DNA from: Adlercreutzia sp. ZJ473
GTDB taxonomy: Bacteria > Actinomycetota > Coriobacteriia > Coriobacteriales > Eggerthellaceae
Reading direction: 5' to 3'
DNA: 64,000 bases
NCBI RefSeq assembly: GCF_013185065.1
Contig: NZ_JAAVTO010000007.1
Span: 1-64,000 of the forward strand
Shown here: positions 1-64,000 of the stretch, piece by piece
Layout of the letters: the number at the start of each line of letters is the position of its first letter
How positions within the stretch are numbered: position 1 is the stretch's first letter
Program-made: the position numbers and the translations under genes
The notes under the pieces: model-generated
Database searches by the model: none
The model's input: the letters and a program-made list of their open reading frames with translations, nothing else
Told to the model about the DNA's origin: nothing

Positions 1-73
1 GTGGCTTCGGCGTGTGGGCGAGGCGCGCGAACGAGCTGCGCGAGCGCCCGCGCCGCCCGAGGCCGCGGGCTCG

Positions 74-1396
74 CTAGAGGCGCGCGAACGCGCGACGGGC
101 CGCCTCGGCGGTGGCGTCGACGTCGGCGCGCGTGTGGGCGGCCGACATGAACAAGGACTCGAACTGGCTCGGGGCCAGATACACCCCGTCGCGGCGCAGG
201 TCGGCGTAGAAGCGCGCGAAACGCGCCGTGTCAGAGCGCGTCGCCGACGCGAAGTCGACGACGGGACCCTCGGTGAAGAAGAGCGAGAACATGCCGCCGA
301 CCGCGTTCACGCTCACCGGCACGCCCGCCGCGCGCGCGCCGTCCTCGAGGCTGCGCGCGAGGGCTTGCGTGAGCTCGAAGACGCGCTCGTAGACGCCCGG
401 CTCGCGCAGGAGGCCGAGCGTGGCGAGGCCCGCCGCCGTGGCGAGCGGGTTGCCCGAGAGCGTCCCCGCCTGGTAGACCGGCCCGAGCGGCGCGAGCTGC
501 TCCATGATCGCGCGCCTTCCGCCGAAGGCCGCCAGGGGAAGCCCGCCGCCGATGATCTTGCCGAGGCACGTGAGGTCGCCCTCGACGCCGAAGCGCTCCT
601 GCGCCCCGCCGCGCCCCACGCGGAAGCCCGTCATGACCTCGTCGACCACGAGCAGGCTCCCGTAGGCGTCGCAAAGCCTCCGCAGGCCCGGAAGGAACTC
701 CTCATGAGGAAGCACCACGCCCATGTTGCCTGCGACGGGCTCGACGATCACGCAGGCGATCTGCTCGCCGTAGCGCTCGAAGAGCGCGCGCGTGCCCTCG
801 AGGTCGTTGTAGCGCGCGACGAGCGTGCCTGCCGCGACGCCCTCCGCTATGCCAGCCGAGGTGGGCACGCCGAGCGTCAGCGCGCCGCTGCCCGCCTTGA
901 CGAGGAGCGCGTCGACGTGCCCGTGGTAGCAGCCCTCGAACTTCAGCACCATGTCGCGCCCCGTCACGCCGCGCGCGAGGCGCAGCGCGCTCATGGTCGC
1001 CTCGGTGCCCGAGCTCACGAAGCGGATCATCTCGAGCGCGGGCATCGCGTCTCTGATCTCGCGTGCGAGCTGCGTCTCGGCCTCGGTCGGCGCGCCGAAG
1101 CTCGTGCCGCGGCGTGCGGCCTCGCACACCGCGCGCACGACGCGCGGATGCGCGTGGCCCATGATGAGCGGGCCCCACGATCCCACGTAGTCGATGTAGC
1201 GGCCTCCGTCGACGTCCCACAGATACGCACCTTCGCCGCGCTCGATGAACAGCGGGTCAGCGCCCACGGCGCGCGCCGCGCGCACGGGCGAGTCGACGCC
1301 ACCCGGGATGACCTCGCACGCCTGCGCGAAGGCCCACGCGCTTCCGCTGGCTGGCAAGCCCGGGGCCGCGGCGCGCCCGCCGTCCGGCCGGCGCAT
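74..1396 (-). CDS. hemL: Glutamate-1-semialdehyde 2,1-aminomutase
   Basis: PLP enzyme converting glutamate-1-semialdehyde to 5-aminolevulinate, the second step of the C5 route to tetrapyrroles. The 440-residue length fits the family. The N-terminus carries [11 protein letters not shown] (about 30-40), the cofactor pocket SSGTEA (128-133), VDEVMTGFR (251-259), and the Schiff-base lysine in [13 protein letters not shown] (K280). The ATG at 1396 shares one base with the hemB stop (TGATG), so this is the last visible gene of the hem operon and is probably translationally coupled. An in-frame upstream extension exists but only runs through hemB in another frame. Nothing recognisable lies between the stop and the window edge. 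Identification is firm. Confidence 0.96.
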
Positions 1397-2376
1397 CAGA
1401 GCGCCTCCTCGCGCAGCCAGCGCGCGGCGTCGAGCGCGTGGTAGGTGATGATCATGTCGGCGCCCGCGCGCTTCATGCCCACGAGCAGCTCGGTGACCAC
1501 GCGCCGCTCGTCGAGCCAGCCCGCGAGCGCGGCCGCCTTCACCATCGCGTACTCCCCGCTCACGTTGTAGGCGACGACGGGCAACTGCGAGGCGAGGCGC
1601 GCACGCCACATGATGTCGCCGAACGCCAGCGCCGGCTTGACGATGATCATGTCGGCGCCCTCGTCCACGTCGGCGCGGATCTCGCGCAGGGCCTCGTCGC
1701 CGTTGGCGGGGTCCATCTGGTAGGTCTTGCGGTCACCGTGCTGCGGCGCCGAGCCCGCCGCGTCGCGGAAGGGGCCGTAGAACCCCGAGGCGTACTTGGC
1801 GGCGTAGGACATGATGGCCACGTGCTCGAAGCCGGCGCCGTCGAGGGCCGTGCGCAGGGCGGCCACACGCCCGTCCATCATGTCGGACGGCGCGACGACG
1901 TCAGCGCCCGCGCGCGCCTGCGACACGGCGGTCCGCGCGAGGAGCTCGACGGTGGGGTCGTTCTCGACGATGCCGTCGCGCACCACGCCGCAGTGGCCGT
2001 GGTCGGTGTACTCGCACAGGCACACGTCGGCGATGACGACGAGGTGGGGGTGGCGCTCCTTGATGAGGCGGATGGCCCGCTGCACGATGCCCGCCTCGTC
2101 GTAGGCGCCGCTTCCGAGCGCGTCCTTGCGCTCGGGGATGCCGAACAGGATGACCGCGGGGATGCCGAGGTCGGTCACCTCGGCGAGGACGGGCTCGAGC
2201 CTGTCGAGCGAGTAGCGGCACACGCCGGGCATCGAGGCGACGGGCTCGCAGACGCCCTCGCCCTCGCGCACGAAGAGCGGGTAGATGAGGTCGGTCACCC
2301 GCACGTGGTTCTCGCGGACCATCGCGCGCAGGGCGGCCGAGGAGCGCAGGCGGCGGTGGCGCACGGCGAGCTTCAT
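1396..2376 (-). CDS. hemB: Delta-aminolevulinic acid dehydratase (porphobilinogen synthase)
   Basis: Condenses two 5-aminolevulinate molecules to porphobilinogen. It is 326 residues, the normal family length. Visible motifs are the cysteine-rich metal site [14 protein letters not shown], which points to the zinc-dependent class, and the two active-site lysine segments [17 protein letters not shown] and IIVKPALAF. The chosen ATG at 2376 overlaps the upstream cobA/hemD stop by four bases (ATGA), and the stop overlaps the hemL start by one base. Coupled translation within the hem operon is therefore likely. The start [11 protein letters not shown] fits the family; longer in-frame readings run back into the upstream gene. 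Identification is firm. Confidence 0.96.
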
Positions 2377-3899
2377 GAGACGCCTCCCAGCTCGCGCTCG
2401 GCGAGGCGCGCGAGCGCGGACACGGTGGGCTCGCCCGCCTCGGCGGCGCACGCCATGTCGAGCTCGCGCACCGTCTGCGTGGTGACAGGGCCGATGGAGA
2501 GGAGCTTCACTCCCTCGAGCAGGCCGAGCTCGCCCTCGAGCGCGTCGCGCAGGTTGCGCGCCGTCGAGGAGCTCGTGAGCATGATCGCGTCGACGCGGCC
2601 CGCGCGCAGGGCGCTGACGAGCGCCTCGCGGCTGCTCTCGTCGGGCACGTTGCGGTAGACCGGCGCCTCGGCGACGATGACGCCGCGAGGCGCAAGGCCG
2701 TCCTGGATGACGGAGCGCGCGTGCTCGGCGCGCACCACCAGGACGCGCTCGCCGGGGCGCGTCATGTGCTCGAGCAGCGAGAGCAGGCCCTCGGCGCTCC
2801 CCTCTTCGGGGACGATGACGCCCTCGGCGCCGCGGGCGGCGAGCGCCTCGGCCGTGGCGGGCCCGACGGCCACGGCGCGCGCGGTGAGCGCGCTCAGGTC
2901 GCGCGCGCCCGCATGGGCGGCGAGCGCCTCGGCGAAGTACCGCACGCCGTTCACGCTGCAGAACACCACGTGATCGAAGGAGGAAAGCTCGTCGAGCGCG
3001 CATCTGACGAGCTCGGTGACGCCCGTCGGCTCGAGGCGGATCAGCGGGCGCTCCTCGACCGTCGCGCCGAGCTGCTCGAGCTGCCGCGAGAGCTTCGACG
3101 CCTGGCAGCGCGCCCGCGTGACCACCACGTGCTTGCCCGCGAGCGGGCGGGTGGCGCGCCAGGCGAGCTCGGCGTGCAGGCGCGCGACCTCGCCGACCAC
3201 GATGGTGGCAGGGCTTGCGAGCCCGCTTGCCGCGACGTCGGCGCCAAGCGCGCCGAGCGTCGAGGTGACCACGCGCTGCCCCGGCCACGTGCCGCGCTCG
3301 ACCACCGCCGCGGGCGTGGCGGCGCCCATGCCGCAGCGCATGAGGTTTTCGCAGATCAAGTTGATGTTGCGCATGCCCATGAGGAAGATGAGCGTCCCGC
3401 CGACCCGCGCCAGGCCCTCCCAGTCAACCGCCGAGGCGAGCTTGTCGGGCGCCTCGTGCCCCGTCACCACCGTGAACGTCGACGACATGCCGCGGTGCGT
3501 CACGGGGATGCCGGCGTAGGCCGGCGAGGCGACGGCCGCCGTCACGCCCGGCACCACCGCATACGGGACACTTGCCGCACGCAGCGCGAGCGCCTCCTCG
3601 CCGCCGCGCCCGAACACGAACGGATCGCCGCCCTTGAGGCGCACGACGAGCTTGCCGGCGCGCGCGTGCTCGAGCAGAAGCGCGTTGATCTCGTCCTGGG
3701 AGAGCGTGTGGCGCTCGGGCGTCTTGCCCACGTACACGCGCTCGCAGCCCGCCGGCGCCATCGCCACGAGCTCGCGCGCCACGAGGCGGTCGTACACGAG
3801 CACCTCCGCGCGCTCCACCCACTGCCTGCCCGCAAGCGTCATGAGGCCCGGATCCCCCGGACCTGCGCCGACGAGCACCACCTTGCCGCATTCCGGCAT
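2373..3899 (-). CDS. cobA-hemD: Uroporphyrinogen-III C-methyltransferase / uroporphyrinogen-III synthase fusion
   Basis: Two-domain protein of about 508 residues. The N-terminal half is a SAM-dependent uroporphyrinogen-III methyltransferase: VGAGPGDPGLMTLAG, VYDRLV, GGDPFVFGRGGEEA and PGVTAAVASPAYAGIPVTHR. The C-terminal half is uroporphyrinogen-III synthase: RPLAGKHVVVTRA, then the FCSVNGVRYF and TSSSTARN segments. Together they close the ring and divert it to precorrin-2, the branch to siroheme and cobalamin. Of two in-frame starts, ATG at 3899 is preferred because AGGAGG lies 8 bases upstream; the GTG at 3908 abuts that site. The fusion of these two activities is known in actinobacteria and firmicutes. 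It sits between hemC and hemB. Confidence 0.94.
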   Translation of the reverse strand: MPECGKVVLVGAGPGDPGLMTLAGRQWVERAEVLVYDRLVARELVAMAPAGCERVYVGKTPERHTLSQDEINALLLEHARAGKLVVRLKGGDPFVFGRGGEEALALRAASVPYAVVPGVTAAVASPAYAGIPVTHRGMSSTFTVVTGHEAPDKLASAVDWEGLARVGGTLIFLMGMRNINLICENLMRCGMGAATPAAVVERGTWPGQRVVTSTLGALGADVAASGLASPATIVVGEVARLHAELAWRATRPLAGKHVVVTRARCQASKLSRQLEQLGATVEERPLIRLEPTGVTELVRCALDELSSFDHVVFCSVNGVRYFAEALAAHAGARDLSALTARAVAVGPATAEALAARGAEGVIVPEEGSAEGLLSLLEHMTRPGERVLVVRAEHARSVIQDGLAPRGVIVAEAPVYRNVPDESSREALVSALRAGRVDAIMLTSSSTARNLRDALEGELGLLEGVKLLSIGPVTTQTVRELDMACAAEAGEPTVSALARLAERELGGVS

Positions 3900-3912
3900 G
3901 CAGCCCACCTCC

Positions 3913-4830
3913 TCACATCGCGCGCACGTCGCGCATGATCTCGTCTGCCCCGCGCCGAAGCGCCGCGCGCGCCGCCTGCGCGCCCACGTCCTCGGGGTCG
4001 GGCCCCGAGACGCTCACGCGCACGCAGCGCTCTCCGCCAAGGCCGAACACGGCCGCGTCGAGCGTGATCGCGCCGCGCGCGCAGGTCGCGTGCGCGCCGA
4101 GCGGCGTCTGGCACCCTCCCTCGAGCGCCCCGAGGAACGCGCGCTCGGCCCGCGCGGCGCGCTCGCTCGCCTCGTGGTTCACGCAGCGCAGGACCTCGAG
4201 CACCTCGGGGCGGTCCTCGGCGCACTCGACGGCGATCACGCCCTGCCCTGGCGCGGGGAGCATGGCGTCGAAGGGAAACGCCTCGGTGACGCGGTCCTGC
4301 CACCCGAGGCGCTCAACGCCTGCGGCTGCGAGCACGATGCCCGCGGCATGCCCCTCCTGCAGCTTGCGCCAGCGCGTGTTGAGGTTCCCGCGCAGCTCGA
4401 CGCAGGCGAGGTCGGGACGCAGGCGCTTGATCTGCGCCGTCCGCCGCAGGCTCGACGTGCCGACGCGCGCGCCCTCGGGAAGGCGCGCGAGCGGCGTGCC
4501 GTCACGGCTGAGGAACACGTCGTGCGCGTCGGCGCGGCTGCCGTAGGCGCCGATGCGCAGGCCGGCGGGAAGCACGGTCGGCAGGTCCTTCAAGCTGTGC
4601 ACGGCGACGTCGATCTCGCGCGCGAGGAGCGCCTGCTCGATCTCGACCGTGAAGAACCCCTTGTCCGCCACCGAGGGCAGAGGCGTCGCCAAATCGAGGT
4701 CGCCCTTGGTGTCGAGCGTGACAACCTCCACCTCAAGCTGCGGAAACGAGCGCTCGACCTGGGCCTTCACCCATTCGGCCTGCCAGAGCGCGAGCTGGCT
4801 TCTCCGCGTGCCCACCTTGAGCGTCCTCAT
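3913..4830 (-). CDS. hemC: Hydroxymethylbilane synthase (porphobilinogen deaminase)
   Basis: Polymerises four porphobilinogen units to hydroxymethylbilane on a dipyrromethane cofactor. It is 305 residues, normal length. It begins MRTLKVGTRRSQLALWQ, a signature start; LRGNLNTRWRKL contains the substrate-binding arginines; and the cofactor cysteine lies in LEGGCQTPLGAHA. The ATG overlaps the hemA stop by four bases (ATGA). The stop is 13 bases before the chosen cobA/hemD start, whose Shine-Dalgarno overlaps the hemC end. It is the second gene of the hem operon. Identification is firm. Confidence 0.96.
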   Translation of the reverse strand: MRTLKVGTRRSQLALWQAEWVKAQVERSFPQLEVEVVTLDTKGDLDLATPLPSVADKGFFTVEIEQALLAREIDVAVHSLKDLPTVLPAGLRIGAYGSRADAHDVFLSRDGTPLARLPEGARVGTSSLRRTAQIKRLRPDLACVELRGNLNTRWRKLQEGHAAGIVLAAAGVERLGWQDRVTEAFPFDAMLPAPGQGVIAVECAEDRPEVLEVLRCVNHEASERAARAERAFLGALEGGCQTPLGAHATCARGAITLDAAVFGLGGERCVRVSVSGPDPEDVGAQAARAALRRGADEIMRDVRAM

Positions 4831-6209
4831 CGCACGACCTCGCTCCCCTTACGCGCAGCCTCGCCCTCCTGGCGCGCGGCCGCGCCTTCCCCGCACGCGC
4901 CCGCCGTGCCGCCCGGCAGCACCTCGGGCGGGAAGCCGAACAGCTCCTGCAGCACGCCGGCGCACTCGCGCGCCCGCGGCGTGCCCGCGCAAGCGTTGAG
5001 CGCCTCGACGGGGCTGCGCACGATCTGGTCGACGATCGTCGTCGCCAGGACGTCCACGGCGTGCCGCTGCGAGGAGGAGAGCCCCTTGAGCTTGTCGGCA
5101 GCCGCCTCGAGGCGCTCGGCCTTGACGCCGTCGGCGTAGCGGCGCAGCGCCGCGATCACGGGCACGAGCTCGAGCGCGCTGATCCAGCGCGTGAAGTCGG
5201 CGAGCTCCTCGTCGATGAGCGCCCGCGCGCCCGCCGCCGCCTGCATGCGCTCGAACAGGCCCCGCTCGGCCGCGTCGCGCAGCTCGTTGATGTTGTGGAG
5301 CGACACGCCGGGCAGGTTGGCGACCGCCGGCTCGACGTCGCGGGGGATGGCCATGTCCACGAGGAGCAGGGGCCGCGCCGGGCGCGCGGCCATGACGCGG
5401 CGCACCATGTCCTCGGTCACGAGGCACGTCTTCGCCGAGGTGGCGGAGAACACCACGTCAGCCTTGGCCAGGCACGATTCCACCTCGTCGAGCGGATGGG
5501 CGGTGAAGCCGTGCGCGCAGGCGAGCTCGCGGGCGCGCACGAGCGACCGGTTCGCCACCATGACGACGGGAAACTCGTGCGCTGCCAGGTACTTCGCCGT
5601 GAGCTCGCTCATCTCGCCCGCGCCGAGGACGAGCGCGCGCTTGTCATGCACGTCACCGAACTCCCGCACGGCCAAGTCGACCGCGATGCGCCCCACCGAG
5701 ACCGAGAAGCTCCCGAGCAGCGTCCGGGAGCGCGCCTTCTTGCCCAGGTGCAGCGCGCGCTGGAACCACGCGTTGCACAGCTTGTCCGCCGCCTTCGCCT
5801 CGCACGACGCCTGGTAGGCGCGCGACACCTGCCCGAGTATCTCCGCCTCGCCCACGATGAGCGAGTCGAGGCCGGACACCACCTCGAACAGGTGGCGGTA
5901 GGCCGCCTCGTCGGCGTACGAGTAGAGCGCGCCGAGCAGACGCGCGCGCGCCTCTTCGCTGCCGTCGGCGCAGCGCTCGACCAGGTAGCGCCTGATGCCC
6001 TCGGCGGCGTCGAGGCCGTCAGGGCAGGTGGCGTAGATCTCGAAGCGGTTGCAGGTGCTCAAGACGACGACGCCGCCCGCGCCGCAGGCGCGCTTGACGT
6101 CGAGCGCGGTTCGCTGCACCGCGGAATGGTGCACGCTGAGCCTCTCGAGCAGGTCGATGGGCGCGCTCTTGATGTTCGCCCCGACAACCACACCGCGCGT
6201 TGACTCCAT
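4827..6209 (-). CDS. hemA: Glutamyl-tRNA reductase
   Basis: NADPH-dependent reductase that turns glutamyl-tRNA(Glu) into glutamate-1-semialdehyde, the first committed step of the C5 tetrapyrrole pathway. The catalytic cysteine is in LSTCNRFEIYA near residue 52, followed by GLDSLIVGEAEILGQV and the NADP-binding LVLGAGEMSELTAKYL. At 460 residues it is slightly longer than usual, with an Ala/Gly/Glu-rich tail after the conserved dimerisation domain. It is the first gene of the five-gene hem operon and overlaps hemC by four bases. The upstream gap to the HdrD-like gene is only 126 bases and lacks a clear terminator, so readthrough from the redox pair is possible. Confidence 0.95.
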   Translation of the reverse strand: MESTRGVVVGANIKSAPIDLLERLSVHHSAVQRTALDVKRACGAGGVVVLSTCNRFEIYATCPDGLDAAEGIRRYLVERCADGSEEARARLLGALYSYADEAAYRHLFEVVSGLDSLIVGEAEILGQVSRAYQASCEAKAADKLCNAWFQRALHLGKKARSRTLLGSFSVSVGRIAVDLAVREFGDVHDKRALVLGAGEMSELTAKYLAAHEFPVVMVANRSLVRARELACAHGFTAHPLDEVESCLAKADVVFSATSAKTCLVTEDMVRRVMAARPARPLLLVDMAIPRDVEPAVANLPGVSLHNINELRDAAERGLFERMQAAAGARALIDEELADFTRWISALELVPVIAALRRYADGVKAERLEAAADKLKGLSSSQRHAVDVLATTIVDQIVRSPVEALNACAGTPRARECAGVLQELFGFPPEVLPGGTAGACGEGAAARQEGEAARKGSEVVR

Positions 6210-6335
6210 GCCGACGCCCCTTCCTCCTCGTCATCTGACTCCCGCCTGGCCTTGCCGCCCGCGCCGCAGGCGGTGCTACGGGGGATGCTCGCGCCCACCG
6301 CGCGCCCGCGCCCTTGCGCGCCCGCGCCGCAGGCG

Positions 6336-7943
6336 CTACAGGAACTCCAGGTAGGGCTGCTCCATGCTCACCAGGGCGTTCACCATGAGCTCGACCAGCC
6401 CGGTGTAGTGCACGTTGTACTTCGCCGTGACCTTGTACGCCTTCAGGATGTCGCGGATCGTGCCCTTGCAGTTCGAGCAGGGCGCGCACACGCACTTGAG
6501 CACGCTCGGGTCGGAGAACTCGTCCCCGAAGGCGTTGATGATCTGCTCGAGCTTCTTGCGCGCGCTCACCTTGTCGCGGAAGTCGCCGAAGTTGTAGGAG
6601 TTCATGATGGCGAACCCGCTGCCGCCGCCGCAGCAGTAGTTGTCGACGCCGTGCGGCGTCATCTCGCGGAACTGCGGCGCGATCGCGCGCAGGATCTCGC
6701 GCTGGGGCTGCACGATGCCCATCTGGCGCACCATGTTGCACGGGTCGTGCAGCGTTATGGGGAAGTCGTTCTTCGACGGGTCGAACGCGAGCCTGCCCTC
6801 GCGCACGAGCTGCGCCATGAGCGGCAGGAAGCTCTCCACGGGGACCTTGTCCTCGCTCGCCGCCATGCGGTCGGCCGCCACGCCGATGGCCTTGTGCGCG
6901 TGCCCGCACTCGCCCACCACGATGCGCTTCACGCCGAGCTTCTTCGCCACCTCGAACTGCGCGAGCGCCACCTTCTTCGCCTGCACGTCGTCGTACCAGA
7001 TGCCGTAGTTCACGCCGTCGTACCCCATGAGCTCGGAGCTGAGCGTCCAGCTCACGCCCGCCTCGTCGAGCAGGATGGCGAAGGCCGCCGGGTTGTCCGG
7101 CCACGCGATGAACTCGCCGGCGTTGTGGAGGAGCAGCACGTCGGCGCCCTCCTTGTCGATGGGGAACTTCACGGCGCGGCCCGTGCGCTCCTCGATGTCC
7201 TCCTCGATGAACTCGATGGTGTCGAGCAGCGCCGGGCGCGTGAGGCCCGTCGTCGAGCCCACCTCGAGCTGCAGGACCGTGCCCTTCTTGTGCACGGGCG
7301 TCGGCGCGATGCCGAGCTCCTGCGAGAAGAGCTTGCGGATCTCCTTCGCGGCCAGGCCGTTGTCGAGCCCGAGCGGGCATGCCTGCGCGCAGCGGCGGCA
7401 CAGGTTGCAGCGGTACGCCATCTCGCCGAGGCGCGCGATGGACTCCCAGCTCACGTCCACGTCGGCGCCCACGAAACCGCCGAGCAGCTTGCCCGAGGGG
7501 GTGAAGTGCCTCTTGTACATGCGTCGCAGCACGTCCACGCGGTAGCTCGGGCGGTAGATCTCGTCGCCGTTGCTCGCCTGGAAGATGTGGCACGCCTCCG
7601 AGCAGGTGTTGCACTTCGCGCAGAACTCGGTGACGAGCTGCAGGGGCTGCAGGGCCCCCTTGTTGGCGTCCTGGAAGAGCTTCTCCAGGCCGACGAGGAA
7701 CTTCTCGACGAACTCGTCTTCCTCCTCCTGCGTCTCGGGGCGCTTGAGCGTGTCGAGCGCGATGAATCCGTCGAGCGACGCGCAATGCTCCTCCGCCCAC
7801 CCGGGCTTGAGCTCCTTGAACTTCGGCTCAAGCCCGTTTGCGTCATAGGGGGAAGGAAGGGTCATGAGATCGTCGACGGGAGAGAGGACGTCGACGTCTC
7901 GGGAGATGTCGCTTGCTTTGAGGTGCTTGGTGTTCACGGACAT
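6336..7943 (-). CDS. HdrD/DsrK-like iron-sulfur subunit with CCG domains
   Basis: Soluble iron-sulfur protein of 535 residues. The middle holds two 4Fe-4S motifs, CAKCNTCSEACHIF and CNLCRRCAQACPLGLDNG. The C-terminal half holds CCG-type domains: the second is intact (DPCNMVRQMG, YCCGGGSGFA, CAPCSNCKGTI), while the first keeps only isolated parts such as VGECGHAHK. This is the layout of heterodisulfide-reductase subunit D, DsrK, HmcF and TmcB, which pass electrons from a membrane cytochrome b to a disulfide or other soluble acceptor. It follows the cytochrome-like gene at 7947-8816 after three bases. The partner pair suggests menaquinol-linked electron transfer; the actual acceptor is unknown. 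A leading N-terminal region of about 110 residues before the first cluster looks lineage-specific. Confidence 0.85.
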   Translation of the reverse strand: MSVNTKHLKASDISRDVDVLSPVDDLMTLPSPYDANGLEPKFKELKPGWAEEHCASLDGFIALDTLKRPETQEEEDEFVEKFLVGLEKLFQDANKGALQPLQLVTEFCAKCNTCSEACHIFQASNGDEIYRPSYRVDVLRRMYKRHFTPSGKLLGGFVGADVDVSWESIARLGEMAYRCNLCRRCAQACPLGLDNGLAAKEIRKLFSQELGIAPTPVHKKGTVLQLEVGSTTGLTRPALLDTIEFIEEDIEERTGRAVKFPIDKEGADVLLLHNAGEFIAWPDNPAAFAILLDEAGVSWTLSSELMGYDGVNYGIWYDDVQAKKVALAQFEVAKKLGVKRIVVGECGHAHKAIGVAADRMAASEDKVPVESFLPLMAQLVREGRLAFDPSKNDFPITLHDPCNMVRQMGIVQPQREILRAIAPQFREMTPHGVDNYCCGGGSGFAIMNSYNFGDFRDKVSARKKLEQIINAFGDEFSDPSVLKCVCAPCSNCKGTIRDILKAYKVTAKYNVHYTGLVELMVNALVSMEQPYLEFL

Positions 7944-7946
7944 GGG

Positions 7947-8816
7947 CTACTCCTCCGATGCGCTGGGGTCGGTCTGCGTGGGGCGGGTGTGCGGGGCCGA
8001 CCACGCGGTCTGCGCGGGCGCGGCGGCCGCGGCGCGCATGTTGCGCTCGACCTTGCTCCCGGGAAGGTTGGGGTCGTTGTCCCAGAGGACCCGGTGGAAC
8101 GAGAAGAACTTCCCCGCGTAGTGCCCCATCTTGCTCACGGGGATGTAGACCATCATGACGCCGAGGAGCACGAAGTGGACCATCACCAGGGCGGGAAGCT
8201 CGACGACGCTCAACGTGAGCACCTGCGCGGCGACGTCGTAGACGTTCGCGCCGGTCGTCCACGAGGCGATGCCCGTGACGAGCACGGCGAGGATCAGCAC
8301 GAGGTTGAAGTAGTCCGCCGGCGCCATGTACACGCGGGATGCCTCGTCCGTCAGGCGGCGCACGAGCAAAAGCACGGTGCCGACGGCGGCGAACGCGAAC
8401 CCGAGCTCGCCGACGACGTTGATGACGGCGATCACGAAGTCAGCGCGCACGAACGCGCCGAGGATGAGCAGCACCGACCAGCCGAACAGGACGTAGACGC
8501 CCGCGTGGAACAGAAACGAGGCCCACCACAGGGAGCGCTGGCGCTCGAAGAGCGTCTTGATGAAGAACATCTCTTTCATGATCTCGACGACCTCGGTGGA
8601 AAGGCTCGTGGTGCGCTCCTTCGCCCACCACTCGCTCTCCTCGAAGTACGAGCCGCCGTAGCGCACCTTGTCCGCCCCTTCCTTGGGGACGGGGTACAAG
8701 TCGAAGCGGCCGTGGGTGGAGAGCCTTGAGTACTTCCAGAACTTGAGCGCGCTGAGCACGAGGAAGCCTGCGAGCGCTGCGAGGAGAAGAACCGAAACGA
8801 GCGTAGCACCATCCAT
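7947..8816 (-). CDS. HdrE/NarI-like cytochrome b membrane subunit
   Basis: Integral membrane protein of 289 residues with about five to six hydrophobic segments. The N-terminal anchor starts around residue 5 (LVSVLLLAALAGFLVLSAL), and later helices contain histidines that could ligate b hemes (FLFHAGVYVLFGW, VMVHFVLLGVMM, KMGHYAGKFFSFH). This fits the NarI/HdrE/DsrM/TmcC family that oxidises menaquinol and feeds an iron-sulfur partner. The last about 35 residues are Ala/Pro-rich and polar. It is the first gene of the pair with the HdrD-like subunit and is divergent from a LysR gene. Heme need links it to the adjacent hem operon. The family call is good; substrate is not determinable. Confidence 0.8.
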   Translation of the reverse strand: MDGATLVSVLLLAALAGFLVLSALKFWKYSRLSTHGRFDLYPVPKEGADKVRYGGSYFEESEWWAKERTTSLSTEVVEIMKEMFFIKTLFERQRSLWWASFLFHAGVYVLFGWSVLLILGAFVRADFVIAVINVVGELGFAFAAVGTVLLLVRRLTDEASRVYMAPADYFNLVLILAVLVTGIASWTTGANVYDVAAQVLTLSVVELPALVMVHFVLLGVMMVYIPVSKMGHYAGKFFSFHRVLWDNDPNLPGSKVERNMRAAAAAPAQTAWSAPHTRPTQTDPSASEE

Positions 8817-9151
8817 GTGAACCCCCTTCTCGAACTTTGGCGCAGTCGGACCGACCAGCTCGTACCAAAGTTTTGCAATCCCAACGCTAAAGCACGTTAA
8901 AGGGGTTGTAAAATGGGAATATGCAATCGAGCAATAGCTTATTTCAATCGCTCGATAAGTTATTCCCAGCTATACACTTCGCCCGCTATGAACTATTTTA
9001 ATGGCGGCACGTAAACGAGATGTAAGCGAAACGTAAGCGCAAGACGACTGAGATTCGAGCCCGGCGCGCGACACCGATGAGATCGTTTGGGCCGTTCGCG
9101 CGTTCGACCCGTCTTCCTCCCCCGCCAAGTAGCGAAGGGAAAGGGGTTATC
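8817..9151. promoter_or_regulatory. Divergent control region with nested dyad (8915-8967)
   Basis: This 335-base gap separates the redox pair (minus) from the LysR gene (plus) and is AT-richer than both. It contains a symmetric nested inverted repeat. The outer arms GGGAATA (8915-8921) and TATTCCC (8961-8967) and inner arms ATCGAGC (8926-8932) and GCTCGAT (8950-8956) are each separated by four bases. This is the geometry expected for a LysR-type regulator binding site shared by divergent promoters, which is an inference. No gene is seen in it. Confidence 0.5.
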
Positions 9152-10087
9152 GTGAGTTCTCTGGAGCAGTTCATCGTGTTCAAAGAGGTCGCCGAGACAG
9201 GAAACATCACGCAGGCCGCGCGGCACCTGCACATCAGCCAGCCGAGCGTCAGCATCCAGCTCCAGAACCTGGAGAAGGAGTACGGCGCGTGCTTCTTCGA
9301 GCGAACCAACCGCGGCGTCACGCTCACCGAGTTCGGACGGGTCTTCTACAAGAGCATCGTCCACGTCATCCAGACGATGAACGAGACGAAGGAGACCATC
9401 CTGTCTCTGACGGAGAACCAGAGCAGCTGCATCCACGTCGGCGCCACGCTCACGATCGGCGAGTACCTGCTGTCGCACATCATGTCGATCAACACGCCGC
9501 AGGGCAAGCCGCCCCTGCGCTTCAACGTGCTGGTGGCGAACACGCTCATGATCTCGCGTTCCATCCTTGACAAGAAGTTCAACATCGGGCTGGTGGAGGG
9601 GCCGGTCCCCTATGACGAGAACCTCGTCATCGAGCAGTTCTGGAGCGACGAGCTCGTCATCGCGGTGCCGATCGACCATCCGTGGAGCAAGCGGATCGAG
9701 GTGTCGTTCGAGGAGCTCAAGAGCGAGAACCTCATCCTGCGGGAAGTGGGCTCGGGCACGCGCAAGGTGATGGAGATGGCCATGGCGAAAAACGGCCTCG
9801 ACGCCGACGAGCTCACCGTCGTCGCCGAGCTCAGCAGCATCCAGGCCATCAAGGACACCGTCATGGCGGGACTCGGCGTCACCGTCATCTCGGCGCTCGC
9901 CGTGCAGGAGGAGTGCCGCCACAAGCGCCTCTCGATGCTGAAGCTGCGCGACTGCCCGCTCGAGCGGCCGCTGAACATCCTCACGAACTGCAAGAGCATC
10001 CTCACGAGCGACGAGGAGTGGTTCCTCTCGCGCCTCCGCTCGAAGGACACGCTGCGCGCCCTCATCCCCGCCCCGTTCCTGCCGTGA
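9152..10087 (+). CDS. LysR-family transcriptional regulator
   Basis: The protein has 311 residues: an N-terminal winged HTH (FKEVAETGNITQAARHLH and ISQPSVSIQLQNLEKEYG, about residues 8-45) followed by an effector-binding domain (GLVEGPVPYDENLVIEQFW, GSGTRKVMEMAM). The GTG at 9152 is chosen because AAGGGG lies seven bases upstream and the HTH then starts at the usual position; an in-frame ATG at 9077 would add 25 atypical residues. It is divergent from the HdrE/HdrD-like pair and probably controls it and itself through the dyad at 8915-8967. The effector is unknown. Confidence 0.9.
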   Translation: MSSLEQFIVFKEVAETGNITQAARHLHISQPSVSIQLQNLEKEYGACFFERTNRGVTLTEFGRVFYKSIVHVIQTMNETKETILSLTENQSSCIHVGATLTIGEYLLSHIMSINTPQGKPPLRFNVLVANTLMISRSILDKKFNIGLVEGPVPYDENLVIEQFWSDELVIAVPIDHPWSKRIEVSFEELKSENLILREVGSGTRKVMEMAMAKNGLDADELTVVAELSSIQAIKDTVMAGLGVTVISALAVQEECRHKRLSMLKLRDCPLERPLNILTNCKSILTSDEEWFLSRLRSKDTLRALIPAPFLP

Positions 10088-10126
10088 GATGAGGGGGGGG
10101 TGGCGCGAAGTTTATCATGCGCTTGA

Positions 10127-10177
10127 ATTAGGGTAAACGCTCACATATCATTGTTTTATGTGAGCGTTTACCCTAAT
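10127..10177. promoter_or_regulatory. Perfect 21-bp inverted repeat over abiE promoter (putative AbiEi operator)
   Basis: Two perfectly complementary 21-base arms (10127-10147 and 10157-10177) surround a nine-base centre. A promoter-like TTGAAT (10124-10129) and TATCAT (10146-10151) with a 16-base spacer overlap the left arm, and the right arm ends next to possible abiEi start codons. Characterised AbiEi antitoxins repress their own operon by binding inverted repeats at the promoter, so the operator reading is favoured. The arms could also form a transcript hairpin acting as terminator for the upstream LysR gene, but no T-tract follows. Confidence 0.7.
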
Positions 10178-10186
10178 ATGCCCTCT

Positions 10187-10738
10187 ATGAAGACAGCGGT
10201 GATGACATACCGGCAGGCACTTGCGAAGGCGGGATCCGACTACCGCTTAGAGAGAATGCTCGACGCTGGAGAGCTCCACAAGATCGAGCGTGGCGCGTAC
10301 TCGACGATCGCTCACCCTGATCCGCTCGTCATAGCGCACGTGCTTTACCCTGATGCGGTCATCACGATGGACAGCGCCCTCTACGCGTACGGACTCACCG
10401 ACGTCATTCCCGACAAAGTTCACCTCGCGACAAGCAGGAGGTCCACGCGCATCAGCAGGTCAGACTACCAGCAGTACTTCACCGAAGATGCCCTTCTGGA
10501 CCCAGGCGCCATCGAGGTCGAGCGCGACGAGGGCCCCGTGCGCGTATACAACCGCGAGCGAATGCTCGTGGAGGTCATGCGACGGCAGGCAAAGCTCCCC
10601 CTCGACTACTACAAGGAAATCATCAACTCTTACCGCCGCGTTGCCCATGATCTCGACATGCGTCTAGTGGAAGACTATATTGATTTGTTCAAGAAGCGGG
10701 ACTTCATGTTTGACATACTCCAAAGGGAGGTGCTCTAG
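10187..10738 (+). CDS. abiEi: AbiEi-type antitoxin / transcriptional repressor
   Basis: About 183-residue protein with an N-terminal winged-helix segment (TYRQALAKAGSDYRLERML, IERGAYSTIA) and the C-terminal AbiEi antitoxin region (MDSALYAYGLTDVIPDKVHLA, ERMLVEVMRRQAKLPLDYY). AbiEi proteins neutralise the AbiEii nucleotidyltransferase and repress the operon. The start is uncertain: ATG codons at 10178, 10187 and 10202 all lack a good Shine-Dalgarno. The stop is immediately followed by the abiEii ATG. GC content is lower than in flanking genes, which is consistent with acquisition. The family call is good. Confidence 0.8.
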   Translation: MKTAVMTYRQALAKAGSDYRLERMLDAGELHKIERGAYSTIAHPDPLVIAHVLYPDAVITMDSALYAYGLTDVIPDKVHLATSRRSTRISRSDYQQYFTEDALLDPGAIEVERDEGPVRVYNRERMLVEVMRRQAKLPLDYYKEIINSYRRVAHDLDMRLVEDYIDLFKKRDFMFDILQREVL

Positions 10739-11542
10739 ATGAATGACCTTGCGAAGATGAGGGACTCCTACATCGGGGATGGGCTCAAGCACGCACAAGC
10801 AGAAGCGAGAACGGCACAGGACGCCATGCTCGACCTGATAGCCAAGTCAACGCTGTCCAAAAGCATCACCATCAAAGGCGGCGTGCTCATGCAGCATGTT
10901 TCGAAAGATGCCCGTCGCGCAACCACCGACTTTGATCTTGATTTCGTGCGCTATCCCATAACCGACAGCTCGATAAGAAAGTTCGTGAGAATCCTCTCAG
11001 ATGGCGCATCCGACTTCTCGATAAGGGTATCCGGCGAAATCGAGGAGCTCAAGCACCAGGATTATAGCGGCAAGCGCGTCCATGTCGTCATATCGGATGC
11101 CTGCGGCAACGCCATCAAAGCCAAAATAGATATCGGAGTCCACCACCTCGTCTCACCCGAGCTCGAGGAGATCTGCTTCGATCTCGGCAAGCTCGAAGAA
11201 TCTGTGACGCTGCTCGCTGACAGCGGAGAGCAGGTTGTTGCCGAGAAGCTTCGATCCCTGCTCCGCATTGGTGCTGCGTCTACGCGCTACAAGGACATCT
11301 TCGACATCTACTACCTGCTGTGCATCAAAGGCGTTCGCGCAAGCGAACTCGATCAGGCAATACGGGCGCTGATCTTCGACGATGAGAAAATGCGCGAGAA
11401 CGACTACCCGAGCATCGCGAGAAGGCTCACCCGCATCCTCAATGACCGTCGGTTCAGGAACCAGCTTTCGAAGGCGAAGAACGACTGGCTTGAGATTTCA
11501 CCCAGCAAGGTAACCGACGCGATCATCGAATACTTCTCATAG
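10739..11542 (+). CDS. abiEii: AbiEii-type nucleotidyltransferase toxin
   Basis: This 267-residue protein has the AbiEii/AbiGii toxin fold: KGGVLMQHVSKDARRATTDF with the metal-binding TDFDLD (residues 63-68), then AEKLRSLLRIGAASTRYKD and the YLL helix. Family members transfer nucleotides to RNA substrates; MenT-like relatives modify the tRNA acceptor end and block growth. It follows abiEi with no gap and has GGGAGG nine bases before the ATG. It lies between that gene and a tRNA-Pro, ending before a strong hairpin at 11568-11599. It appears intact. Confidence 0.85.
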   Translation: MNDLAKMRDSYIGDGLKHAQAEARTAQDAMLDLIAKSTLSKSITIKGGVLMQHVSKDARRATTDFDLDFVRYPITDSSIRKFVRILSDGASDFSIRVSGEIEELKHQDYSGKRVHVVISDACGNAIKAKIDIGVHHLVSPELEEICFDLGKLEESVTLLADSGEQVVAEKLRSLLRIGAASTRYKDIFDIYYLLCIKGVRASELDQAIRALIFDDEKMRENDYPSIARRLTRILNDRRFRNQLSKAKNDWLEISPSKVTDAIIEYFS

Positions 11543-11567
11543 CCAATCAACTTGGCTGCACAACGAA

Positions 11568-11599
11568 AGCAGGTCAGAAGGCGAACCTTCTGACCTGCT
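11568..11599. terminator. Strong bidirectional hairpin between abiEii and tRNA-Pro
   Basis: A perfect 14-bp stem (11568-11581 with 11586-11599) with a CGAA tetraloop. On the minus strand it sits just past the 3' end of tRNA-Pro and is followed by TTTCGTTG; on the plus strand it lies 26 bases past the abiEii stop and is followed by GATTTA. It probably ends both transcripts. Confidence 0.7.
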
Positions 11600-11607
11600 G
11601 ATTTAGC

Positions 11608-11684
<77 letters not shown>

Positions 11685-11764
11685 TTGATTGCCCGAGCTT
11701 CAAAAACCGCTCTCGCTCAAGCAGCTTGTCTATAATAGCGCTACTCGCCCACGCGTTCAAGGAA

Positions 11765-11787
11765 AATTTTTCCAAAGAGGAAAAATT
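11765..11787 (-). terminator. AT-rich hairpin after the ACT-domain gene
   Basis: AATTTTTCC (11765-11773) pairs with GGAAAAATT (11779-11787) around a five-base loop. It lies 25 bases beyond the stop of the minus-strand ACT gene, so it may end the paaK-ACT transcript. The stem is weak and the T-run falls partly inside it. Confidence 0.4.
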
Positions 11788-11811
11788 CACGCGATCGCAG
11801 CGAGCGCATGC

Positions 11812-12231
11812 TTAGGCGGCGTAGAGGTCACCGGGGTGCAGGACCTTGAAGCCCGCCTCGTCGAGCGCGCCCATGACGGACTCGGGAGCCTTGAGCGCCA
11901 GCGTCGCCACGCCGTTCGCGCCGATGAAGCAGTAGCTGTACTCGATGTTCACGCCCAGCTTGTCGAGCGCGGCGAACACGCCGGCCAGACCGCCTGGAAC
12001 GTGCGGCACCTCGACGGCAACCACCTTCGCGAGGCTCGCCGTGAAGCGCGCCTGGGAGAGCGCCTCGATGGCGCCCTTGGGGTTGTCGCAGATGATGCGC
12101 ACGATGCCGTAGTCGGTGGTGTCGGCGAGCACGAGCGAGTGCATCTGGATGCCGGCGTCGCCCAGCGTGCGGCACAGCGCCGTCAGGCGGCCCTCTTCGT
12201 TACCGAGAAAGACGGTGAGCTGATCGATCAT
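11812..12231 (-). CDS. Tandem ACT-domain protein
   Basis: A 139-residue protein made almost wholly of two ACT-type small-molecule-binding folds: QLTVFLGNEEGRLTALCRTL (residues 4-23) and the second half with HVPGGLAGVFAALDKLGVNI. Such ACT proteins commonly sit next to phenylacetate-CoA ligase homologues in anaerobes and are thought to sense amino acids or aryl acids. Its ATG shares one base with the stop of that ligase (TAATG), so it is translationally coupled. It has no catalytic domain. A regulatory role is inferred. Confidence 0.85.
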   Translation of the reverse strand: MIDQLTVFLGNEEGRLTALCRTLGDAGIQMHSLVLADTTDYGIVRIICDNPKGAIEALSQARFTASLAKVVAVEVPHVPGGLAGVFAALDKLGVNIEYSYCFIGANGVATLALKAPESVMGALDEAGFKVLHPGDLYAA

Positions 12232-13541
12232 TATTTCTCCTCCTCGCTGCGCAGGTCGACGATGCGCACGGCCTTGCCCTCCGAGCGCGTGATGGTGTAG
12301 GGCTCGACGACCTTGACCTTGATCTTGGTGGCGAGCTCGTCCTTGAGCGCCTGCTCGAGGCGGCGCTGCAGGTCCTCGATCTTGCGGATCTCGTCCATCG
12401 GGAAGTCGGGGTTGATCTCGATCTTGAGCGTGGCCACGTCGAGGCTGTTCTCGCGCGTGAGCTCGATCTGGTACCAGTCGGCGATCTCCTCGAAGCCCGT
12501 GCACACGTTCTCGATCTGTCTCGGGAACACGTTCACGCCGCGGATGATCATCATGTCGTCCGTGCGGCCGTGCAGGCGGTCGATGCGGCGATGGGTGCGT
12601 CCGCAGGCGCACTCGCCCGGGATGATGCGCGTGATGTCCTTGGTGCGGTAGCGGATGACCGGCGTGGCCTCCTTGGTGAGCGTCGTGATGACGAGCTCGC
12701 CCCACTCGCCGTCGGGCACCGGCTCGTGCGTCTCGGGGTCGAGGATCTCGATCCAGAAGTGGTCCTCGGCCACGTGCAGGCCCGTCTGCTCCATGCACTC
12801 GATGGCCACGCCCGGGCCCATGACCTCGGTCAGGCCGTACACGTCGAGCGCCTTGTAGTCGAGCTTCTCCTCGAGGTTCGCGCGGAACTGGTTCGACCAC
12901 GCCTCGGCGCCGTGGATGCCGGCCTTCAGGTGGAAGTCCTTCTTGGGGTCGAGGCCCATCTCGATGGCGGTGTCGGCGATGTACATGGCGTAGCTCGGCG
13001 TGCAGCAGATGATGGAGGAGCCCATGGACTGCAAGACCTTGATCTGGCGCTTCGTGTTGCCAGCCGACATGGGGATGGTCATGGCGCCGGCGTTCAGGCC
13101 GCCGTAGTGCGCGCCGAGGCCGCCCGTGAACAGGCCGTAGCCGTAGCACACGTGAACGATGTCGTTCTCGTCGCCGCCCGCGTAGCCGATGCCGCGCGCG
13201 AAGCAGTCACCCCAGACCTTGAGGTCGTTCTCGGTGTAGCCGCTCACCGTCGCCACGCCGGTGGTGCCCGAGGACATGTGGATCTCCTTCACCTCGCTCT
13301 TCGGCAGCGCGAAGAGGTCGTAGGGATAGGCGTCGCGCATGTCCTGCTTGGTGGTGAAGGGCGCGCGGCGCAGGTCCTCGAAGGTCTCGAGCGCGTAGGG
13401 GTCGAAGCCGACGGCGTCGAAGTTCTCCTTGTAGAATGGGATCTTCTCGTAGCAGTAGACCACGGCTTTCTTGAGCCGCTCAAGCTGGAGCGCCTCAAGC
13501 TCCGCTCGGTCCATGTGGGTGATTTCGTCTTGGTAGGCCAC
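12231..13541 (-). CDS. paaK: Phenylacetate-CoA ligase-like adenylate-forming enzyme
   Basis: This 436-residue AMP-forming acyl-CoA ligase of the PaaK type activates an aryl acid (phenylacetate, indoleacetate or similar) with ATP and CoA. Motifs are MSSGTTGVATVSGYT (P-loop), HGAEAWSNQFR, DVYGLTEVMGPGVAIEC, VIRYRTKDITRI and the LHGRTDDMMIIRGVNVFPRQ hinge. The GTG at 13541 is chosen: AAGGAG lies nine bases upstream and the sequence VAYQDEITHMDR gives a family-like N-terminus. It is followed by an ACT protein. In anaerobes such pairs often act with aromatic 2-oxoacid oxidoreductases, but no such gene is in view. Confidence 0.88.
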   Translation of the reverse strand: MAYQDEITHMDRAELEALQLERLKKAVVYCYEKIPFYKENFDAVGFDPYALETFEDLRRAPFTTKQDMRDAYPYDLFALPKSEVKEIHMSSGTTGVATVSGYTENDLKVWGDCFARGIGYAGGDENDIVHVCYGYGLFTGGLGAHYGGLNAGAMTIPMSAGNTKRQIKVLQSMGSSIICCTPSYAMYIADTAIEMGLDPKKDFHLKAGIHGAEAWSNQFRANLEEKLDYKALDVYGLTEVMGPGVAIECMEQTGLHVAEDHFWIEILDPETHEPVPDGEWGELVITTLTKEATPVIRYRTKDITRIIPGECACGRTHRRIDRLHGRTDDMMIIRGVNVFPRQIENVCTGFEEIADWYQIELTRENSLDVATLKIEINPDFPMDEIRKIEDLQRRLEQALKDELATKIKVKVVEPYTITRSEGKAVRIVDLRSEEEK

Positions 13542-13610
13542 TGTAGTCGTTCTCCTTGTCCATGATCTATCTTGGATGTATGCCCCGCCTCCTTGGCAAG
13601 GGATTGAGCC

Positions 13611-13617
13611 TATTATA
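13611..13617 (-). promoter_or_regulatory. Possible -10 element for paaK-ACT operon
   Basis: TATAATA on the minus strand, about 70 bases upstream of the paaK GTG. No convincing -35 hexamer is visible at the usual spacing. It is the only good -10 candidate in an otherwise GC-rich gap. Confidence 0.35.
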
Positions 13618-13696
13618 GGCGCACGAAAGCGCGATGAGGCGCATAAGATGGCGCAGATGCGCAAATGGGCGCCGTAAGCGCGCCTGCGCTACGAGC

Positions 13697-13736
13697 CCCG
13701 TGGCGCGAGCGCTCTGTCGCGCGCTTGCGCCACGGG
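13697..13736 (-). terminator. GC-rich hairpin downstream of the sensor kinase gene
   Basis: A 16-bp stem (13697-13712 with 13721-13736, one G-T type mismatch) around an eight-base loop. It lies 82 bases past the kinase stop in the minus direction. There is no T-tract, so termination is uncertain. The surrounding gap 13542-13817 has no gene. Confidence 0.35.
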
Positions 13737-13817
13737 CGCTGCGCCTCAAGTGCTACACCACGAGTTGTACCGCGTGCGCTCTGCCACGCGGCCGAGCCAC
13801 GAGCCCTCCATCACGCG

Positions 13818-14984
13818 TTATACCACGAGCTTGGGGAAGGTCATCTCGAAGCGGGCGCCCCCGTGCGGCGCGTTCGACGCGCGCAGGGTGCCTCCCTGGG
13901 CGCTCACGAGGGCGAGTGCGAGCGAGAGGCCCACGCCAAAGCCCTCGGAGGTGCATGCGACTTCGGATGCGGCGCCATGCGCGGGTGCAGGCGCGGTTTC
14001 CGGCGCGGTTCCACAGACGGCTTTGGACGTGGTCCCACGCGCGGTTTCTTGCACGGCCCCGCAGACGGCTTCGGACGTGGTCCCGCACGCCCCGCCGTGC
14101 GCAGCCCCGTGCGTCCCGCGGTAGAAGCGCTCGAACACGTGCGGCAGGTCCTCGGGCGCGATGCCGGCGCCCGTGTCCTCCACCACGATGCGCGTGGCGA
14201 GGGCGTCTTCGGCGGCACGCACGAGCACCCGCCCGCCCGCGGGCGTATGCTCCATGCAGTTCTTCACGATGTTCTCAAGCGCCTCGGCGCTCCAGCGCGC
14301 ATCGCCCTTGAAGCTCGCCTCATAAGGGCAGTCGACCTCGAGGCGCACGCCGCGCAGGTCGAGCGCCGCCGCGAGCGGGGACGTCGCGCGCGCCACCACG
14401 TCACCCACGCGCACGGGCGCATGCTCGACCGTGAGCGCCCCCGCGTCGACCTTCGCCATCTTGAGCAGCGAGGTCACGAGCCACGCCACGCGGTCGGAGA
14501 GCGTCTCCACCTCGCGCACGAGGCGCTTGCGCTCGCGGGCGTCGTCTGCGTGCTCGAAGGCGGGAAGCGTGAGCGCCATGGCCGTGAGCGGCGTTCTGAT
14601 CTGGTGCGATATGTCGGCCATAGCGTCGGCGAGCGCACGCTTCTCGCGTGTGAGCTGCTCGGTCGTGCGCGCGAGACGCGCCACCACCTTGCCGAGCTCG
14701 CAGCGCAGCGCCTCCACGTCGCCTTCGCGGCAGCTCGTGAAGTCCACGCTGCGGCCGAAGAGGAGGACGTCGTCGATCTCGGCGGTCAGACGCGCGATCT
14801 CGGCATGGCGGCGCGCCGTGAAGGCGGCGAAGAGGAGCGCGCACGCAGCGCCGGCGGCGACGCACCACAGCGCGGCGCTTGCGCTCTCGACGCAGGAGGC
14901 TGCGGCGGCGAGGACGGCCGTGGCGGCCAGCATGCACGCCAGCTCGCAGACGACGCGACGGTTGCGCAGGACGGTCACGATCAT
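13818..14984 (-). CDS. Membrane sensor histidine kinase with expanded ATP lid
   Basis: The kinase has 388 residues. Two membrane segments (about 12-30 and 36-56) flank a very short outside loop, so it probably senses the membrane or works through a partner. The H-box is DISHQIRTPLTA with phospho-acceptor H127; the N-box is ENIVKNCMEHTP (237-248), G1 is EDTGAGI, F-box FERFYRG and G2 GFGVGLSLA. Between F and G2 (291-347) lies a 57-residue Ala/Gly/Thr-rich insert with two 16-residue repeats (GTTSEAVCG, GTTSKAVCG). It is the partner of the response regulator, whose stop is one base before this ATG. Confidence 0.9.
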   Translation of the reverse strand: MIVTVLRNRRVVCELACMLAATAVLAAAASCVESASAALWCVAAGAACALLFAAFTARRHAEIARLTAEIDDVLLFGRSVDFTSCREGDVEALRCELGKVVARLARTTEQLTREKRALADAMADISHQIRTPLTAMALTLPAFEHADDARERKRLVREVETLSDRVAWLVTSLLKMAKVDAGALTVEHAPVRVGDVVARATSPLAAALDLRGVRLEVDCPYEASFKGDARWSAEALENIVKNCMEHTPAGGRVLVRAAEDALATRIVVEDTGAGIAPEDLPHVFERFYRGTHGAAHGGACGTTSEAVCGAVQETARGTTSKAVCGTAPETAPAPAHGAASEVACTSEGFGVGLSLALALVSAQGGTLRASNAPHGGARFEMTFPKLVV

Positions 14985-14985
14985 G

Positions 14986-15663
14986 TCACTCCCCCACCTT
15001 GTAGCCCAGCCCGCGCACCGTCACCACGAGGCGCGGACGCGCCGGATCGTCCTCGATCTTCTCGCGCAGGCGCTTCACGTACACGTTGAGCGAGTTGTCG
15101 CTCACGTACTCCCCCGCGCTGTCCCAGATGGCGTCGCGCAGCCCCTCGCGCGTGACGAGGCGCCCCTTGTTCTGCGCGAAGTGCAGCAGCAGCCGGTACT
15201 CGAGCGCCGAGGGGAACACCTCGACGCCTGCCTTTGTCACCTGGGCCGATGCGGTGTCGATGTACACGTCGCCGAGGCGCAGCACGCTGTCGGCCCCGCG
15301 GGCGCGCCGCAGCGCCGCGCGGATGCGAGAGAGCAGCTCGCGGGCGCGGAAGGGCTTCGCCACGTAGTCGACCGCGCCCATGTCGAGCCCCGCGACCGTG
15401 GAGTACTCGTCGTCCGAGGCGGTGAGGAAGATCACGGGCATCTCGGGCGCGCGCTCGCGCGCGGCGGCGCAGACGGCGAACCCGTTGCCCTGCGGTAACG
15501 ACACGTCGAGCAAGGCCAGGTCAAACGCCTCCTCGCTCAGCAGCGCCACCGCCAGGTCCTGCGTTGAGGCCGTATGCGCCTCGTAGCCCTCGGCCTGAAG
15601 CAGGCTTGTCAGCGCCCTCACGATGGCATGGTCGTCCTCGACCAGCAGAATCCGCGCTCCCAT
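14986..15663 (-). CDS. OmpR/PhoB-type response regulator
   Basis: This 225-residue response regulator has a receiver domain (LLVEDDHAIVRAL, phospho-acceptor aspartate in LALLDVSLPQGNG, T in FLTASD, K in YVAKPF) and a C-terminal winged helix (LEYRLLLHFAQNKGRLVTRE, YVKRLREKIEDDP, VRGLGYKVGE). The ATG at 15663 has GGAGG eight bases upstream, and the longer reading adds an atypical leader. It is first in a two-gene operon with the kinase at 13818-14984. The regulon is unknown. Confidence 0.93.
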   Translation of the reverse strand: MGARILLVEDDHAIVRALTSLLQAEGYEAHTASTQDLAVALLSEEAFDLALLDVSLPQGNGFAVCAAARERAPEMPVIFLTASDDEYSTVAGLDMGAVDYVAKPFRARELLSRIRAALRRARGADSVLRLGDVYIDTASAQVTKAGVEVFPSALEYRLLLHFAQNKGRLVTREGLRDAIWDSAGEYVSDNSLNVYVKRLREKIEDDPARPRLVVTVRGLGYKVGE

Positions 15664-16324
15664 GGGCAGGTCCTCCCGAAACTTCGCGCCGCGCCGGCGC
15701 CCGCCATACAGAATCATCCTACCATCAGGGCCATCCCCCCGCGATTACCGTTTCGTAAGATAACTTCAAGGAAGACGAGAATTGCTCTCGGCAGCCGTCG
15801 CATAAAGCCTATCCCAGATGCCATCATCGGACGCGAAGGACGCCGCTCACTTCCAGTCCATGAGAAAACGAGGCCTCGTGCGCGCAATCGAGCTGGACTT
15901 CGCAAACCCCTCGTCCGAGCACAGGCTGTGGGTACCCGACCAAGTGCTAGGAGCCTATTCGGAGACGATAGCGAGGCTGGACCGGACCGCTCCGTGGCAA
16001 GAAGAGTGGCAAGCGCTGAGCAAAAGCGTCATCACCGTAAGAATACAGCCCTGAAGACGCGCCGAAGCCGGCTCCCGAGAACGCTCGGGTACACCGGCTC
16101 CGACTTCCAAATCCCCTCTCGGGGACGGCTTTCGCAAATAATGTAGCGCCTTTGGCGCCCGACAACACCGACCGCAGCGCGAAATCCCTTGAAACCGCAT
16201 CCTTGCGCTCTAGTTGATGAATATTGATTTTTGGCTTAAAATGCTGATTTGAAATTTCGAAAAATAGCTCATTACCGCTATTTGAAATCGCGTATTTTGG
16301 CACAACGCGTAAGGGAGACAGCCT
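15664..16324. other. Gene-free stretch with a small dyad before the AAA/DUF4143 gene
   Basis: Six hundred sixty bases without a convincing gene. Overlapping short reading frames exist on both strands (15818-16054 plus, 15947-16303 minus), but neither has a ribosome site or a recognisable family. Bases 16200-16310 are AT-rich and contain AAATAGC (16262-16268) facing GCTATTT (16277-16283), a possible operator for the downstream ATPase gene. The part at 16040-16150 is GC-rich and could be a dispersed repeat or gene remnant. Confidence 0.4.
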
Positions 16325-17635
16325 ATGCTAAAGAGAAAAGCCGCTGACAGGCTCAAAGCATGGCTTGCGAACGACGAGAAGAAAGCCCTGCTCGTTTCCG
16401 GGGCAAGGCAGGTCGGCAAGACCTACCTCATCGACGCTTTCGTCGCCGAGCATTTCGATAACGTCGCGAAGTTCGATCTCGTCGAAGATGCCTCGGTCCA
16501 AGCATCATTCTCCCAAGCCACGAGCGCCGACGATCTCTTCCTTCGCATATCCCTGGCGGCGCGCGTGCCCCTCGTCCCAGGAAAGACGGTCGTGTTCATC
16601 GACGAGGTGCAAAAGGCGCCGGAAATCATGACCTTCGTGAAGTACCTCGTTAAGAACACGGAGCTGCGCTACGTGCTCTCGGGGTCGCTGCTGGGGATCA
16701 CGCTCGAGAACATCAGGTCCCAACCGGTCGGCTACGTACGCGAAGTCGAGATGTTCCCTCTCGACTTCGAGGAGTTCTGCTGGGCGAACGGCGTGAACGG
16801 ACAAGCTTTCGAAATGCTGTCCGAGTCAATCTCGAAGCAGGAGGAGGTCCCCGGATTTCTCCATGACCAGCTGCTCTCCCTGTACCACCGCTACCTCATC
16901 GTCGGCGGGATGCCCGCGGCAGTCTCCGCGTTCGTCGGAGGACGGGGAATCGACGCGGTGCGCAGCGAGCAGGCGGACATCCACGCCTTCTACAGGCGCG
17001 ACATCACGCAGTATGCCCCCAAGGAGCAGCGCCTTGTCATCCAGGACATCTACGATCTCATCCCGAGCGAGATCTCAGCGAGATCCAGGCGCTTCAAGCT
17101 TGGCTCGATTCCCGACGTGAAGAAGTTCAAGCAGGTCGACCAGGAGTTCCTGTGGCTCACGAAGGCCGGTGTCGCCATACCCGTGTTCGACGTCTCGGCC
17201 CCGACCCAGCCGCTCCTCGCAAGCGAGCAGCGCAACCGCTTCAAGCTCTTCTACCTCGACGTCGGGATGCTGACGAACACCTACTTCAAAACCGAGACGC
17301 TCGGACTGCTCGACGGCGACACACGGGCGAACCTCGGCGGCGTCTACGAGAACGCGGTTGCTCAGCAACTCCAATGCCACGGCTTCAGACCGCGCTACTT
17401 CACGTCCAAGAAAATAAGGGAACTCGATTTCGTGCTCGAGAGGGCTGATGGCTCGATAGTTGCCATCGAGGTGAAGTCGGGGAGCAGCTACATGACCCAT
17501 GCTGCGCTCGACAACGCCCTCGCCGTCCGTGATTATCACATCGACGAAGCGATCGTGCTGGCGGAAACCAACGTGAAGGTGTGCGACAGCATCACCTACC
17601 TGCCAGTTTATTCCGCATGCCTTCTTGCACCCTGA
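16325..17635 (+). CDS. AAA ATPase with DUF4143 / PD-(D/E)XK-like C-terminus
   Basis: The protein has 436 residues. Walker A is GARQVGKT (26-33), Walker B TVVFIDEVQKAPE, sensor segment YVLSGSLLGI. The C-terminal DUF4143 part ends with a restriction-nuclease-like signature, RELDFVLE and VAIEVKSG. Proteins of this family are common in gut bacteria and mobile regions; their biochemical role is not established. The start has GGGAGA seven to eight bases upstream. GC content is below that of flanking housekeeping genes, and it is surrounded by accessory genes, so horizontal origin is likely. Confidence 0.85.
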   Translation: MLKRKAADRLKAWLANDEKKALLVSGARQVGKTYLIDAFVAEHFDNVAKFDLVEDASVQASFSQATSADDLFLRISLAARVPLVPGKTVVFIDEVQKAPEIMTFVKYLVKNTELRYVLSGSLLGITLENIRSQPVGYVREVEMFPLDFEEFCWANGVNGQAFEMLSESISKQEEVPGFLHDQLLSLYHRYLIVGGMPAAVSAFVGGRGIDAVRSEQADIHAFYRRDITQYAPKEQRLVIQDIYDLIPSEISARSRRFKLGSIPDVKKFKQVDQEFLWLTKAGVAIPVFDVSAPTQPLLASEQRNRFKLFYLDVGMLTNTYFKTETLGLLDGDTRANLGGVYENAVAQQLQCHGFRPRYFTSKKIRELDFVLERADGSIVAIEVKSGSSYMTHAALDNALAVRDYHIDEAIVLAETNVKVCDSITYLPVYSACLLAP

Positions 17636-17940
17636 TCGGTGCGATTCTTGGCGGAATCGCTGCTCTGGTTGATCCTTTTCTGCCTCTGTCCGAATATCCA
17701 AGGCAACCGGACGCCCTCATCTTGATGATTTCTGCAACGACGCGGTCGCACAATACCCAGTGGTTGAGCAATTTCCATTGGCCATTCGAGGCCGTTCGAT
17801 CCCCACGCGTGCCTGACGCAGCTTAGACGCAGCGGATTCTCATCAGAATTTACGGCAGTTGCCTACAAAGTTCTTCTGCTCTGTTGTCCAATTCGACTTA
17901 ATATGAAAAAATATACAGTAATAACGGACAAGTGGAGGAG
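17636..17940. promoter_or_regulatory. Intergenic region with TTGTCC/GGACAA dyad before second AbiEi
   Basis: The first 240 bases hold nothing recognisable. The last 60 are AT-rich and contain TTGTCC (17884-17889) facing GGACAA (17926-17931), spanning an AT-rich centre with TATACAGT. As with the first AbiEi gene, an inverted repeat lies over the likely promoter, so autoregulation is plausible. Confidence 0.4.
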
Positions 17941-18531
17941 ATGGAAACGAAAGAGATACTTGACATCGCCGAGGCGGGCGGCGGAATGGTGACGACCGCC
18001 CAGGTCGTCGCCGCGGGGATTCCCCGCGCCAGGATCACCGACATGGTGAGATCCGGCGTGCTTGAGCGCGTGCAGCGCGGCGTCTACTGCCTGGCTGGTT
18101 CCTGGGAGGACGAGTTCCTTGCGACGCAGCTCCGCTTCCCCAAGGGGGTCTTCTCGGACGGCACCGCGCTCTACCTGCACGACTCGACCGACAGGACACC
18201 CTTCCGGCTGACGATGACGTTCCCCCGTTCCTACCGGGCAACGTCGGCACGGGAGGCGGGAATAGAGGTGAGGACCTGCGCCGACGCCGTCCTCGGCCTG
18301 GGGCTCTCCACCCTGGGGACCCCCTACGGCAACGAGGTGCGCGCCTACGACCTCGAGCGCACCCTCTGTGACCTGGTGCGCGGCCGCTCCGTCGTGGACG
18401 CCCAGGTGTTCAATCCCGCCATAAAGCAGTATGTGCGCAGCAAGGACAGAGATATTCAGAAACTGCTCGAATACGCTCGCGCCCTAGGCGTCGAGGGCAA
18501 GATCCGCGGATACCTGGAGGTGCTGCTATGA
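17941..18531 (+). CDS. Second AbiEi-family antitoxin-like repressor
   Basis: About 196 residues. The N-terminal winged-helix segment (EAGGGMVTTAQVVAAGIPRA, RVQRGVYCLAG) and the AbiEi core (GTALYLHDSTDRTPFRLTMT, VRAYDLERTLCDLVRGRSVV) match the AbiEi antitoxin family but differ clearly from the copy at 10187. The start is uncertain: an ATG at 17941 has GGAGGAG directly abutting it, and a GTG lies at 17932. The stop overlaps the next ATG (18528) by four bases, where a toxin gene would be expected, but that gene is broken. Confidence 0.75.
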   Translation: METKEILDIAEAGGGMVTTAQVVAAGIPRARITDMVRSGVLERVQRGVYCLAGSWEDEFLATQLRFPKGVFSDGTALYLHDSTDRTPFRLTMTFPRSYRATSAREAGIEVRTCADAVLGLGLSTLGTPYGNEVRAYDLERTLCDLVRGRSVVDAQVFNPAIKQYVRSKDRDIQKLLEYARALGVEGKIRGYLEVLL

Positions 18532-18659
18532 GGACGAACAACGCGATAAAGCTCCTCGACATGCTCTGCGCCTCCGGAGTCGAGAGCCCCAAATGGTGGT
18601 GGGATGTGTTGGTGGGCGACGGCGACCCGCTCTACCGCGAGCTTGAGCCGTTGAGCTAG
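18528..18659 (+). pseudogene. Truncated remnant in the AbiEii toxin position
   Basis: A 43-residue reading frame overlaps the AbiEi stop as ATGA, exactly as a coupled abiEii would. The first 14 residues (MRTNNAIKLLDMLC) look like a toxin N-terminus. It then runs into WWWDVLVGDGDPLYRELEPL and a stop, with none of the nucleotidyltransferase motifs. It is best read as a toxin deleted after its first helix, leaving an orphan antitoxin. A real small protein cannot be excluded. Confidence 0.5.
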
Positions 18660-18696
18660 TCCAACCCGATCAAGATGATAGAAGGCCGCCTGTCGC

Positions 18697-19161
18697 TCAT
18701 GACGTGCGGCCTTCGTCAAGTCCAGCCCCCGCCAGGCGCCTCATGGTCTCGGCAACGCCGCGCCCGAGCGGGCGGGAGAAGAACCCGGAAAGGACGCTCG
18801 CGTCGCCGTCCGGCCCGCACTCCGCGAGCATCGCCAGCTCCCTCACGATCTCCACGTGGTGGGCGAACGCCAGTGCAGCGTAGGTGTTGCAGACGAGCTC
18901 GGCAAGGTAGGACCTCCCTTCGGTGGGATCGAGCGCGCCCCGCGCCTCGAGCCTGTTGGCGACGGACACGGGGTCTGTCGGCTTTCCCTCCGCGATGAGC
19001 AGCAGCATGGTCTCGAAGAGCGCTTGGTGTGCCTTTCGGAAGAAGCTGTCGGGCTCAAGCCGCGAGGCTGCCTTTATGGCACCCTCTTCGCTGAGGAGAC
19101 AGATGGCTAGCACCGCTTGCTCTGCCTCGATGTCTCTCGGTGCGCTTGTCTGCGTAGTCAT
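18697..19161 (-). CDS. DnaB N-terminal-domain-only protein
   Basis: These 154 residues match only the N-terminal domain of the replicative helicase DnaB: RDIEAEQAVLAICLL, LEPDSFFRKAHQALFETMLL, KPTDPVSVANRLEARGALD and the YLAEL/HHVEIVRELA helices. The RecA-like ATPase domain, linker helix and Walker motifs are absent. The ATG has AGGAG seven to nine bases upstream. In full DnaB this domain forms the trimeric collar and contacts primase. A stand-alone copy might bind DnaB or primase, or be a relic of a mobile-element helicase. The last 40 residues are Gly/Arg-rich. Confidence 0.75.
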   Translation of the reverse strand: MTTQTSAPRDIEAEQAVLAICLLSEEGAIKAASRLEPDSFFRKAHQALFETMLLLIAEGKPTDPVSVANRLEARGALDPTEGRSYLAELVCNTYAALAFAHHVEIVRELAMLAECGPDGDASVLSGFFSRPLGRGVAETMRRLAGAGLDEGRTS

Positions 19162-19402
19162 CTTGTCTCCTCTTCTGGTCGTATGCTGGGCCGACGCGGC
19201 TTCGGCCGGCTTCCGCTATGTCAAGGTTCATCGCGTCTTGTCCGCTCGCGCAGCTGCAGCTACAGTGTGCGGTTTGTCGCGCGCGTTCGGGCAAGGCCGC
19301 TGTCTGGTGATTCCTTGCGCCGGGGCTTGTGGGCACGCCGAGGCGGCGCGATGACTTATCATGGTGGGGAGAATCTGGCTCTGCCGAGGAGGGGAGGTGC
19401 CT

Positions 19403-19927
19403 GTGGACAGCAGCACTTGCTGGCGAGAGTCGCGCCAGGGGGGATCGGAGGACTTTCCGGAGGACCGCGACCTCGTCTTGCGGATCAAGATCCACTGGTC
19501 GCTGACGCTGGGCCTCGTCCTGTTCAACGTGGCCTTCGCGTGGCTTGCCGCGCGCGCCGCCTGGCGGGTCGCCGAGCTGGGCGCGGAGGGGGAGCGGGTG
19601 CTGAGCGCCGTCTTCCCGCTGCTGATGCTCGCGGTCGTCGACGGCCTGGCCGTCCCCGTCTGCCGAAAACATCGGGTCACGTTCAAAAGCGGTGCGCTCG
19701 CGATGGAGCTCGGGACCCTGTCGGACTCCCTGCGGTACTCCGACATCCAGTCGGTGTCGGAGAAGGGGGTCTGGCTGGCGGCGTACCAGTGGAGGCCCAC
19801 GGCGCCCGGCGCCGTCCGGATACGCACGAGGGCGTTCGACGGCGCGGTGGCGCTCGAGGACAAGGAGCTCTTCTACGAGGAGCTTTTGAGGAGGAACCCG
19901 GATATAGACATCATCCGCGCCTCTTAG
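19403..19927 (+). CDS. Small membrane protein with PH-like C-terminus
   Basis: About 174 residues. Two hydrophobic segments (near residues 31-50 and 65-84) are followed by a soluble domain with the pattern HRVTFKSGALAME and SLRYSDIQSVSEKG, typical of bacterial PH-like or YdbS-type membrane proteins. The GTG at 19403 is preferred because GGGAGG lies five bases upstream; an ATG at 19361 would add 14 residues. Function is unknown. It lies alone between the DnaB-like gene and a rearranged stretch. Confidence 0.6.
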   Translation: MDSSTCWRESRQGGSEDFPEDRDLVLRIKIHWSLTLGLVLFNVAFAWLAARAAWRVAELGAEGERVLSAVFPLLMLAVVDGLAVPVCRKHRVTFKSGALAMELGTLSDSLRYSDIQSVSEKGVWLAAYQWRPTAPGAVRIRTRAFDGAVALEDKELFYEELLRRNPDIDIIRAS

Positions 19928-20026
19928 CGGGCGCTCTCTCGGCAGAACGCCGTCCTTGTGTTCTTTGCCGGCAAGCGAGGGTGAAGCTAGAGGGCTGCTC
20001 GGTCGGCCTCGCGCTCGACTCCTTCC

Positions 20027-20185
20027 ATGCCATGCAGAAGACAGCGCGTCTTCCCCGGGGAGGGGTCCGCGAAGAGGGAGTGGGCCGCCAGCCTCGCGGT
20101 CCGCGGCAAGGGCGCGCAGCTGGCCCGCATGTGCCGGCGCGTCGCGGCCAAGATGGAGGTGGGGAGCGCCCGCGACAAGGTGGCT
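20027..20185 (+). other. Gene fragment ending at a sequence junction
   Basis: A GC-rich reading frame (residues such as REWAASLAVRGKGAQLARM and AAKMEVGSARDKVA) has protein-like composition but no start signal. It stops making sense near 20185, where base composition drops abruptly. It may be the cut C-terminal part of a mobile-element gene. No family is recognised. Confidence 0.3.
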
Positions 20186-20189
20186 ACCC

Positions 20190-20347
20190 AATCGGCTGCA
20201 CATGAAGAGAGGCTTGCCTTTATAGAGCCTTCCAACACGCATCCCGCAAAACACTCCTCCGCATTGCTTGCACTCGAGATCTTTTACGTTAAAGCCAAAT
20301 AGATTCTCTTCGGCAAGCTCAATGAATCTGCGGGGTTCCGTAGCCAT
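20190..20347 (-). pseudogene. Truncated four-cysteine small-protein gene
   Basis: The gene starts at ATG 20347, four bases after the stop of the CCG protein gene, and encodes MATEPRRFIELAEENLFGFN and then a CKQCGGVFC...FMCS segment that looks like a zinc or iron-sulfur ribbon. After about 55 residues (near 20190) the frame passes into a GC-rich sequence with no coding character on this strand. The natural 3' end therefore seems lost at a rearrangement junction. Function is unknown. Confidence 0.45.
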
Positions 20348-20351
20348 CAGG

Positions 20352-21023
20352 TCATTCTTTCCTGAACTTCCCGGAAACAAGCTCGATCATGTTGATGGCA
20401 TCCTTGCCGCCAGCCTCTAGACCCATATCGCACGCGAAGCAGTAGCAGCAGACCTCGTCAGTTGGAATGGCGGCTGCATGCTTATCGAGCCTTGCCTGCA
20501 TGGCGTCGGGATCGAGTGGGGTGAAGATACCTCGCTCTGCAGCATCCTCCACGTATCGCTTGGGAGCGAAGCTGGCATCTTGCTCGGGAGCGGCCCTCAG
20601 AAAAGACTGCCCGCAGAAACGTGACTCTTCGCGCGAATCGGGAAGCTCAACGACCTCTATGCCCATCTTGCGCATGAGGCTGCGAACGGCATCCTGCACT
20701 TCGATGCGGTCGTAAGCGCGTCCACAATCCTGGACGCCCATCGTCTTTCCCTCATAGGATGGAAGCGGAAAGCCGGGATCGTTGTCGACGAGCACCCAAA
20801 TGTTCTCCAAGTCACCATTTTCGGCATCTTCGTCTATCATTGCCATGCAGTTGTTGCAGATGCAAACAGCGGTATCGTCGGCGGTAAGCGATTGATGATC
20901 CGTTCGGCAGCATCCTACGATCTCATCAGCGTACCCGCGACCGATAACTTGCTCTGCCAGCCACTCGCTAGCTTCAGGATAACGCGCCTTCACTTTGCAT
21001 CCTGGAAAGAACTTTCTGCTCAT
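20352..21023 (-). CDS. CCG-type iron-sulfur protein (HdrB-like)
   Basis: A 223-residue soluble protein with CCG-domain spacing: FFPGCKVKA near the start, VGCCRT, CICNNC, then a second set with CGRAYD, RFCGQSF and CCYCFAC. This resembles heterodisulfide reductase subunit B-like cysteine-rich domains that bind a non-cubane 4Fe-4S cluster. The ATG at 21023 is preceded by GGAGGTC. Codon use and GC are lower than the surrounding chromosome. It is co-oriented with and four bases from the truncated cysteine-rich gene at 20190-20347. The partner and substrate are unknown. Confidence 0.65.
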   Translation of the reverse strand: MSRKFFPGCKVKARYPEASEWLAEQVIGRGYADEIVGCCRTDHQSLTADDTAVCICNNCMAMIDEDAENGDLENIWVLVDNDPGFPLPSYEGKTMGVQDCGRAYDRIEVQDAVRSLMRKMGIEVVELPDSREESRFCGQSFLRAAPEQDASFAPKRYVEDAAERGIFTPLDPDAMQARLDKHAAAIPTDEVCCYCFACDMGLEAGGKDAINMIELVSGKFRKE

Positions 21024-21124
21024 ATTTGACCTCCCGCATGAAGGCTGACTGCTTAAGGCACGGAAAAATGCCCGCGGCCCCTTAATTGACACTAGAGACG
21101 GCAATCAACCTCTTCAATCTTCAA

Positions 21125-21216
21125 CTCGGATTTACGGTACAACAATACTCGGATTTGTGTTGGTCATTTATTCGGATTTGTGGTGTCGACTTATTCGGAT
21201 TTACGGAAAACCGAAA
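21125..21216. repeat. Four direct repeats with exact 23-bp period
   Basis: The core (C/T)TCGGATTT(A/G) starts at 21125, 21148, 21171 and 21194, each exactly 23 bases apart, and GG follows in three copies. The bases between cores vary. It lies upstream of the CCG gene (minus). Subterminal repeats of IS21-like elements and arrays of regulator sites both look like this; no transposase is next to it. Confidence 0.75.
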
Positions 21217-21263
21217 GTCCTTGGGTAACTTGATGGCACGTTATAATGCACCGTCTCTTCGTG

Positions 21264-21452
21264 TCGTCCTGAGCGAAGCCGTCTCCCTCTCGTGTCGTCC
21301 TGAGCGAGCGAAGCTAGTCGAAGGATCTGGGCTCGGGCACGGCACGCTTGAGTGCGCTTCCCTCTCGCGACCAGATCCTTCGACTCCGCGCCCTTCGGGC
21401 GCTCCGCTCAGGATGACATGCAGGAGGACGTCCGGGTGGGCGCTCCGCTCAG
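21264..21452. repeat. Dispersed palindromic intergenic repeat cluster
   Basis: GTCGTCCTGAGCGA occurs twice on the plus strand (around 21264 and 21296). It is followed by GTCGAAGGATCTG and then, inverted, CAGATCCTTCGAC and two copies of GCTCCGCTCAGGATGA. The opposing halves could form a long imperfect hairpin. The motif TCCTGAGCGAAG...GAAGGATCT is a known widespread intergenic repeat type in many bacteria. The stretch between here and vsr has no gene. Confidence 0.65.
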
Positions 21453-21584
21453 GATGAGGCAAGGAGGCGGAGCGCATTCTGCTTGAGTGGCATATGGAGA
21501 AGAACGGCACATTTCGCCTGAGATGGCGCAAGAAAAAGATCGGCACATTCTGTTTGGGACGGCCTGGGGAAAGAAGCCGAAAGG

Positions 21585-22142
21585 TCAGGGGCGGCGGACG
21601 GCTTCGTGGAGCTTGCGGCGGGTGGCTTCGAGATGGCTCTTCTTGAGCTCGTGCTCCCAGATGTAGACCACCTTCCAGCCGGCTTCCTCGAGGGCGCGCC
21701 GCGTGCGCGCGTCGCGCTCGACGTTGCGGTCGAACTTGGCCTGCCAGTACGCCACGTTGCTCTTAGGCTGCGGCAGGTCGCACACGGGGCAGCGATGCCA
21801 GAAGCACCCCATGACGAAGATCGCGATCTTGCGGCCGGGGTACGCGATGTCGGGGTGCCCCGGCGCCTTCTTCCAGTCGAGCCGGTAGCCGGGATAGCCC
21901 AGCTCGCGCAGCAGGGCACGCACCTTGAGCTCGGGCGTGGTGTCGCGCCGCTTGTTGCCCTGCATGCACTTGCGCACCGCCGCGCTCGTGGCGGCGGGCG
22001 CCTGGCGCAGGACGTCATCGGCTGTGGACGCCAGTGCGGGCGGGCGCGGGTCATCAGCCGCACCCGATGACGCGGGCGGGCGCGCATCGTCAGTTCCGCC
22101 CGCCAGCGCGGGCGCGCCCTCTTCGACCTCGGGTTTTTCCAC
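21585..22142 (-). CDS. vsr: Very short patch repair endonuclease
   Basis: Nicks next to T:G mismatches that arise by deamination of 5-methylcytosine. The Vsr core occupies residues 55-180: KRRDTTPELKVRALLRELGY, GHPDIAYPGRKIAIF with catalytic D98, and MGCFWHRCPVC with H116. Residues 1-54 are a low-complexity Ala/Asp/Pro tail (DDARPPA, DDPRPPA) absent from typical Vsr. The annotated GTG at 22142 may therefore be too early; a later start near residue 53 would give the usual size. No cytosine methyltransferase gene is in the window. It lies nine bases after coaBC. Confidence 0.85.
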   Translation of the reverse strand: MEKPEVEEGAPALAGGTDDARPPASSGAADDPRPPALASTADDVLRQAPAATSAAVRKCMQGNKRRDTTPELKVRALLRELGYPGYRLDWKKAPGHPDIAYPGRKIAIFVMGCFWHRCPVCDLPQPKSNVAYWQAKFDRNVERDARTRRALEEAGWKVVYIWEHELKKSHLEATRRKLHEAVRRP

Positions 22143-22151
22143 GCCGCGCTC

Positions 22152-23465
22152 CTACCGCAGGCCCACAATCGCGTCCAGGACGGCGTCCGCCAGCGCGGCC
22201 TTGCTCATGAGCGGCAGCTCGCGCGTGCCCGCCGCGTCGACGAGCCACACCTTGTTGTCGTCGGTGCCGAAGGCGCGGCCCTCCCCCACCTCGTTGGCGA
22301 CGACGAGGTCGGCGTGCTTGGACGCAAGCTTGCGGCGGGCGTTGCCGAGCACGTCGTCCGTCTCGGCGGCAAAGCCCACCACGCGCTGGTCGGCGCGCTT
22401 TTCCCGCGCGAGCGTCGCGAGGACGTCAGGGTTCTCCACGAGCTCGACGGCGCGAAGCGCCGCGTCGTCGGCGCCCTTCTTGAGCTTGCGGTCGGCGGGG
22501 CGAGCGGGCCGGAAGTCAGCTACCGCCGCCGTGAACACCGCGATGTCAGCGCCTGCGAAGGGCGCGCGCGCCGCGTCGAGCATCTCGCGCGCCGTCTTGA
22601 CGCGGATCACGTCCACGCCCGCTGGCGCCTCGAGCGCCACCGGCCCCGAGACGAGCGTCACCTGCGCCCCGCGCGCCGCCGCGGCAGCTGCCAGCGCGTA
22701 TCCCATCTTGCCGCTCGAGTAGTTGGAGAGGTAGCGCACCGCGTCGAGGGGCTCCACGGTCGGGCCGGCCGTCACCATCACCCGCAGGCCCGCCAGGTCG
22801 CGCGCGGGCGCGCCGGAGGCCGCTGGGCCGGCAGATGCCGACGCGCCAGGAGCCGCTGATTCGCCAACGGCTGCGCACGCTGGCGGCTCCGCGCCTTCGC
22901 AGCCGCCCGTTGCGCCCGTCGCGCGCGCCTCGCGCAGCGCGTCGAGCGTGGCGCCCACGATGACGTCCACGTCAGCCAGGCGCCCGCGGCCCACGTCCCC
23001 GCAGGCCAGGTACCCCTCGCCCGCCTCGATGACGCGCACGCCGCGCCCACGCAGGCGCGCGAGGTTCTCCTGCGTGGCGGCCGCCTCGTACATGTGCACG
23101 TTCATGGCGGGCGCGATCAGAAGCGGCGAGGTGGTGGCGAGGGCCGTGGTGGTGAGCAGGTCGTCGGCGATGCCGCAGGCTATCTTGGCCGCCACGTTGG
23201 CCGTGCACGGCGCGATGAGGAACGCGTCGCACTCCTGTGCGAGCGAGACGTGGTGGATGGGGTCGCTCGCGTCGTCGAACAGGCCCACGGCGACTGGCTC
23301 GTGCGTGAGGGCGCGGAACGTGGTGGGGCCCACGAACTCGCATGCGTGCTCGGTCATGACCACCTTGCACCGCACGCCCGCCTTCTGCAGGCCGCGCACG
23401 ACCTCGCAGCTCTTGTAGGCGGCGATGCACCCGGTCACGCCCACCAAAACACACGGTTCGCTCAT
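22152..23465 (-). CDS. coaBC: Bifunctional phosphopantothenoylcysteine decarboxylase/synthetase
   Basis: Makes 4'-phosphopantetheine precursors for CoA. The CoaC flavoprotein domain occupies 1-180 (GVTGCIAAYKSCEVVRGLQ, catalytic H in PIHHVSLA, PAMNVHMY, C155 in GYLACGDVGRGR). The CoaB synthetase domain occupies about 223-437 (VTAGPTVEPLDAVRYLSNY, SSGKMGYALA, KLKK, GFAAETDD). Between them, residues 180-222 form an Ala/Gly/Ser-rich linker longer than usual. It is transcribed with vsr and probably hemH. It functionally complements coaX at 56922. Confidence 0.95.
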   Translation of the reverse strand: MSEPCVLVGVTGCIAAYKSCEVVRGLQKAGVRCKVVMTEHACEFVGPTTFRALTHEPVAVGLFDDASDPIHHVSLAQECDAFLIAPCTANVAAKIACGIADDLLTTTALATTSPLLIAPAMNVHMYEAAATQENLARLRGRGVRVIEAGEGYLACGDVGRGRLADVDVIVGATLDALREARATGATGGCEGAEPPACAAVGESAAPGASASAGPAASGAPARDLAGLRVMVTAGPTVEPLDAVRYLSNYSSGKMGYALAAAAAARGAQVTLVSGPVALEAPAGVDVIRVKTAREMLDAARAPFAGADIAVFTAAVADFRPARPADRKLKKGADDAALRAVELVENPDVLATLAREKRADQRVVGFAAETDDVLGNARRKLASKHADLVVANEVGEGRAFGTDDNKVWLVDAAGTRELPLMSKAALADAVLDAIVGLR

Positions 23466-23507
23466 CGTTCGTCCTTTCGCGCGCTCCTCGCCGCCCCTGC
23501 CGCGGGC

Positions 23508-24716
23508 CTAGTCGAGCGCATCTCCCACGTACGGCGCGAGCACGTGCGCGAGAACGCGCACGTGCGCCTTGCTCTTGTTGAGGCACGGCACGTACGTGAA
23601 CGCCTCATGCGCCGCGGGCGTCGCAGGCGCCGCAGGCGCTCCGGACGCCGCATGCGCGCCAGCCCCCTTCGCCATGCGCGCCGTGCCGGCCTTCCCTTCC
23701 GCGCTCGCGCCGGCCGCGCGCAGCGCCGCCAGATAGCCCGGCTTGAGCTCGCGCTCCACGTCGTAGAGCGTCTCGAGGCAGTCCACCGCGAAGTTCGGGC
23801 ACACCATGAACACGCGCGAGCGCGCGCCCGACTTCGCCCAGCTCGCAAGCGTCTGGGACGCGAAAGGCGCCAGCCACTCACGCCCCTTGTCGAAGCGGCA
23901 CTGGTAGGCCACCGTCCAGCGCCTGCGCTCGAGCCCGAGCTCGTTGGCCACGCCCAGGCTCGTCGCGCCCGCCTGGAGCTCGTAGGTGTCGCCGCGCTCG
24001 ATGTCCGAGAGCGGGATGGAGTGGAACGAGAACAGCAGGCGGTCGTCCGAGTCCACGTCAAAGCCCGCGCGCCTCACCGAGGCCGCGATGGCGCGCAGGT
24101 AGACCGGGTCGTCGTGGTAGCTGTCGATGACGGTGACCTCGCCCTTGAAGCGCGCCTTGCGCACCGCGCGCGCCACGCCGTCGGACACCGCGCCCGTGGT
24201 GGAGTACGCGCCCTGGGGGTACAGCGGCAGCACCACGAGGGAGTCGCACCCCGAAGAGCGCAGGTCGCGCACCGCATGGGGCAGGGTGGGCTCGCTGTAG
24301 CTCATGGCGAAGCGCACCTCCACGTCAAGCCCGCGCTCGCGGTAGTACGCCGCGAGCCCCTGGGAGAGGCGCTCGTGCGCGACGATGAGCGGCGAGCCCT
24401 CAGGCGTCCAGATGGCCTGGTACTTCTCGGCCGAGGCCACGGCGCGCTTCGGCAGGATGAACAGGTGCAGGATGCACCACCACAGCACGCGGTTCATCGG
24501 CGCGATGCGCGGGTCCATGAGGAAGCGCCCCAGATACGCGCGCACCGCCGCCGGCGTGGGCTCCTCGGGCGTCCCCGTGTTCACGAGGAGCACGCCCGTC
24601 TTCGCGCGCCCGCCCACAGCAGCGCCCGCATCCGCCGTGCCGCGCGCCCGCCCGGCACGACGCCCGCCTGAGCCGGTGCTCGTTCCCGCATGCGCCCTGC
24701 TCGCGGCCTCAGTCAT
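23508..24716 (-). CDS. hemH: Ferrochelatase (protoporphyrin or coproporphyrin type)
   Basis: Inserts ferrous iron into the porphyrin. Core motifs are GVLLVNTGTPEEPT (41-54), LPLYPQGAYSTTGA, the catalytic H232 in FSFHSIP, and acidic residue E315 in DCLETLYD. Residues 1-38 are a low-complexity leader, and residues 333-372 form an Ala/Gly-rich insert just before the conserved YVPCLN. Monoderm actinobacteria usually use the coproporphyrin route (CpfC), but sequence alone does not decide here. The ATG lies inside the end of the rluD-type gene (8-base overlap), indicating coupling. It is distant from the hem operon at 74-6209. Confidence 0.92.
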   Translation of the reverse strand: MTEAASRAHAGTSTGSGGRRAGRARGTADAGAAVGGRAKTGVLLVNTGTPEEPTPAAVRAYLGRFLMDPRIAPMNRVLWWCILHLFILPKRAVASAEKYQAIWTPEGSPLIVAHERLSQGLAAYYRERGLDVEVRFAMSYSEPTLPHAVRDLRSSGCDSLVVLPLYPQGAYSTTGAVSDGVARAVRKARFKGEVTVIDSYHDDPVYLRAIAASVRRAGFDVDSDDRLLFSFHSIPLSDIERGDTYELQAGATSLGVANELGLERRRWTVAYQCRFDKGREWLAPFASQTLASWAKSGARSRVFMVCPNFAVDCLETLYDVERELKPGYLAALRAAGASAEGKAGTARMAKGAGAHAASGAPAAPATPAAHEAFTYVPCLNKSKAHVRVLAHVLAPYVGDALD

Positions 24717-25761
24717 AGATGACCCCCTCGATCGAGGGCTTCGGCGAGCGCGCCATGAGCGCGGCCACCTCCTCGCCCGCCGCTGTCTTGCCCATGCTGC
24801 GCTCCTTCAGGCCGTCGAGCACCGCGGCCAGGTCACGCGGCAGGTTGTCCGCGAAGGAGAGCTCCTCGCCCGTCAGGGGGTGCGCAAAGCCCACGCGGAA
24901 GGAGTGGAGGAACTGCCGCCTGAGGCCCAGCTGGGCCTCAGGGTCGCGCGGGCCGTTCGCAACGTACACCGGGTCGCCCACGATGGGGTGGCGCGTGTAC
25001 TGCATGTGCACGCGGATCTGGTGCGTGCGCCCCGTGAACAGCTTGCACTCGATGAGCGTGTAGCCCTCGTCGCGCCGGGCGTGCTCGAAGCGCTCGAGCA
25101 CCCGGAACGTCGTGATGGCCTCGCGCGCGGAGGGCACGTCGCGCACCGCCATGCGCGTGCGCTCGCTGGCCGCGCGCGCGATGGGCGCGTCGACCATGCC
25201 CGTGTCGTGCGCCATGACGCCGTGGACGAGCGCGATGTAGCGCCGGTCGATGGCGCGGGCGCGGATGTCGTCCATGAGCGCGCGCCCCGCCTCGTCGGTC
25301 TTGGCTGCGAGCATGAGCCCGCTCGTGTCGCGGTCGAGCCGGTGCACGATGCCGAGCCGGTCGTCCTCGCCCTGCACGTTGCACAGGTTCTCGGCCCCGC
25401 AGTGGAAGATGAGCGCGTTCACCAACGTGCCGTCGGCATGGTCGACGCTCGGGTGGCACACGAGCCCCACCTGCTTCGAGAGCACGATGAGGTCCTCATC
25501 CTCGTAGCGTATGTCCAGGTCGATGGGCTGTCCGTACACGGGGAGCTGCTCGGGCTCCTCGTCGAGCTCGCAGACGACGGCCTCGCCCGCGCTCACCTTG
25601 TGCTTCTTCGCGGCAACGCGCCCGCCCACGAGCACGCGCCCCTCCTCGACGGCGCGCGCGGCCGCCGAGCGGCTCGCGTACAGGGCGTGCTCGGCCAGAA
25701 GCGCGTCGAGGCGCTTGCCCGCGTCAGCGGCGGTGGCCACGTGGCAGACCGAGCGGCTCAT
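24709..25761 (-). CDS. rluD: RluA/RluD-family pseudouridine synthase
   Basis: Converts uridines in 23S rRNA to pseudouridine. The protein has 350 residues: an S4 RNA-binding domain (about 18-65, KRLDALLAEHALYASRSAAA, GRVLVGGRV) and the catalytic domain with D143 in HRLDRDTSGLM, plus FTGRTHQIRVHMQ. The ATG at 25761 overlaps the lspA stop as ATGA, which is the classical lspA-rluD coupling. An upstream in-frame ATG seven codons earlier would sit further inside lspA. Exact rRNA site specificity (RluD versus paralogue) is inferred from context. Confidence 0.92.
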   Translation of the reverse strand: MSRSVCHVATAADAGKRLDALLAEHALYASRSAAARAVEEGRVLVGGRVAAKKHKVSAGEAVVCELDEEPEQLPVYGQPIDLDIRYEDEDLIVLSKQVGLVCHPSVDHADGTLVNALIFHCGAENLCNVQGEDDRLGIVHRLDRDTSGLMLAAKTDEAGRALMDDIRARAIDRRYIALVHGVMAHDTGMVDAPIARAASERTRMAVRDVPSAREAITTFRVLERFEHARRDEGYTLIECKLFTGRTHQIRVHMQYTRHPIVGDPVYVANGPRDPEAQLGLRRQFLHSFRVGFAHPLTGEELSFADNLPRDLAAVLDGLKERSMGKTAAGEEVAALMARSPKPSIEGVIYD

Positions 25762-26309
25762 GAGCGCTTCTCCTGCCGCCACTCGAGCGCGAGCGCCGCG
25801 AACACCAGGACGACGCCGCAGGTCACGCCGATGTCAGCCACGTTGAACACCGGGAAGTCGATGAACACAGGCTCGATGAAGTCCACCACGTACCCCAAGG
25901 CGAAGCGGTCGAGCGCGTTGCCGATGCCGCCTGCGAACACGAGCGCGAGCCCGACGCTCATCACCAGCGAGGAGGTGCGCGCCGCGGCCGCGGCGTAGGC
26001 CAGAAGCGCGCCGCACACCACGACGGCGAGCACGCCGAGCGCGAAGGTCATGTCGCCGAACATGCCCCACGCGGCGCCCGTGTTGTGCACGAGGCGCAGC
26101 TGGAAGATGCCCGCGAAGGGCCCGGCGATGAGCTCGCCGGGCTCGTAGGCGTTGAACGCCCGCTTGGAGACGATGTCGAGCACCAGCCACGCGCACGCCA
26201 CCGCGCAGAACGCAGCCAGGTTGCGGGCGCGCCGGTTCGCCGGGGCTGGGGCTGCCGCGCCCGCGTCCCCCACAGGCGCGCCCTCTTCGCAAAGTCGCTC
26301 GTCAACCAT
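25758..26309 (-). CDS. lspA: Lipoprotein signal peptidase (signal peptidase II)
   Basis: Membrane aspartyl protease that removes signal peptides from prolipoproteins. Four hydrophobic segments are visible, starting near residue 31. The catalytic aspartates are D134 in GGIGNALDRF and D159 in FNVADIG, and the VHNTGAAWGMF motif is conserved. It is 183 residues, with a short polar leader of about 30 residues. It lies between ileS and the rluD-type gene, a widely conserved gene order. Confidence 0.95.
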   Translation of the reverse strand: MVDERLCEEGAPVGDAGAAAPAPANRRARNLAAFCAVACAWLVLDIVSKRAFNAYEPGELIAGPFAGIFQLRLVHNTGAAWGMFGDMTFALGVLAVVVCGALLAYAAAAARTSSLVMSVGLALVFAGGIGNALDRFALGYVVDFIEPVFIDFPVFNVADIGVTCGVVLVFAALALEWRQEKRS

Positions 26310-26324
26310 GCCGTTGAGCTGGTC

Positions 26325-29186
26325 TTATTCCGCTGACGCGGAGTAGCCGATGGCATCGAGCGCATCGCCGCAGCGCGCGCACACATCCGGGTGCGCCGCG
26401 TTGCCGCCGAGCTCGCGGAAGTTCCAGCAGCGCGGGCACTTCTCGCCCGACGCCGGCTCCACGCGCGCGCTCGCCTCCTCGGCGTCCTCGCTTGCCTCGA
26501 ACGCCACGCCCGCCACGATGAAGAGCTCCTCGTACACGGCGGCGTCAAACTGCTCCAGCTGCGCAAGCGTCGAGGGCGGCACGCTCACGCGCACCACGGC
26601 CTCCTGGCTCTTGTTGATGGCCTTCGCCGTGCGCGCGTCCTCGAGCGCCTTGGTGACCACCTCGCGCACGGAGAGCACCTGCTCCCACGTGCCGAGGATC
26701 TCCGCGCACGCCGCCTCGCCGGGCAGCGCCGGCGCGAAGTCGGCGCGCTTGGGCCAGCCGGCGAGCTGCACGCTGCAGGCGCGGTCGGCGCGCGTGCGCA
26801 CGGCCGGCGGGAAGTGCTCCCACACCTCGTCGCAGGTGAACGACAGGATGGGCGAGAGCACGCGCACGAGCACCTCGAGGATGTTCATGAGCACGGTCTG
26901 CACGGCGCGGCGGCGCACGGACGCGGGCGCCTCGGAGTACAGACGGTCCTTCGTCACGTCCATGTAGACGGCCGACAGGTCGTTCACGAAGTCGTACGTG
27001 AGGCGGTAGACGTTGTTGAACTTGTACGTCTCGTAGCTGGCCTCGACCTCGGCGAGCAGCGCGGCGGTCTTCGCCATCATGTACTGGTCGATGGGCTCGA
27101 GGTCGTCCCACGCCACCGCCGTCATGGCCGCGTCATCGTAGTCGTTCAAGTTCCCGAGCAGGAAGCGGAAGGTGTTGCGGAAGCGGCGGTACGCGTCCGA
27201 GACCTGCTTCAAGATGCCGTCGGAGATGGACACGTCCTGGGAGTAGTCGACGCTGGCCACCCACAGGCGCAGCACGTCGGCGCCGTACTTGTCGCAGACC
27301 GCGGCGGGGTCGATGCCGTTGCCGAGCGACTTGGACATCTTGCGGCCCTGCTCGTCGACGGTGAACCCGCAGTGCATGACGCTCTTGTAGGGCGGCACCC
27401 CGTAGGCGCCCATGCTGGTGAGCAGCGAGGACTGGAACCAGCCGCGATGCTGGTCAGAGCCTTCCAGGTACATGTCCGCCGGGAAGGTGAGCCCCTCGGC
27501 GGCGCGGTGCTTGCACACGCTCGTGTGCGTCACGCCCGACTCCCACCACACGTCGAGGATGTCCTTCTCGGGCACGAGCTCGGTGCCGCCGCAGCGGGCG
27601 CACTTCGTGTTCTTCGGCAGGTACTCGCGCGGCTCGCGCGTGAACCACGCGTCGGCGCCCTCCGTGCGGAACAGCTCGATCACCGCGTCGAACGTCTCGG
27701 CCGTGGCCACCGTCTCGCCGCACTTCGCGCACTTGAACACGGGGATGGGCACGCCCCAGGAGCGCTGGCGCGAGATGCACCAGTCGGGGCGGTCGGCCAC
27801 CATGGACCCGATGCGGTTCTTGGCCCACTCGGGAATCCAGGTCACCTCGGAGCTGATGGCGCGCAGCGCGTCCTCGCGCAGGGAGTTCTTATCCATCGAC
27901 ACGAACCACTGGTCGGTGGCGCGGAAGATGACGGGCTCGTGGCAGCGCCAGCAGTGCGGGTAGGAGTGGTTGATCTCCTGCTTGGCCACGAGCGTGCCCT
28001 GCTCGCGCAGCCACTCGATGATGACGGGGTTGGCCGCGTCCACGTCGAGCCCGGCGAAGCGGCCCGCCTCGTCGGTGAAGCAGCCGTTGTCGTCGACCGG
28101 CATGAGCAGCGGGACGTCGAACTCGATGCCCACGAGGTAGTCGTCCTGGCCGTGCCCCGGGGCGGTGTGCACGCAGCCGGTGCCGGTGTCGAGCGTGACG
28201 TGGTCGCCGTAGATGATGGTGCCCTTGAGGTCCTGGCGCACCGGGCAGGTGTAGGTGAGGCCGCACATCTGCTTGCCCTTGAGGGTGACGGGCTCGCCCT
28301 GCGCGTTGGCGACGAGGCGATAGCCCTCCCATCCGGCCACCTCGGCCACCTGCTCCACGAGCTCGCGCGCCATGATCATGTTCACGCCGTCGGCGACCAC
28401 CATCACGTAGTCGGCCTCGGGCGCGAGCGACACGGCGGTGTTCGCCGGCAGCGTCCAGGGCGTGGTGGTCCAGATGAGCACGTAGGCGTCGCCTTCGGCG
28501 CCCGCGGCCTCGAACACGCCGGGCATGAGGTCCATCTTGAAGCGCACGAAGATGGACGGCGACACCTCGTCGCCGTACTCGATCTCCGCCTCGGCGAGCG
28601 CGGTGTGGCAGCGCTTGCACCAGTGGATGGGCTTGCGGCCGCGGTACACCGAGCCCTTCAGGTACATCTCCTTGAAGATCTCGACGTTGCCCGACTCGAA
28701 GTCAGGGAGGTAGGTGAGGTAGGGCTTGTCCCACTCGGCGTTCACGCCGAGGCGCTTGAAGCCGTCGCGCTGGACGTTCACGTACTTCGTGGCCCAGTCG
28801 CGGCACAGCTTGCGCAGCTCGGGCTGGCTCGTGGCCGCCATCTTCTCGGGGCCGAGGGTCTTCTCGACCATGTGCTCGATGGGCTGGCCGTGGCAGTCCC
28901 AGCCAGGGATGTAGGGGGTGAAGTAGCCGCGCTGCGCATGGCTCTTCACCACGAAGTCCTTCAGGATCTTGTTGAAGGCGTGGCCGATGTGGATGGGACC
29001 GTTGGCGTAGGGCGGGCCGTCGTGCAGCACGAAGGGCTTGCCGTCCTTGTTCTTCTCCAAAACGCGATGGTAGATGTCCTCTTCAGCCCACTTCTCCAAG
29101 CGCTTCGGCTCGTTGGCGGGCAAGTTGCCCCTCATGGCGAAGTCGGTCTGAGGGAGGTTCATGGTCTCTTTATAGCTGTTAGCCAC
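26325..29186 (-). CDS. ileS: Isoleucyl-tRNA synthetase
   Basis: Class I synthetase charging tRNA-Ile. About 953 residues. It has the HIGH motif in YANGPIHIGHAFNK, CP1 editing domain, KMSKS in GRKMSKSLGNG, and a C-terminal zinc finger CPRCWNFRELGG...CARCG. The GTG at 29186 (VANSYKETMNLPQTDF) matches homologues that begin M-x-x-x-YKxTMNLP; an ATG at 29162 (MNLPQ) is the alternative. Reading further upstream gives implausible sequence through minisatellites. It heads the ileS-lspA-rluD-hemH cluster. No T-box signature is visible upstream. Confidence 0.95.
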   Translation of the reverse strand: MANSYKETMNLPQTDFAMRGNLPANEPKRLEKWAEEDIYHRVLEKNKDGKPFVLHDGPPYANGPIHIGHAFNKILKDFVVKSHAQRGYFTPYIPGWDCHGQPIEHMVEKTLGPEKMAATSQPELRKLCRDWATKYVNVQRDGFKRLGVNAEWDKPYLTYLPDFESGNVEIFKEMYLKGSVYRGRKPIHWCKRCHTALAEAEIEYGDEVSPSIFVRFKMDLMPGVFEAAGAEGDAYVLIWTTTPWTLPANTAVSLAPEADYVMVVADGVNMIMARELVEQVAEVAGWEGYRLVANAQGEPVTLKGKQMCGLTYTCPVRQDLKGTIIYGDHVTLDTGTGCVHTAPGHGQDDYLVGIEFDVPLLMPVDDNGCFTDEAGRFAGLDVDAANPVIIEWLREQGTLVAKQEINHSYPHCWRCHEPVIFRATDQWFVSMDKNSLREDALRAISSEVTWIPEWAKNRIGSMVADRPDWCISRQRSWGVPIPVFKCAKCGETVATAETFDAVIELFRTEGADAWFTREPREYLPKNTKCARCGGTELVPEKDILDVWWESGVTHTSVCKHRAAEGLTFPADMYLEGSDQHRGWFQSSLLTSMGAYGVPPYKSVMHCGFTVDEQGRKMSKSLGNGIDPAAVCDKYGADVLRLWVASVDYSQDVSISDGILKQVSDAYRRFRNTFRFLLGNLNDYDDAAMTAVAWDDLEPIDQYMMAKTAALLAEVEASYETYKFNNVYRLTYDFVNDLSAVYMDVTKDRLYSEAPASVRRRAVQTVLMNILEVLVRVLSPILSFTCDEVWEHFPPAVRTRADRACSVQLAGWPKRADFAPALPGEAACAEILGTWEQVLSVREVVTKALEDARTAKAINKSQEAVVRVSVPPSTLAQLEQFDAAVYEELFIVAGVAFEASEDAEEASARVEPASGEKCPRCWNFRELGGNAAHPDVCARCGDALDAIGYSASAE

Positions 29187-29640
29187 CGGAGCTTCCCAAC
29201 CTTTCGTACGTACTTCAAAAAGCCTCATAACGTAAACTTGTTCAGTATATGCCAACCCTCCAGGCGTTTCTATCGCCAACGGGAAAACGGATGCGAAAAG
29301 CGCGCAGATGATGCGCAGCCGCTCAGGGCGCTCAGAGCGTTCAGGGTGCTCAGAGCGTTCGCCCAGGGCGCTCGGGGCCTGTCGGGTTGTCCCCGGGTTG
29401 TCCCTGGCTTGCCCCCGGCTTGTCCCCGGCTTGCCCCCGCGTGCCGAATTCATGACAAACGCGCTGCGCGCTGCGCGCATGCGGTAGAATGACATGGGTT
29501 TGCCCGCTGTGCCGAATCGGATAACACCTCCCCTGCGCCTGAGCGAACGCGGGCGCGGCGCTCGCAAGACGAGGGAGCTTTTACCCGAGGCGGCAGCATG
29601 AATCAACGGCATCCATTCGCCTCAACCGTAAGGAGCCTCC
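29187..29640. repeat. ileS/degV divergent gap with two short tandem-repeat tracts
   Basis: Within this 454-base gap, 29321-29356 is a 9-base-period repeat (variants of GCTCAGAGC, four copies), and 29386-29440 is an 11-base-period repeat (variants of CTTGCCCCCGG and GTTGTCCCCGG, five copies). The rest is promoter DNA for ileS (minus) and degV (plus); degV has AAGGAG five bases before its ATG. No gene is seen. Confidence 0.7.
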
Positions 29641-30513
29641 ATGGACTTTGAAATAGTCACCGACTCGAGCAGCAACCTCACCGAGGACATGATCGACGAG
29701 TTCGGGCTGCACATCCTGCCGCTCACGTTCATGGTCGACGGGCAGCAGCACCAGAGCTACCTCAAGGGCGCGCACACCGACCTCTCCCAGTTCTACCGCA
29801 TGATGCGCGAGGGCAAGGTCATCACCACCTCGCTGCCCAACCTCGCCGAGTCCGAGAAGCTCCTGCGCTCCCTGCTCAAGGCCGGGCGCGACGTGCTCTA
29901 CATCGGCTTCTCGAGCGGGCTGTCGGGCACCTATGAGGCAACCGACCTGCTTTTGCGCGAGCTGTCCGAGGAGTACCCCGCGCGCACCATCCGCACCGTC
30001 GACACGCTGGCCGCCTCGGGCGGCGAGGGCCTTCTGGTCTGGCACGCCGTGCAGCAAGCCCGCGCGGGCGCGAGCATCGAGGAGGTGCACGCGTGGCTCG
30101 AGGAGAACAAGCTGCACCTGGCGCACTGGTTCACGGTGGACGACCTCATGTTTCTGTTCCGCGGCGGGCGCGTGTCGAAGACGAGCGCCTGGGCGGGCAC
30201 GCTTCTGAACATCAAGCCCGTCATGCACGTGGACGACGAGGGGCACCTCATCCCGCTCGAGAAGGTGCGCGGGCGCAAGAAGTCCCTGAACGCGCTCGTG
30301 GACCACATGGCGAAGACGGCACTGGCGCCCGTCGAGGACCAGATGGTGTTCATCACGCACGGCGACTGCCTCGAGGACGCCGAGTACGTGGCCGCGCAGG
30401 TGAGGGAGCAGCTCGGCGTGCGCGACGTGGTCATCAACTGGGTGGACCCCGTGATCGGCGCGCACTCCGGCCCCGGCACGATGGCGCTGTTCTTCCTCGC
30501 CTCCGGGCGCTAG
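29641..30513 (+). CDS. degV: DegV-family fatty-acid-binding protein
   Basis: 290 residues, full family length. DegV/FakB proteins hold a fatty acid for the FakA kinase. Visible signatures are the opening IVTDSSSNLTEDMIDEF, ITTSLPNLAE with the conserved TS pair, FSSGLSGTYEA, and HSGPGTMALFF at the end. The last 15 codons including TAG are duplicated as a perfect 45-bp direct repeat 14 kb downstream (44518-44562), so the natural downstream flank of degV may now lie beyond 44562. No fakA-like gene is adjacent. Confidence 0.92.
   Translation: MDFEIVTDSSSNLTEDMIDEFGLHILPLTFMVDGQQHQSYLKGAHTDLSQFYRMMREGKVITTSLPNLAESEKLLRSLLKAGRDVLYIGFSSGLSGTYEATDLLLRELSEEYPARTIRTVDTLAASGGEGLLVWHAVQQARAGASIEEVHAWLEENKLHLAHWFTVDDLMFLFRGGRVSKTSAWAGTLLNIKPVMHVDDEGHLIPLEKVRGRKKSLNALVDHMAKTALAPVEDQMVFITHGDCLEDAEYVAAQVREQLGVRDVVINWVDPVIGAHSGPGTMALFFLASGR
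30469..30513. repeat. 45-bp direct repeat, left copy (attL-like, degV 3' end)
   Basis: Bases 30469-30513, the last 15 codons of degV, are identical to 44518-44562. The repeat ends exactly at the degV stop, whose CTAG also supplies the stop codon of the opposing Fe-S gene (30510). A core this long at a gene's 3' end, restoring the gene, is typical of site-specific integration. Confidence 0.85.
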
Positions 30514-31775
30514 AAGTACGAGTTGTTGCCGCCGCCGACGAGCGCGTTCATCTTGGTGAAGATAGAATCGGGCCTGTTGGGGGTCCATGCGCGCGGCGGC
30601 AGGGGTATCTCTTGGACGCGTCCTCGCTCAAAGTCCTCCAAGCTCACCATGTCCCCCACCGAAAGGGCGCCCGTCATGCAGATGTCTTCGCAGAGGCGGC
30701 ACTGTACGCAGCGGTAGGGGCGGTGCTCCAGCGTGATGTTCCCCTCCGCGTCATCTCGGCGCGCAAGAGCCCCGGTCGGGCAGAACACCGCGCACATCGC
30801 ACAGGAGCTGCACTGATCAACGTCCACATCGACCTGGCCCCAAAGCCGCGTTGTCACCAGCGCGCGCACCGGCTCCCCCACGTGATGCAAGCTGTTCATG
30901 ACGCGATTGCGCCTGAGGGGCACGAACTGCGGCAGGGTGCCGTTGGGTCCCACCTTGGCATAGCGCGGCTCGGGCGCCTCCTCGCCTGAGACCGGATCGA
31001 GCGCTTCGACTGCGGAGTCACGAGCAACTTGGGCCGTCATCTCGCGCAGCGTGACGATGGTGGCGCGTTTGGAGGGGTCGTAGCCCAGGGCGCGCGCTGC
31101 CGTCCCCTTCTCGTAGACCGAGCACGGCAAGGGCGATACGAACTCCGCCGCAAGTTCATAGCCGTGGGCGTCCAGCAGCTCGTGCGCCGAAGCCGCCACC
31201 TTGCGCGCCAGCTCACCGCCCCGGTGGTACGTGCACGTCTCGCACCCGTCGCAGGCGAGGGTCACCTGGCTCACCCCGCGTGCAGCGCACTCGGCGTAGA
31301 AGGACTCGTCGATGCGACCCAGGCATACCACCTGCAAGACGTCCGAAACGTCGAAGTCTACCGATACGCGCCGCAGCAGCCCCGATGCCTCCTCGGCCTT
31401 GCGCTCAGCGGCCCTGTGTGCGCGGCGCAGCGCGCGGGCGCAGGCCACCACCACACCTCCTCCTGCCGACGCACGCTCAGCAAGCGCGTCGGACAGCTCG
31501 GCATCGGTGGGATGCATCGCCTCGAGAGCGCAAGTGGGGCATGCAGTGGCGCAGGTGCCGCACCCAATGCACGCATCGCCGTCGATGAGCACGTCCTCGC
31601 CATCGTAGCTGATGGCGCCGGCCGCGCATACCTCGGCGCAGCGCAGGCAGCGGGCGTTCTTGTTGCGCACCTGCACGCAGCGCTCAGGCGCCACGGCGAG
31701 CGCCTCGCTGCCGAGCGACGAGATCACCTTAATGAAGTTCTCCAATGCAGCCACTGCGGACTCCTCCTTCGTCAA
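30510..31775 (-). CDS. Multi-cluster ferredoxin-like electron carrier
   Basis: 421-residue soluble protein with four 4Fe-4S motifs in two pairs: RCLRCAEVCAAGAI and CIGCGTCATACPTCALEA near the N-terminus, QCSSCAMCAVFCPTGAL and CVQCRLCEDICMTGAL near the C-terminus. A central domain (CDGCETCTYHRGGELARKV) keeps an extra CxxC. No membrane segment or Tat signal is seen, so it is cytoplasmic. It is last in a minus-strand operon with NapH- and NapG-like genes and TorD, probably moving electrons for the island's molybdoenzyme. Its stop codon lies inside the 45-bp direct repeat. Confidence 0.8.
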   Translation of the reverse strand: MTKEESAVAALENFIKVISSLGSEALAVAPERCVQVRNKNARCLRCAEVCAAGAISYDGEDVLIDGDACIGCGTCATACPTCALEAMHPTDAELSDALAERASAGGGVVVACARALRRAHRAAERKAEEASGLLRRVSVDFDVSDVLQVVCLGRIDESFYAECAARGVSQVTLACDGCETCTYHRGGELARKVAASAHELLDAHGYELAAEFVSPLPCSVYEKGTAARALGYDPSKRATIVTLREMTAQVARDSAVEALDPVSGEEAPEPRYAKVGPNGTLPQFVPLRRNRVMNSLHHVGEPVRALVTTRLWGQVDVDVDQCSSCAMCAVFCPTGALARRDDAEGNITLEHRPYRCVQCRLCEDICMTGALSVGDMVSLEDFERGRVQEIPLPPRAWTPNRPDSIFTKMNALVGGGNNSYF

Positions 31776-31788
31776 TCACGCGCAACCC

Positions 31789-32775
31789 TTATGCCTCACG
31801 CAGATCGCCCGGTTCGTCAGGCTCGGAAGCGGAGACGGTCGAGATTTTCGGGGTGCCTTTCGGCAGAAGCGGGAAGCTGATGGCGCCAGCCGGGCACACG
31901 TCCGCGCAGTCGCGACACTTCGTGCAGTCGGCCAGCGTGGTGGCGCCTGCGGCCACGTCATGCAAGTTGATGCCTTCGGGGCAGACCTGGACGCACGCGT
32001 CACACGACACGCCACGCGTGGCCTTCAGGCACGATTCCCTATCCACCGTGGGCACGAACATCCGATTGCCCACCGCTACGAGCGACTGGAGCGCGCCCAG
32101 CGGGCAGATGTTCTGGCACCAGCGCGGCAAGAGCGCCAACTCGACTGCGAGAACAGCCGGTATCGCCAACACAGCCCACGTCACCTCGCCGAACGCGAAC
32201 AGGCGCATAACGAGCAGCACGCCGGCGAAGGTGAGACCCACAGGGCACACCAGGCAGAACACTGGGAACCCGAAGATGAGCGTGGAGACGACCGCCGCGG
32301 CCAGGATAGCGTGGCGACTGTCGAGCTTCACGCCCCGAGCCTTCCCGCATCCCCGCGCGCAGGCGGCGCAGCCCGCCTCAGAGCAGCCCGCCGACTCGTC
32401 GCCGCGCGCCTTGAGGCCCCGCGAGGACGGCAGCACCTTGCCGAGCACAACGGTGGGGCACACCCACGAGCAGAAGAAGCGGCCTCCCACGAGCAGAACC
32501 GCCGCTGCGAGCACGAGGCTTACGACTGCCTGGGGAATGATCGCGTGCTGCGCGACCATGGCGGTCAAGGCTCCCAGCGGGCACAGCAGCACCAGATCTC
32601 CCCACCCGCCGGCGCACGCGTTGCCCATGCCCGTCGCGGTGAAGTAGCCGACCGCTGCCAAGGCGAGCACGCCTACGGCCACGGCAAAGCGCACCCGCGC
32701 CGTCTTCAGGGCGCCGTGCGGAGCCCTGCTCTCCACCGCCTCCGTCGCCTTCCCCTCTTCGCCTTTCCTAGCCAT
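31789..32775 (-). CDS. NapH-like membrane ferredoxin
   Basis: 328 residues with about five hydrophobic segments and the paired CxxxCP motifs of NapH-type quinol oxidases (FFCSWVCPTVVLG and FCLVCPVGL). It also has three later cysteine motifs: CQNICPLGAL, CDACVQVCPEGI and CTKCRDCADVCPAGAI. It probably takes electrons from menaquinol and hands them to the NapG-like partner. Its start overlaps the NapG-like stop by eight bases. The N-terminal 25 residues are charged and cytoplasmic. Confidence 0.82.
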   Translation of the reverse strand: MARKGEEGKATEAVESRAPHGALKTARVRFAVAVGVLALAAVGYFTATGMGNACAGGWGDLVLLCPLGALTAMVAQHAIIPQAVVSLVLAAAVLLVGGRFFCSWVCPTVVLGKVLPSSRGLKARGDESAGCSEAGCAACARGCGKARGVKLDSRHAILAAAVVSTLIFGFPVFCLVCPVGLTFAGVLLVMRLFAFGEVTWAVLAIPAVLAVELALLPRWCQNICPLGALQSLVAVGNRMFVPTVDRESCLKATRGVSCDACVQVCPEGINLHDVAAGATTLADCTKCRDCADVCPAGAISFPLLPKGTPKISTVSASEPDEPGDLREA

Positions 32776-33424
32776 GGAGCACCTCGCCTTCTGCGGGAAC
32801 GATTACAATGGCACGATCAGTGGCGCCCACCGAGATGGAGCCCGACGACAGCGACACGCAGGCATGCTCGCATGCGCCGCAGCCGTTGCAGGCGTCCTCG
32901 ATCACGTAGGGCGTGCCGTCGTCGTTGACACCCATCGCCTCGAACGTGCAGGCATCGACGCACTCATGGCAGCCCATGGCCTGAAACGCCAGGCACCAGT
33001 CGGTATTGATGACGGCCATGCCCAGACGCACGTGCTCGCTCGCCGGCAAGCCCGGCAGCCGAAGGGCGTGGGTGGGACACGCCCGCACGCACAGCGGCTC
33101 GCCACCCTCGGCGCTCTCGCAGAAGTCGCACCAGCCGCGGTGATAGTCCATCTCGGGCGTGCGCAGGTTCAGAAGCCCCGACTCGAGCGTGGCGGGCTTG
33201 ATGGCATGCCGGGGGCACACTTCCCGGCAACGCTCGCAGTGAATGCACGCAGCCAGAAAAGCGTTCTCGTCCTGAGCTCCCGGCGGTCGTACCACCGACT
33301 CGGCTCCCACGAGCTTCACGGCACCGAGCCCGAGCATGGCCACCGAGCCCACGGCGCCAATGGCGAACGTGCGCCGCGAAATGCCCGCGCCACCGCGCAC
33401 GGGGCTCTTCTCTTCTTCCCTCAT
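32768..33424 (-). CDS. NapG-like Tat-exported 4Fe-4S protein
   Basis: 218 residues. The N-terminus carries a twin-arginine signal (SRRTFAIGAVGSVAMLGLGA), so the folded protein is exported. Four cluster motifs follow: CIHCERCREVCPRHAI, CDFC...CVRACPTHAL, GCHECVDACTFEAM and CNGCGACEHACVSL. This matches NapG/MauM-type ferredoxins that relay electrons on the outer face of the membrane. It overlaps the TorD gene by four bases and the NapH-like gene by eight. The pair with NapH argues for a quinol-oxidising relay serving a periplasm-facing molybdoenzyme. Confidence 0.85.
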   Translation of the reverse strand: MREEEKSPVRGGAGISRRTFAIGAVGSVAMLGLGAVKLVGAESVVRPPGAQDENAFLAACIHCERCREVCPRHAIKPATLESGLLNLRTPEMDYHRGWCDFCESAEGGEPLCVRACPTHALRLPGLPASEHVRLGMAVINTDWCLAFQAMGCHECVDACTFEAMGVNDDGTPYVIEDACNGCGACEHACVSLSSGSISVGATDRAIVIVPAEGEVLHG

Positions 33425-34128
33425 AGGTCGATCACCACTGCTTCGTCAAATGACTCGGCCGGCTCGTCGTCTTCCAGCACGTCGCACAGAAACTCGCGGT
33501 CCGTCTCCAGAAAGCCCGCCGTGAGATCGGCAAGCCCCTGGTAGAAGTCGGTTTTCGAGAACTTGCGCATGTCGGCGGCCATCATGGGGAACCACGCGCC
33601 CACGTGGTTGACGAGAAAGCCCTTCTGGCACTCGATGTGGTCGGCCGCGGCGTCCTCGTCACCCGCGCACAGGGCGTCGAGCGCACGCATGCCTAGTATC
33701 TGCATGAACTCCAACTCCAAGGCGATGTGGTCCTCGCCCTCCTTCCACGAGGGCTTCTTGTCGATGCCCGCACTCCTGTAGGCCACCAGCACCTCGTCGC
33801 GCGCGCCCTGCATGAGCAGGCGCTTGGGACTCGTGTACACGCTCTCGAAGGGGTAGGCCGCCGAGTAGCCGTTATTGCCGCCGCCGATAAAGGTGCGCGT
33901 GTAGTCCACCGCCAGCTCGGTCAGAGGCGAGGGGTGAGGGCTTGCCAAGTAGCGTCGAATCGAGGCGTAGCCCGCATCAACCTTCGCGTTGCCGGTATTG
34001 GCGGGAAAGGACATGGAGAGCAGCTCGTCGTAGCACTCCTGATCCACCTCCACGCGAAACAGCCGCGAAAGCAGCTGGTAGGTTGCCGTGCGCGACGCAA
34101 GCACCTCTCTTAAGGTCGGTTCCGTCAT
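33421..34128 (-). CDS. TorD/DmsD-family molybdoenzyme chaperone
   Basis: 235-residue all-helical protein of the TorD family: RTATYQLLSRLFRVEVD, LAVDYTRTFIGGGN, the signature YPFESVYTSPKRLLM, and IALELEFMQILG. These chaperones bind Tat signal peptides and guide cofactor loading. The likely client is the Tat-exported molybdoenzyme at 39797-42727 on the opposite strand, or the NapG-like protein just downstream. Start ATG with AGGAGG nearby. Confidence 0.88.
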   Translation of the reverse strand: MTEPTLREVLASRTATYQLLSRLFRVEVDQECYDELLSMSFPANTGNAKVDAGYASIRRYLASPHPSPLTELAVDYTRTFIGGGNNGYSAAYPFESVYTSPKRLLMQGARDEVLVAYRSAGIDKKPSWKEGEDHIALELEFMQILGMRALDALCAGDEDAAADHIECQKGFLVNHVGAWFPMMAADMRKFSKTDFYQGLADLTAGFLETDREFLCDVLEDDEPAESFDEAVVIDL

Positions 34129-34140
34129 GGCGTCCTCCTT

Positions 34141-34956
34141 CTAGTTGGTTTTCGCAAGGGCGGGGCCAGCCAAGATGCCGCGGCCCACCTCGGTTATCTG
34201 CCAGGCGCCATCGAACGAGATGGCGTCGATTCCTTCGAGTCCCTTCACGAAGAAGCCCGAATAGCGCCGCGGCTCCTTGCACAGGGGATGATGGTCTACC
34301 AAGCCGTCGATGACCTTCTTGGTGGCGCCTCCCGAGCGCGCGCACTCCTCAAGTACCAGCCGATACACCGGCAGGTAGCGCTCACCTTCCTCCAAGAACC
34401 GCAGACGATCTCCCTCGGGGTCGCGCGCGTCGACCACCTCAAGCCCCTCGGCAGTGGCCGCATACGAGAACAGCGGCGGCGCTCCCACCTTTCCGAGCTC
34501 GAACGCTCCCTGAGCGCCCTCGGCCTGCGGCTCATCCGCAACCGCCGACCCGTCCGCCGCTGCGGCAGCGCCGTCGTCAGCGCATGAGAGCTCGTCAGCG
34601 TCCTCGGCCACGATGTCGAGCGCGCCCGCCCTCGCCAGGTTCGCGCACACCACCTCGGGCGCGTACGTGCACGTGCCCCCGCCCACGAAGCGGCGGATCT
34701 CCTCGTGCACGTCCTCAGACGCACGTCCCTCGCGGCAGAAGTCAATCACATGCGCAAGCAGCTTCTCGTTGCCCGGCATGCCTGCAAACGTGGCAGCGAT
34801 TCGCTCGGCTGCCGGCACCTCCTCCTTCACCACCGGCGCATCGTAGTCCGCGGGCTTCTCGATGGGCGGCACGTACTCCCCGTAGCCCTCGTCGAACCCC
34901 ATCTCCGCTGTCGGGTCAAACGCATCCCTCGGCATCACGTTAATCGGATCAGTCAT
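34141..34956 (-). CDS. Unrecognised island protein, possible winged-helix repeats
   Basis: 271 residues. I do not recognise a family. Residues 50-110 (AAERIAATFAGMPGNEKLLA, HEEIRRFVGGGTCTYAPEVV) and 195-265 (TKKVIDGLVDHHPLC, GAWQITEVGRGILAG) look like two winged-helix-like units separated by an acidic Ala-rich linker. The ATG at 34956 has AGGAG three to five bases upstream. It lies between TorD and the AddB-like gene on the same strand, so it is probably an accessory factor of the same operon. Confidence 0.55.
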   Translation of the reverse strand: MTDPINVMPRDAFDPTAEMGFDEGYGEYVPPIEKPADYDAPVVKEEVPAAERIAATFAGMPGNEKLLAHVIDFCREGRASEDVHEEIRRFVGGGTCTYAPEVVCANLARAGALDIVAEDADELSCADDGAAAAADGSAVADEPQAEGAQGAFELGKVGAPPLFSYAATAEGLEVVDARDPEGDRLRFLEEGERYLPVYRLVLEECARSGGATKKVIDGLVDHHPLCKEPRRYSGFFVKGLEGIDAISFDGAWQITEVGRGILAGPALAKTN

Positions 34957-34963
34957 GCTCTCC

Positions 34964-36841
34964 TCATTTCTCATCAGCATCAACGATATTTCTATGGACA
35001 GCGGGGCATGAGAGCCCCGCTTGACACGCGGACTGCGACGCCGAAGACAAGCCCAGATCCGCCGCGATGAGGACGGACGGCGCCGTGCGCGCGAAGTGAC
35101 GGCCACCCTGCGCGTAGATGCGCTTGATGTCGGCCCCCGCACGCGAGGCGTCCGCGAGCTTCATGCGCTCGAACGCGGTAAGCAAGGCGAACTGGCTGCC
35201 AAGCCGCGCACATCGGGCCAGGCGCGCGCCGTCACGCTCGATCGCGTGGCACCGCTGGTCGAGCGGCGCCGACTCGTCGCTCGCGCAGGCCTGCGAGGCC
35301 AGCCCGTCCACTACCGCCATGACCACCACGCCCTCGCCGAGCATGTAGGCCGACGTGTCGAAGGTGGCGACCGCAACCGGCGCAGCAAGGTCGCCCGCCA
35401 CGACCGGCCCGCCCATGGCCCGCTGAAGCCGCGCGAAAAGCCCGGCGGCATCCTCGTCGGCGCCTAAGGGCGCAAGGCACGCGGGAAGGCACGCGCCGTC
35501 GATGTCGCATGCCGAGCACAGCTCCTCAAGAAGCGCCGGGCCGACAAGCCCCGACAGACGTCGCATCAGCTCGTCAGCCTCACGCAGGCGGTCGGCCGCA
35601 AAGGCGAGCATACGCCCGTGGGCGTCGTCGGCAAAGGGCACCCCGCCGCCAGCCAGGCTGTCGAGCACCTCGCCAACCGCTTTTCCCTCGCATGCAGCCT
35701 GGTCGCGCACGGCCTTCCATGCCCCTGAGCCGCCGAGCCAGTCACCCAGCCCTATCCAGGCGCGCCGAGAAAGCGTGCTGCGGGGGTGGGCCGCGACGGC
35801 CAGGGCGGCGTACAGCACCACCTCGGGGCAGGCGTCGGACCGGCGGATGTCGGCCCGCGCGAGCGCTGGCTCCTCCACCGTGCAGAAGGCCACGTCCGCA
35901 TCTGCAAGCGCGCGGCACGTAGCACGCACCCACCACGACGTCGGCACCACCAGCGTCACGCGTCGGCCCTCCACCGCCTTGCGGGCCAAGAAGCCCGCCA
36001 CGCTCGCGCGCTCTTGGGCGTCGCTCGCAAAGACCTGGACCTTCTCAGTACGCACGGGGCTGGCCACCCGCACCTCGCGCGAGCGCGCGGCCCATGCGGT
36101 CAACCCCTCGGAAAAAGGGAAGGGCGCCTCGGGAACGCCCGGGTCCTCATTGCACCCGAAAGCGACCAGGCACCCGGTCAAGCGCTCCAGGGCCCGCTGC
36201 GAGGCGCGGTCGAGGGCCGAGAAACCCACGGCATACGTCACGTCGACGCGCAGCTCGCCCGCAAGCGCCTCGTCGTCTCCGAGCGCCACGAGGGCAGCGG
36301 CGCCCATAAGCGAGCGGGGCAGCGCGCCTCGCTCGGCGAGCAGCGCTTGGTACGCGTGCAGCACGGTCCGCTCCTCGTCCGAGACGAGCCAGCCGTCCTG
36401 CTCGAACGCCAGCTCGGAGATGCTGCGACACAAAAACTTGAGCATCTCCTGTATGCGGCGCGGCTTGCCGCCGAGCGTCTTCATGTCCTCGAAGAGCAAA
36501 GCCTCCTGCACGCTATCGAGCAGCGTCGGCGCAGCGGCTTCGCGTCGCTGCGCCGCGAACTTCAAAACCCGCTCGGTCAGTTCCTGCGTCACGAGCACCT
36601 GGATCGTGCCGGCTTCACCGAGCTCGGCTATCACGGCTCTGCGCGCATTGTCGCTGGGGACCACCACGCACGCTTCCTCGCCGCGCTCGCACGCCGCACG
36701 CGCCGCGCTTGCGGCCAGCCTCACCGCCTGCGCCTCCTCGCAGTACACAGCACACGGACGGGAGCCCTCACGCAGAAAGGCCGCAGCCTCCCCTTCAGCG
36801 ACAGTATCCATCGCCGTCCTCATCGCGCTTCGCTTCCCCAT
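34964..36841 (-). CDS. Degenerate AddB/UvrD-like superfamily protein
   Basis: 625 residues. Its segment order resembles AddB or UvrD-type proteins: an ERGEEACVVVPSDNARRAVI-like motif Ia, LTQEL-type helices, TLVVPTSWW, a region with alternating helices, and a C-terminal block near VVMAVVDGLASQ...ERDGARLARCARLGSQFALLTA resembling the end of SF1 helicases. No Walker A GKT is present, so it is probably not an active ATPase. ATG at 36841 follows GGAG; a GTG lies one codon upstream. It ends seven bases before the 34956 start. A DNA-repair-like protein in a respiratory operon is unusual. Confidence 0.45.
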   Translation of the reverse strand: MGKRSAMRTAMDTVAEGEAAAFLREGSRPCAVYCEEAQAVRLAASAARAACERGEEACVVVPSDNARRAVIAELGEAGTIQVLVTQELTERVLKFAAQRREAAAPTLLDSVQEALLFEDMKTLGGKPRRIQEMLKFLCRSISELAFEQDGWLVSDEERTVLHAYQALLAERGALPRSLMGAAALVALGDDEALAGELRVDVTYAVGFSALDRASQRALERLTGCLVAFGCNEDPGVPEAPFPFSEGLTAWAARSREVRVASPVRTEKVQVFASDAQERASVAGFLARKAVEGRRVTLVVPTSWWVRATCRALADADVAFCTVEEPALARADIRRSDACPEVVLYAALAVAAHPRSTLSRRAWIGLGDWLGGSGAWKAVRDQAACEGKAVGEVLDSLAGGGVPFADDAHGRMLAFAADRLREADELMRRLSGLVGPALLEELCSACDIDGACLPACLAPLGADEDAAGLFARLQRAMGGPVVAGDLAAPVAVATFDTSAYMLGEGVVVMAVVDGLASQACASDESAPLDQRCHAIERDGARLARCARLGSQFALLTAFERMKLADASRAGADIKRIYAQGGRHFARTAPSVLIAADLGLSSASQSACQAGLSCPAVHRNIVDADEK

Positions 36842-37067
36842 CACCTTTTCGCTCCCCTTCCCAGCGCGTCGCGCGGCTTCCTGGCGCCTCGCGCGGACGC
36901 ATTGTCTTGAACGGGACGCAGTGTAGTGCGACCAGGTTTTTCACGCTGGGCATATCGTGCTTATTCTTGATCTTTCAGAAGTTAAGATTTATCATTTTTT
37001 GCAATCAGAGCGCGCTGTTTGAAACAAGGGACGTGAAGCGAGGGGCCTGGGGGTAAGGGGGAATTGC

Positions 37068-38432
37068 ATGGGAGCCGTATCCGAGGAGCTCGTCGGATGC
37101 CTGGTCGAAGAACACCTGAGCTGGGCCCGCGCTCAATCTGCGACGAGCGCGCCGTCGCTTGGGGCAGCCCAGCTCGGCGCCGTTCTCCCGCCCGCAGAAG
37201 CCGCCTCCCCCCTCACGCTCGTGACCGGTCCCTACGGCGCCGGCAAAACCCGCTTTCTCGAAGAGCGCGCCCGCAGGCTCATCGCGCTAGGAGCCCCGCC
37301 CGACTCGACCCTGCTCGTAAACGCCGCCGACGCCCGGCTTCCCACTACGCTGCCGCGCACCTTCCTCGCCGATGTGCTCGAGGCATACCTCGCCCGCGCG
37401 CCGCTTGCCCGGCATCAGCCGATCCACCTGTTCATCGACAACATAGAGTCAGTGGAAGATTGGCCGCGCTTCATCCGCTCGCTCATCGACGCCTACCCGG
37501 CGCGCATATGGGCGGCCGACGCATGCGCCAGCTGGCTCTCGTCGCCGCGAGCCAAGGAGCTGCCCGCTGACGCGCACGTGCATACGATGCTCGGCCCCAC
37601 CACGTCCACAGCCCTGCGCCAGATCCTCGCACGTGTCGCCGATGACGCAAAAAGCGCTGATCCCGTCCACGAGGCGCTCAAGCGCTTCTACCGCCTCGGA
37701 CGCGCCAGCGCGCTCGACGAGGCCGCCTGCACTGAGCGGACAGGCGAGCGGCACCGCCATCTGGCAAGGCTCAGCTGCGCCGCCGACGTCGCCCGCAAGC
37801 TGCCGAGCACAGCCCTCCCGCTCATCATGCGCACCGCCGCGCTTATGATCGGGGCGAGCGGCACCGACCTCGCCTTGTCGTCCGTCCAGCGCTCGCTCGC
37901 CGCCGAAGGCATGCCCACCACCCGCGCCACCGTGCGCACCATCGCTGACGCCCTGGAAGACGCCCACCTCATCTGCCGCATCGGCGGACTCGGGAAAGAC
38001 GAGGACTCCAACCCGCGTGCGGCACAGCTCATCTGCGCCTGCGACCATGGCCTCGCCCAAGCGCTCGCGCCCGCACCGCTCGCGCCCGAGCCCCTGCTGA
38101 CGTCAATCGTCTTCGAGCAGCTCTACGAGGCGGGGCTCTCTAGCCGCGTGCGCACCCATCGCCCGCGCGCAGGCCGCAAGCGCCTGATCGCCTGGACGGA
38201 GCCCGGGAAAGGCGCACCCACGCAGCTCATCGCCACCTGCGCCTGCAAAAAGGGGGAACGGCTGCCCGCCTCCCTCGTCAGCACCGCCGCGCTCGCGCTC
38301 TCCGATACGGGGCTTTCCCACCTCACCGTCGTCACCGCCGGCGCCGCCGAGGTGCGCGAGCTAGACGAAGGCGCGCTTTCGGCCGTGCCGCTCGGCGAAT
38401 GGCTCCTCGAGCGGGCAGGCATCATCGCCTAA
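37068..38432 (+). CDS. AAA-type ATPase (DUF4143-like organisation)
   Basis: 454 residues. Walker A is GPYGAGKT (54-61) and Walker B HLFIDNIES near 123-131. A helical segment follows, then a winged-helix-like part (GTDLALSSVQRSLAAEGMPT) and a C-terminal part rich in beta strands. The architecture recalls the AAA_14/DUF4143 protein at 16325-17635 but sequence identity is low. GGTAAGGGGG precedes the ATG. It is divergent from the AddB-like gene over an AT-rich 226-base gap, and the two may form one functional pair. Function is unknown. Confidence 0.65.
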   Translation: MGAVSEELVGCLVEEHLSWARAQSATSAPSLGAAQLGAVLPPAEAASPLTLVTGPYGAGKTRFLEERARRLIALGAPPDSTLLVNAADARLPTTLPRTFLADVLEAYLARAPLARHQPIHLFIDNIESVEDWPRFIRSLIDAYPARIWAADACASWLSSPRAKELPADAHVHTMLGPTTSTALRQILARVADDAKSADPVHEALKRFYRLGRASALDEAACTERTGERHRHLARLSCAADVARKLPSTALPLIMRTAALMIGASGTDLALSSVQRSLAAEGMPTTRATVRTIADALEDAHLICRIGGLGKDEDSNPRAAQLICACDHGLAQALAPAPLAPEPLLTSIVFEQLYEAGLSSRVRTHRPRAGRKRLIAWTEPGKGAPTQLIATCACKKGERLPASLVSTAALALSDTGLSHLTVVTAGAAEVRELDEGALSAVPLGEWLLERAGIIA

Positions 38433-38449
38433 ACGCATCGCGTAGGGTT

Positions 38450-39622
38450 CTACCAGGGCAGCTCCTTGGCCTCGATACGGTCGAGCAGGCTCTGGCGGTC
38501 GCGCACGCCGGCTTTCTTATACACCGAGGCCAGCAAGTCTCCGACCATGATACGGGAAAGCCCCAGGTCCTCGGCTATGCGGTCGATGGAGCGTCCTTTG
38601 GCGAACCCTCGCATGGCGACCATCTCGCTCTCGTTCAGGTCGACTTCGCGAGCCAGAAGCTCGCAACGCCGGCGGAACTTGCCACGCACAGCGCTCTGGG
38701 TCGTCCCCTCCACCCCCAGGAAAGCCGCCTCCCGGCGCAGCTCGTCGATGAACTCGGAAAGCTGCTCGCGCCGATCAGCGCGGCAGTACGCGCAGATCGT
38801 GAACAGGGCGTCGTCATCCACCAGCGGAATGCAGCGGCGCGGGCCACTCGCGAACGTCTCAACAGGAAGAATGCCCCGCTGCAACAGGAGCACCGTGTCG
38901 TCGAGCGGATACGTGAGACAGTCGACGGGGCTCTCGACGAGCAACGGCACGCCCTTCGGCTCGAACCCATGGTTGCGGCACAGCCGCTGTATGTTCGCCC
39001 ACCCGAACTCGGCTGCGACCCCGCCGAGCCGAGCAAGGTTCTGATTGCGTAGATCGTCAAGGGAAAGAGCGTCGTGAGAGGAAAGCGGGTTAGCCTCCTC
39101 CACCAGGGCGACGAATCGTTCCTGATATAGATCGATGCACACCAGATCCGGGTCGAGCTCCTCGCTGAACCCCTTGTGTCCGATGGCGATGTCCGCCTCG
39201 CCGACGAGCACTGCATGGGTTCCTGACACCTTCGGCGCGGTCAAGAACACCATGGACGTGTTGCTTGTATCGCGTAGCGTGCGCCCCACCCGCGAGAGCA
39301 GCGAAATCACGTCGTTGTTATACAGGATGCCGGTCACGCGCACGATCAGGCTCTCGCTGAGGCGCGCCATCTCGCGATGGGCGCTGTCGAGCAAGTCCAC
39401 GATGCTGGCCGCACGACGGTACAGCAGCGCGCCGGCCTCGGTAATGCCCAGCCCACGACGACCTCGCAGCAAAAGCGTCGTGCCGAACTCGCGCTCAAGC
39501 ACCGCGATATGCTTGGAGAGCGTCGATTGGGTGGTATGCAGCTGCTCCGCAGCACGCGTCAAGTTCATCTCGTCCACGATGACGAGGTATTCCCTCAAAA
39601 GCTCACTTTCCATATCAGTCAT
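38450..39622 (-). CDS. Hybrid LysR-LuxR transcriptional regulator
   Basis: 390 residues. The N-terminus is a full LysR HTH (EYLVIVDEMNLTRAAEQLHT, TQSTLSKHIAVLEREFG) followed by a LysR-type effector domain (about 90-300). The last 60 residues form a second DNA-binding domain of LuxR type: LNESEMVAMRGFAKGRSIDR, IAEDLGLSRIMVGDLLASVY, KKAGVRDRQSLLDRI. Two HTH families in one protein are uncommon. It is divergent from the molybdoenzyme operon and probably controls it through the dyads at 39630-39685. The ATG at 39622 (MTDMESELL) is chosen; 39613 is possible. Confidence 0.85.
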   Translation of the reverse strand: MTDMESELLREYLVIVDEMNLTRAAEQLHTTQSTLSKHIAVLEREFGTTLLLRGRRGLGITEAGALLYRRAASIVDLLDSAHREMARLSESLIVRVTGILYNNDVISLLSRVGRTLRDTSNTSMVFLTAPKVSGTHAVLVGEADIAIGHKGFSEELDPDLVCIDLYQERFVALVEEANPLSSHDALSLDDLRNQNLARLGGVAAEFGWANIQRLCRNHGFEPKGVPLLVESPVDCLTYPLDDTVLLLQRGILPVETFASGPRRCIPLVDDDALFTICAYCRADRREQLSEFIDELRREAAFLGVEGTTQSAVRGKFRRRCELLAREVDLNESEMVAMRGFAKGRSIDRIAEDLGLSRIMVGDLLASVYKKAGVRDRQSLLDRIEAKELPW

Positions 39623-39629
39623 TCCCGAA

Positions 39630-39685
39630 CGGAATGCCAGGATCTTCTTTTTCCAGATTGGAAACCTCAATAACCTGGCATTCCG
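39630..39685. promoter_or_regulatory. Nested inverted repeats in divergent regulator/molybdoenzyme control region
   Basis: CGGAATGCCAGG (39630-39641) faces its exact complement CCTGGCATTCCG (39674-39685). Inside lies a second dyad, TTTCCA-3 bases-TGGAAA (39650-39664), of LysR-box type. An additional GGAAT half-site and TTATAAAG (around 39714-39724) sit nearer the molybdoenzyme start. Binding by the LysR-LuxR hybrid is inferred. Confidence 0.6.
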
Positions 39686-39796
39686 ATCTTTCCCCTCACC
39701 TTCCTTCCATGCGGAATTATAAAGATTTCGTCGTTGCATGCCAACGATAGAAAACCAGATCCGTCAAAGGAAAGAAGAGAGGAAAAGGAGGAGAGG

Positions 39797-42727
39797 ATGA
39801 GCAAGCTATCGATGAGCCGTCGCAGTTTCCTGAAGACTACCGCGGTCACAAGCGCCGCCGTGGCCCTTGCGGGAACCACGACGACCGCCGCCCTGGCCGA
39901 GAACCCGAACGCGGGCGCGGGCGCGGGCGAGATCAAGCGCATCCGCACGGGATGCCGCGGCTGCGGCAAGATGGAATGCGGCGTCATCGCCGTCGTGCAA
40001 GACGGGAAAGTCATCCGCATCGAAGGCGACCCCGAGGCGTTCCAGTCCATGGGCAACTGCTGCACCAAGTCGCAGTCTTCGCTGCAGGCGGCCTATCACC
40101 CAGACCGCCTGCGCTATCCCCTGAAGCGCACCAACCCCAAGGACAACGACGATCCCGGCTGGCAGCGCATCAGCTGGGACGAGGCCATTTCCACCGTGGT
40201 AAGCAAGTTCGACGAGCTCCAGGCCAAGTACGGTGGCGAGTCGCTGTTCGGCATGGCCGGCACCTCGCGCGTGTGGTGCATGTTCGGCTCTGCTAACGGC
40301 ATGTGGCTGTGGGATTCCCCCAACATCGTCCAGGCGTGGCAGATCTGCAAGGGGCCACGCCATTTCGCAACGCTGATGGTGTCGAACTTCGCCCAGAGCT
40401 GGATGGCCACCGTCGACCACCCCGACGTGTACGTGCAGTGGGGCGGCGCGGCCGAGATGTCCAACTACGATGACGCCTGCCGTACCACCGTCGACGTGGC
40501 CTCCGACGCCGACACCTACATCGTCGTAGACCCGCGCCTCACCAACATGGGCAAGGAGGCCGACATCCGCCTGCCGCTGCGCCCCGGCACCGACGGCGCC
40601 ATGGCTTTAGGCTGGAGCAAGGTCATCGTCGACGAGAAGCTCTACGACGAGCTGTTCTTGAAGAAATGGACGAACTTCCCGTTCCTCGTCTGCATGGACA
40701 TGGAAGCCACGGGTTGGCAGGAGCTCACCCCCATGTTCGGCGCCCCCTTCGATCTGAAGACGAACCTCATCAAGGAATCCGACATCAAGGAAGGCGGCAG
40801 CCCCAAGCGCTTCATGATCCCCGACGGCAAGCGCATCGCAGCTGGTAAGACGGGCAACGACTGCCTCACCTACTTCGACACCGAGACAGGCATGTGGGAG
40901 GGTCAGACCTGGATCAAGCCGACCAAGGGTCGCGAGGCCCAGCAGGAAAACCTCATTCCGGGCCAGTCCCAGGGCTTCGTCATCGACCCTACGGGATTCA
41001 CGGCCGAGGATGGCTTCGCCGCCGAAATCGACCCGCAGCTTGAGGGTGAGTACGAGATCACGCTGAAGGACGGCCGCACCGTCAAGGTGCGCACCGTATT
41101 CGAGCACTACAAGGACACCCTGGCCGACTACACCCCCGAGAAGGTGCAGGAGATCACCGGCGTTCCTGCCGAGCAGATTCGCACGGCAGCCATCACCTGG
41201 GCCACCCCGGTCGACCCCTCCAAGGGCTACCCTAACGGCGGCATCCAGTACATGCTGCCCACCGAGCATGCCAACACCGCCATCCAGAACGTGCGCGCCC
41301 TTGACACCCTGACGGCGCTCGTGGGAGCCATTGACACCCCCGGCGGCCAGCGAGCCTCCACCCGCGCGCCCATCGAAGGCGGCCAGATGGGCTTCGCCAA
41401 CAACGGCTCCGGCATGCCGCCGCTGTCCGAAGGCCAACTCGAGAAGATCCTCGGCCGCGATCAGTTCCCGCTGCTGTACTGGTGGGGCATGTGGGCCGAC
41501 GCCGCCACCACCTGGGACGCCGTGCTCACCGGCGAGCCCTACCCTGTCGTGGGCGCCTTCAACTCCTCGGGTGACTTCATGAACCAGTGCAACACCGCCG
41601 TTGCCTGGGAGGCGCTGAAGAAGCTTGAGTTCTACGTCGAGTGCAACCTGTGGCACACTCCCGGTGGCGGCGTCTGCGACATCGTGCTGCCGGCCGCCCA
41701 CTGGCTCGAGCTCTCGAGCCCCCGCTCGTCCCAAGGCTCCTCCGGTGCCATGGGCGCCACGGTGAAGTGCATCGACCCACCTGGCGAGGCCAAGTTCGAC
41801 GGAGAGATCATCGAGATGCTCTACAAGGAGAAGGGGCTGCCCTATAACATCATCCCCGGCTACGACGAGTATCCCGGCGTGCAGGGCATGCTCGACATGG
41901 CCGTCGCAGGCTTCGAGCCCGAGGGCTGGGACAAATTCAACGAGCGCTTCCAGGAGCACGGCTGGTGGGACTGCAAGGAAGTGGAGCCCGAGCTGTGGGG
42001 TACCTACCGTCGCTACGAGACCGGTGCTCTGCGAGGCCGCAACGCCGGCGGATTCGTCGGCACCGTGGGCGACTGGCTGCCCGGCTTCTACACACCCACC
42101 AAGAAGATGGAGATCTGGTCAACGGTCATGGAGTCGTTCCACCCCAACCAGGGATGGGAGATGCCCACCTACCGCGAGCCCACGCACTCCCCCATCTCCG
42201 ACCCGGAACGCGCGAAGGAGTACCCGCTCATCATTACGACCGGTCGCCGCATTCCAGTGTACTTCCACTCCGAGCATCGTCAGCTTCCCTGGTGCCGCGA
42301 GCTGTGGCCGGTGCCCCGCGTCGAGATCAATCCCGTCACGGCGGCCGAGTACGGCATTGAGCAGGGCGACTGGGTGTGGATCGAAACGCCCGACGGCAAG
42401 ATCCGCGAGGTCGCGGATCTCTACTACGGCATCGATCCCGGCGTCATCAACTGCGAGCACCAGTGGTGGTTCCCCGAGTTCAAGCAATCTGGCAGCGGCC
42501 ACGAGCTGTGCTGCGTGAACCACCTGATCGACCATCACGCCCAAGATCCGCACTGCGGATCATCCAACCTCCGCGCTTACCTGTGCAAGATCTACAAGGC
42601 AACCCCTGAGAATTCCCCGTTCGGCAATCCCATCCCCTGCGATCACAGCGGCGTGGAGATCATCCACGATGCGAGCGACCCGCGCCTGAAGGAGTGGCTG
42701 CCCGTCTACGAAGGGAGGGATGAATAA
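39797..42727 (+). CDS. Tat-exported molybdopterin oxidoreductase, catechol-dehydroxylase-like
   Basis: 976-residue catalytic subunit of the DMSO reductase superfamily. The Tat signal is SRRSFLKTTAVTSAAVALAG (8-27). The 4Fe-4S site is C53-x2-C56-x4-C61 with a distal CC pair at 88-89 (TGCRGCGKMECG, GNCCTKSQ). The opening and the AYHPDRLRYPLKR segment resemble gut Eggerthella catechol dehydroxylases and related hydroxytransferases; substrate cannot be read from sequence. The C-terminal domain ends near DPHCGSSNLRAYLCKIY. ATG 39797 has AGGAGG five to six bases upstream. It is first of three genes encoding enzyme, Fe-S relay and membrane anchor. Confidence 0.85.
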   Translation: MSKLSMSRRSFLKTTAVTSAAVALAGTTTTAALAENPNAGAGAGEIKRIRTGCRGCGKMECGVIAVVQDGKVIRIEGDPEAFQSMGNCCTKSQSSLQAAYHPDRLRYPLKRTNPKDNDDPGWQRISWDEAISTVVSKFDELQAKYGGESLFGMAGTSRVWCMFGSANGMWLWDSPNIVQAWQICKGPRHFATLMVSNFAQSWMATVDHPDVYVQWGGAAEMSNYDDACRTTVDVASDADTYIVVDPRLTNMGKEADIRLPLRPGTDGAMALGWSKVIVDEKLYDELFLKKWTNFPFLVCMDMEATGWQELTPMFGAPFDLKTNLIKESDIKEGGSPKRFMIPDGKRIAAGKTGNDCLTYFDTETGMWEGQTWIKPTKGREAQQENLIPGQSQGFVIDPTGFTAEDGFAAEIDPQLEGEYEITLKDGRTVKVRTVFEHYKDTLADYTPEKVQEITGVPAEQIRTAAITWATPVDPSKGYPNGGIQYMLPTEHANTAIQNVRALDTLTALVGAIDTPGGQRASTRAPIEGGQMGFANNGSGMPPLSEGQLEKILGRDQFPLLYWWGMWADAATTWDAVLTGEPYPVVGAFNSSGDFMNQCNTAVAWEALKKLEFYVECNLWHTPGGGVCDIVLPAAHWLELSSPRSSQGSSGAMGATVKCIDPPGEAKFDGEIIEMLYKEKGLPYNIIPGYDEYPGVQGMLDMAVAGFEPEGWDKFNERFQEHGWWDCKEVEPELWGTYRRYETGALRGRNAGGFVGTVGDWLPGFYTPTKKMEIWSTVMESFHPNQGWEMPTYREPTHSPISDPERAKEYPLIITTGRRIPVYFHSEHRQLPWCRELWPVPRVEINPVTAAEYGIEQGDWVWIETPDGKIREVADLYYGIDPGVINCEHQWWFPEFKQSGSGHELCCVNHLIDHHAQDPHCGSSNLRAYLCKIYKATPENSPFGNPIPCDHSGVEIIHDASDPRLKEWLPVYEGRDE

Positions 42728-43359
42728 TGACCAAGTACAGCATCGTCACCGACCTTAACCGCTGCGTGGGATGCCTGGCCTGCTCCACGGCATGCAAGGC
42801 CATCAACGGCGTGGAGCCCGGCGCGTTCTGGAACAAGACCCTGCGCATCGGCCCCAATCCCACGGAGGGCGGCTCCGGCCAGTATCCCGACGTGGAGATG
42901 TACTTCCTCACCGTGCAGTGCCAGCACTGCGAGAACCCCGAGTGCGTTAAGGTGTGCCCCACCAACGCGTCCCACATCGCCGAGGACGGCACCATCCAGA
43001 TCGACAAGGAGAAGTGCATCGGCTGCCAGTTCTGTGTCATGGCCTGCCCCTACGGCGTACGCTACCTGCACGAGGAAGAGCGCGTCGTCGAGAAGTGCAC
43101 CCTATGCGAGCAGCGCATCGCCCAAGGCGAGCTGCCCGCCTGCGTCGCCCAGTGCGGCGGCATGGCGCGCTTCTTCGGTGACATCGAGCAGGGCATCGAA
43201 GGCTTCGAAGGTCCCGAGCAGGCCGACGGCAAGCGCGTCATCCTGAAGGACTTCTGCAACGAGTTTAGCGACGAAGACGTCCATACGCTGCCCAACGCCG
43301 GCAATGACCCCACGTTCCGCTACATCCTGCGCGGCAGGAAATGGCAGGGAGGCGAATAA
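42727..43359 (+). CDS. DmsB/NrfC-like four-cluster iron-sulfur subunit
   Basis: 210 residues with four 4Fe-4S motifs: RCVGCLACSTACKAING, CQHCENPECVKVCPTNA, CIGCQFCVMACPYGV, and a fourth split between CTLCEQRI and CVAQCGGMA. It carries electrons between the membrane anchor and the molybdoenzyme. No signal peptide is present, so it is probably co-exported with the Tat substrate. The ATG shares one base with the upstream stop (TAATG). Confidence 0.92.
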   Translation: MTKYSIVTDLNRCVGCLACSTACKAINGVEPGAFWNKTLRIGPNPTEGGSGQYPDVEMYFLTVQCQHCENPECVKVCPTNASHIAEDGTIQIDKEKCIGCQFCVMACPYGVRYLHEEERVVEKCTLCEQRIAQGELPACVAQCGGMARFFGDIEQGIEGFEGPEQADGKRVILKDFCNEFSDEDVHTLPNAGNDPTFRYILRGRKWQGGE

Positions 43360-43362
43360 GAC

Positions 43363-44250
43363 ATGGAAATGCAATGGCCCCTTATCCTGTTCACCGCCTT
43401 CGTGGCGTGGTCGGCAGGTCTTTTCGGCACCCAATCGGTGCTCGCGGTCATGGGCAAGGCCAAGAAGGCCCAGATGCCCATGCTCATCACCTCGGCGGCG
43501 CTCCTCGTCATCGGCGGCGTGGCGGTGTTCTTCCATCTTGAGCACTGGGAGCGCATCTTCAACGGCTTCGGGCATCTGAGCTCTGGCATCACCCAGGAGC
43601 TCATCGCCATCGTCGTGCTCGCCATCGTAATGGTCGTATTCTTCGTGATGCTGCGCAAAGGCGCTGGCGGCGAGGTTCCCCGTGCGCTGGCGATTGTCGG
43701 CATCGTCGTGGCGGTTGCGCTCGTGTGCGTAGCCGGCGCCAGCTACCTTATGCCGGCTCGCCCGACCTGGAACTCCATCACCGAAGTTCTGTCGCTGGTG
43801 GGCAACGCCTGCGCGTTCGGCCCGCTGACGGCGCTTCTCATCATGACGCTCGTTGATAGCGCGGATGGCGAGGGCATCTCCGCAACCGCGCGCATCGCCT
43901 TGGTGGGCACAGTGGCGAACGCTGTCACCACCATCATCTTCCTGATCGTCATGGTCATTGCCGACGGCTCCCTCACTGACGTGGGCTACTACTTCGACCC
44001 GACGCATCCCACCCATGCGATGCAGACGGTCGCAGCAGCCAACCCGTTCGCCGGCGGCTCAGCGGTCACGGCTGTGGTCGCCATCATCGGCGCCGCGGCG
44101 GCCGCAGCGCTCGCGCTAGTCGGCTCGAAGAAGCCGGCACCTACGGCCAAGGTGCTTGCTATCGCGGCCCTAGCGTGCGCTCTGATTGGCGCCGTGACCC
44201 TGCGCATGGCCTTCTACGCCTCCGGGCTGTCCATGTTCATGTTCTTCTAG
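43363..44250 (+). CDS. DmsC-like membrane anchor subunit
   Basis: 295 residues, eight or so hydrophobic helices, starting with WPLILFTAFVAWSAGLFG. It fits the DmsC/NrfD class of menaquinol-oxidising anchors. It follows the Fe-S subunit by three bases, completing the three-gene enzyme. The stop is followed by an 11-bp hairpin (44259-44287). Confidence 0.8.
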   Translation: MEMQWPLILFTAFVAWSAGLFGTQSVLAVMGKAKKAQMPMLITSAALLVIGGVAVFFHLEHWERIFNGFGHLSSGITQELIAIVVLAIVMVVFFVMLRKGAGGEVPRALAIVGIVVAVALVCVAGASYLMPARPTWNSITEVLSLVGNACAFGPLTALLIMTLVDSADGEGISATARIALVGTVANAVTTIIFLIVMVIADGSLTDVGYYFDPTHPTHAMQTVAAANPFAGGSAVTAVVAIIGAAAAAALALVGSKKPAPTAKVLAIAALACALIGAVTLRMAFYASGLSMFMFF

Positions 44251-44258
44251 GAACTTGA

Positions 44259-44287
44259 GGATCCGGCTGCGCATCACAGCCGGATCC
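44259..44287 (+). terminator. Hairpin after the molybdoenzyme operon
   Basis: GGATCCGGCTG (44259-44269) pairs with CAGCCGGATCC (44277-44287) around a seven-base loop, eight bases past the DmsC-like stop. No T-run follows, so termination may be partial. Confidence 0.5.
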
Positions 44288-44289
44288 CG

Positions 44290-44517
44290 ATGAAGGGCCC
44301 TTGACGGAGGATCCCTAACATAGAATCCCGAGAAAGACCCTCGATGGAGAATTCCCGACAGAAAGCCTAGACAGAAATCCCTCACATAGAGTTCCCTCTC
44401 TCTTCTCGCCCCGCCGCGCTCCTCTCCCTCCCGCGCGGTGGGTCATTTTGCTGCCCCTATTCCCCAGAATGAACTCGCGCTTAGCATACGCTCCCGACGT
44501 GCACCCGCGCCTTTGTC
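44290..44517. repeat. Imperfect direct repeats before the right island edge
   Basis: Variants of ATCCCTAACATAGAATCCC recur (about 44310 and 44381), interleaved with GAATTCCCGACAGAAAG-like units. The tract extends to about 44400. The rest of the stretch up to 44517 shows no gene. Confidence 0.45.
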
Positions 44518-44562
44518 CGCGCACTCCGGCCCCGGCACGATGGCGCTGTTCTTCCTCGCCTC
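44518..44562. repeat. 45-bp direct repeat, right copy (attR-like)
   Basis: Identical to the last 45 bases of degV (30469-30513), including the TAG stop, but without any upstream degV sequence. It marks the right edge of the 14-kb respiratory island. Flanking bases differ immediately on both sides. Confidence 0.85.
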
Positions 44563-44844
44563 CGGGCGCTAGCGGAAAAGCGAGCGTCCGGCAAGCGCGG
44601 GCGCGGCACCTCCGCGCGCCTACGCGGGCGCAATGAAATCCCGATTCGGGAAAACATGGCATGAAAAATGCCAAGGACAGTCAAATTCTACACGAGCTGA
44701 AGAAGTCGATTGCGAATCGACGCAAGATCAAATCATTGCTATTGATCGTAGAGTTATTCAAATACGTGCCATAGCGTGTTATGCAGTTCATCGAGTTACG
44801 TTCCTTATCACCGAGTCCGAATCACTTTGTAACCACTGGGGTGA
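44563..44844. other. Gene-free, increasingly AT-rich flank
   Basis: The first 70 bases are GC-rich and may be the original degV downstream flank. From 44640 the composition drops to AT-rich with no plausible gene. The change of composition marks another junction. Confidence 0.4.
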
Positions 44845-45072
44845 TTACAAATCCGCCCATTCGTCAGAAGTGAGCTTGAAGCAGACTTCACTCGGAAACC
44901 TCTCGGCGTTCCTGCCTGCCGCTTTACTTAAATTACCTGTCTCAACCTGGTAAAGCATCGCCAGGTCGCCGTCCAACATAACCTGCACTCCGCGCATCGT
45001 GTATACAAGATCGCTTATGGCCGGCTCGTTCGCAGGGACGATTGCGACCGATGCATCCTCTTCTGCTTCCAT
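44845..45072 (-). pseudogene. Truncated ORF6N-domain protein
   Basis: 75 residues from ATG 45072 (AAGGA eight to nine bases upstream). The sequence PAISDLVYTMRGVQVMLDGD, LAMLYQVETGNLSKAAGRNA, ERFPSEVCFKLTSDEW is a clear ORF6N N-terminal domain, typical of phage and plasmid DNA-binding proteins. It stops right after the conserved T.EEW segment, where intact proteins continue for at least another 100 residues. It is treated as a remnant. A longer in-frame start at 45141 exists. Confidence 0.65.
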
Positions 45073-45245
45073 GGGTCCTTCTCTTGTCTTGCCATAGCTT
45101 CCTCCCTTTCGTTTTGCATTTGGTTGGATGGATTGTATCAAGCGAGAAAAGCGCTTATGGAAGGAGCGCCTTCCCCGTCGGCTTCTACTCGGTTACAGCC
45201 GCTTTGCGAGCCTTGGCTTGAGCAATCATGACCTCCAGCTGCTCG

Positions 45246-45331
45246 ACCCATTGGGGGCGGACCCAATGGGGCTATTGGGTTTTCAGGTCAGCCCAATGCC
45301 CCCAATGGGTTCCCAATAGCCCCCATTGGGT
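45246..45331. repeat. Cluster of CCCAATGGG-type palindromes
   Basis: Several copies of CCCAATGGG or CCCATTGGG in both orientations. The outermost ordered pair is 45261-45279 facing 45312-45331, which match over about 19 of 20 bases. An inner AATGCCCCCAATGGG is also self-complementary. The region can fold into alternative hairpins. No gene is seen. Confidence 0.65.
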
Positions 45332-45397
45332 TCAAGAGAAGGAGACGGGCGGGCGCTCGGCGACAGGGACGTAGCCGTTCAGCCTCTTTAATGTAAC

Positions 45398-45440
45398 AAA
45401 AGCGCCGGACTCCGTGAAATACTCACCGGTCGGGCGCTTT
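45398..45440 (-). terminator. Terminator for the CdiA-CT-like gene
   Basis: AAAAGCGCC near 45398-45406 pairs with GGCGCTTT (45433-45440). On the minus strand the stem is followed by TTTTGTTAC, so it can end the gene at 45463-45852. Confidence 0.5.
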
Positions 45441-45462
45441 AGTAGAGCATACATTAGCACGT

Positions 45463-45852
45463 CTACTTGATCTTGATAACCTCTCCCACACGATTTATAT
45501 ACAACAGTCTTCTCACGTGATGCAGGTTATGTGCCCATTTGGACACCTCATCTTGGATTCTCTTATTCGAGAGCCCCTTCATGCGACGTGAGTCAAAGAT
45601 GATGTCGCGAGATTGATGAGCGGCTTCGCGGATGCGCTTCTGCACAACGCGGATATTGTCTGATGTTGGGGATTTAACTTCCCACAGAACACCGTCGGCA
45701 ATAAAGTCCGCGTTTTTGACCCGCTTGCCTTTTGACTGCGGCTTGAACTCAACGTCAATCCCTGAACTGGCAATAGCGCGAGCAGCATTCATCTCATGCT
45801 CTTCGATATTGAGATCAGCGGGTGCGGTAATTGTTCCTTGGCGTTTTTCCAT
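45463..45852 (-). CDS. Stand-alone CdiA C-terminal-like tRNA nuclease domain
   Basis: 129 residues. The core KNADFIADGVLWEVKSP and TSDNIRVVQKRIREAAHQSR, IIFDSRRMKGLSNKRI, SKWAHNLHHVRRLLYIN fits the CdiA-CT tRNase/PD-(D/E)XK-like toxin domains carried at the ends of contact-dependent inhibition proteins and in phage genes. The D..D..E.K pattern of the fold is visible (D49, E58, K60). No CdiB, CdiI immunity or long CdiA is nearby. A small GC drop and neighbours (ORF6N, transposase remnant) suggest mobile origin. Function may be DNA or tRNA cleavage or may be repurposed. Confidence 0.6.
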   Translation of the reverse strand: MEKRQGTITAPADLNIEEHEMNAARAIASSGIDVEFKPQSKGKRVKNADFIADGVLWEVKSPTSDNIRVVQKRIREAAHQSRDIIFDSRRMKGLSNKRIQDEVSKWAHNLHHVRRLLYINRVGEVIKIK

Positions 45853-45959
45853 GCGGACAATTATGGGGCACGCGTCAAGGGGACTTTGTGACCCTGCGAC
45901 CTTAGCCGATGGGATCCCTTCACGGTCTTTCGAGACGCAAGAGGGATTGCACTCACTAA

Positions 45960-46470
45960 TTCCTTGTCCTCGATGCGTGCCACTGCGAAGCTCTTCTTAC
46001 CGGCGTCCTTGAGTGAGGCGCCGACGAAGTAGGACGGCGTAGCTTTGATGGGGGCCATGCTCTCGCTCGATCTCCCACCGGCCCGTTCCGACCATTCTGG
46101 AGTCAACGGCGGCAGCATAGCGCACCTCGACCGACATGCCCGCCACACTCGTGGCCGGCGGCTCATATCCCCGCACGACGCGCGAGGGCACCGATCCGGC
46201 CCGGATACTAGCGGGCGCCGCGCGGCGTGAGCGGATGCGGCTGCGCACGCACGCCGTGTCCGAGGCACCACGGTGCAACCACGCGCAGAGGATGCTGACC
46301 ATCCGCGACTTGCGGGGGTGCTGATTCTCGGACTCCATGACATACGACGACGGGCCGTCGACGGCGATCGGACCCATGTTGTTGCGCAGATACCCAAGCA
46401 CACGCCTCGCCGCTCTCTCGCGAGCAACCTCCAGATCGACGCACGCCTCGAGCAGAACTCTCTGGCTCGT
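45960..46470 (-). pseudogene. Degraded transposase C-terminal fragment (ISLre2/UPF0236-like)
   Basis: The frame around 46470-46050 reads WLTSQRVLLEACVDLEVARE, RRVLGYLRNNMGPIAVDGPS, SYVMESENQH, SILCAWLHRGASDTACVRSR. The YLRNNMGPI...SENQH...R.M...AW pattern resembles the C-terminus of ISLre2/UPF0236 transposases. There is no N-terminal half and no start; later codons fall apart. Borders are approximate. It is treated as an insertion-sequence relic. Confidence 0.4.
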
Positions 46471-46743
46471 CAGCCAGCCTGGCGGCTGCCCTCGTCGCCA
46501 GAGTCGCTATGTTTCCCCAAAAACGTTACGCCGTGAGGCAATTGACATACCAGCAGAGCACCGACAAGTGCTTTTCCAAGATCTTTGGCTACATCGAAAA
46601 TACCATTTGCTTCCTAACCAGAAGGTCTTCTTTAAGGGCAAGATGCTCGACGTCTTCACTCTGCTCGTTGACTTGATAAAGGCAGCAGATTGTCGTTGAC
46701 TACGTTGACAAGAGCACCCTGAACATGCCTTCTGCCAAAGAGT
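46471..46743. other. Gene-free stretch before the response regulator stop
   Basis: No recognisable gene. A plus-strand frame contains FQDLWLHRKYHLLPNQKVFF, but no start, ribosome site or family is visible. It may be another fragment of the mobile scrap region. Confidence 0.3.
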
Positions 46744-47406
46744 CTAAATTCTGTCTATCTGCTCTCCAGAGCCACCGATTCCCTTCTCCATGGCATAGCG
46801 CACAAGCTCGGCAACGCTGTGCGTGTCGAGCTTTGTCATAAGATTCGATCGATGCCATTCAACGGTCTTCACGCTCAGTCGGAGATCGCATGCGATCTGC
46901 TGATTCGTATCGCCGCGCACAATGCAAGCCAGCACTTCGCTCTCTCTTGGCGTGAGCGTATCGATTGGATCGACGAGTCGCTTGCGGTGCGCGCTCGCGA
47001 CAAGTCGCGCCATGGCGGGGTGAAGATAGAACTCCCCATTATGTACGGCCCTGAGCGCCGTGAGGAATTCGTCACCTGCAGCCTTTTTTCCTATGCAGCC
47101 GGAGATATCGACGGCGAGAATGGCCTCGATGAACTTCTGCTCCTCATGCTGCGTCATGATAAGAATGCACGCATCCGGATGACGCTCGAGAATAGCGCGC
47201 GAAGCCTCGATACCCCCCATCTTCGGCATCGTGACATCCATGACAACGACATCTGGGAGCAAGCGATCGTAGAGCGCCACTGCCTCGAGTCCGTCCGCTG
47301 CCTCCCCCACGACCTTGACATCCTCTTCGTACTCCAGCATTGCGGCCAGGCCAGACCTCAGTAGTGCATGGTCATCCACGAGTATGATGCGCATGACATC
47401 ACTCAC
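46744..47406 (-). CDS. NarL/FixJ-type response regulator
   Basis: 220 residues. Receiver: RIILVDDHALLRSGLA, phospho-acceptor in VVVMDVTMPKMGGIEA, GKKAAGDEF. Effector: LTPRESEVLACIVRGDTNQQ, IACDLRLSVKTVEWHRSNLM, a LuxR-type HTH. Starts at GTG 47406, ATG 47409 and ATG 47394 are possible; GTG 47406 has AGGAGG six bases upstream. It overlaps the kinase gene end. The pair likely controls the acyl-energy cluster upstream. Confidence 0.93.
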   Translation of the reverse strand: MSDVMRIILVDDHALLRSGLAAMLEYEEDVKVVGEAADGLEAVALYDRLLPDVVVMDVTMPKMGGIEASRAILERHPDACILIMTQHEEQKFIEAILAVDISGCIGKKAAGDEFLTALRAVHNGEFYLHPAMARLVASAHRKRLVDPIDTLTPRESEVLACIVRGDTNQQIACDLRLSVKTVEWHRSNLMTKLDTHSVAELVRYAMEKGIGGSGEQIDRI

Positions 47407-48994
47407 CATCGTCCTCCTCGAGGTACATCGTTGGCACACTAAACCGCACGTTCGTGCCAACGCCAGAAGTCGATCCGATCCAGAAGTAACCGCCTATGGC
47501 GCTCGCACAGTCGCTCATGGACTTGAGGCCATAGCCCGTTCCCTCGCTCAAGCCCGTGTCAAACCCTTGCCCGTCGTCACGTACGGAGACAGTAAACCAG
47601 CTTCCGTCATCGTGCATCTCCACCTCAACGTGCGACGCATGGGAATGCTGCGCACAGTTGGAAAGCGCCTCAATCACGCCAGAGAGCAGCATGCTCTCCT
47701 GCAGGGCGCTGAAATGCACGTCGGTCGCATTGCCGATAACGGAAAAGCTGATGGACTTACGGGACAGCCGAGCCTCCGCCGCTGCCTCGATTGCCTGACG
47801 CAAACCAAGATATGCAAGTTCACTCGGACGAAGGTCAGTGGCAAGACGGTTCACCCCACTAAGGATCTCATCGGAGATGCGGGAGCAGTCCTCGAGGATG
47901 CCAAGGGCGTCCTCGGTTAAGCCCTTGGCGAGCACGCGTCGGGCGGTTGCAAGCCTGACCTTGAGAGCCACGAGGTTTTGGCTTGTCTCGTTATGAAGTT
48001 CGACCGCTATTCTCGCCCGTTCATTCTCGACGCTATCCAGCGAGCGTCGAAGAATGTGGCTGCGAGATGCCTCTCTGCGGTGCATGAGATAAAGTGCAGC
48101 AAAGCACAGCTCATCGAGAACGCCATTATGCACAAGGACATCATCACGAGAAACGGGATAGACTGAGACGAGACCATAGAGATTCTTCCGCCCGAAAAGC
48201 GGCATCACCAGCATTCCGCTGTTAAATGTGCTATATGAAAAGGGAGCGTAAACGGCACGGCGATAATCCTCCATCAAGTCGAGATAGGAAAGACGGGGGA
48301 AGCCCGAGAGCCAATGGCTCGCAGACGTCCTATCGACATCATCTGGATCCTCCGCAAGGAGCAGGCCGTTTGAATCCTCAATGGTGACGCGACAACCAGG
48401 AATATCGAGAACCTCTCTCGCGCTGTCAGCAAGCTCTTGGAAGGAGCCTCCTTTGACCGCAAGCGAAAGAAGTGAATATCTCTGACTTTTATCTTTGAAC
48501 GGTAGTGTCGCATATGCATCGAGTGAATCATCGCCTGCGAGGGCGGCACTGCGAATCCTTGCACTTAAGGTTGCCTGCTCAAGAGAGGATGAAAGCCTCT
48601 CCGCGCAGCAAATGAGGTTTTCACGTTCGGATGGCAGGTAATGGCAACATTTTCCCGGAGAGAGAAAGTATCGATCCTTGAGCTGATCTCCTTTAAGAGG
48701 TACGCAGGCGATGGTGGTGATGCCATAGGACTCCATACTGCAACGAACATGTCTGTCCTTGATCGCAGTCAAATCCATCTCCGAGAACTGCTCGCGCATT
48801 GTCCTAAGGAGAGATGCTAGGTCGGACGCTGAGGCGACATGGGCAGGCTCCTGCTCATGGGGAAGCCAGAAGACAGGCGCGTATCCCCCCATCGCGTTCT
48901 TGCGGTAAAGAACGCACACCTTGCTCCCTGTTGACTCAAGCACGTCAAGGAACAGCGACTCTAGACTCTCGCCATGACTCCTATTTGCGTCCAC
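47399..48994 (-). CDS. Soluble NarX-like sensor histidine kinase with GAF-like domains
   Basis: 531 residues, no membrane segments. The first 330 residues form two GAF-like sensory domains. The dimerisation domain carries ERARIAVELHNETSQNLVAL with the phospho-accepting H, and the HATPase part has VIEALSNCAQHSHASHVEV, DDGQGFD and GTGYGLKSM. GTG 48994 has AGGAGG four bases upstream; ATG 49042 has no ribosome site. It ends inside the start of the response regulator. Being cytoplasmic, it probably senses a metabolite or redox state. Confidence 0.88.
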   Translation of the reverse strand: MDANRSHGESLESLFLDVLESTGSKVCVLYRKNAMGGYAPVFWLPHEQEPAHVASASDLASLLRTMREQFSEMDLTAIKDRHVRCSMESYGITTIACVPLKGDQLKDRYFLSPGKCCHYLPSERENLICCAERLSSSLEQATLSARIRSAALAGDDSLDAYATLPFKDKSQRYSLLSLAVKGGSFQELADSAREVLDIPGCRVTIEDSNGLLLAEDPDDVDRTSASHWLSGFPRLSYLDLMEDYRRAVYAPFSYSTFNSGMLVMPLFGRKNLYGLVSVYPVSRDDVLVHNGVLDELCFAALYLMHRREASRSHILRRSLDSVENERARIAVELHNETSQNLVALKVRLATARRVLAKGLTEDALGILEDCSRISDEILSGVNRLATDLRPSELAYLGLRQAIEAAAEARLSRKSISFSVIGNATDVHFSALQESMLLSGVIEALSNCAQHSHASHVEVEMHDDGSWFTVSVRDDGQGFDTGLSEGTGYGLKSMSDCASAIGGYFWIGSTSGVGTNVRFSVPTMYLEEDDGE

Positions 48995-49053
48995 GAACCC
49001 TCCTCGTACATTCTTGGCCAGCTGCTCAATCAATATAAACATATTTTACACTT

Positions 49054-49086
49054 GCGGGCAGACAGCCCTCAAAGCCGTCTGCCCGC
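49054..49086 (-). terminator. Hairpin between butyrate kinase and sensor kinase
   Basis: GCGGGCAGAC (49054-49063) pairs with GTCTGCCCGC (49077-49086). It lies 30 bases downstream of the buk stop. The T-run is absent, so the acyl-energy genes and the two-component genes may be partly cotranscribed. Confidence 0.5.
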
Positions 49087-49116
49087 TATCATCTGCTATG
49101 TTCGAAAGCGATCGCG

Positions 49117-50244
49117 CTACCCGCGCTTGAGGTGATCAAACCCGTTCCACACAGGAATGCCGGTATACTCGCAGAGCTCTTCCTCGCCGCGAAGGACACG
49201 AAGGGCTGCGCTGGCGAGCGCCTCACCCTCAAGCTCACCCGGCCTTACGTCGACGGGAGCAATCCATTCGACACGCTCCTTGATGTAGCTAGAACCATAC
49301 TCATCGTTCATGAGACCTCCGGTGAGAATGATTCCGTCCACATCACCTTTGAGAGCGGTTGCCATGTAGCCGATCCAGTTGGCGACATTGTAGAAAAGAG
49401 CCTCGTAAACGAGTGCGGCATATTCGTCGCCGGCTTCGATCATTCTCTTGACCTCGAGAGCATCATCGGTGCCGAGATGGCTCACAAGACCGCCTTGCGT
49501 CGCAATCTTTTTCTTGATGGATTCCGCCGTGGCTCCCTCAGCACCGACGAAGGCCTTCACGAAGCTGATGAGGCCAACGCGCCCCGGGCGGTTAGGCGTG
49601 AACGGACCGTCCTGCTCGATGCCGTCGGTGGCTTCAATGACTCGGCCCTTCTGATGTGCGGCTACCGTGATGCCGCCGCCGACATGGGCAACAACAAGAT
49701 TGAGGTCCTTGTAGTCGCGTCCAAGCTCGGTTGCGTGGCGAATTGCCTGTTCCTTGGTGTTGAGCATGTGCACACAGCAGCGGCGTGGCGTCTCCTTGAA
49801 ACCGCCGACATGGGCAACGTCCTGGAACTCCTCGCTTGAGCCCATGCCAGCGGCAAAGGCATGGGCGCCGCAGGCATCTGCGATCTCGCGAGCAATAATG
49901 ACGGCAGAGTTGTTCGGGTGCACGCCGTACTTACCCACGCGAGCGTCTTCTACCATTGTGTCGTTTATGACATAAGTTCCATAGGGCACGGCGGCCAGAC
50001 CCACGCCGCCAACACCGACGACGGCGTCGATGGAGCCGACGTCCTGCCCAGCCTCGCGAGCAGCAGCGAGAAGAGCGTCGCGACGAAACGGGCCCTGATC
50101 GCAGATGCCGCCCGCAGCTTCGAGGTCTTCCGGAGAATGAACGATGTTCGCCTTCCAGACCTCGGTATCGTTTTCGAAGATGCTCGCCTTAGTGCTTGTG
50201 GACCCCGGGTTGATCGCAAGAATGCGGAAGATTTTATCAGCCAT
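49117..50244 (-). CDS. buk: Butyrate kinase
   Basis: Makes ATP from an acyl phosphate such as butyryl phosphate. 375 residues. ILAINPGSTSTKASIFE near the start is the butyrate-kinase form of the acetokinase signature; VVAHVGGGITVAAHQKGRVI, GRVGLISFVKAF, and ILTGGLMNDEYGSSYIKERV are conserved. It follows the phosphotransacylase gene by nine bases. Chain-length specificity is not fixed by sequence; branched or longer acyl phosphates are possible. Confidence 0.92.
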   Translation of the reverse strand: MADKIFRILAINPGSTSTKASIFENDTEVWKANIVHSPEDLEAAGGICDQGPFRRDALLAAAREAGQDVGSIDAVVGVGGVGLAAVPYGTYVINDTMVEDARVGKYGVHPNNSAVIIAREIADACGAHAFAAGMGSSEEFQDVAHVGGFKETPRRCCVHMLNTKEQAIRHATELGRDYKDLNLVVAHVGGGITVAAHQKGRVIEATDGIEQDGPFTPNRPGRVGLISFVKAFVGAEGATAESIKKKIATQGGLVSHLGTDDALEVKRMIEAGDEYAALVYEALFYNVANWIGYMATALKGDVDGIILTGGLMNDEYGSSYIKERVEWIAPVDVRPGELEGEALASAALRVLRGEEELCEYTGIPVWNGFDHLKRG

Positions 50245-50253
50245 GCTTTTCTC

Positions 50254-51228
50254 CTAACACTGGGCCGCGGTGACGGCGGTCGAGAAGACCATGCCGTCAA
50301 CGTCGGATCGACGCGAAATCTCGCCCATAGGCTTGGCGAAGCCGCACATGACGGCGAAGGTGCCGCCGCCATTGGCGAACATCGAGACGGACTTGACGGT
50401 GATGTTGCCGGCGTCGCAATCCGGGAAGACGAGAATGTTCGCTGTGCCCTTGAGGACGTTCTCGCCCTTGATCTTTTTTTCAGAGACCCCTGGGACGATG
50501 GCGCTGTCAAGCTGCAACTCGCCGTCCATGAGCAGATCAGGACGCTTCTCGCGAGCGATTTCGACGGCTTTACGAACTTTTTCGGCATCTGCGGAGCCGC
50601 CCGAGCCCTTAGTGGAATAGGACAGGAAGGCAATGCGGGGCTCCCAGCCGAGCAACTTCTCAACAGATGCAGCCGTGTTGGTGGCAATGCACGCAAGCTC
50701 CTCGCTGTTGGGCTGAACGACCATGACCGGATCGGCAAACACGAGCATGCCGTCCTCACCACCGTCAAAGTTGTCGGGTTCTACGATGACGTAGGCGTTG
50801 GGCATCGCGGCACCCTCTGCCAAACCGATGAACTCCTGCCCAGCCGAAACCGCTTCAGCCGTGGGACACGTATAACCGCAAACAATGCCGTCGGCCTTAC
50901 CGGCAGCCACATACATACACGCAAAGTTAATCTTGCTGGACATCATATCGATGGCGACTTCCAGAGGAAAATCCTCACGCTCGGCGTAGATGGCGGCGAG
51001 CTCTTCGACTAAGGCTGTATCGGCATCGATATCAATAATTGTGACGTCGACATCACCAACAAAGCCCCTGATGGTATCGGCATCGCCCATCAAGACGCTC
51101 TTGCACACGCCAAGCTCGGCGGCCTTGGCGCCAGCGAGAGCGACCGTCTCGCTATCGGCCTCGGGAAAGATAATGGTCGGGCATGTAGCCTGAGCGCGTT
51201 CGATGAAGATGGACCTTAGGTCTGCCAT
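50254..51228 (-). CDS. Phosphotransacylase (acetyl/butyryl-type)
   Basis: 324 residues. PTIIFPEADSETVALAGAKA, GIVCGYTCPTAEAVSAGQEF, LSYSTKGSGGSADAEKVRKA, ELQLDSAIVPGVSEKKIKG and NILVFPDCDAGNITVKSV are Pta/Ptb family signatures. It exchanges acyl groups between a thioester carrier and phosphate and clearly pairs with buk. The window also holds a separate pta at 60463. ATG 51228 has GGAG eight to nine bases upstream. Whether the thioester donor is CoA or the adjacent small carrier protein is the open question. Confidence 0.88.
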   Translation of the reverse strand: MADLRSIFIERAQATCPTIIFPEADSETVALAGAKAAELGVCKSVLMGDADTIRGFVGDVDVTIIDIDADTALVEELAAIYAEREDFPLEVAIDMMSSKINFACMYVAAGKADGIVCGYTCPTAEAVSAGQEFIGLAEGAAMPNAYVIVEPDNFDGGEDGMLVFADPVMVVQPNSEELACIATNTAASVEKLLGWEPRIAFLSYSTKGSGGSADAEKVRKAVEIAREKRPDLLMDGELQLDSAIVPGVSEKKIKGENVLKGTANILVFPDCDAGNITVKSVSMFANGGGTFAVMCGFAKPMGEISRRSDVDGMVFSTAVTAAQC

Positions 51229-51261
51229 TGTTGCTCCTCTCAAATCTCTAGTTTAAAGAAC

Positions 51262-51292
51262 GGACCCCGCGCTTGCATACGACGCAGGGTCC
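51262..51292 (-). promoter_or_regulatory. Hairpin between the carrier-protein and phosphotransacylase genes
   Basis: GGACCC (51262-51267) pairs with GGGTCC (51287-51292), with an extra GCG/CGC pairing inside. It lies inside an operon, so it could adjust expression of ptb-buk relative to the carrier gene by processing or partial termination. Confidence 0.4.
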
Positions 51293-51318
51293 TGCTATCC
51301 GTCCTGCGAAGGATGCCC

Positions 51319-51567
51319 CTACTGAACCATCTCGGACAGCTTATCCACGGCATCCTGGAGCGTATCGCACTCAATGAGCATGGTAAGCGGAACCGTAATC
51401 TTGAGCTTGTAGTTGAGCAGGCCGCAGACTTTCATGCCATTGACGCTCTTGAAGTGGAGGTCGTCGTCCCATTTGAGGTCGGGGGTGAGCGTTGCGGGGT
51501 CTCGCTTGATCGCCTTGCCGACGGCGTCGAGCAGAATCTCGGTAATCTCTTCCTTGGTGTATGCCAT
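51319..51567 (-). CDS. Small acyl-carrier-like protein
   Basis: 82 residues, four-helix ACP size. It aligns with ACP around DDLHFKSVNGMKVCGLL, where S takes the place of the phosphopantetheine serine; the usual D-S-L is K-S-V here. The beginning MAYTKEEITEILLDAVGKAI and the end TLQDAVDKLSEMV fit helices I and IV. GGAG lies upstream of ATG 51567. The context (phosphotransacylase, acyl kinase, acyl hydrolase, holo-ACP synthase) supports a carrier role. No fatty acid synthesis gene is near. Confidence 0.7.
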   Translation of the reverse strand: MAYTKEEITEILLDAVGKAIKRDPATLTPDLKWDDDLHFKSVNGMKVCGLLNYKLKITVPLTMLIECDTLQDAVDKLSEMVQ

Positions 51568-51605
51568 GATTGCTCCTATCTGTTGGTTTGGTCGTAACGA
51601 AAAGC

Positions 51606-52676
51606 CTACACAGCCCAAGGACGGCGGCAGTCCTTGGTGATAAGAGTGCGAAGATCTTCGATAATCTCACCGAAGAAGCGCTCCTTGAGAGGGAACATAG
51701 GACCGGTGTACATAGTGACGTGATTGGTGCCAGGCCAGACCTTCAAGCCGCAAAACACTTTGGCCTCATAGAGCTTGTTGCAAAACTCTACGTCCTCATC
51801 GCGGTTAGGATCGCTCTCGAAGGTGTGCATATAAACAGGCGGAAAGCCCTTAAGATCGGCAACAGTGCAGTGGCCCGGGACGATTTCGGGCGAGAGGGCG
51901 GGCATGGCAACGTTCGCGGAGCCAAAGAAGCTGTGCCACGTGATCTCGCGCTCCTCGCAGCCGAGGTTCTCGCTGGCATAGCTGATGCGGCTGGAGGGAC
52001 CGCTCGCCGTGTCATCGGTCGGAGGGGCGATTACAGAAAGGCCGCGCGGGGTTATTCCATAGCGCTGCAGACGGAACGCTAGGCCAAGCGCCATCATTCC
52101 GCCGATGCTGTAGCCCGAGAGCACGATGCAGTCGGGATCGATGTTAAGCTCGTCGGCGTGGTCAACGGCCCACTGATAGGCGGCGTGCAAATCGTTAAGC
52201 TGGCCTGGCTGCTTGGTATTGGGATGCGGTCGATACTGGGGAGCGATGACAACAGCACCAAGGTCCGCGCTGTACTGCGCCATGTCCATTCCGAAATATT
52301 CCGGCTTGCCACCAATGCCAGTGGCATAGAAATACATAATGCACGGACGCTTGCTGCCATCGCCTCCCTTGGGTAGACGCACGAGAAGACGCAGCTCGGG
52401 AGCGTCTGGCTCCTCGACGCAACCAGGTGCCCAATACTCAGCCCACTCACCAGCAGCCTCGAGCTCGGGCGGCATCTCCATGCCAGCCGTCATCGACTCG
52501 AATGCACCCTCGAACATGGCGCGACCCATCTCAACCTCTTCCTCGGTAAGACCCGGGGTCATAACATCGGCGAAGAGGGAAGGGAGAGAAGGATTGTTCC
52601 AGTTGTCGCGGACATCCCCAGGAAGGCCCCACCTCGGGTCTCGGCGATCATCAACGCGCATGTAGTCGTAAGCCAT
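51606..52676 (-). CDS. Alpha/beta hydrolase (esterase/thioesterase-like)
   Basis: 356 residues. The nucleophile elbow is GYSIGG with S as nucleophile; D in the TFESDPNRDED region and H in PGTNHVTMY complete the likely triad. The oxyanion segment is YFYATGIGG rather than HGGG. It belongs to the alpha/beta hydrolase-3 type. The ATG at 52676 has AAGGAG seven to eight bases upstream. It is first in the operon with the acyl-carrier gene, so it may release the acyl group that feeds the pathway. The actual substrate is unknown. Confidence 0.82.
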   Translation of the reverse strand: MAYDYMRVDDRRDPRWGLPGDVRDNWNNPSLPSLFADVMTPGLTEEEVEMGRAMFEGAFESMTAGMEMPPELEAAGEWAEYWAPGCVEEPDAPELRLLVRLPKGGDGSKRPCIMYFYATGIGGKPEYFGMDMAQYSADLGAVVIAPQYRPHPNTKQPGQLNDLHAAYQWAVDHADELNIDPDCIVLSGYSIGGMMALGLAFRLQRYGITPRGLSVIAPPTDDTASGPSSRISYASENLGCEEREITWHSFFGSANVAMPALSPEIVPGHCTVADLKGFPPVYMHTFESDPNRDEDVEFCNKLYEAKVFCGLKVWPGTNHVTMYTGPMFPLKERFFGEIIEDLRTLITKDCRRPWAV

Positions 52677-52927
52677 TGTCGTACTCCTTTCATCATGGTG
52701 TCCCAACGCCGAAAGCAGTATGCGAGAAAGGCTCCTTTTGCAGAACGGGTCTTATGCGGGCACCCACCCCAGGTAAAACCCTAGAGACGGAAAACCAGGA
52801 GGTACCGGATGAGTTTGAGCATCATTAAAACCTTCGCAGGCTCTCGACCTAGTTTCTAAACAGGGCTTGCAATATATAATTTGATGGTAAGCTATGCCTA
52901 ACCCACCAAAGCGCCCAGGGAGTCTCA

Positions 52928-53317
52928 GTGATTCGCGGAATAGGCATTGACGCCGTCACCATATCCGAGTTTGAACGCCTTCTCGAAGGCCCCGATAACT
53001 TTGCGGGCTACACTTTCACCGAAAGGGAGCTCTCCCAATCCGAGGGAGGTCAGAGGTCGCAAAAGCTTGCTGGATGCTTTGCCGCCAAAGAAGCCGCATT
53101 CAAGGCAATTGCCCCGCTCTTGCCTGAACGAACTTTTGACTTCAGGCTTATTGAGCTACTGCGAAACGAGGACGGCAGTCCCACCATAGCTCGCAACGAC
53201 AAGACGCTGGCTCTTCTTGAGGATGCAGCCATAACGAACCTTCATGTGTCGTTGACCAACGAGGGCGATCTTGCCATGGCGTTTGTCATAGCCGAAGCCG
53301 TCGGCGCCGAAGAGTAG
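52928..53317 (+). CDS. acpS: Holo-ACP synthase
   Basis: 129 residues. IRGIGIDAVTISEFERLLEG has the metal-binding D of the AcpS family, and FTERELSQ...KLAGCFAAKEAAFKAI is the second signature. It attaches 4'-phosphopantetheine from CoA to a carrier protein, most plausibly the one at 51319. The GTG has AGGGAG eight bases upstream. It is divergent from the hydrolase over a 251-base gap and converges with the MFS gene. Confidence 0.9.
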   Translation: MIRGIGIDAVTISEFERLLEGPDNFAGYTFTERELSQSEGGQRSQKLAGCFAAKEAAFKAIAPLLPERTFDFRLIELLRNEDGSPTIARNDKTLALLEDAAITNLHVSLTNEGDLAMAFVIAEAVGAEE

Positions 53318-53382
53318 GAACGCCAACGAGGCTCAGCAGCTAGGACGCTCGATTAGAACGCCGCTCCAAGATGTCTGCGAAA

Positions 53383-54624
53383 CTACGCGCGGGAACGAGC
53401 GGCCGCACGGCACAGCAGCGCAATAGCTGCTGCCGCCGCAATGCAAGCAGCCACAACGGGCACATAGGTGCCAGCCCCGTCAAACGTCAAGCTATAAAGC
53501 GGAGCAGACAACGCCATTCCCCCGTTAATGAAGCTTGTGCCCACAGCCACCGCCTTCCCGTAGCAGGCAGGCGGAAACGCCTCCCCCATAAGCAGCGCCG
53601 GAGCCACGGTACCCAGGCACGTGGCAAATCCCGCTAGAGCCGCTCCCATAAAGAGCACGGTGGCGGCACCCTGCATCAAGCCCGCTATCATAAGGGCAAA
53701 ACCGACAATCCCCAGCGCCGCCCCTGACGCAATGGCAACTACTCCATTTTTCGCATCCTTCAGCAAACCGAGCCCGATTTTTCCTGCCAGAAGCCCACCC
53801 GACATACACGACAAAACAGTAGCTGCCGTCATTGCGTCGAACCCCGATTGCTGCGCGACGGCATTTATCTGAGTGTTCATTATGCCTACAAAACCGCAAA
53901 GCACGCAGGCAATCGCTACGGGCGTGAAAGAACGGAACGTTGTAAGCTTTACGGAATCGGCAGCTCCCTTGGCACGGGAGCCAGTTGTCCTTCCGTCCTT
54001 GCAGGCCACCTCGGCGCCATTACTTTGGTTTGGCCGAACCAGCCAGCAAGCAGCCACTATACCGCACAGCGCAATGGCCACCCCCATTGCGCTTAGAGCC
54101 CATTGCCAACCGAACAGCGCAATCGCCTGCGCCAGAAGAGGGCTTACCACCATGCCCGCTACGCCCACCACGGCAAAGGCAATACCCGTAAGAAATCCTT
54201 GTCGCAACGAAAACCATTGGTTTATGAGAATGGGCGCAAGCACACTTGAGCAAAGGGGATAGCACAACCCAGCCACTAAGCCCGCCAGCCAGACCATCGG
54301 AATTGCCGGCATCATGGCAAGCAGCCCGTAAGCCGCCCCCATCAGCACCGATCCCGCAAGCACAGTGGCTCGCATAAAACGAGAGAGGATCCTCTCCCCC
54401 AAAGCACACGAAAGCACGGCGCTCCCCGTCATAAATGTGTAGTAGAGGTTCACATCGGTCACACTGCTTCCGAAATTAGCCACGAGCGGAGAGACGAAAA
54501 CCCCAAAGCAGAGCAGCGGCAAACCGAAAGCTGCTGCGCAAAGCAGGCAGCAGCCCGCAAAAGCACACCACGCCCTCGGCGACGGATTGTCTGCCCTTTC
54601 CGTTCTTTTGTGACCCTCAGCCAT
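53383..54624 (-). CDS. MFS transporter
   Basis: 413 residues with twelve hydrophobic helices, a central hydrophilic loop near residues 198-226 (NGAEVACKDGRTTGSRAKGA) and conserved MFS features such as GERILSRF between helices 2 and 3. It resembles the oxalate/formate antiporter-like branch. Substrate is not readable. Position beside acpS and the acyl-energy operon suggests uptake or export of its substrate or acid product. Confidence 0.85.
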   Translation of the reverse strand: MAEGHKRTERADNPSPRAWCAFAGCCLLCAAAFGLPLLCFGVFVSPLVANFGSSVTDVNLYYTFMTGSAVLSCALGERILSRFMRATVLAGSVLMGAAYGLLAMMPAIPMVWLAGLVAGLCYPLCSSVLAPILINQWFSLRQGFLTGIAFAVVGVAGMVVSPLLAQAIALFGWQWALSAMGVAIALCGIVAACWLVRPNQSNGAEVACKDGRTTGSRAKGAADSVKLTTFRSFTPVAIACVLCGFVGIMNTQINAVAQQSGFDAMTAATVLSCMSGGLLAGKIGLGLLKDAKNGVVAIASGAALGIVGFALMIAGLMQGAATVLFMGAALAGFATCLGTVAPALLMGEAFPPACYGKAVAVGTSFINGGMALSAPLYSLTFDGAGTYVPVVAACIAAAAAIALLCRAAARSRA

Positions 54625-55159
54625 GAGTTCCCCTTTCCTTGGAAGCTGTTTGGCACGCCCATTGTTTCAGAGGTACCTGCAGGCGGGAACGATACAACTC
54701 ATGGGGCAAACCCCAGGGTTTCCCCTAGGCCGCCCCCGTCGCAACAATTCATTAAAACGGTTTGAAATTGGAAGTGCGGGCGTTTTCTTGGACACTCTAT
54801 TAGCATCACCCGCAAACCGCAGGCGATTACTGCCATGCAATATTCGCAAGTAACTTACCACTCTCAAATAACTCTTATGGGGTATATCCTCATTGACGCA
54901 GAGCGCAGAGCTAACGGAATACGAGGTCACACGTAGCATCAACGATGGCAAAACATGCCTTGAACATGAAATGGAGAAGCCCTCCGAGTACGATTGACGG
55001 GCTTGGCTAGGCGATATAAATCGCCGCTGATTTGCAGATTTCCAGCAACTCCCTCAACTACGATGTCGTTTATCAACGGGAATATACTGCCCATGAACTG
55101 GGGTTGTTAACAAAATCTTACTCCCGCTCGTTGACAAGAACAGGATTGTTCACGTACTT
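54625..55159. other. Gene-free stretch upstream of the MFS gene
   Basis: Mostly AT-leaning DNA with no plausible gene. A minus-strand frame (54667-54951) has no ribosome site or recognised family. TTGACA occurs at 55131-55136, and GAACA/TGTTC repeats flank 55139-55152, a possible small operator. Confidence 0.35.
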
Positions 55160-55181
55160 AAGTAGTTGCTATAATGAACCC

Positions 55182-55235
55182 GTTAGAACCGAGGCACGGC
55201 GACAATTGGGTCCCTACCGTCTCGGTTCTTTTTTT
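55182..55235 (+). ncRNA. Possible short RNA with strong intrinsic terminator
   Basis: TTGTTC (55146-55151) and TATAAT (55170-55175), 18-base spacer, form a good promoter. Within about ten bases begins a stem, AGAACCGAG (55185-55193) pairing CTCGGTTCT (55221-55229), extended inside by ACGG (55196-55199) with CCGT (55217-55220), followed by seven T. The transcript would be about 50 bases with no room for a gene. Alternatively this is an attenuator for the small frame downstream. Confidence 0.5.
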
Positions 55236-55345
55236 CATCTGCTTTCGCTTCGAGGTCGACGGCGTCTATGATGTTGAGAACTGCGACCACCGCTGAATCG
55301 GGAGGATGCCATGAGCGACGAAATCTGCTTGAAGGAAAGTTCTGG

Positions 55346-55456
55346 ATGAACATGCAGCAGAAGGTGGACCTGTGGAACTCCATGGAGCTGCACGGTGCGG
55401 ACATTGAGAAGGTGGAGCCGCTCGAGGTGCCTGAGCTGGCGATGGCCGCGGGATGA
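55346..55456 (+). CDS. Possible 36-residue small protein
   Basis: Starts MNMQQKVDLWNSMELHGADI and ends before the dinB promoter. It overlaps the end of an 11-codon upstream frame that has GGGAGG five to six bases before its ATG (55310), an arrangement suggesting coupled translation. No family is recognised; coding status is uncertain. Confidence 0.25.
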   Translation: MNMQQKVDLWNSMELHGADIEKVEPLEVPELAMAAG

Positions 55457-55559
55457 CGCACGGCTTTGCAGGCGCTCGCGCGGTCAGGGCTTCCGGCGCT
55501 CGCCCGATTGCGAGCCTTGGCGCGCGCCGACGCGGGCGCGCATGCGCTACACTGGCCCT

Positions 55560-56849
55560 ATGAGCGACGCCACCGACAACCTGCTTCTTCCCTGGGAGGG
55601 ACCGGCCATCCTGCTGGTCGACCTCGACGCGTTCTTCGCCTCGGTCGAGCAGCTCGACCACCCGGGCTGGCGCGGCAAGCCCGTCATCGTGGGCGGCGAC
55701 GCCGACGCGCACGGCGTGGTGTCCACCTGCTCGTACGAGGCGCGCGCCTTCGGCGTCCGCAGCGCGATGGCCGCCTCGCTCGCGCGCGAGCTGTGCCCCG
55801 ACGCCATCTGGACGCGCGGCCACTTCAGCCGCTACCGCGAGATGTCGAACGCCATCATGGGCATCCTGCGCGACGAGACGCCGCACGTGCAGCAGGTCTC
55901 CATCGACGAGGCGTTCATGGACGTCACCCCCACGAAGGTGAACCACGAGCACCCCGTGAGCGTCGCGCGGCGCATCCAGGCGCGCGTTGCTGCGCTCGGC
56001 GTGACGTGCTCGGTGGGCGTGGGCACCACGAAGTCGGTGGCGAAGGTGGCCTCCGACATGGACAAGCCGCGCGGCCTCACCGTGGTGTACCCCGGCAGCG
56101 AGGCGACGTTCCTCGCCCCTCTGCCCGTGCGCACCATGAGCGGCGTGGGCGCCGCGGCCGAGCACGCGCTCGTGAGCCACGGGGTGCGCACCTTGGGCGA
56201 CCTGGCGCGCGCCGACGAGGGGCTTCTGCGCCGCGTGTTCGGCAAGAACGCAGACATGATGCGCGCCCGCGCCGCAGGAGGCGACGTGTCGCCCGTCGAG
56301 GCCGACGACACCGTGAAGTCGATCTCGAACGAAGTCACCTTCGCGCGCGACCTCACCGAGAGCGAGGAGGTCGCCTCGGCGCTCTCCACCATCGCCGCGA
56401 AGGTGGGCCGGCGCCTGCGCCGCAAGCAGCTCGCCGGGCGCACGCTCGGCATCCGCGTGCGCTACGCCGACCGCACCACACGCTCCGCCCAGATGCGCCT
56501 ACCCCGGCAGACCGACGACGAGCTGTTCTTCACGCCCTACGCGCTGCGCCTCGTGGAGGACTTGTGGCAGCCTGGCATGAGGATCCGCCTGCTCGGCGTG
56601 AGCATGACGGGCTTCGAGGAGGAGGGCGTGGTGCAGGAGGCGCTCTTCGACGTGGACGAGGCGGCGCCCCTCGACGACGGCGTGCGCAGCCCGCTGATCG
56701 CGAGCGAGGAGAAGCGGCGCGGCCTTCTGGCGGCCACCGACGCGCTCAAGGACAAGTTCGGGGAGTCGGCCGTGCGGTTCGGCTGCGAGCTGCGCAACGA
56801 GCGGAACACCACCGGCTCGAGCTCGAAGAACCCGGCTGACTACAAGTAG
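55560..56849 (+). CDS. dinB: DNA polymerase IV (Y-family)
   Basis: 429 residues. Translesion polymerase. Catalytic carboxylates are in ILLVDLDAFFASVEQ and VSIDEAFMDV; VGGDADAHGVVSTCSYEAR, VGVGTTKSVAKVASDMDKP and the helix-hairpin-helix (GVGAAAEHALVSHGVRTLGD) follow. The little-finger domain is complete. The C-terminus ends in a polar tail without a clear clamp-binding motif in the last residues; EALFDVDE may serve. No SOS box is obvious in the short leader. Confidence 0.94.
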   Translation: MSDATDNLLLPWEGPAILLVDLDAFFASVEQLDHPGWRGKPVIVGGDADAHGVVSTCSYEARAFGVRSAMAASLARELCPDAIWTRGHFSRYREMSNAIMGILRDETPHVQQVSIDEAFMDVTPTKVNHEHPVSVARRIQARVAALGVTCSVGVGTTKSVAKVASDMDKPRGLTVVYPGSEATFLAPLPVRTMSGVGAAAEHALVSHGVRTLGDLARADEGLLRRVFGKNADMMRARAAGGDVSPVEADDTVKSISNEVTFARDLTESEEVASALSTIAAKVGRRLRRKQLAGRTLGIRVRYADRTTRSAQMRLPRQTDDELFFTPYALRLVEDLWQPGMRIRLLGVSMTGFEEEGVVQEALFDVDEAAPLDDGVRSPLIASEEKRRGLLAATDALKDKFGESAVRFGCELRNERNTTGSSSKNPADYK

Positions 56850-56921
56850 GCTGCCCAGCGGGACCGCCCGCGAGAGCAGGCCCCGTCGCCTTTAAGGCAG
56901 CCGAGGCCCCTCCCCCTTCGC

Positions 56922-57833
56922 CTAGCGGCGGTTCGCCGCATGCAGAAGGACGAGCCCCTTGAGCGTGAGCGCGGGCTCGACCACCACGTCGTGGCGCATG
57001 AGCGCGCCGAGCGCGCAGGCGTCGCGCCCCGAGAGCACCACCGTGGTGCGCTCGCAGCCCATCTCGGCCCACACCATGTCGATCAGGCCGTCGATGCGCG
57101 CGACCTCGCCCATCACGATGCCCGCCTGCATGGCCTCGCGCGTGGAGCGCCCCACCACCCGCTCGGGCGCCTTCACCTCCACCATGGGCAGCCGCGCGGC
57201 CGCGCCGGCAAGCGCCTCGGCCGAAAGCCGCAGCCCCGGCGCGATGATGCCGCCCGCGAACGCGTTGCGGGCGTCGAGCACCTCGATGTTGGTCGTGGTC
57301 CCCAAGTCGACCACCACGGCGGGCGCGCCGTAGAGCTCCTTGGCGGCCACCATGTCGGCCACGCGGTCGGCGCCCACCTCGCCCGGGTCGCTGTAGCTCA
57401 TCTTGAGGCCGGTCTTGAGCCCCGGGCCCACCACGAGCGGGGCGCGGCCGCAGAGGCGCGACGCCGCCTCGACCCACACGTCGGTGAGCGGAGGCACCAC
57501 CGACGACACGATGCCGTCGCGGGGGCGCAGGGGCGCGGGAAGGGGCGCCTGCCCGGACGCAGGCGCAAACGAGGACGGGGACGCAGGCGCACACGAGGAC
57601 GATGGCGCCTGCCCAGCCGCAGCCGCCAGCCCGCCGCCGCACGCCGCCGCGTCGACGCGGGCAAGCCCCTCGCCGAGCGCGCCGAGGAAGGCGCGCAGCG
57701 CGCAGAGCGCCTCGTCAGCGGTCGCGCGCGGGTCGGTGGAGGTCTCCCAGGTGGAGACGAGCGCGCCGCCACAGGCCACGCCGAAGCACGTGGTGGTGTT
57801 GCCCGCGTCGATGACGAGCACCGGCTCGCGCAT
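56922..57833 (-). CDS. coaX: Type III pantothenate kinase
   Basis: Phosphorylates pantothenate, first step of CoA synthesis. About 303 residues. VLVIDAGNTTTCFGVA is the P-loop, GADRVADMVAAKELYG and VVDLGTTTNIEVLDA are conserved, and GGIIAPGLRLSAEAL completes the site. Residues 65-105 are an Ala/Pro/Ser-rich insert not usual in CoaX. ATG 57833 has GAGG close by; GTG 57854 is an alternative. It complements coaBC at 22152. Confidence 0.92.
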   Translation of the reverse strand: MREPVLVIDAGNTTTCFGVACGGALVSTWETSTDPRATADEALCALRAFLGALGEGLARVDAAACGGGLAAAAGQAPSSSCAPASPSSFAPASGQAPLPAPLRPRDGIVSSVVPPLTDVWVEAASRLCGRAPLVVGPGLKTGLKMSYSDPGEVGADRVADMVAAKELYGAPAVVVDLGTTTNIEVLDARNAFAGGIIAPGLRLSAEALAGAAARLPMVEVKAPERVVGRSTREAMQAGIVMGEVARIDGLIDMVWAEMGCERTTVVLSGRDACALGALMRHDVVVEPALTLKGLVLLHAANRR

Positions 57834-57884
57834 GCCCTCGCCGTCCTTCGCCACGCGTCCTCGCTTCCCTTCCCCTCGTTTCGC

Positions 57885-58904
57885 CTAGTTGAACTTGAAG
57901 ATCTTCTGCGCGATGTGGTAGCCGCCCAGACCCGCGCGCCGCCCCACCTCGGTGGGGATGTTCGTGCTCAGGTTGAGCACGTTCGTGCGGATGCGGCGGT
58001 ACAGCGCCACGTCGGCGTCCTTCAGGTAGGCCCAGATCTCCTCGCGCTTGCGCTCGTCCTCGGGCGTGTTGCGCATGCGCAGGAACACCGAGCAGATGCA
58101 CATCATCATCGCGAGGTAGTTCTCCAGGTAGTGGCGCAGGCGCTTCTGCTCGATGGCCATCACGTCGACCGCGTCGATCATGATGCGCGTGATGCGCAGC
58201 TGCTGGTCGATGCGGCCCATCATCACGCTCTCGTTCACCGACTGCCCCTCGCGCCCGATGAAGTAGCGGTACATGTCCACGTCGAGGTAGTACATGGTCC
58301 GCACGTGCGGCAGCGGCTCGTACACGAAGATGTTGTCCACGTAGAAGCAGTGCCGCGGCAGCTCGAGCGCCATGTCGCGCAGAAGCTCGGTGCGGTAGAT
58401 CACCGAGTGCATGAGCAGGTACTGCGACGGGCCGAACGCGCCCACCTCGTCCCAGGTGAACTCCTGCTCGACGGGGAACACGTTCTTGTAGCGCATGACG
58501 GTGCGCGTGTTCTCGTAGACCTTCTCGTACACGTAGTTCGCGATCACGAGGTCGGTGGGGTCCTTGAGCTCCATCTGGCGGCGCAGGTAGCGCATGACCT
58601 GCCCCATGGCGTCGGCGTCGAGCCAGTCGTCGGAGTCGACCACCTTGAAGTAGCGCGCCGAGGCGTGCGCGAGCCCGGTGTTCACCGCCGCGCCGTGCCC
58701 GCCGTTCTCCTGGTGGATGGCGCGGATGACGTCAGGGCGGCGGCGGGCCCACTCGTCAGCCTTCTCAGGCGTGGCGTCCTTGGTGGAGCCGTCGTCGACG
58801 ATGAGGATCTCGACGTCATCACCGCAGGCCAGAAGCGACTCTATGCACTTGTCCATGTACTCGGCTGAGTTGTAGCACGGAACCGCAAACGTGATGGTCT
58901 TCAT
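57885..58904 (-). CDS. Family 2 glycosyltransferase
   Basis: 339 residues, GT-A fold: TFAVPCYNSAEYMDKCIESL, ILIVDDGSTKDATPEKADEW, HQENGGHGAAVNTGLAHASA, and the metal-binding VVDSDDWLD. No membrane helices. It is nine bases from the glf gene, on the same strand, which suggests a role in a galactofuranose-containing surface glycan. Confidence 0.88.
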   Translation of the reverse strand: MKTITFAVPCYNSAEYMDKCIESLLACGDDVEILIVDDGSTKDATPEKADEWARRRPDVIRAIHQENGGHGAAVNTGLAHASARYFKVVDSDDWLDADAMGQVMRYLRRQMELKDPTDLVIANYVYEKVYENTRTVMRYKNVFPVEQEFTWDEVGAFGPSQYLLMHSVIYRTELLRDMALELPRHCFYVDNIFVYEPLPHVRTMYYLDVDMYRYFIGREGQSVNESVMMGRIDQQLRITRIMIDAVDVMAIEQKRLRHYLENYLAMMMCICSVFLRMRNTPEDERKREEIWAYLKDADVALYRRIRTNVLNLSTNIPTEVGRRAGLGGYHIAQKIFKFN

Positions 58905-58913
58905 GCCCGCGCC

Positions 58914-60161
58914 CTACTCCTCCGCAGCTTCCTGCGCAGACGCGCGCTCGTCGAGGATGCCGTGCGAGAGATCGAGCGCGAGCCCCACGATCTTGTCCAT
59001 GTTGTAGTAGCGGTACTCGGCGAGGCGCCCGAGCGGGTGGAAGTTCGGCAGCGACTCGGTGAGGCGGCGGTAGCGCTCGTAGTGCGCGTTGTTCTCGTCG
59101 TTGATGATGGCGTAGTAGGGGATCTGCGCGTCGGGGTCAGTGTAGGCGCGCGAGTACTCCTTCATGATGGTGGTGTTCGGCGCCTTCTGGCCGGTCATGT
59201 GCTTGAACTCCGTGACGCGCGTGTAGTCCTCGGTCACCGTGTAGTTCACCGTGCCGCAGGGCAGCTTGTACTCCTCGTCGTAGGTCTCGTAGACGAAGTC
59301 GAGGCTGCGGTAGGGCAGGCGCCCGAAGCGCGCGAGGAAGAGCTCGTCGAGCGGGCCGGTGTAGACGATGGGACCGGTGAAGCTCACGTCATGCAGCTTG
59401 ATGGCGGACAGCTGGGCGTCCTCGGAGTCGTCCTCGAACTCAAGCTCGAACACGCTCGTGGCGTCGGTGTCCAGGCACACCTCGATGCCCTCGTAGTCGA
59501 GCATCTGCTCGAACAGGTCGGTGTAGCCGCGCACGGGCATGCCCTGGTACTGATCCTGGAAGTAGCGGTTGTCGCGCGAGATGAACACGGGCACGCGCGC
59601 GGTCACGCTCGGGTCGACCTCCTCGGGCGTGAGGCCCCACTGCTTCTGCGTGTAGTAGAGGAACACGTTCTTGTACACGAAGTCGGCGATCTCGCGCAGC
59701 TCGGGGTCATCCTGGGCGCGCAGCTCGTTGATGGTGACCTTGCGGCCGTCGCCGAACACGTCGATCAGCTTCTCGGTGAGGTGCGCGGCGCGCTCCTTGC
59801 CGAACGCGATCTCCATGGAGTTCTTGTTGAAGGGCACGGGCAGGTAGGTGCCGTACCAGTCGGCGAGCACGTTGTGCTGGTAGCCGATCCAGCCCGCGAA
59901 GCGGCGCAGGTAGGAGAACACGCGGCCGTCGTTGGTGTGGAAGATGTGCGGCCCGTAGCGGTGCACGAGGATGCCGGCCTCGTCGAGCTCGTCGTACATG
60001 TTCCCGCCGATGTGCGCGCGCTTCTCGATGACGAGCACGCGCATGTCCCCCCGCTCGGCGAACTCGCGCGCGCACACCGCGCCGGCGAAGCCGCTGCCCA
60101 CGACGACAGCGTCAAAGCTATTGATGTCAATGTCCTTGTAATCGGTATACTGCACGCCCAC
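58914..60161 (-). CDS. glf: UDP-galactopyranose mutase
   Basis: Interconverts UDP-galactopyranose and UDP-galactofuranose using reduced FAD. 415 residues. FAD motif VVVGSGFAGAVCAREFAERG, RAHIGGNMYDELDEAGILVH, HIFHTNDGRVFSYLRRF, and NYTVTEDYTRVTEFKHMTGQ fit. GTG 60161 has AAGGA six bases upstream, which is better than a longer ATG start at 60191. It is transcribed with the GT2 gene. Confidence 0.95.
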   Translation of the reverse strand: MGVQYTDYKDIDINSFDAVVVGSGFAGAVCAREFAERGDMRVLVIEKRAHIGGNMYDELDEAGILVHRYGPHIFHTNDGRVFSYLRRFAGWIGYQHNVLADWYGTYLPVPFNKNSMEIAFGKERAAHLTEKLIDVFGDGRKVTINELRAQDDPELREIADFVYKNVFLYYTQKQWGLTPEEVDPSVTARVPVFISRDNRYFQDQYQGMPVRGYTDLFEQMLDYEGIEVCLDTDATSVFELEFEDDSEDAQLSAIKLHDVSFTGPIVYTGPLDELFLARFGRLPYRSLDFVYETYDEEYKLPCGTVNYTVTEDYTRVTEFKHMTGQKAPNTTIMKEYSRAYTDPDAQIPYYAIINDENNAHYERYRRLTESLPNFHPLGRLAEYRYYNMDKIVGLALDLSHGILDERASAQEAAEE

Positions 60162-60462
60162 GAGCGTTCCTTTCTGTTTGACGAGGGCCATGCCCGCGCG
60201 CCTTGCGCCGGGCCGAACCGCAAGCACGGCGCCGAGAGCGGAGCGCGCGCAGCTCGCCTTGCGCGCCCCACGGCCCGAACGCCGCAGCATTATCGGAGAT
60301 ATTGTACGATAGCCTGCGGCGACTCCGACCCTCGCGCCGCCTCTCCGAGGTCAACACCATACAAACCGAATAATTCAGCCGCACGGCGCGCGCGCAGGAC
60401 GCGCGAGCGCGGCGCGCGCGTATGATGGGCTCACGTCACTTGCTTTGAGAAAGGACCCTTCC
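60162..60462. other. glf/pta divergent gap
   Basis: About 300 bases of GC-rich DNA with no gene. It must hold promoters for glf (minus) and pta (plus). pta has GAAAGGA seven to eight bases before its ATG. Confidence 0.4.
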
Positions 60463-61464
60463 ATGAGCACTTTCCTTGACACCATGCTCGAGCGCGCCCG
60501 CGCTGACAAGCAGACCATCGTCCTGCCCGAGGGCAACGACGAGCGCACGCTGGCCGCCGCCGAGAAGATCCTCGAGCTCGGCGTGGCAGACCTCATCATC
60601 CTGGGCGACGAGGCCGCCATCGCCGCGAGCGGACGCGCGCTCGACGGTGCGCGCGTCGTCGACCCGCGCACCTCAGGTCTGCGCGCTGAGCTGGCGGCGC
60701 GCCTCTGCGAGCTGCGCAAGCACAAGGGCATGACGCCCGAGCAGGCCGACGAGCTCATCAGCGACGAGCTCTACTTCGGCGTGATGATGGTGAAGCAGGG
60801 CCTGGCGGGCGGCATGGTGGCGGGCGCGTGCCACGCCACGGGCGACGTGCTGCGCCCCTGCCTGCAGATCCTCAAGACGGCGCCGGGCGTCAAGCTCGTG
60901 AGCTCGTTCTTCGTCATGGTGGTGCCTGACTGCGACCTGGGCCAGCAGGGCACGTTCATCTTCTCCGACTGCGGGCTGGAGGTGCAGCCCGACTCCGAGC
61001 GCCTCGCGCACATCGCCGTGAACTCCGCGCGCTCGTGGAAGACGCTCATCGGCACCGAGCCCGTGGTGGCGCTGCTGTCGCACTCCACCTACGGCTCCGC
61101 GAAGAACGACGACGCGAGCAAGGTGGTGCGCGCCGTCGAGATCGCCCGCGAGCTGGACGGCGAGCTGGCGCTTGACGGGGAGCTGCAGCTCGACGCCGCC
61201 ATCGTGCCCTCCGTGGGCTCCTCGAAGGCGCCCGACTCCCCCGTCGCCGGGCGCGCCAACGTGCTCGTGTTCCCCGACATCGACGCGGGCAACATCGGCT
61301 ACAAGCTCGTGCAGCGCCTGGCGAAGGCCGAGGCGTACGGCCCCATCACGCAGGGCATCGCCGCGCCGGTGAACGACCTCTCCCGCGGCTGCACCGCCGA
61401 CGACATCGTGGGCGTGATCGCCATCACCTGCGTGCAGGCGCAGGCCAAAGCGTCCGCGAAGTAA
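60463..61464 (+). CDS. pta: Phosphate acetyltransferase
   Basis: 333 residues, the short Pta type. TIVLPEGNDERTLAAAEKIL, GMVAGACHATGDVLRPCLQI, LLSHSTYGSAKNDDASKVV, ELQLDAAIVPSVGSSKAPDS and NVLVFPDIDAGNIGYKLVQR are conserved. It exchanges acetyl-CoA and acetyl phosphate. No ackA is next to it here. It is the chromosome-typical GC-rich paralogue of the lower-GC enzyme at 50254. Confidence 0.95.
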   Translation: MSTFLDTMLERARADKQTIVLPEGNDERTLAAAEKILELGVADLIILGDEAAIAASGRALDGARVVDPRTSGLRAELAARLCELRKHKGMTPEQADELISDELYFGVMMVKQGLAGGMVAGACHATGDVLRPCLQILKTAPGVKLVSSFFVMVVPDCDLGQQGTFIFSDCGLEVQPDSERLAHIAVNSARSWKTLIGTEPVVALLSHSTYGSAKNDDASKVVRAVEIARELDGELALDGELQLDAAIVPSVGSSKAPDSPVAGRANVLVFPDIDAGNIGYKLVQRLAKAEAYGPITQGIAAPVNDLSRGCTADDIVGVIAITCVQAQAKASAK

Positions 61465-61531
61465 AGCGCTGCGCTCGGGCGCTCCGCCTGGGATGATGCG
61501 AAAGGCTTCCTCGTGAAAGAGGAGGAAGGGG

Positions 61532-63046
61532 TTACGTCGGCGGCAATCTAGTCCCGGACGACGAAGCCATCCCGGGCAGAGTGCTCGCCTGTTTGAGGGA
61601 TATCAACAATGAAAGCTGCAGGTTGAGGGAACTCTTTTCATTTTGCAATAACTCTTCGGGAATGATGCCCTTTATCTTGTCGAGACGATACTTCAAAGTG
61701 CTTTTATGGATGTTGAGCTTCTCGGTTGCTTGCGTATAGCTTTTGCTGCAGGTCAAATAGGCGAGAAGGGTTTCTTGGAGGATTCCGCCTGCGTCAATGT
61801 CGGAGAGTTTAGCCACGGCAGGGTGTATGAAGCTCTCGCTCCTGTGGGTCTCTTCAAACATTTTCAAAATGTAATCGCCAAGGTGATCCTCAAAGAACGT
61901 CAAGGGGGCGTCTGTGCTATTGAGAGCGAAGAGAGCTTGGTCGTAATAATCGGCAATATGCTCGAAACCCTTAAAGGGATATGAAATACCTGCGCGCAGA
62001 TGGTGCTTCTTGAGAAACCCCTGTGCCCTTTTTGCTGCAGACGATTGAGGCTCGATGGATGGCTCGTAAAGCACTTTGACATAAAGCCCATCTATTATGG
62101 TGGTAAAGCTTTTCCGAAACGCTTTACCACTGTCGAACCGGTTAAATCGAAGATCGGTGCGATCGGCTTCTTGCGCCTGATCATCGCTGACGCAAAGAAC
62201 CTGGAACGTGCCACGGGGATTGAAATCGAGCATTTCGCAATAGTACTGCATGAGCTCGCGTTCGGTGGTTTGTCGCTTAAGTATCATGCTCATGTCGACT
62301 CCGGCGTTGAAGCGCCTCGACAGTGCTTGCGAAATGTAAACGGCTAATCGCTCGGCAAAGATCGAGTATTCCTGGCTAAGAGGCTTGAGGCTCATAGGTA
62401 CTATGAGCATAGCGATTGTCTTGTCGCCTAACAGAACCGGGCACTCCAGGTGGTGCGGTTCGCGGATGTATTCAAAAAAGGCATGGCGGGAATTACTGGC
62501 GATGACCTTCATTTCTACATCCTTGGCACCTTCAAGGCTGGAAGGTGAGAGATAATAGCGATCACCGATAAGGGTGTAGTTATTGAAAATATCCGTCTCG
62601 TCTATGCCCGCGACACCGATGAGTTGCATTGAGCTGTTGTAGACCATGAGCGGATTCTCGAAAATCGCCAAGCTCATTTCTAATAATTCATTGAGCTCGG
62701 CACCTTTGCCGACCGCATCGATAAGATGAGTATCCCAGATGTTGAAGGTGTAGAAAATGCGGTTGATTTCATTGAGCACCGCGTCGTAGTCGGATGGTTC
62801 AACACCTTTGACGATGAGGTAGTTTCGTGGGATAGAAGCCGGCAATCCTCCAAGAAACACATAGCACAGCGCTTCGTTCAACTTCGTATCGGCGGTGGGC
62901 TTTACCAATTGCAGCCATGATGAAATGGCTCGCTCATCATCGTAAACGCCGACACCGTCCAAAAGATATGCCCTGTTTCCGTAAAGTTTTACGATGTAGC
63001 CCTTTGATTCAAGAAGCGATTTGAGAAGCGATACGGGAATTTGCAT
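61532..63046 (-). CDS. PucR/CdaR-family transcriptional regulator
   Basis: 504 residues. The last 60 residues are a PucR-type HTH: LLAYLTCSKSYTQATEKLNI, HKSTLKYRLDKIKGI. The N-terminal part is a sensory region, with a central GGDEF-like beta domain typical of this family. ATG 63046 has GGAG eight to nine bases upstream. It is divergent from the SDR gene at the right edge and probably regulates it. Confidence 0.85.
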   Translation of the reverse strand: MQIPVSLLKSLLESKGYIVKLYGNRAYLLDGVGVYDDERAISSWLQLVKPTADTKLNEALCYVFLGGLPASIPRNYLIVKGVEPSDYDAVLNEINRIFYTFNIWDTHLIDAVGKGAELNELLEMSLAIFENPLMVYNSSMQLIGVAGIDETDIFNNYTLIGDRYYLSPSSLEGAKDVEMKVIASNSRHAFFEYIREPHHLECPVLLGDKTIAMLIVPMSLKPLSQEYSIFAERLAVYISQALSRRFNAGVDMSMILKRQTTERELMQYYCEMLDFNPRGTFQVLCVSDDQAQEADRTDLRFNRFDSGKAFRKSFTTIIDGLYVKVLYEPSIEPQSSAAKRAQGFLKKHHLRAGISYPFKGFEHIADYYDQALFALNSTDAPLTFFEDHLGDYILKMFEETHRSESFIHPAVAKLSDIDAGGILQETLLAYLTCSKSYTQATEKLNIHKSTLKYRLDKIKGIIPEELLQNEKSSLNLQLSLLISLKQASTLPGMASSSGTRLPPT

Positions 63047-63252
63047 AAGGCTCCACTTTCCGGGCTTTGGCAGGGATCTTGAACTCCTGGTTCTAATAAT
63101 AGCCGAAAAACAAAATACTAGTCTGATGACTTTGCAAAGCCCCCTTCCTACTATGAACGACAGAAGTGGCGCCGCCAATTGCCCACGAACCTAAAGATGG
63201 AGACGGGGTACTCGACAAGCGCTAGAAATCACGATCAAGTAAGGAGAATACC

Positions 63253-64000
63253 ATGCAGCACGATCTCACCGGGAAAGTCTGCGTCGTTATCGGCGGCGGA
63301 CAGACGGAAGCCAAATACGAAGGGCTGGGAATTGGCAACGGCCGTGCGACTGCCATCGACTTTGCCCGTCACGGCGCAAAGGTGGTGGTAGCCGCCTATC
63401 ACCAGGAGCGTGCCCAAGCTACCGTTGACATGATCAAGGAAGAGGGGAACGAAGCGGTGGCAATCGGTATGGATTGCTCTAAGCTTGAGGATGTCAAAAG
63501 GCTGTACGATTTCGCTAAGGAAACCTATGGTCGTATCGATTTCGTGGTCTACAACGTTGGCGTGAATCCTAATATCAAGTTGGGAGAAGAATACATCACC
63601 GACGAGGATTGGGTATGGACCATGAAGACCAACCTGCGCGGTTACGAGTTCTGCGCCCACGAGATCCTTCCCTATTTCAAGGAGAACGGTATTCAGGGCG
63701 GCGCTATGGTGGCTATCTCATCTATTTCCAGCTTGATTTCGGGTACCGCCGGAAATCCGGCGACCCTGGCCTATGGTCTCTCGAAGCGCGGCATCAATAT
63801 GATCACCAATAATTACGCCGTTATTGGCGCGCCCGACAACATTCGCTTTAATGTCGTTATCCTGGGCTCGGTTGCCACACCTATGGCGACTCAGGGCATC
63901 ATGGACATGTTCCACCTTGAGCGCGAGCAGGTTGAGGCCATACATGCCGGTGGCGTCCCGCTGAAGGGCGAGCGCCGCGGCAACGGCTGGGATTGCGCCG
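63253..64000 (+). CDS. SDR-family dehydrogenase (cut by window edge)
   Basis: 249 residues visible, still open at the edge. The start MQHDLTGKVCVVIGGGQTEA shows the NAD(P)-binding GGG. Catalytic residues follow the SDR pattern: N in KTNLRGYEF, S in VAISSISSL, Y and K in LAYGLSKRG. AAGGAG lies six bases before the ATG. The substrate is unknown; bile acid, sugar and aromatic alcohol dehydrogenases all belong here. The C-terminus is missing. Confidence 0.88.
   Translation, partial: MQHDLTGKVCVVIGGGQTEAKYEGLGIGNGRATAIDFARHGAKVVVAAYHQERAQATVDMIKEEGNEAVAIGMDCSKLEDVKRLYDFAKETYGRIDFVVYNVGVNPNIKLGEEYITDEDWVWTMKTNLRGYEFCAHEILPYFKENGIQGGAMVAISSISSLISGTAGNPATLAYGLSKRGINMITNNYAVIGAPDNIRFNVVILGSVATPMATQGIMDMFHLEREQVEAIHAGGVPLKGERRGNGWDCA

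Follow-up and report, generated by a model that had tools for sequence, protein, structure and literature searches.

An orphan 23-bp repeat array in an Adlercreutzia genome as the probable operator of a lost PDC-S01 ATPase gene

We analysed a 64,000-nucleotide stretch of DNA from Adlercreutzia sp. ZJ473 (the window) and found that a four-unit repeat array in it is likely to be the promoter-side operator of a deleted gene of one ATPase family (class C below), whose members probably read private sites with a 23-bp period at their own promoters. The deleted gene would have encoded an AAA_14-DUF4143 ATPase (PDC-S01) combining a STAND-like ATPase, a predicted winged helix and a PD-(D/E)xK-type C-terminal domain. 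The main value of the window array is the general rule that it exposed.

The window array and its counterpart in a sister species

The 9-mer YTCGGATTT starts at 21125, 21148, 21171 and 21194 of the window. These are the core starts given by an earlier sequence-only reading; they hold for the 9-mer but are one base low for the 8-mer TCGGATTT, which is found at 21126, 21149, 21172 and 21195. The four copies follow each other in equal steps of exactly 23 bp, as that reading had stated. No further copy of TCGGATTT was found on either strand of the 64-kb window, and it was the sole 8-mer there with four copies at an equal spacing of 12-60 bp. We used an array score (three units at one period of 12-60 bp in a 9-base window, with a maximum of 18 and a threshold of 16) to compare the site with the rest of the window. 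When the window was divided into 473 overlapping 270-bp tiles, 15 of them scored at least 16 at some lag, with a lag of exactly 23 at the array only. In the 2.63-Mb genome a two-unit pattern was restricted to the array site (three overlapping matches), and the reversed-pattern control gave none.

The repeated part of each unit is the core of about 9 bp alone. The remainder varies between units, so the array is not a simple tandem duplication. The GC content of the array-bearing gap is 42%, compared with 64% window-wide. A step of 23 bp corresponds to about 2.2 helical turns, so neighbouring sites are turned by roughly 70 degrees, and the earlier proposal of a protein array on one DNA face was inexact in this respect.

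Table 1. Features at and around the window array
Feature	Position	Strand	Remarks
PDC-S01 ATPase gene, class B	16325..17635	+	Upstream 33-bp periodicity, score 13, sub-threshold
Cysteine-rich left neighbour	20352..21104	-	No Pfam match; not the array owner
Orphan operator array (candidate)	21125..21216	+	Four 23-bp units, core YTCGGATTT; array upstream of an intact ATPase gene in G002
TATAAT, candidate -10 box of the putative lost gene's promoter, rightward	21242..21247	+	Sequence
REP/MITE-like inverted-repeat element at the expected ATPase gene position	21257..21473	.	Also in G002, past the lost segment
vsr (mismatch endonuclease), right flank	21588..22142	-	Pfam Vsr 3.7e-18; conserved in G002
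coaBC, right-flank anchor	22152..23465	-	Conserved in G002

The same locus was identified in a second species of the genus (G002). Its right flank, from vsr to past coaBC, is 90-95% identical to that of the window (90% at the nucleotide level over window 21591-26264). Window 21086-21191 aligns with positions 108-213 of the G002 locus (L276) at 76.6% identity, repeats included. Directly after the G002 array lies an intact ATPase gene (L276 253-1560), which matched the class C HMM with an E-value of 1.5e-167 and the PADLOC PDC-S01 model PDLC04790 with an E-value of 6e-54. The REP-like element is common to both species and is first met in G002 at L276 6465. Since it lies so far downstream there, the window lacks about 6.2 kb, which in G002 holds the genes for the PDC-S01 ATPase, an MT-A70 methylase and a BglII-type endonuclease. 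The left flanks of the two arrays differ, and the G002 contig ends on that side; homology of the arrays is thus based on the alignment of about 107 bp (76.6%) together with the common right flank. From these comparisons the window array appears to be the operator left behind, as a scar, by a candidate-defence gene that was lost. The sequence-only reading had remarked that no gene of the kinds it considered was adjacent, which is correct for the window; the ATPase gene would be missing because it was deleted.

Three HMMs (classes A-C) gave no match to an ATPase remnant at 20300-22300. A borderline tblastn match at 20940-21026 (E 0.1) was considered as a remnant and taken as chance. A replication initiator was absent from the scanned neighbours, which are vsr, coaBC and a protein without Pfam match. 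About 2 kb from the array, an apparently truncated ORF (18697-19161) carries the N-terminal domain of DnaB helicase alone (Pfam 9.3e-26), and an AbiEi-type antitoxin-like gene is found at 17932-18531 (Pfam AbiEi_4 5.3e-16). The segment L276 1-6460, which corresponds to window 21205-21289, looks like a small defence island beside vsr, lost in the window genome.

Arrays ahead of class C genes

PF13635 genes were present in 55 of 60 relatives, with up to 29 matches per genome. We sorted them into three working classes, with proteins of about 390-405 aa in A, about 430-490 aa in B and about 420 aa, with a GPKWCGKT Walker motif, in C. The 260 bp before and the 270 bp after each gene were scored, and loci selected by their array were left out. 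Among class C genes of the order and class, a non-random sample made up of the 30 best-match loci, 60 further loci among the matches listed and the genes of relatives, 79/102 reached the threshold upstream. The only periods observed were 23 (67 genes), 46 (7), 22 (4) and 44 bp (1). Downstream 8/101 reached it, five of them at 23 bp. Class A gave 7/26 upstream, all with period 23, and 1/24 downstream; for class B the values were 10/32, nine at 32-33 bp, and 0/32. None of 543 dinucleotide shuffles reached the threshold. When no cut-off was applied, the best lag was 22, 23, 24 or 46 in 96/102 class C upstream stretches and in 13/101 downstream ones, where about 8 were expected by chance, and it was 31-33 in 23/32 class B upstream stretches versus 3/32 downstream. 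Class B genes (e.g. L050, L056 and L058) have gene-specific arrays which step by 32-33 bp rather than 23.

Class C was present in 119 of 246 genomes of the class. A set of 21 genomes from other lineages was reached via 22 array-pattern loci and covered by 30 loci plus 20 among the matches listed; it comprised Bacteroidales, Clostridia, Saccharibacteria, Victivallales, methanogenic archaea and some Actinobacteria. Class C genes were found in 17 of the 21. With array-selected loci left out, an array stood upstream of 30/33 testable class C genes in this set (26 at 23 bp, four at 46 bp), while 4/36 downstream stretches reached the threshold, none at 23 bp.

Three CGGATTT cores at 23 bp were examined in 80 loci (82 stretches reported) from genome_contigs, and 29/80 had an ATPase gene within 500 bp, the array being always 5' of the gene and never 3'. 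No ATPase gene was recognised within 500 bp in the other 51, many of which consist of perfect tandem repeats or low-complexity runs or lie at contig ends. The CGGATTT/23-bp pattern is therefore not diagnostic of an ATPase gene by itself. Among 100 relatives, the three-unit pattern was detected in the genome of the window and in two others. In one (G005, L007) arrays of the same motif flank an AAA_14-DUF4143-type ATPase gene on both sides. In the other (G070, contig 53, L006/L089) all that comes after the array is a short C-terminal piece of a class C gene, which scored 28 bits against the class C model, so this locus looks like a second orphan array. In Limnoglobus roseus (L098, 3362-3552) about nine near-perfect 23-bp repeats with the same core overlap ORFs, with no class A-C ATPase nearby. 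Among IMG/VR viral contigs class C was rare, with six found by a pattern-based scan. Three viral contigs had a three-unit array but no class A-C gene, in surroundings which look incidental, and the generic CCAAA-CCGAA pattern matched none.

Across class C arrays the period is constant and the repeat sequence is gene-specific. The two-unit patterns of three arrays each occurred at one site per genome, two at the array's own gene and the third at the window orphan. Pairs of arrays from the same genome were no less similar than other pairs at equal protein identity, and so gave no sign of selection to differ. The sequence-only reading had named a protein-bound regulatory array among its explanations, to be refuted if the array were neither found elsewhere nor conserved. 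It was found elsewhere and is conserved, as arrays precede AAA_14-DUF4143 ATPase genes in relatives as well as in the sister species, and this part of the reading is supported.

Site anatomy, residue-base covariation and the ATPase fold

To define the site, 135 arrays were aligned on a 23-bp circle with both strands allowed and without use of the proteins; the frame is possibly one column off in some window-type arrays. The site spans about 14 columns (8-21), within which conservation inside an array is 0.84-0.95 (0.55 expected). Most columns vary between genes, and AAA at columns 12-14 is common to the family; for the columns outside the AAA the value inside an array is 0.84-0.93. Arrays contain 3-9 units, and in 20/135 their orientation relative to the gene is flipped. 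The median distance from the last core to the class C start codon is 73.5 bp. Class C arrays are placed at the gene's own promoter, often abutting or overlapping -10-like boxes. Such boxes were found in 66/89 cases versus 47.9 expected from shuffles, a modest enrichment, and strong ones after the last unit in 42/89 versus 22.1.

We compared 330 protein columns with 14 motif columns in 117 proteins at <80% identity, a test in which phylogeny is controlled in part only. The top pair was residue 250 and column 20, with a mutual information (MI) of 0.68, whereas the highest value among 12 permutations was 0.25. With the limit lowered to <60% identity (n=55) the MI was 0.62 versus a permutation maximum of 0.46, and at <50% (n=22) it was not significant (p 0.73). 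Column 20 was G in 33/38 arrays whose protein has Asp or Glu at 250, versus 10/79 for other residues. Lys at 250 went with GA at columns 19-20 in 11/15 and Pro with AA in 10/10. Among disjoint nearest pairs differing in acidity at 250, 35 were concordant, none discordant and nine showed no difference. In these contrasts residue 250 was the best of 103 columns, the runner-up scoring 19 to 2. The link between an acidic residue 250 and G at column 20 held separately in Actinobacteria (18/20 versus 5/50) and in other genomes (15/18 versus 5/29).

In the structural model (pLDDT 91.1), residue 250 stands second in a predicted helix, 249-261, and from the topology this helix is predicted to be the recognition helix of a winged helix. 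A second set of residues, 346, 389 and 400 in the C-terminal domain and 280 near the wing, covaried with columns 9-11: Lys or Arg at 346 went with G in 27/45 versus 4/72 otherwise, and Glu at 400 with G in 18/22 versus 4/93. An acidic side chain facing the cytosine opposite G, and Lys or Arg facing G, are ordinary recognition chemistry. An earlier consensus-based coevolution analysis had given a diffuse signal. A sliding-window analysis of the phase-aligned arrays peaked at 226-250, in the winged-helix region, and failed correction (FWER 0.20). The covariation suggests that each class C protein probably reads its own private array. The G002 protein has Arg at residue 250, for which the code is mixed, and as the window's own gene is gone there is no protein to which the code could be applied at the window array.

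The PADLOC PDC-S01 models matched 27/27 class C members and the G002 gene, and they also matched the scanned class A and class B genes, including the class B gene in the window. By structural comparison the modelled class C fold resembles solved STAND/NLR ATPases. The best whole-protein matches were the archaeal STAND ATPases 2qen (Z 15.1, 250 aligned, rmsd 4.3) and 2fna (Z 13.6), followed by NLR and CED-4. For the C-terminal domain alone the best matches listed were the PD-(D/E)xK nucleases McrC (Z 8.8), Can2 (Z 8.1) and EndoMS (Z 7.8), and Foldseek with this domain gave no match at E<=0.001. The PD-(D/E)xK residues E350, D352, E366 and K368 are invariant in 27/27 class C proteins. By modelled fold and residues the C-terminal domain appears to be of the PD-(D/E)xK nuclease type.

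Competing explanations and relation to known systems

Several other explanations of the window array were considered. The sequence-only reading had suggested the end of an IS21-like element; in a wider form of this idea the array would be repeated transposase sites at the end of such or another transposable element. The idea is a reasonable one given that a transposase-linked array exists: at locus L150 a 23-bp array with the same core (368-443) lies beside a transposase-like ORF (566-2128; Pfam Mu-transpos_C_2 3.7e-17, weak rve), and arrays of this kind are thus also possible at IS-type elements. However, the L150 protein gave no match in the window, where no inverted copy of the array was found among the inverted repeats of 20600-21800. 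The window array is single-copy in its genome, the G002 array stands before an ATPase gene, and the arrays of the 29/80 pattern loci are 5' of such a gene and never 3'. We consider a transposon end extremely improbable here. An ORF on L103 was tried as IstA and ruled out, its Pfam match being a type I restriction subunit. The iteron cluster, also proposed earlier, is not supported, given the ATPase gene in G002 and no replication initiator among the scanned neighbours in the window. That the array is instead the operator of the divergent left neighbour would fit its position about 100 bp upstream of that gene. Upstream of the orthologues in G001 (77% identity) and G034 (51%), though, the array was absent by reading (the sequence examined for the G033 orthologue was not a clean upstream region), and within the available G002 sequence the array has no left-gene homologue alongside. 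This makes such a role very improbable.

It could also be argued that the ATPase gene moves as a cassette together with its arrays, the array being a recombination site and the window showing an excised one. The similar arrays on both sides of the gene in G005 and the multi-copy nature of the family, with its up to 29 PF13635 matches, speak for this. Against it, downstream arrays are rare (the 8/101 above), and at tandem genes a downstream array can belong to the next ATPase gene (L065). In addition, the loss relative to G002 is about 6.2 kb including other genes, not the ATPase gene alone, and we find a cassette improbable. A closer rival accepts that the ATPase binds the arrays and treats them as an assembly, safety-dock or cleavage site, not a transcription operator. 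The invariant E350, D352, E366 and K368, the covariation of C-terminal-domain residues with motif columns 9-11 and the flipped orientation of 20/135 arrays are consistent with it. The arrays are nevertheless promoter-side and often abut -10-like boxes, which leaves this alternative rather unlikely in our judgement.

In the preferred explanation, an operator at the gene's own promoter, class C genes carry 3-9 private sites of about 14 bp at a fixed 23-bp period ahead of its start codon. One end of the site would be read by the predicted recognition helix and the other by the C-terminal domain, with the conserved AAA between, and several protomers would line up along the array. Direct binding would regulate transcription of the gene itself and would keep a nuclease-armed sensor quiet until triggered. 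Judged from position, regulation is most likely repression rather than activation, because the arrays abut or overlap -10-like boxes. The part apparently taken by the nuclease-type domain in reading the site makes it attractive that binding may also control this domain. More tentatively, PDC-S01 proteins might be self-addressed nucleases: rows of protomers would be parked on private promoter arrays through a residue-to-base code across two domains, parking would silence the gene and hold the protein inactive, and disturbance of host DNA or transcription by phage would release and activate it. If this were true, each paralogue would act as a sensor tuned independently of the others in its genome.

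The array and the residue-base code would provide a first mechanistic handle on PDC-S01, as they predict the binding target of each protein and open the family to ordinary binding and reporter assays. Orphan arrays could serve as footprints of lost defence genes. Recognition of its own promoter by an enzyme-type candidate, through a helix-turn-helix and a nuclease-type domain, would come as a surprise to specialists.

The anti-phage role of PDC-S01 (COG1373-like, Pfam AAA_14 + DUF4143) has candidate status. One account ranks it fourth among the most common defence types in prokaryotes, counting 29,494 systems in bacteria and 9,986 in archaea, and says that validation is pending for most such candidates (PMC12988326). 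The genes behind our arrays match the PDC-S01 models. In the accessible parts of two accounts PDC-S01 is a single-gene candidate yet to be validated, and an upstream array is not mentioned (PMC12988326, PMC13356809). Searches of open-access PMC papers listed no report of repeat arrays before DUF4143, COG1373 or PDC-S01 genes. Direct repeats near two helical turns are also known from plasmid iterons and IS21 ends, but here the array is 5' of an ATPase gene with no initiator or transposase gene found alongside. STAND-type regulators at promoters have a precedent in MalT, which has a separate C-terminal DNA-binding domain, and to our knowledge neither MalT nor IniR has a nuclease-type domain. IniR, in the part of its description available, is a promoter-binding STAND regulator whose ATPase domain is likened to SSO1545, the second-best PDB match of the class C model, and it binds DNA via a separate C-terminal DNA-binding domain (PMC5760070). 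The class C site differs from those of IniR and MalT in being private to each gene and at its own promoter. RptR, as far as the accessible text describes it, is a small, separate repressor which binds three direct repeats within the promoter of a defence island and has one conserved site (PMC12255303). Class C shares with it the direct repeats in a defence-type promoter, whereas in class C the apparent reader is the ATPase-nuclease itself and each gene has a site of its own.
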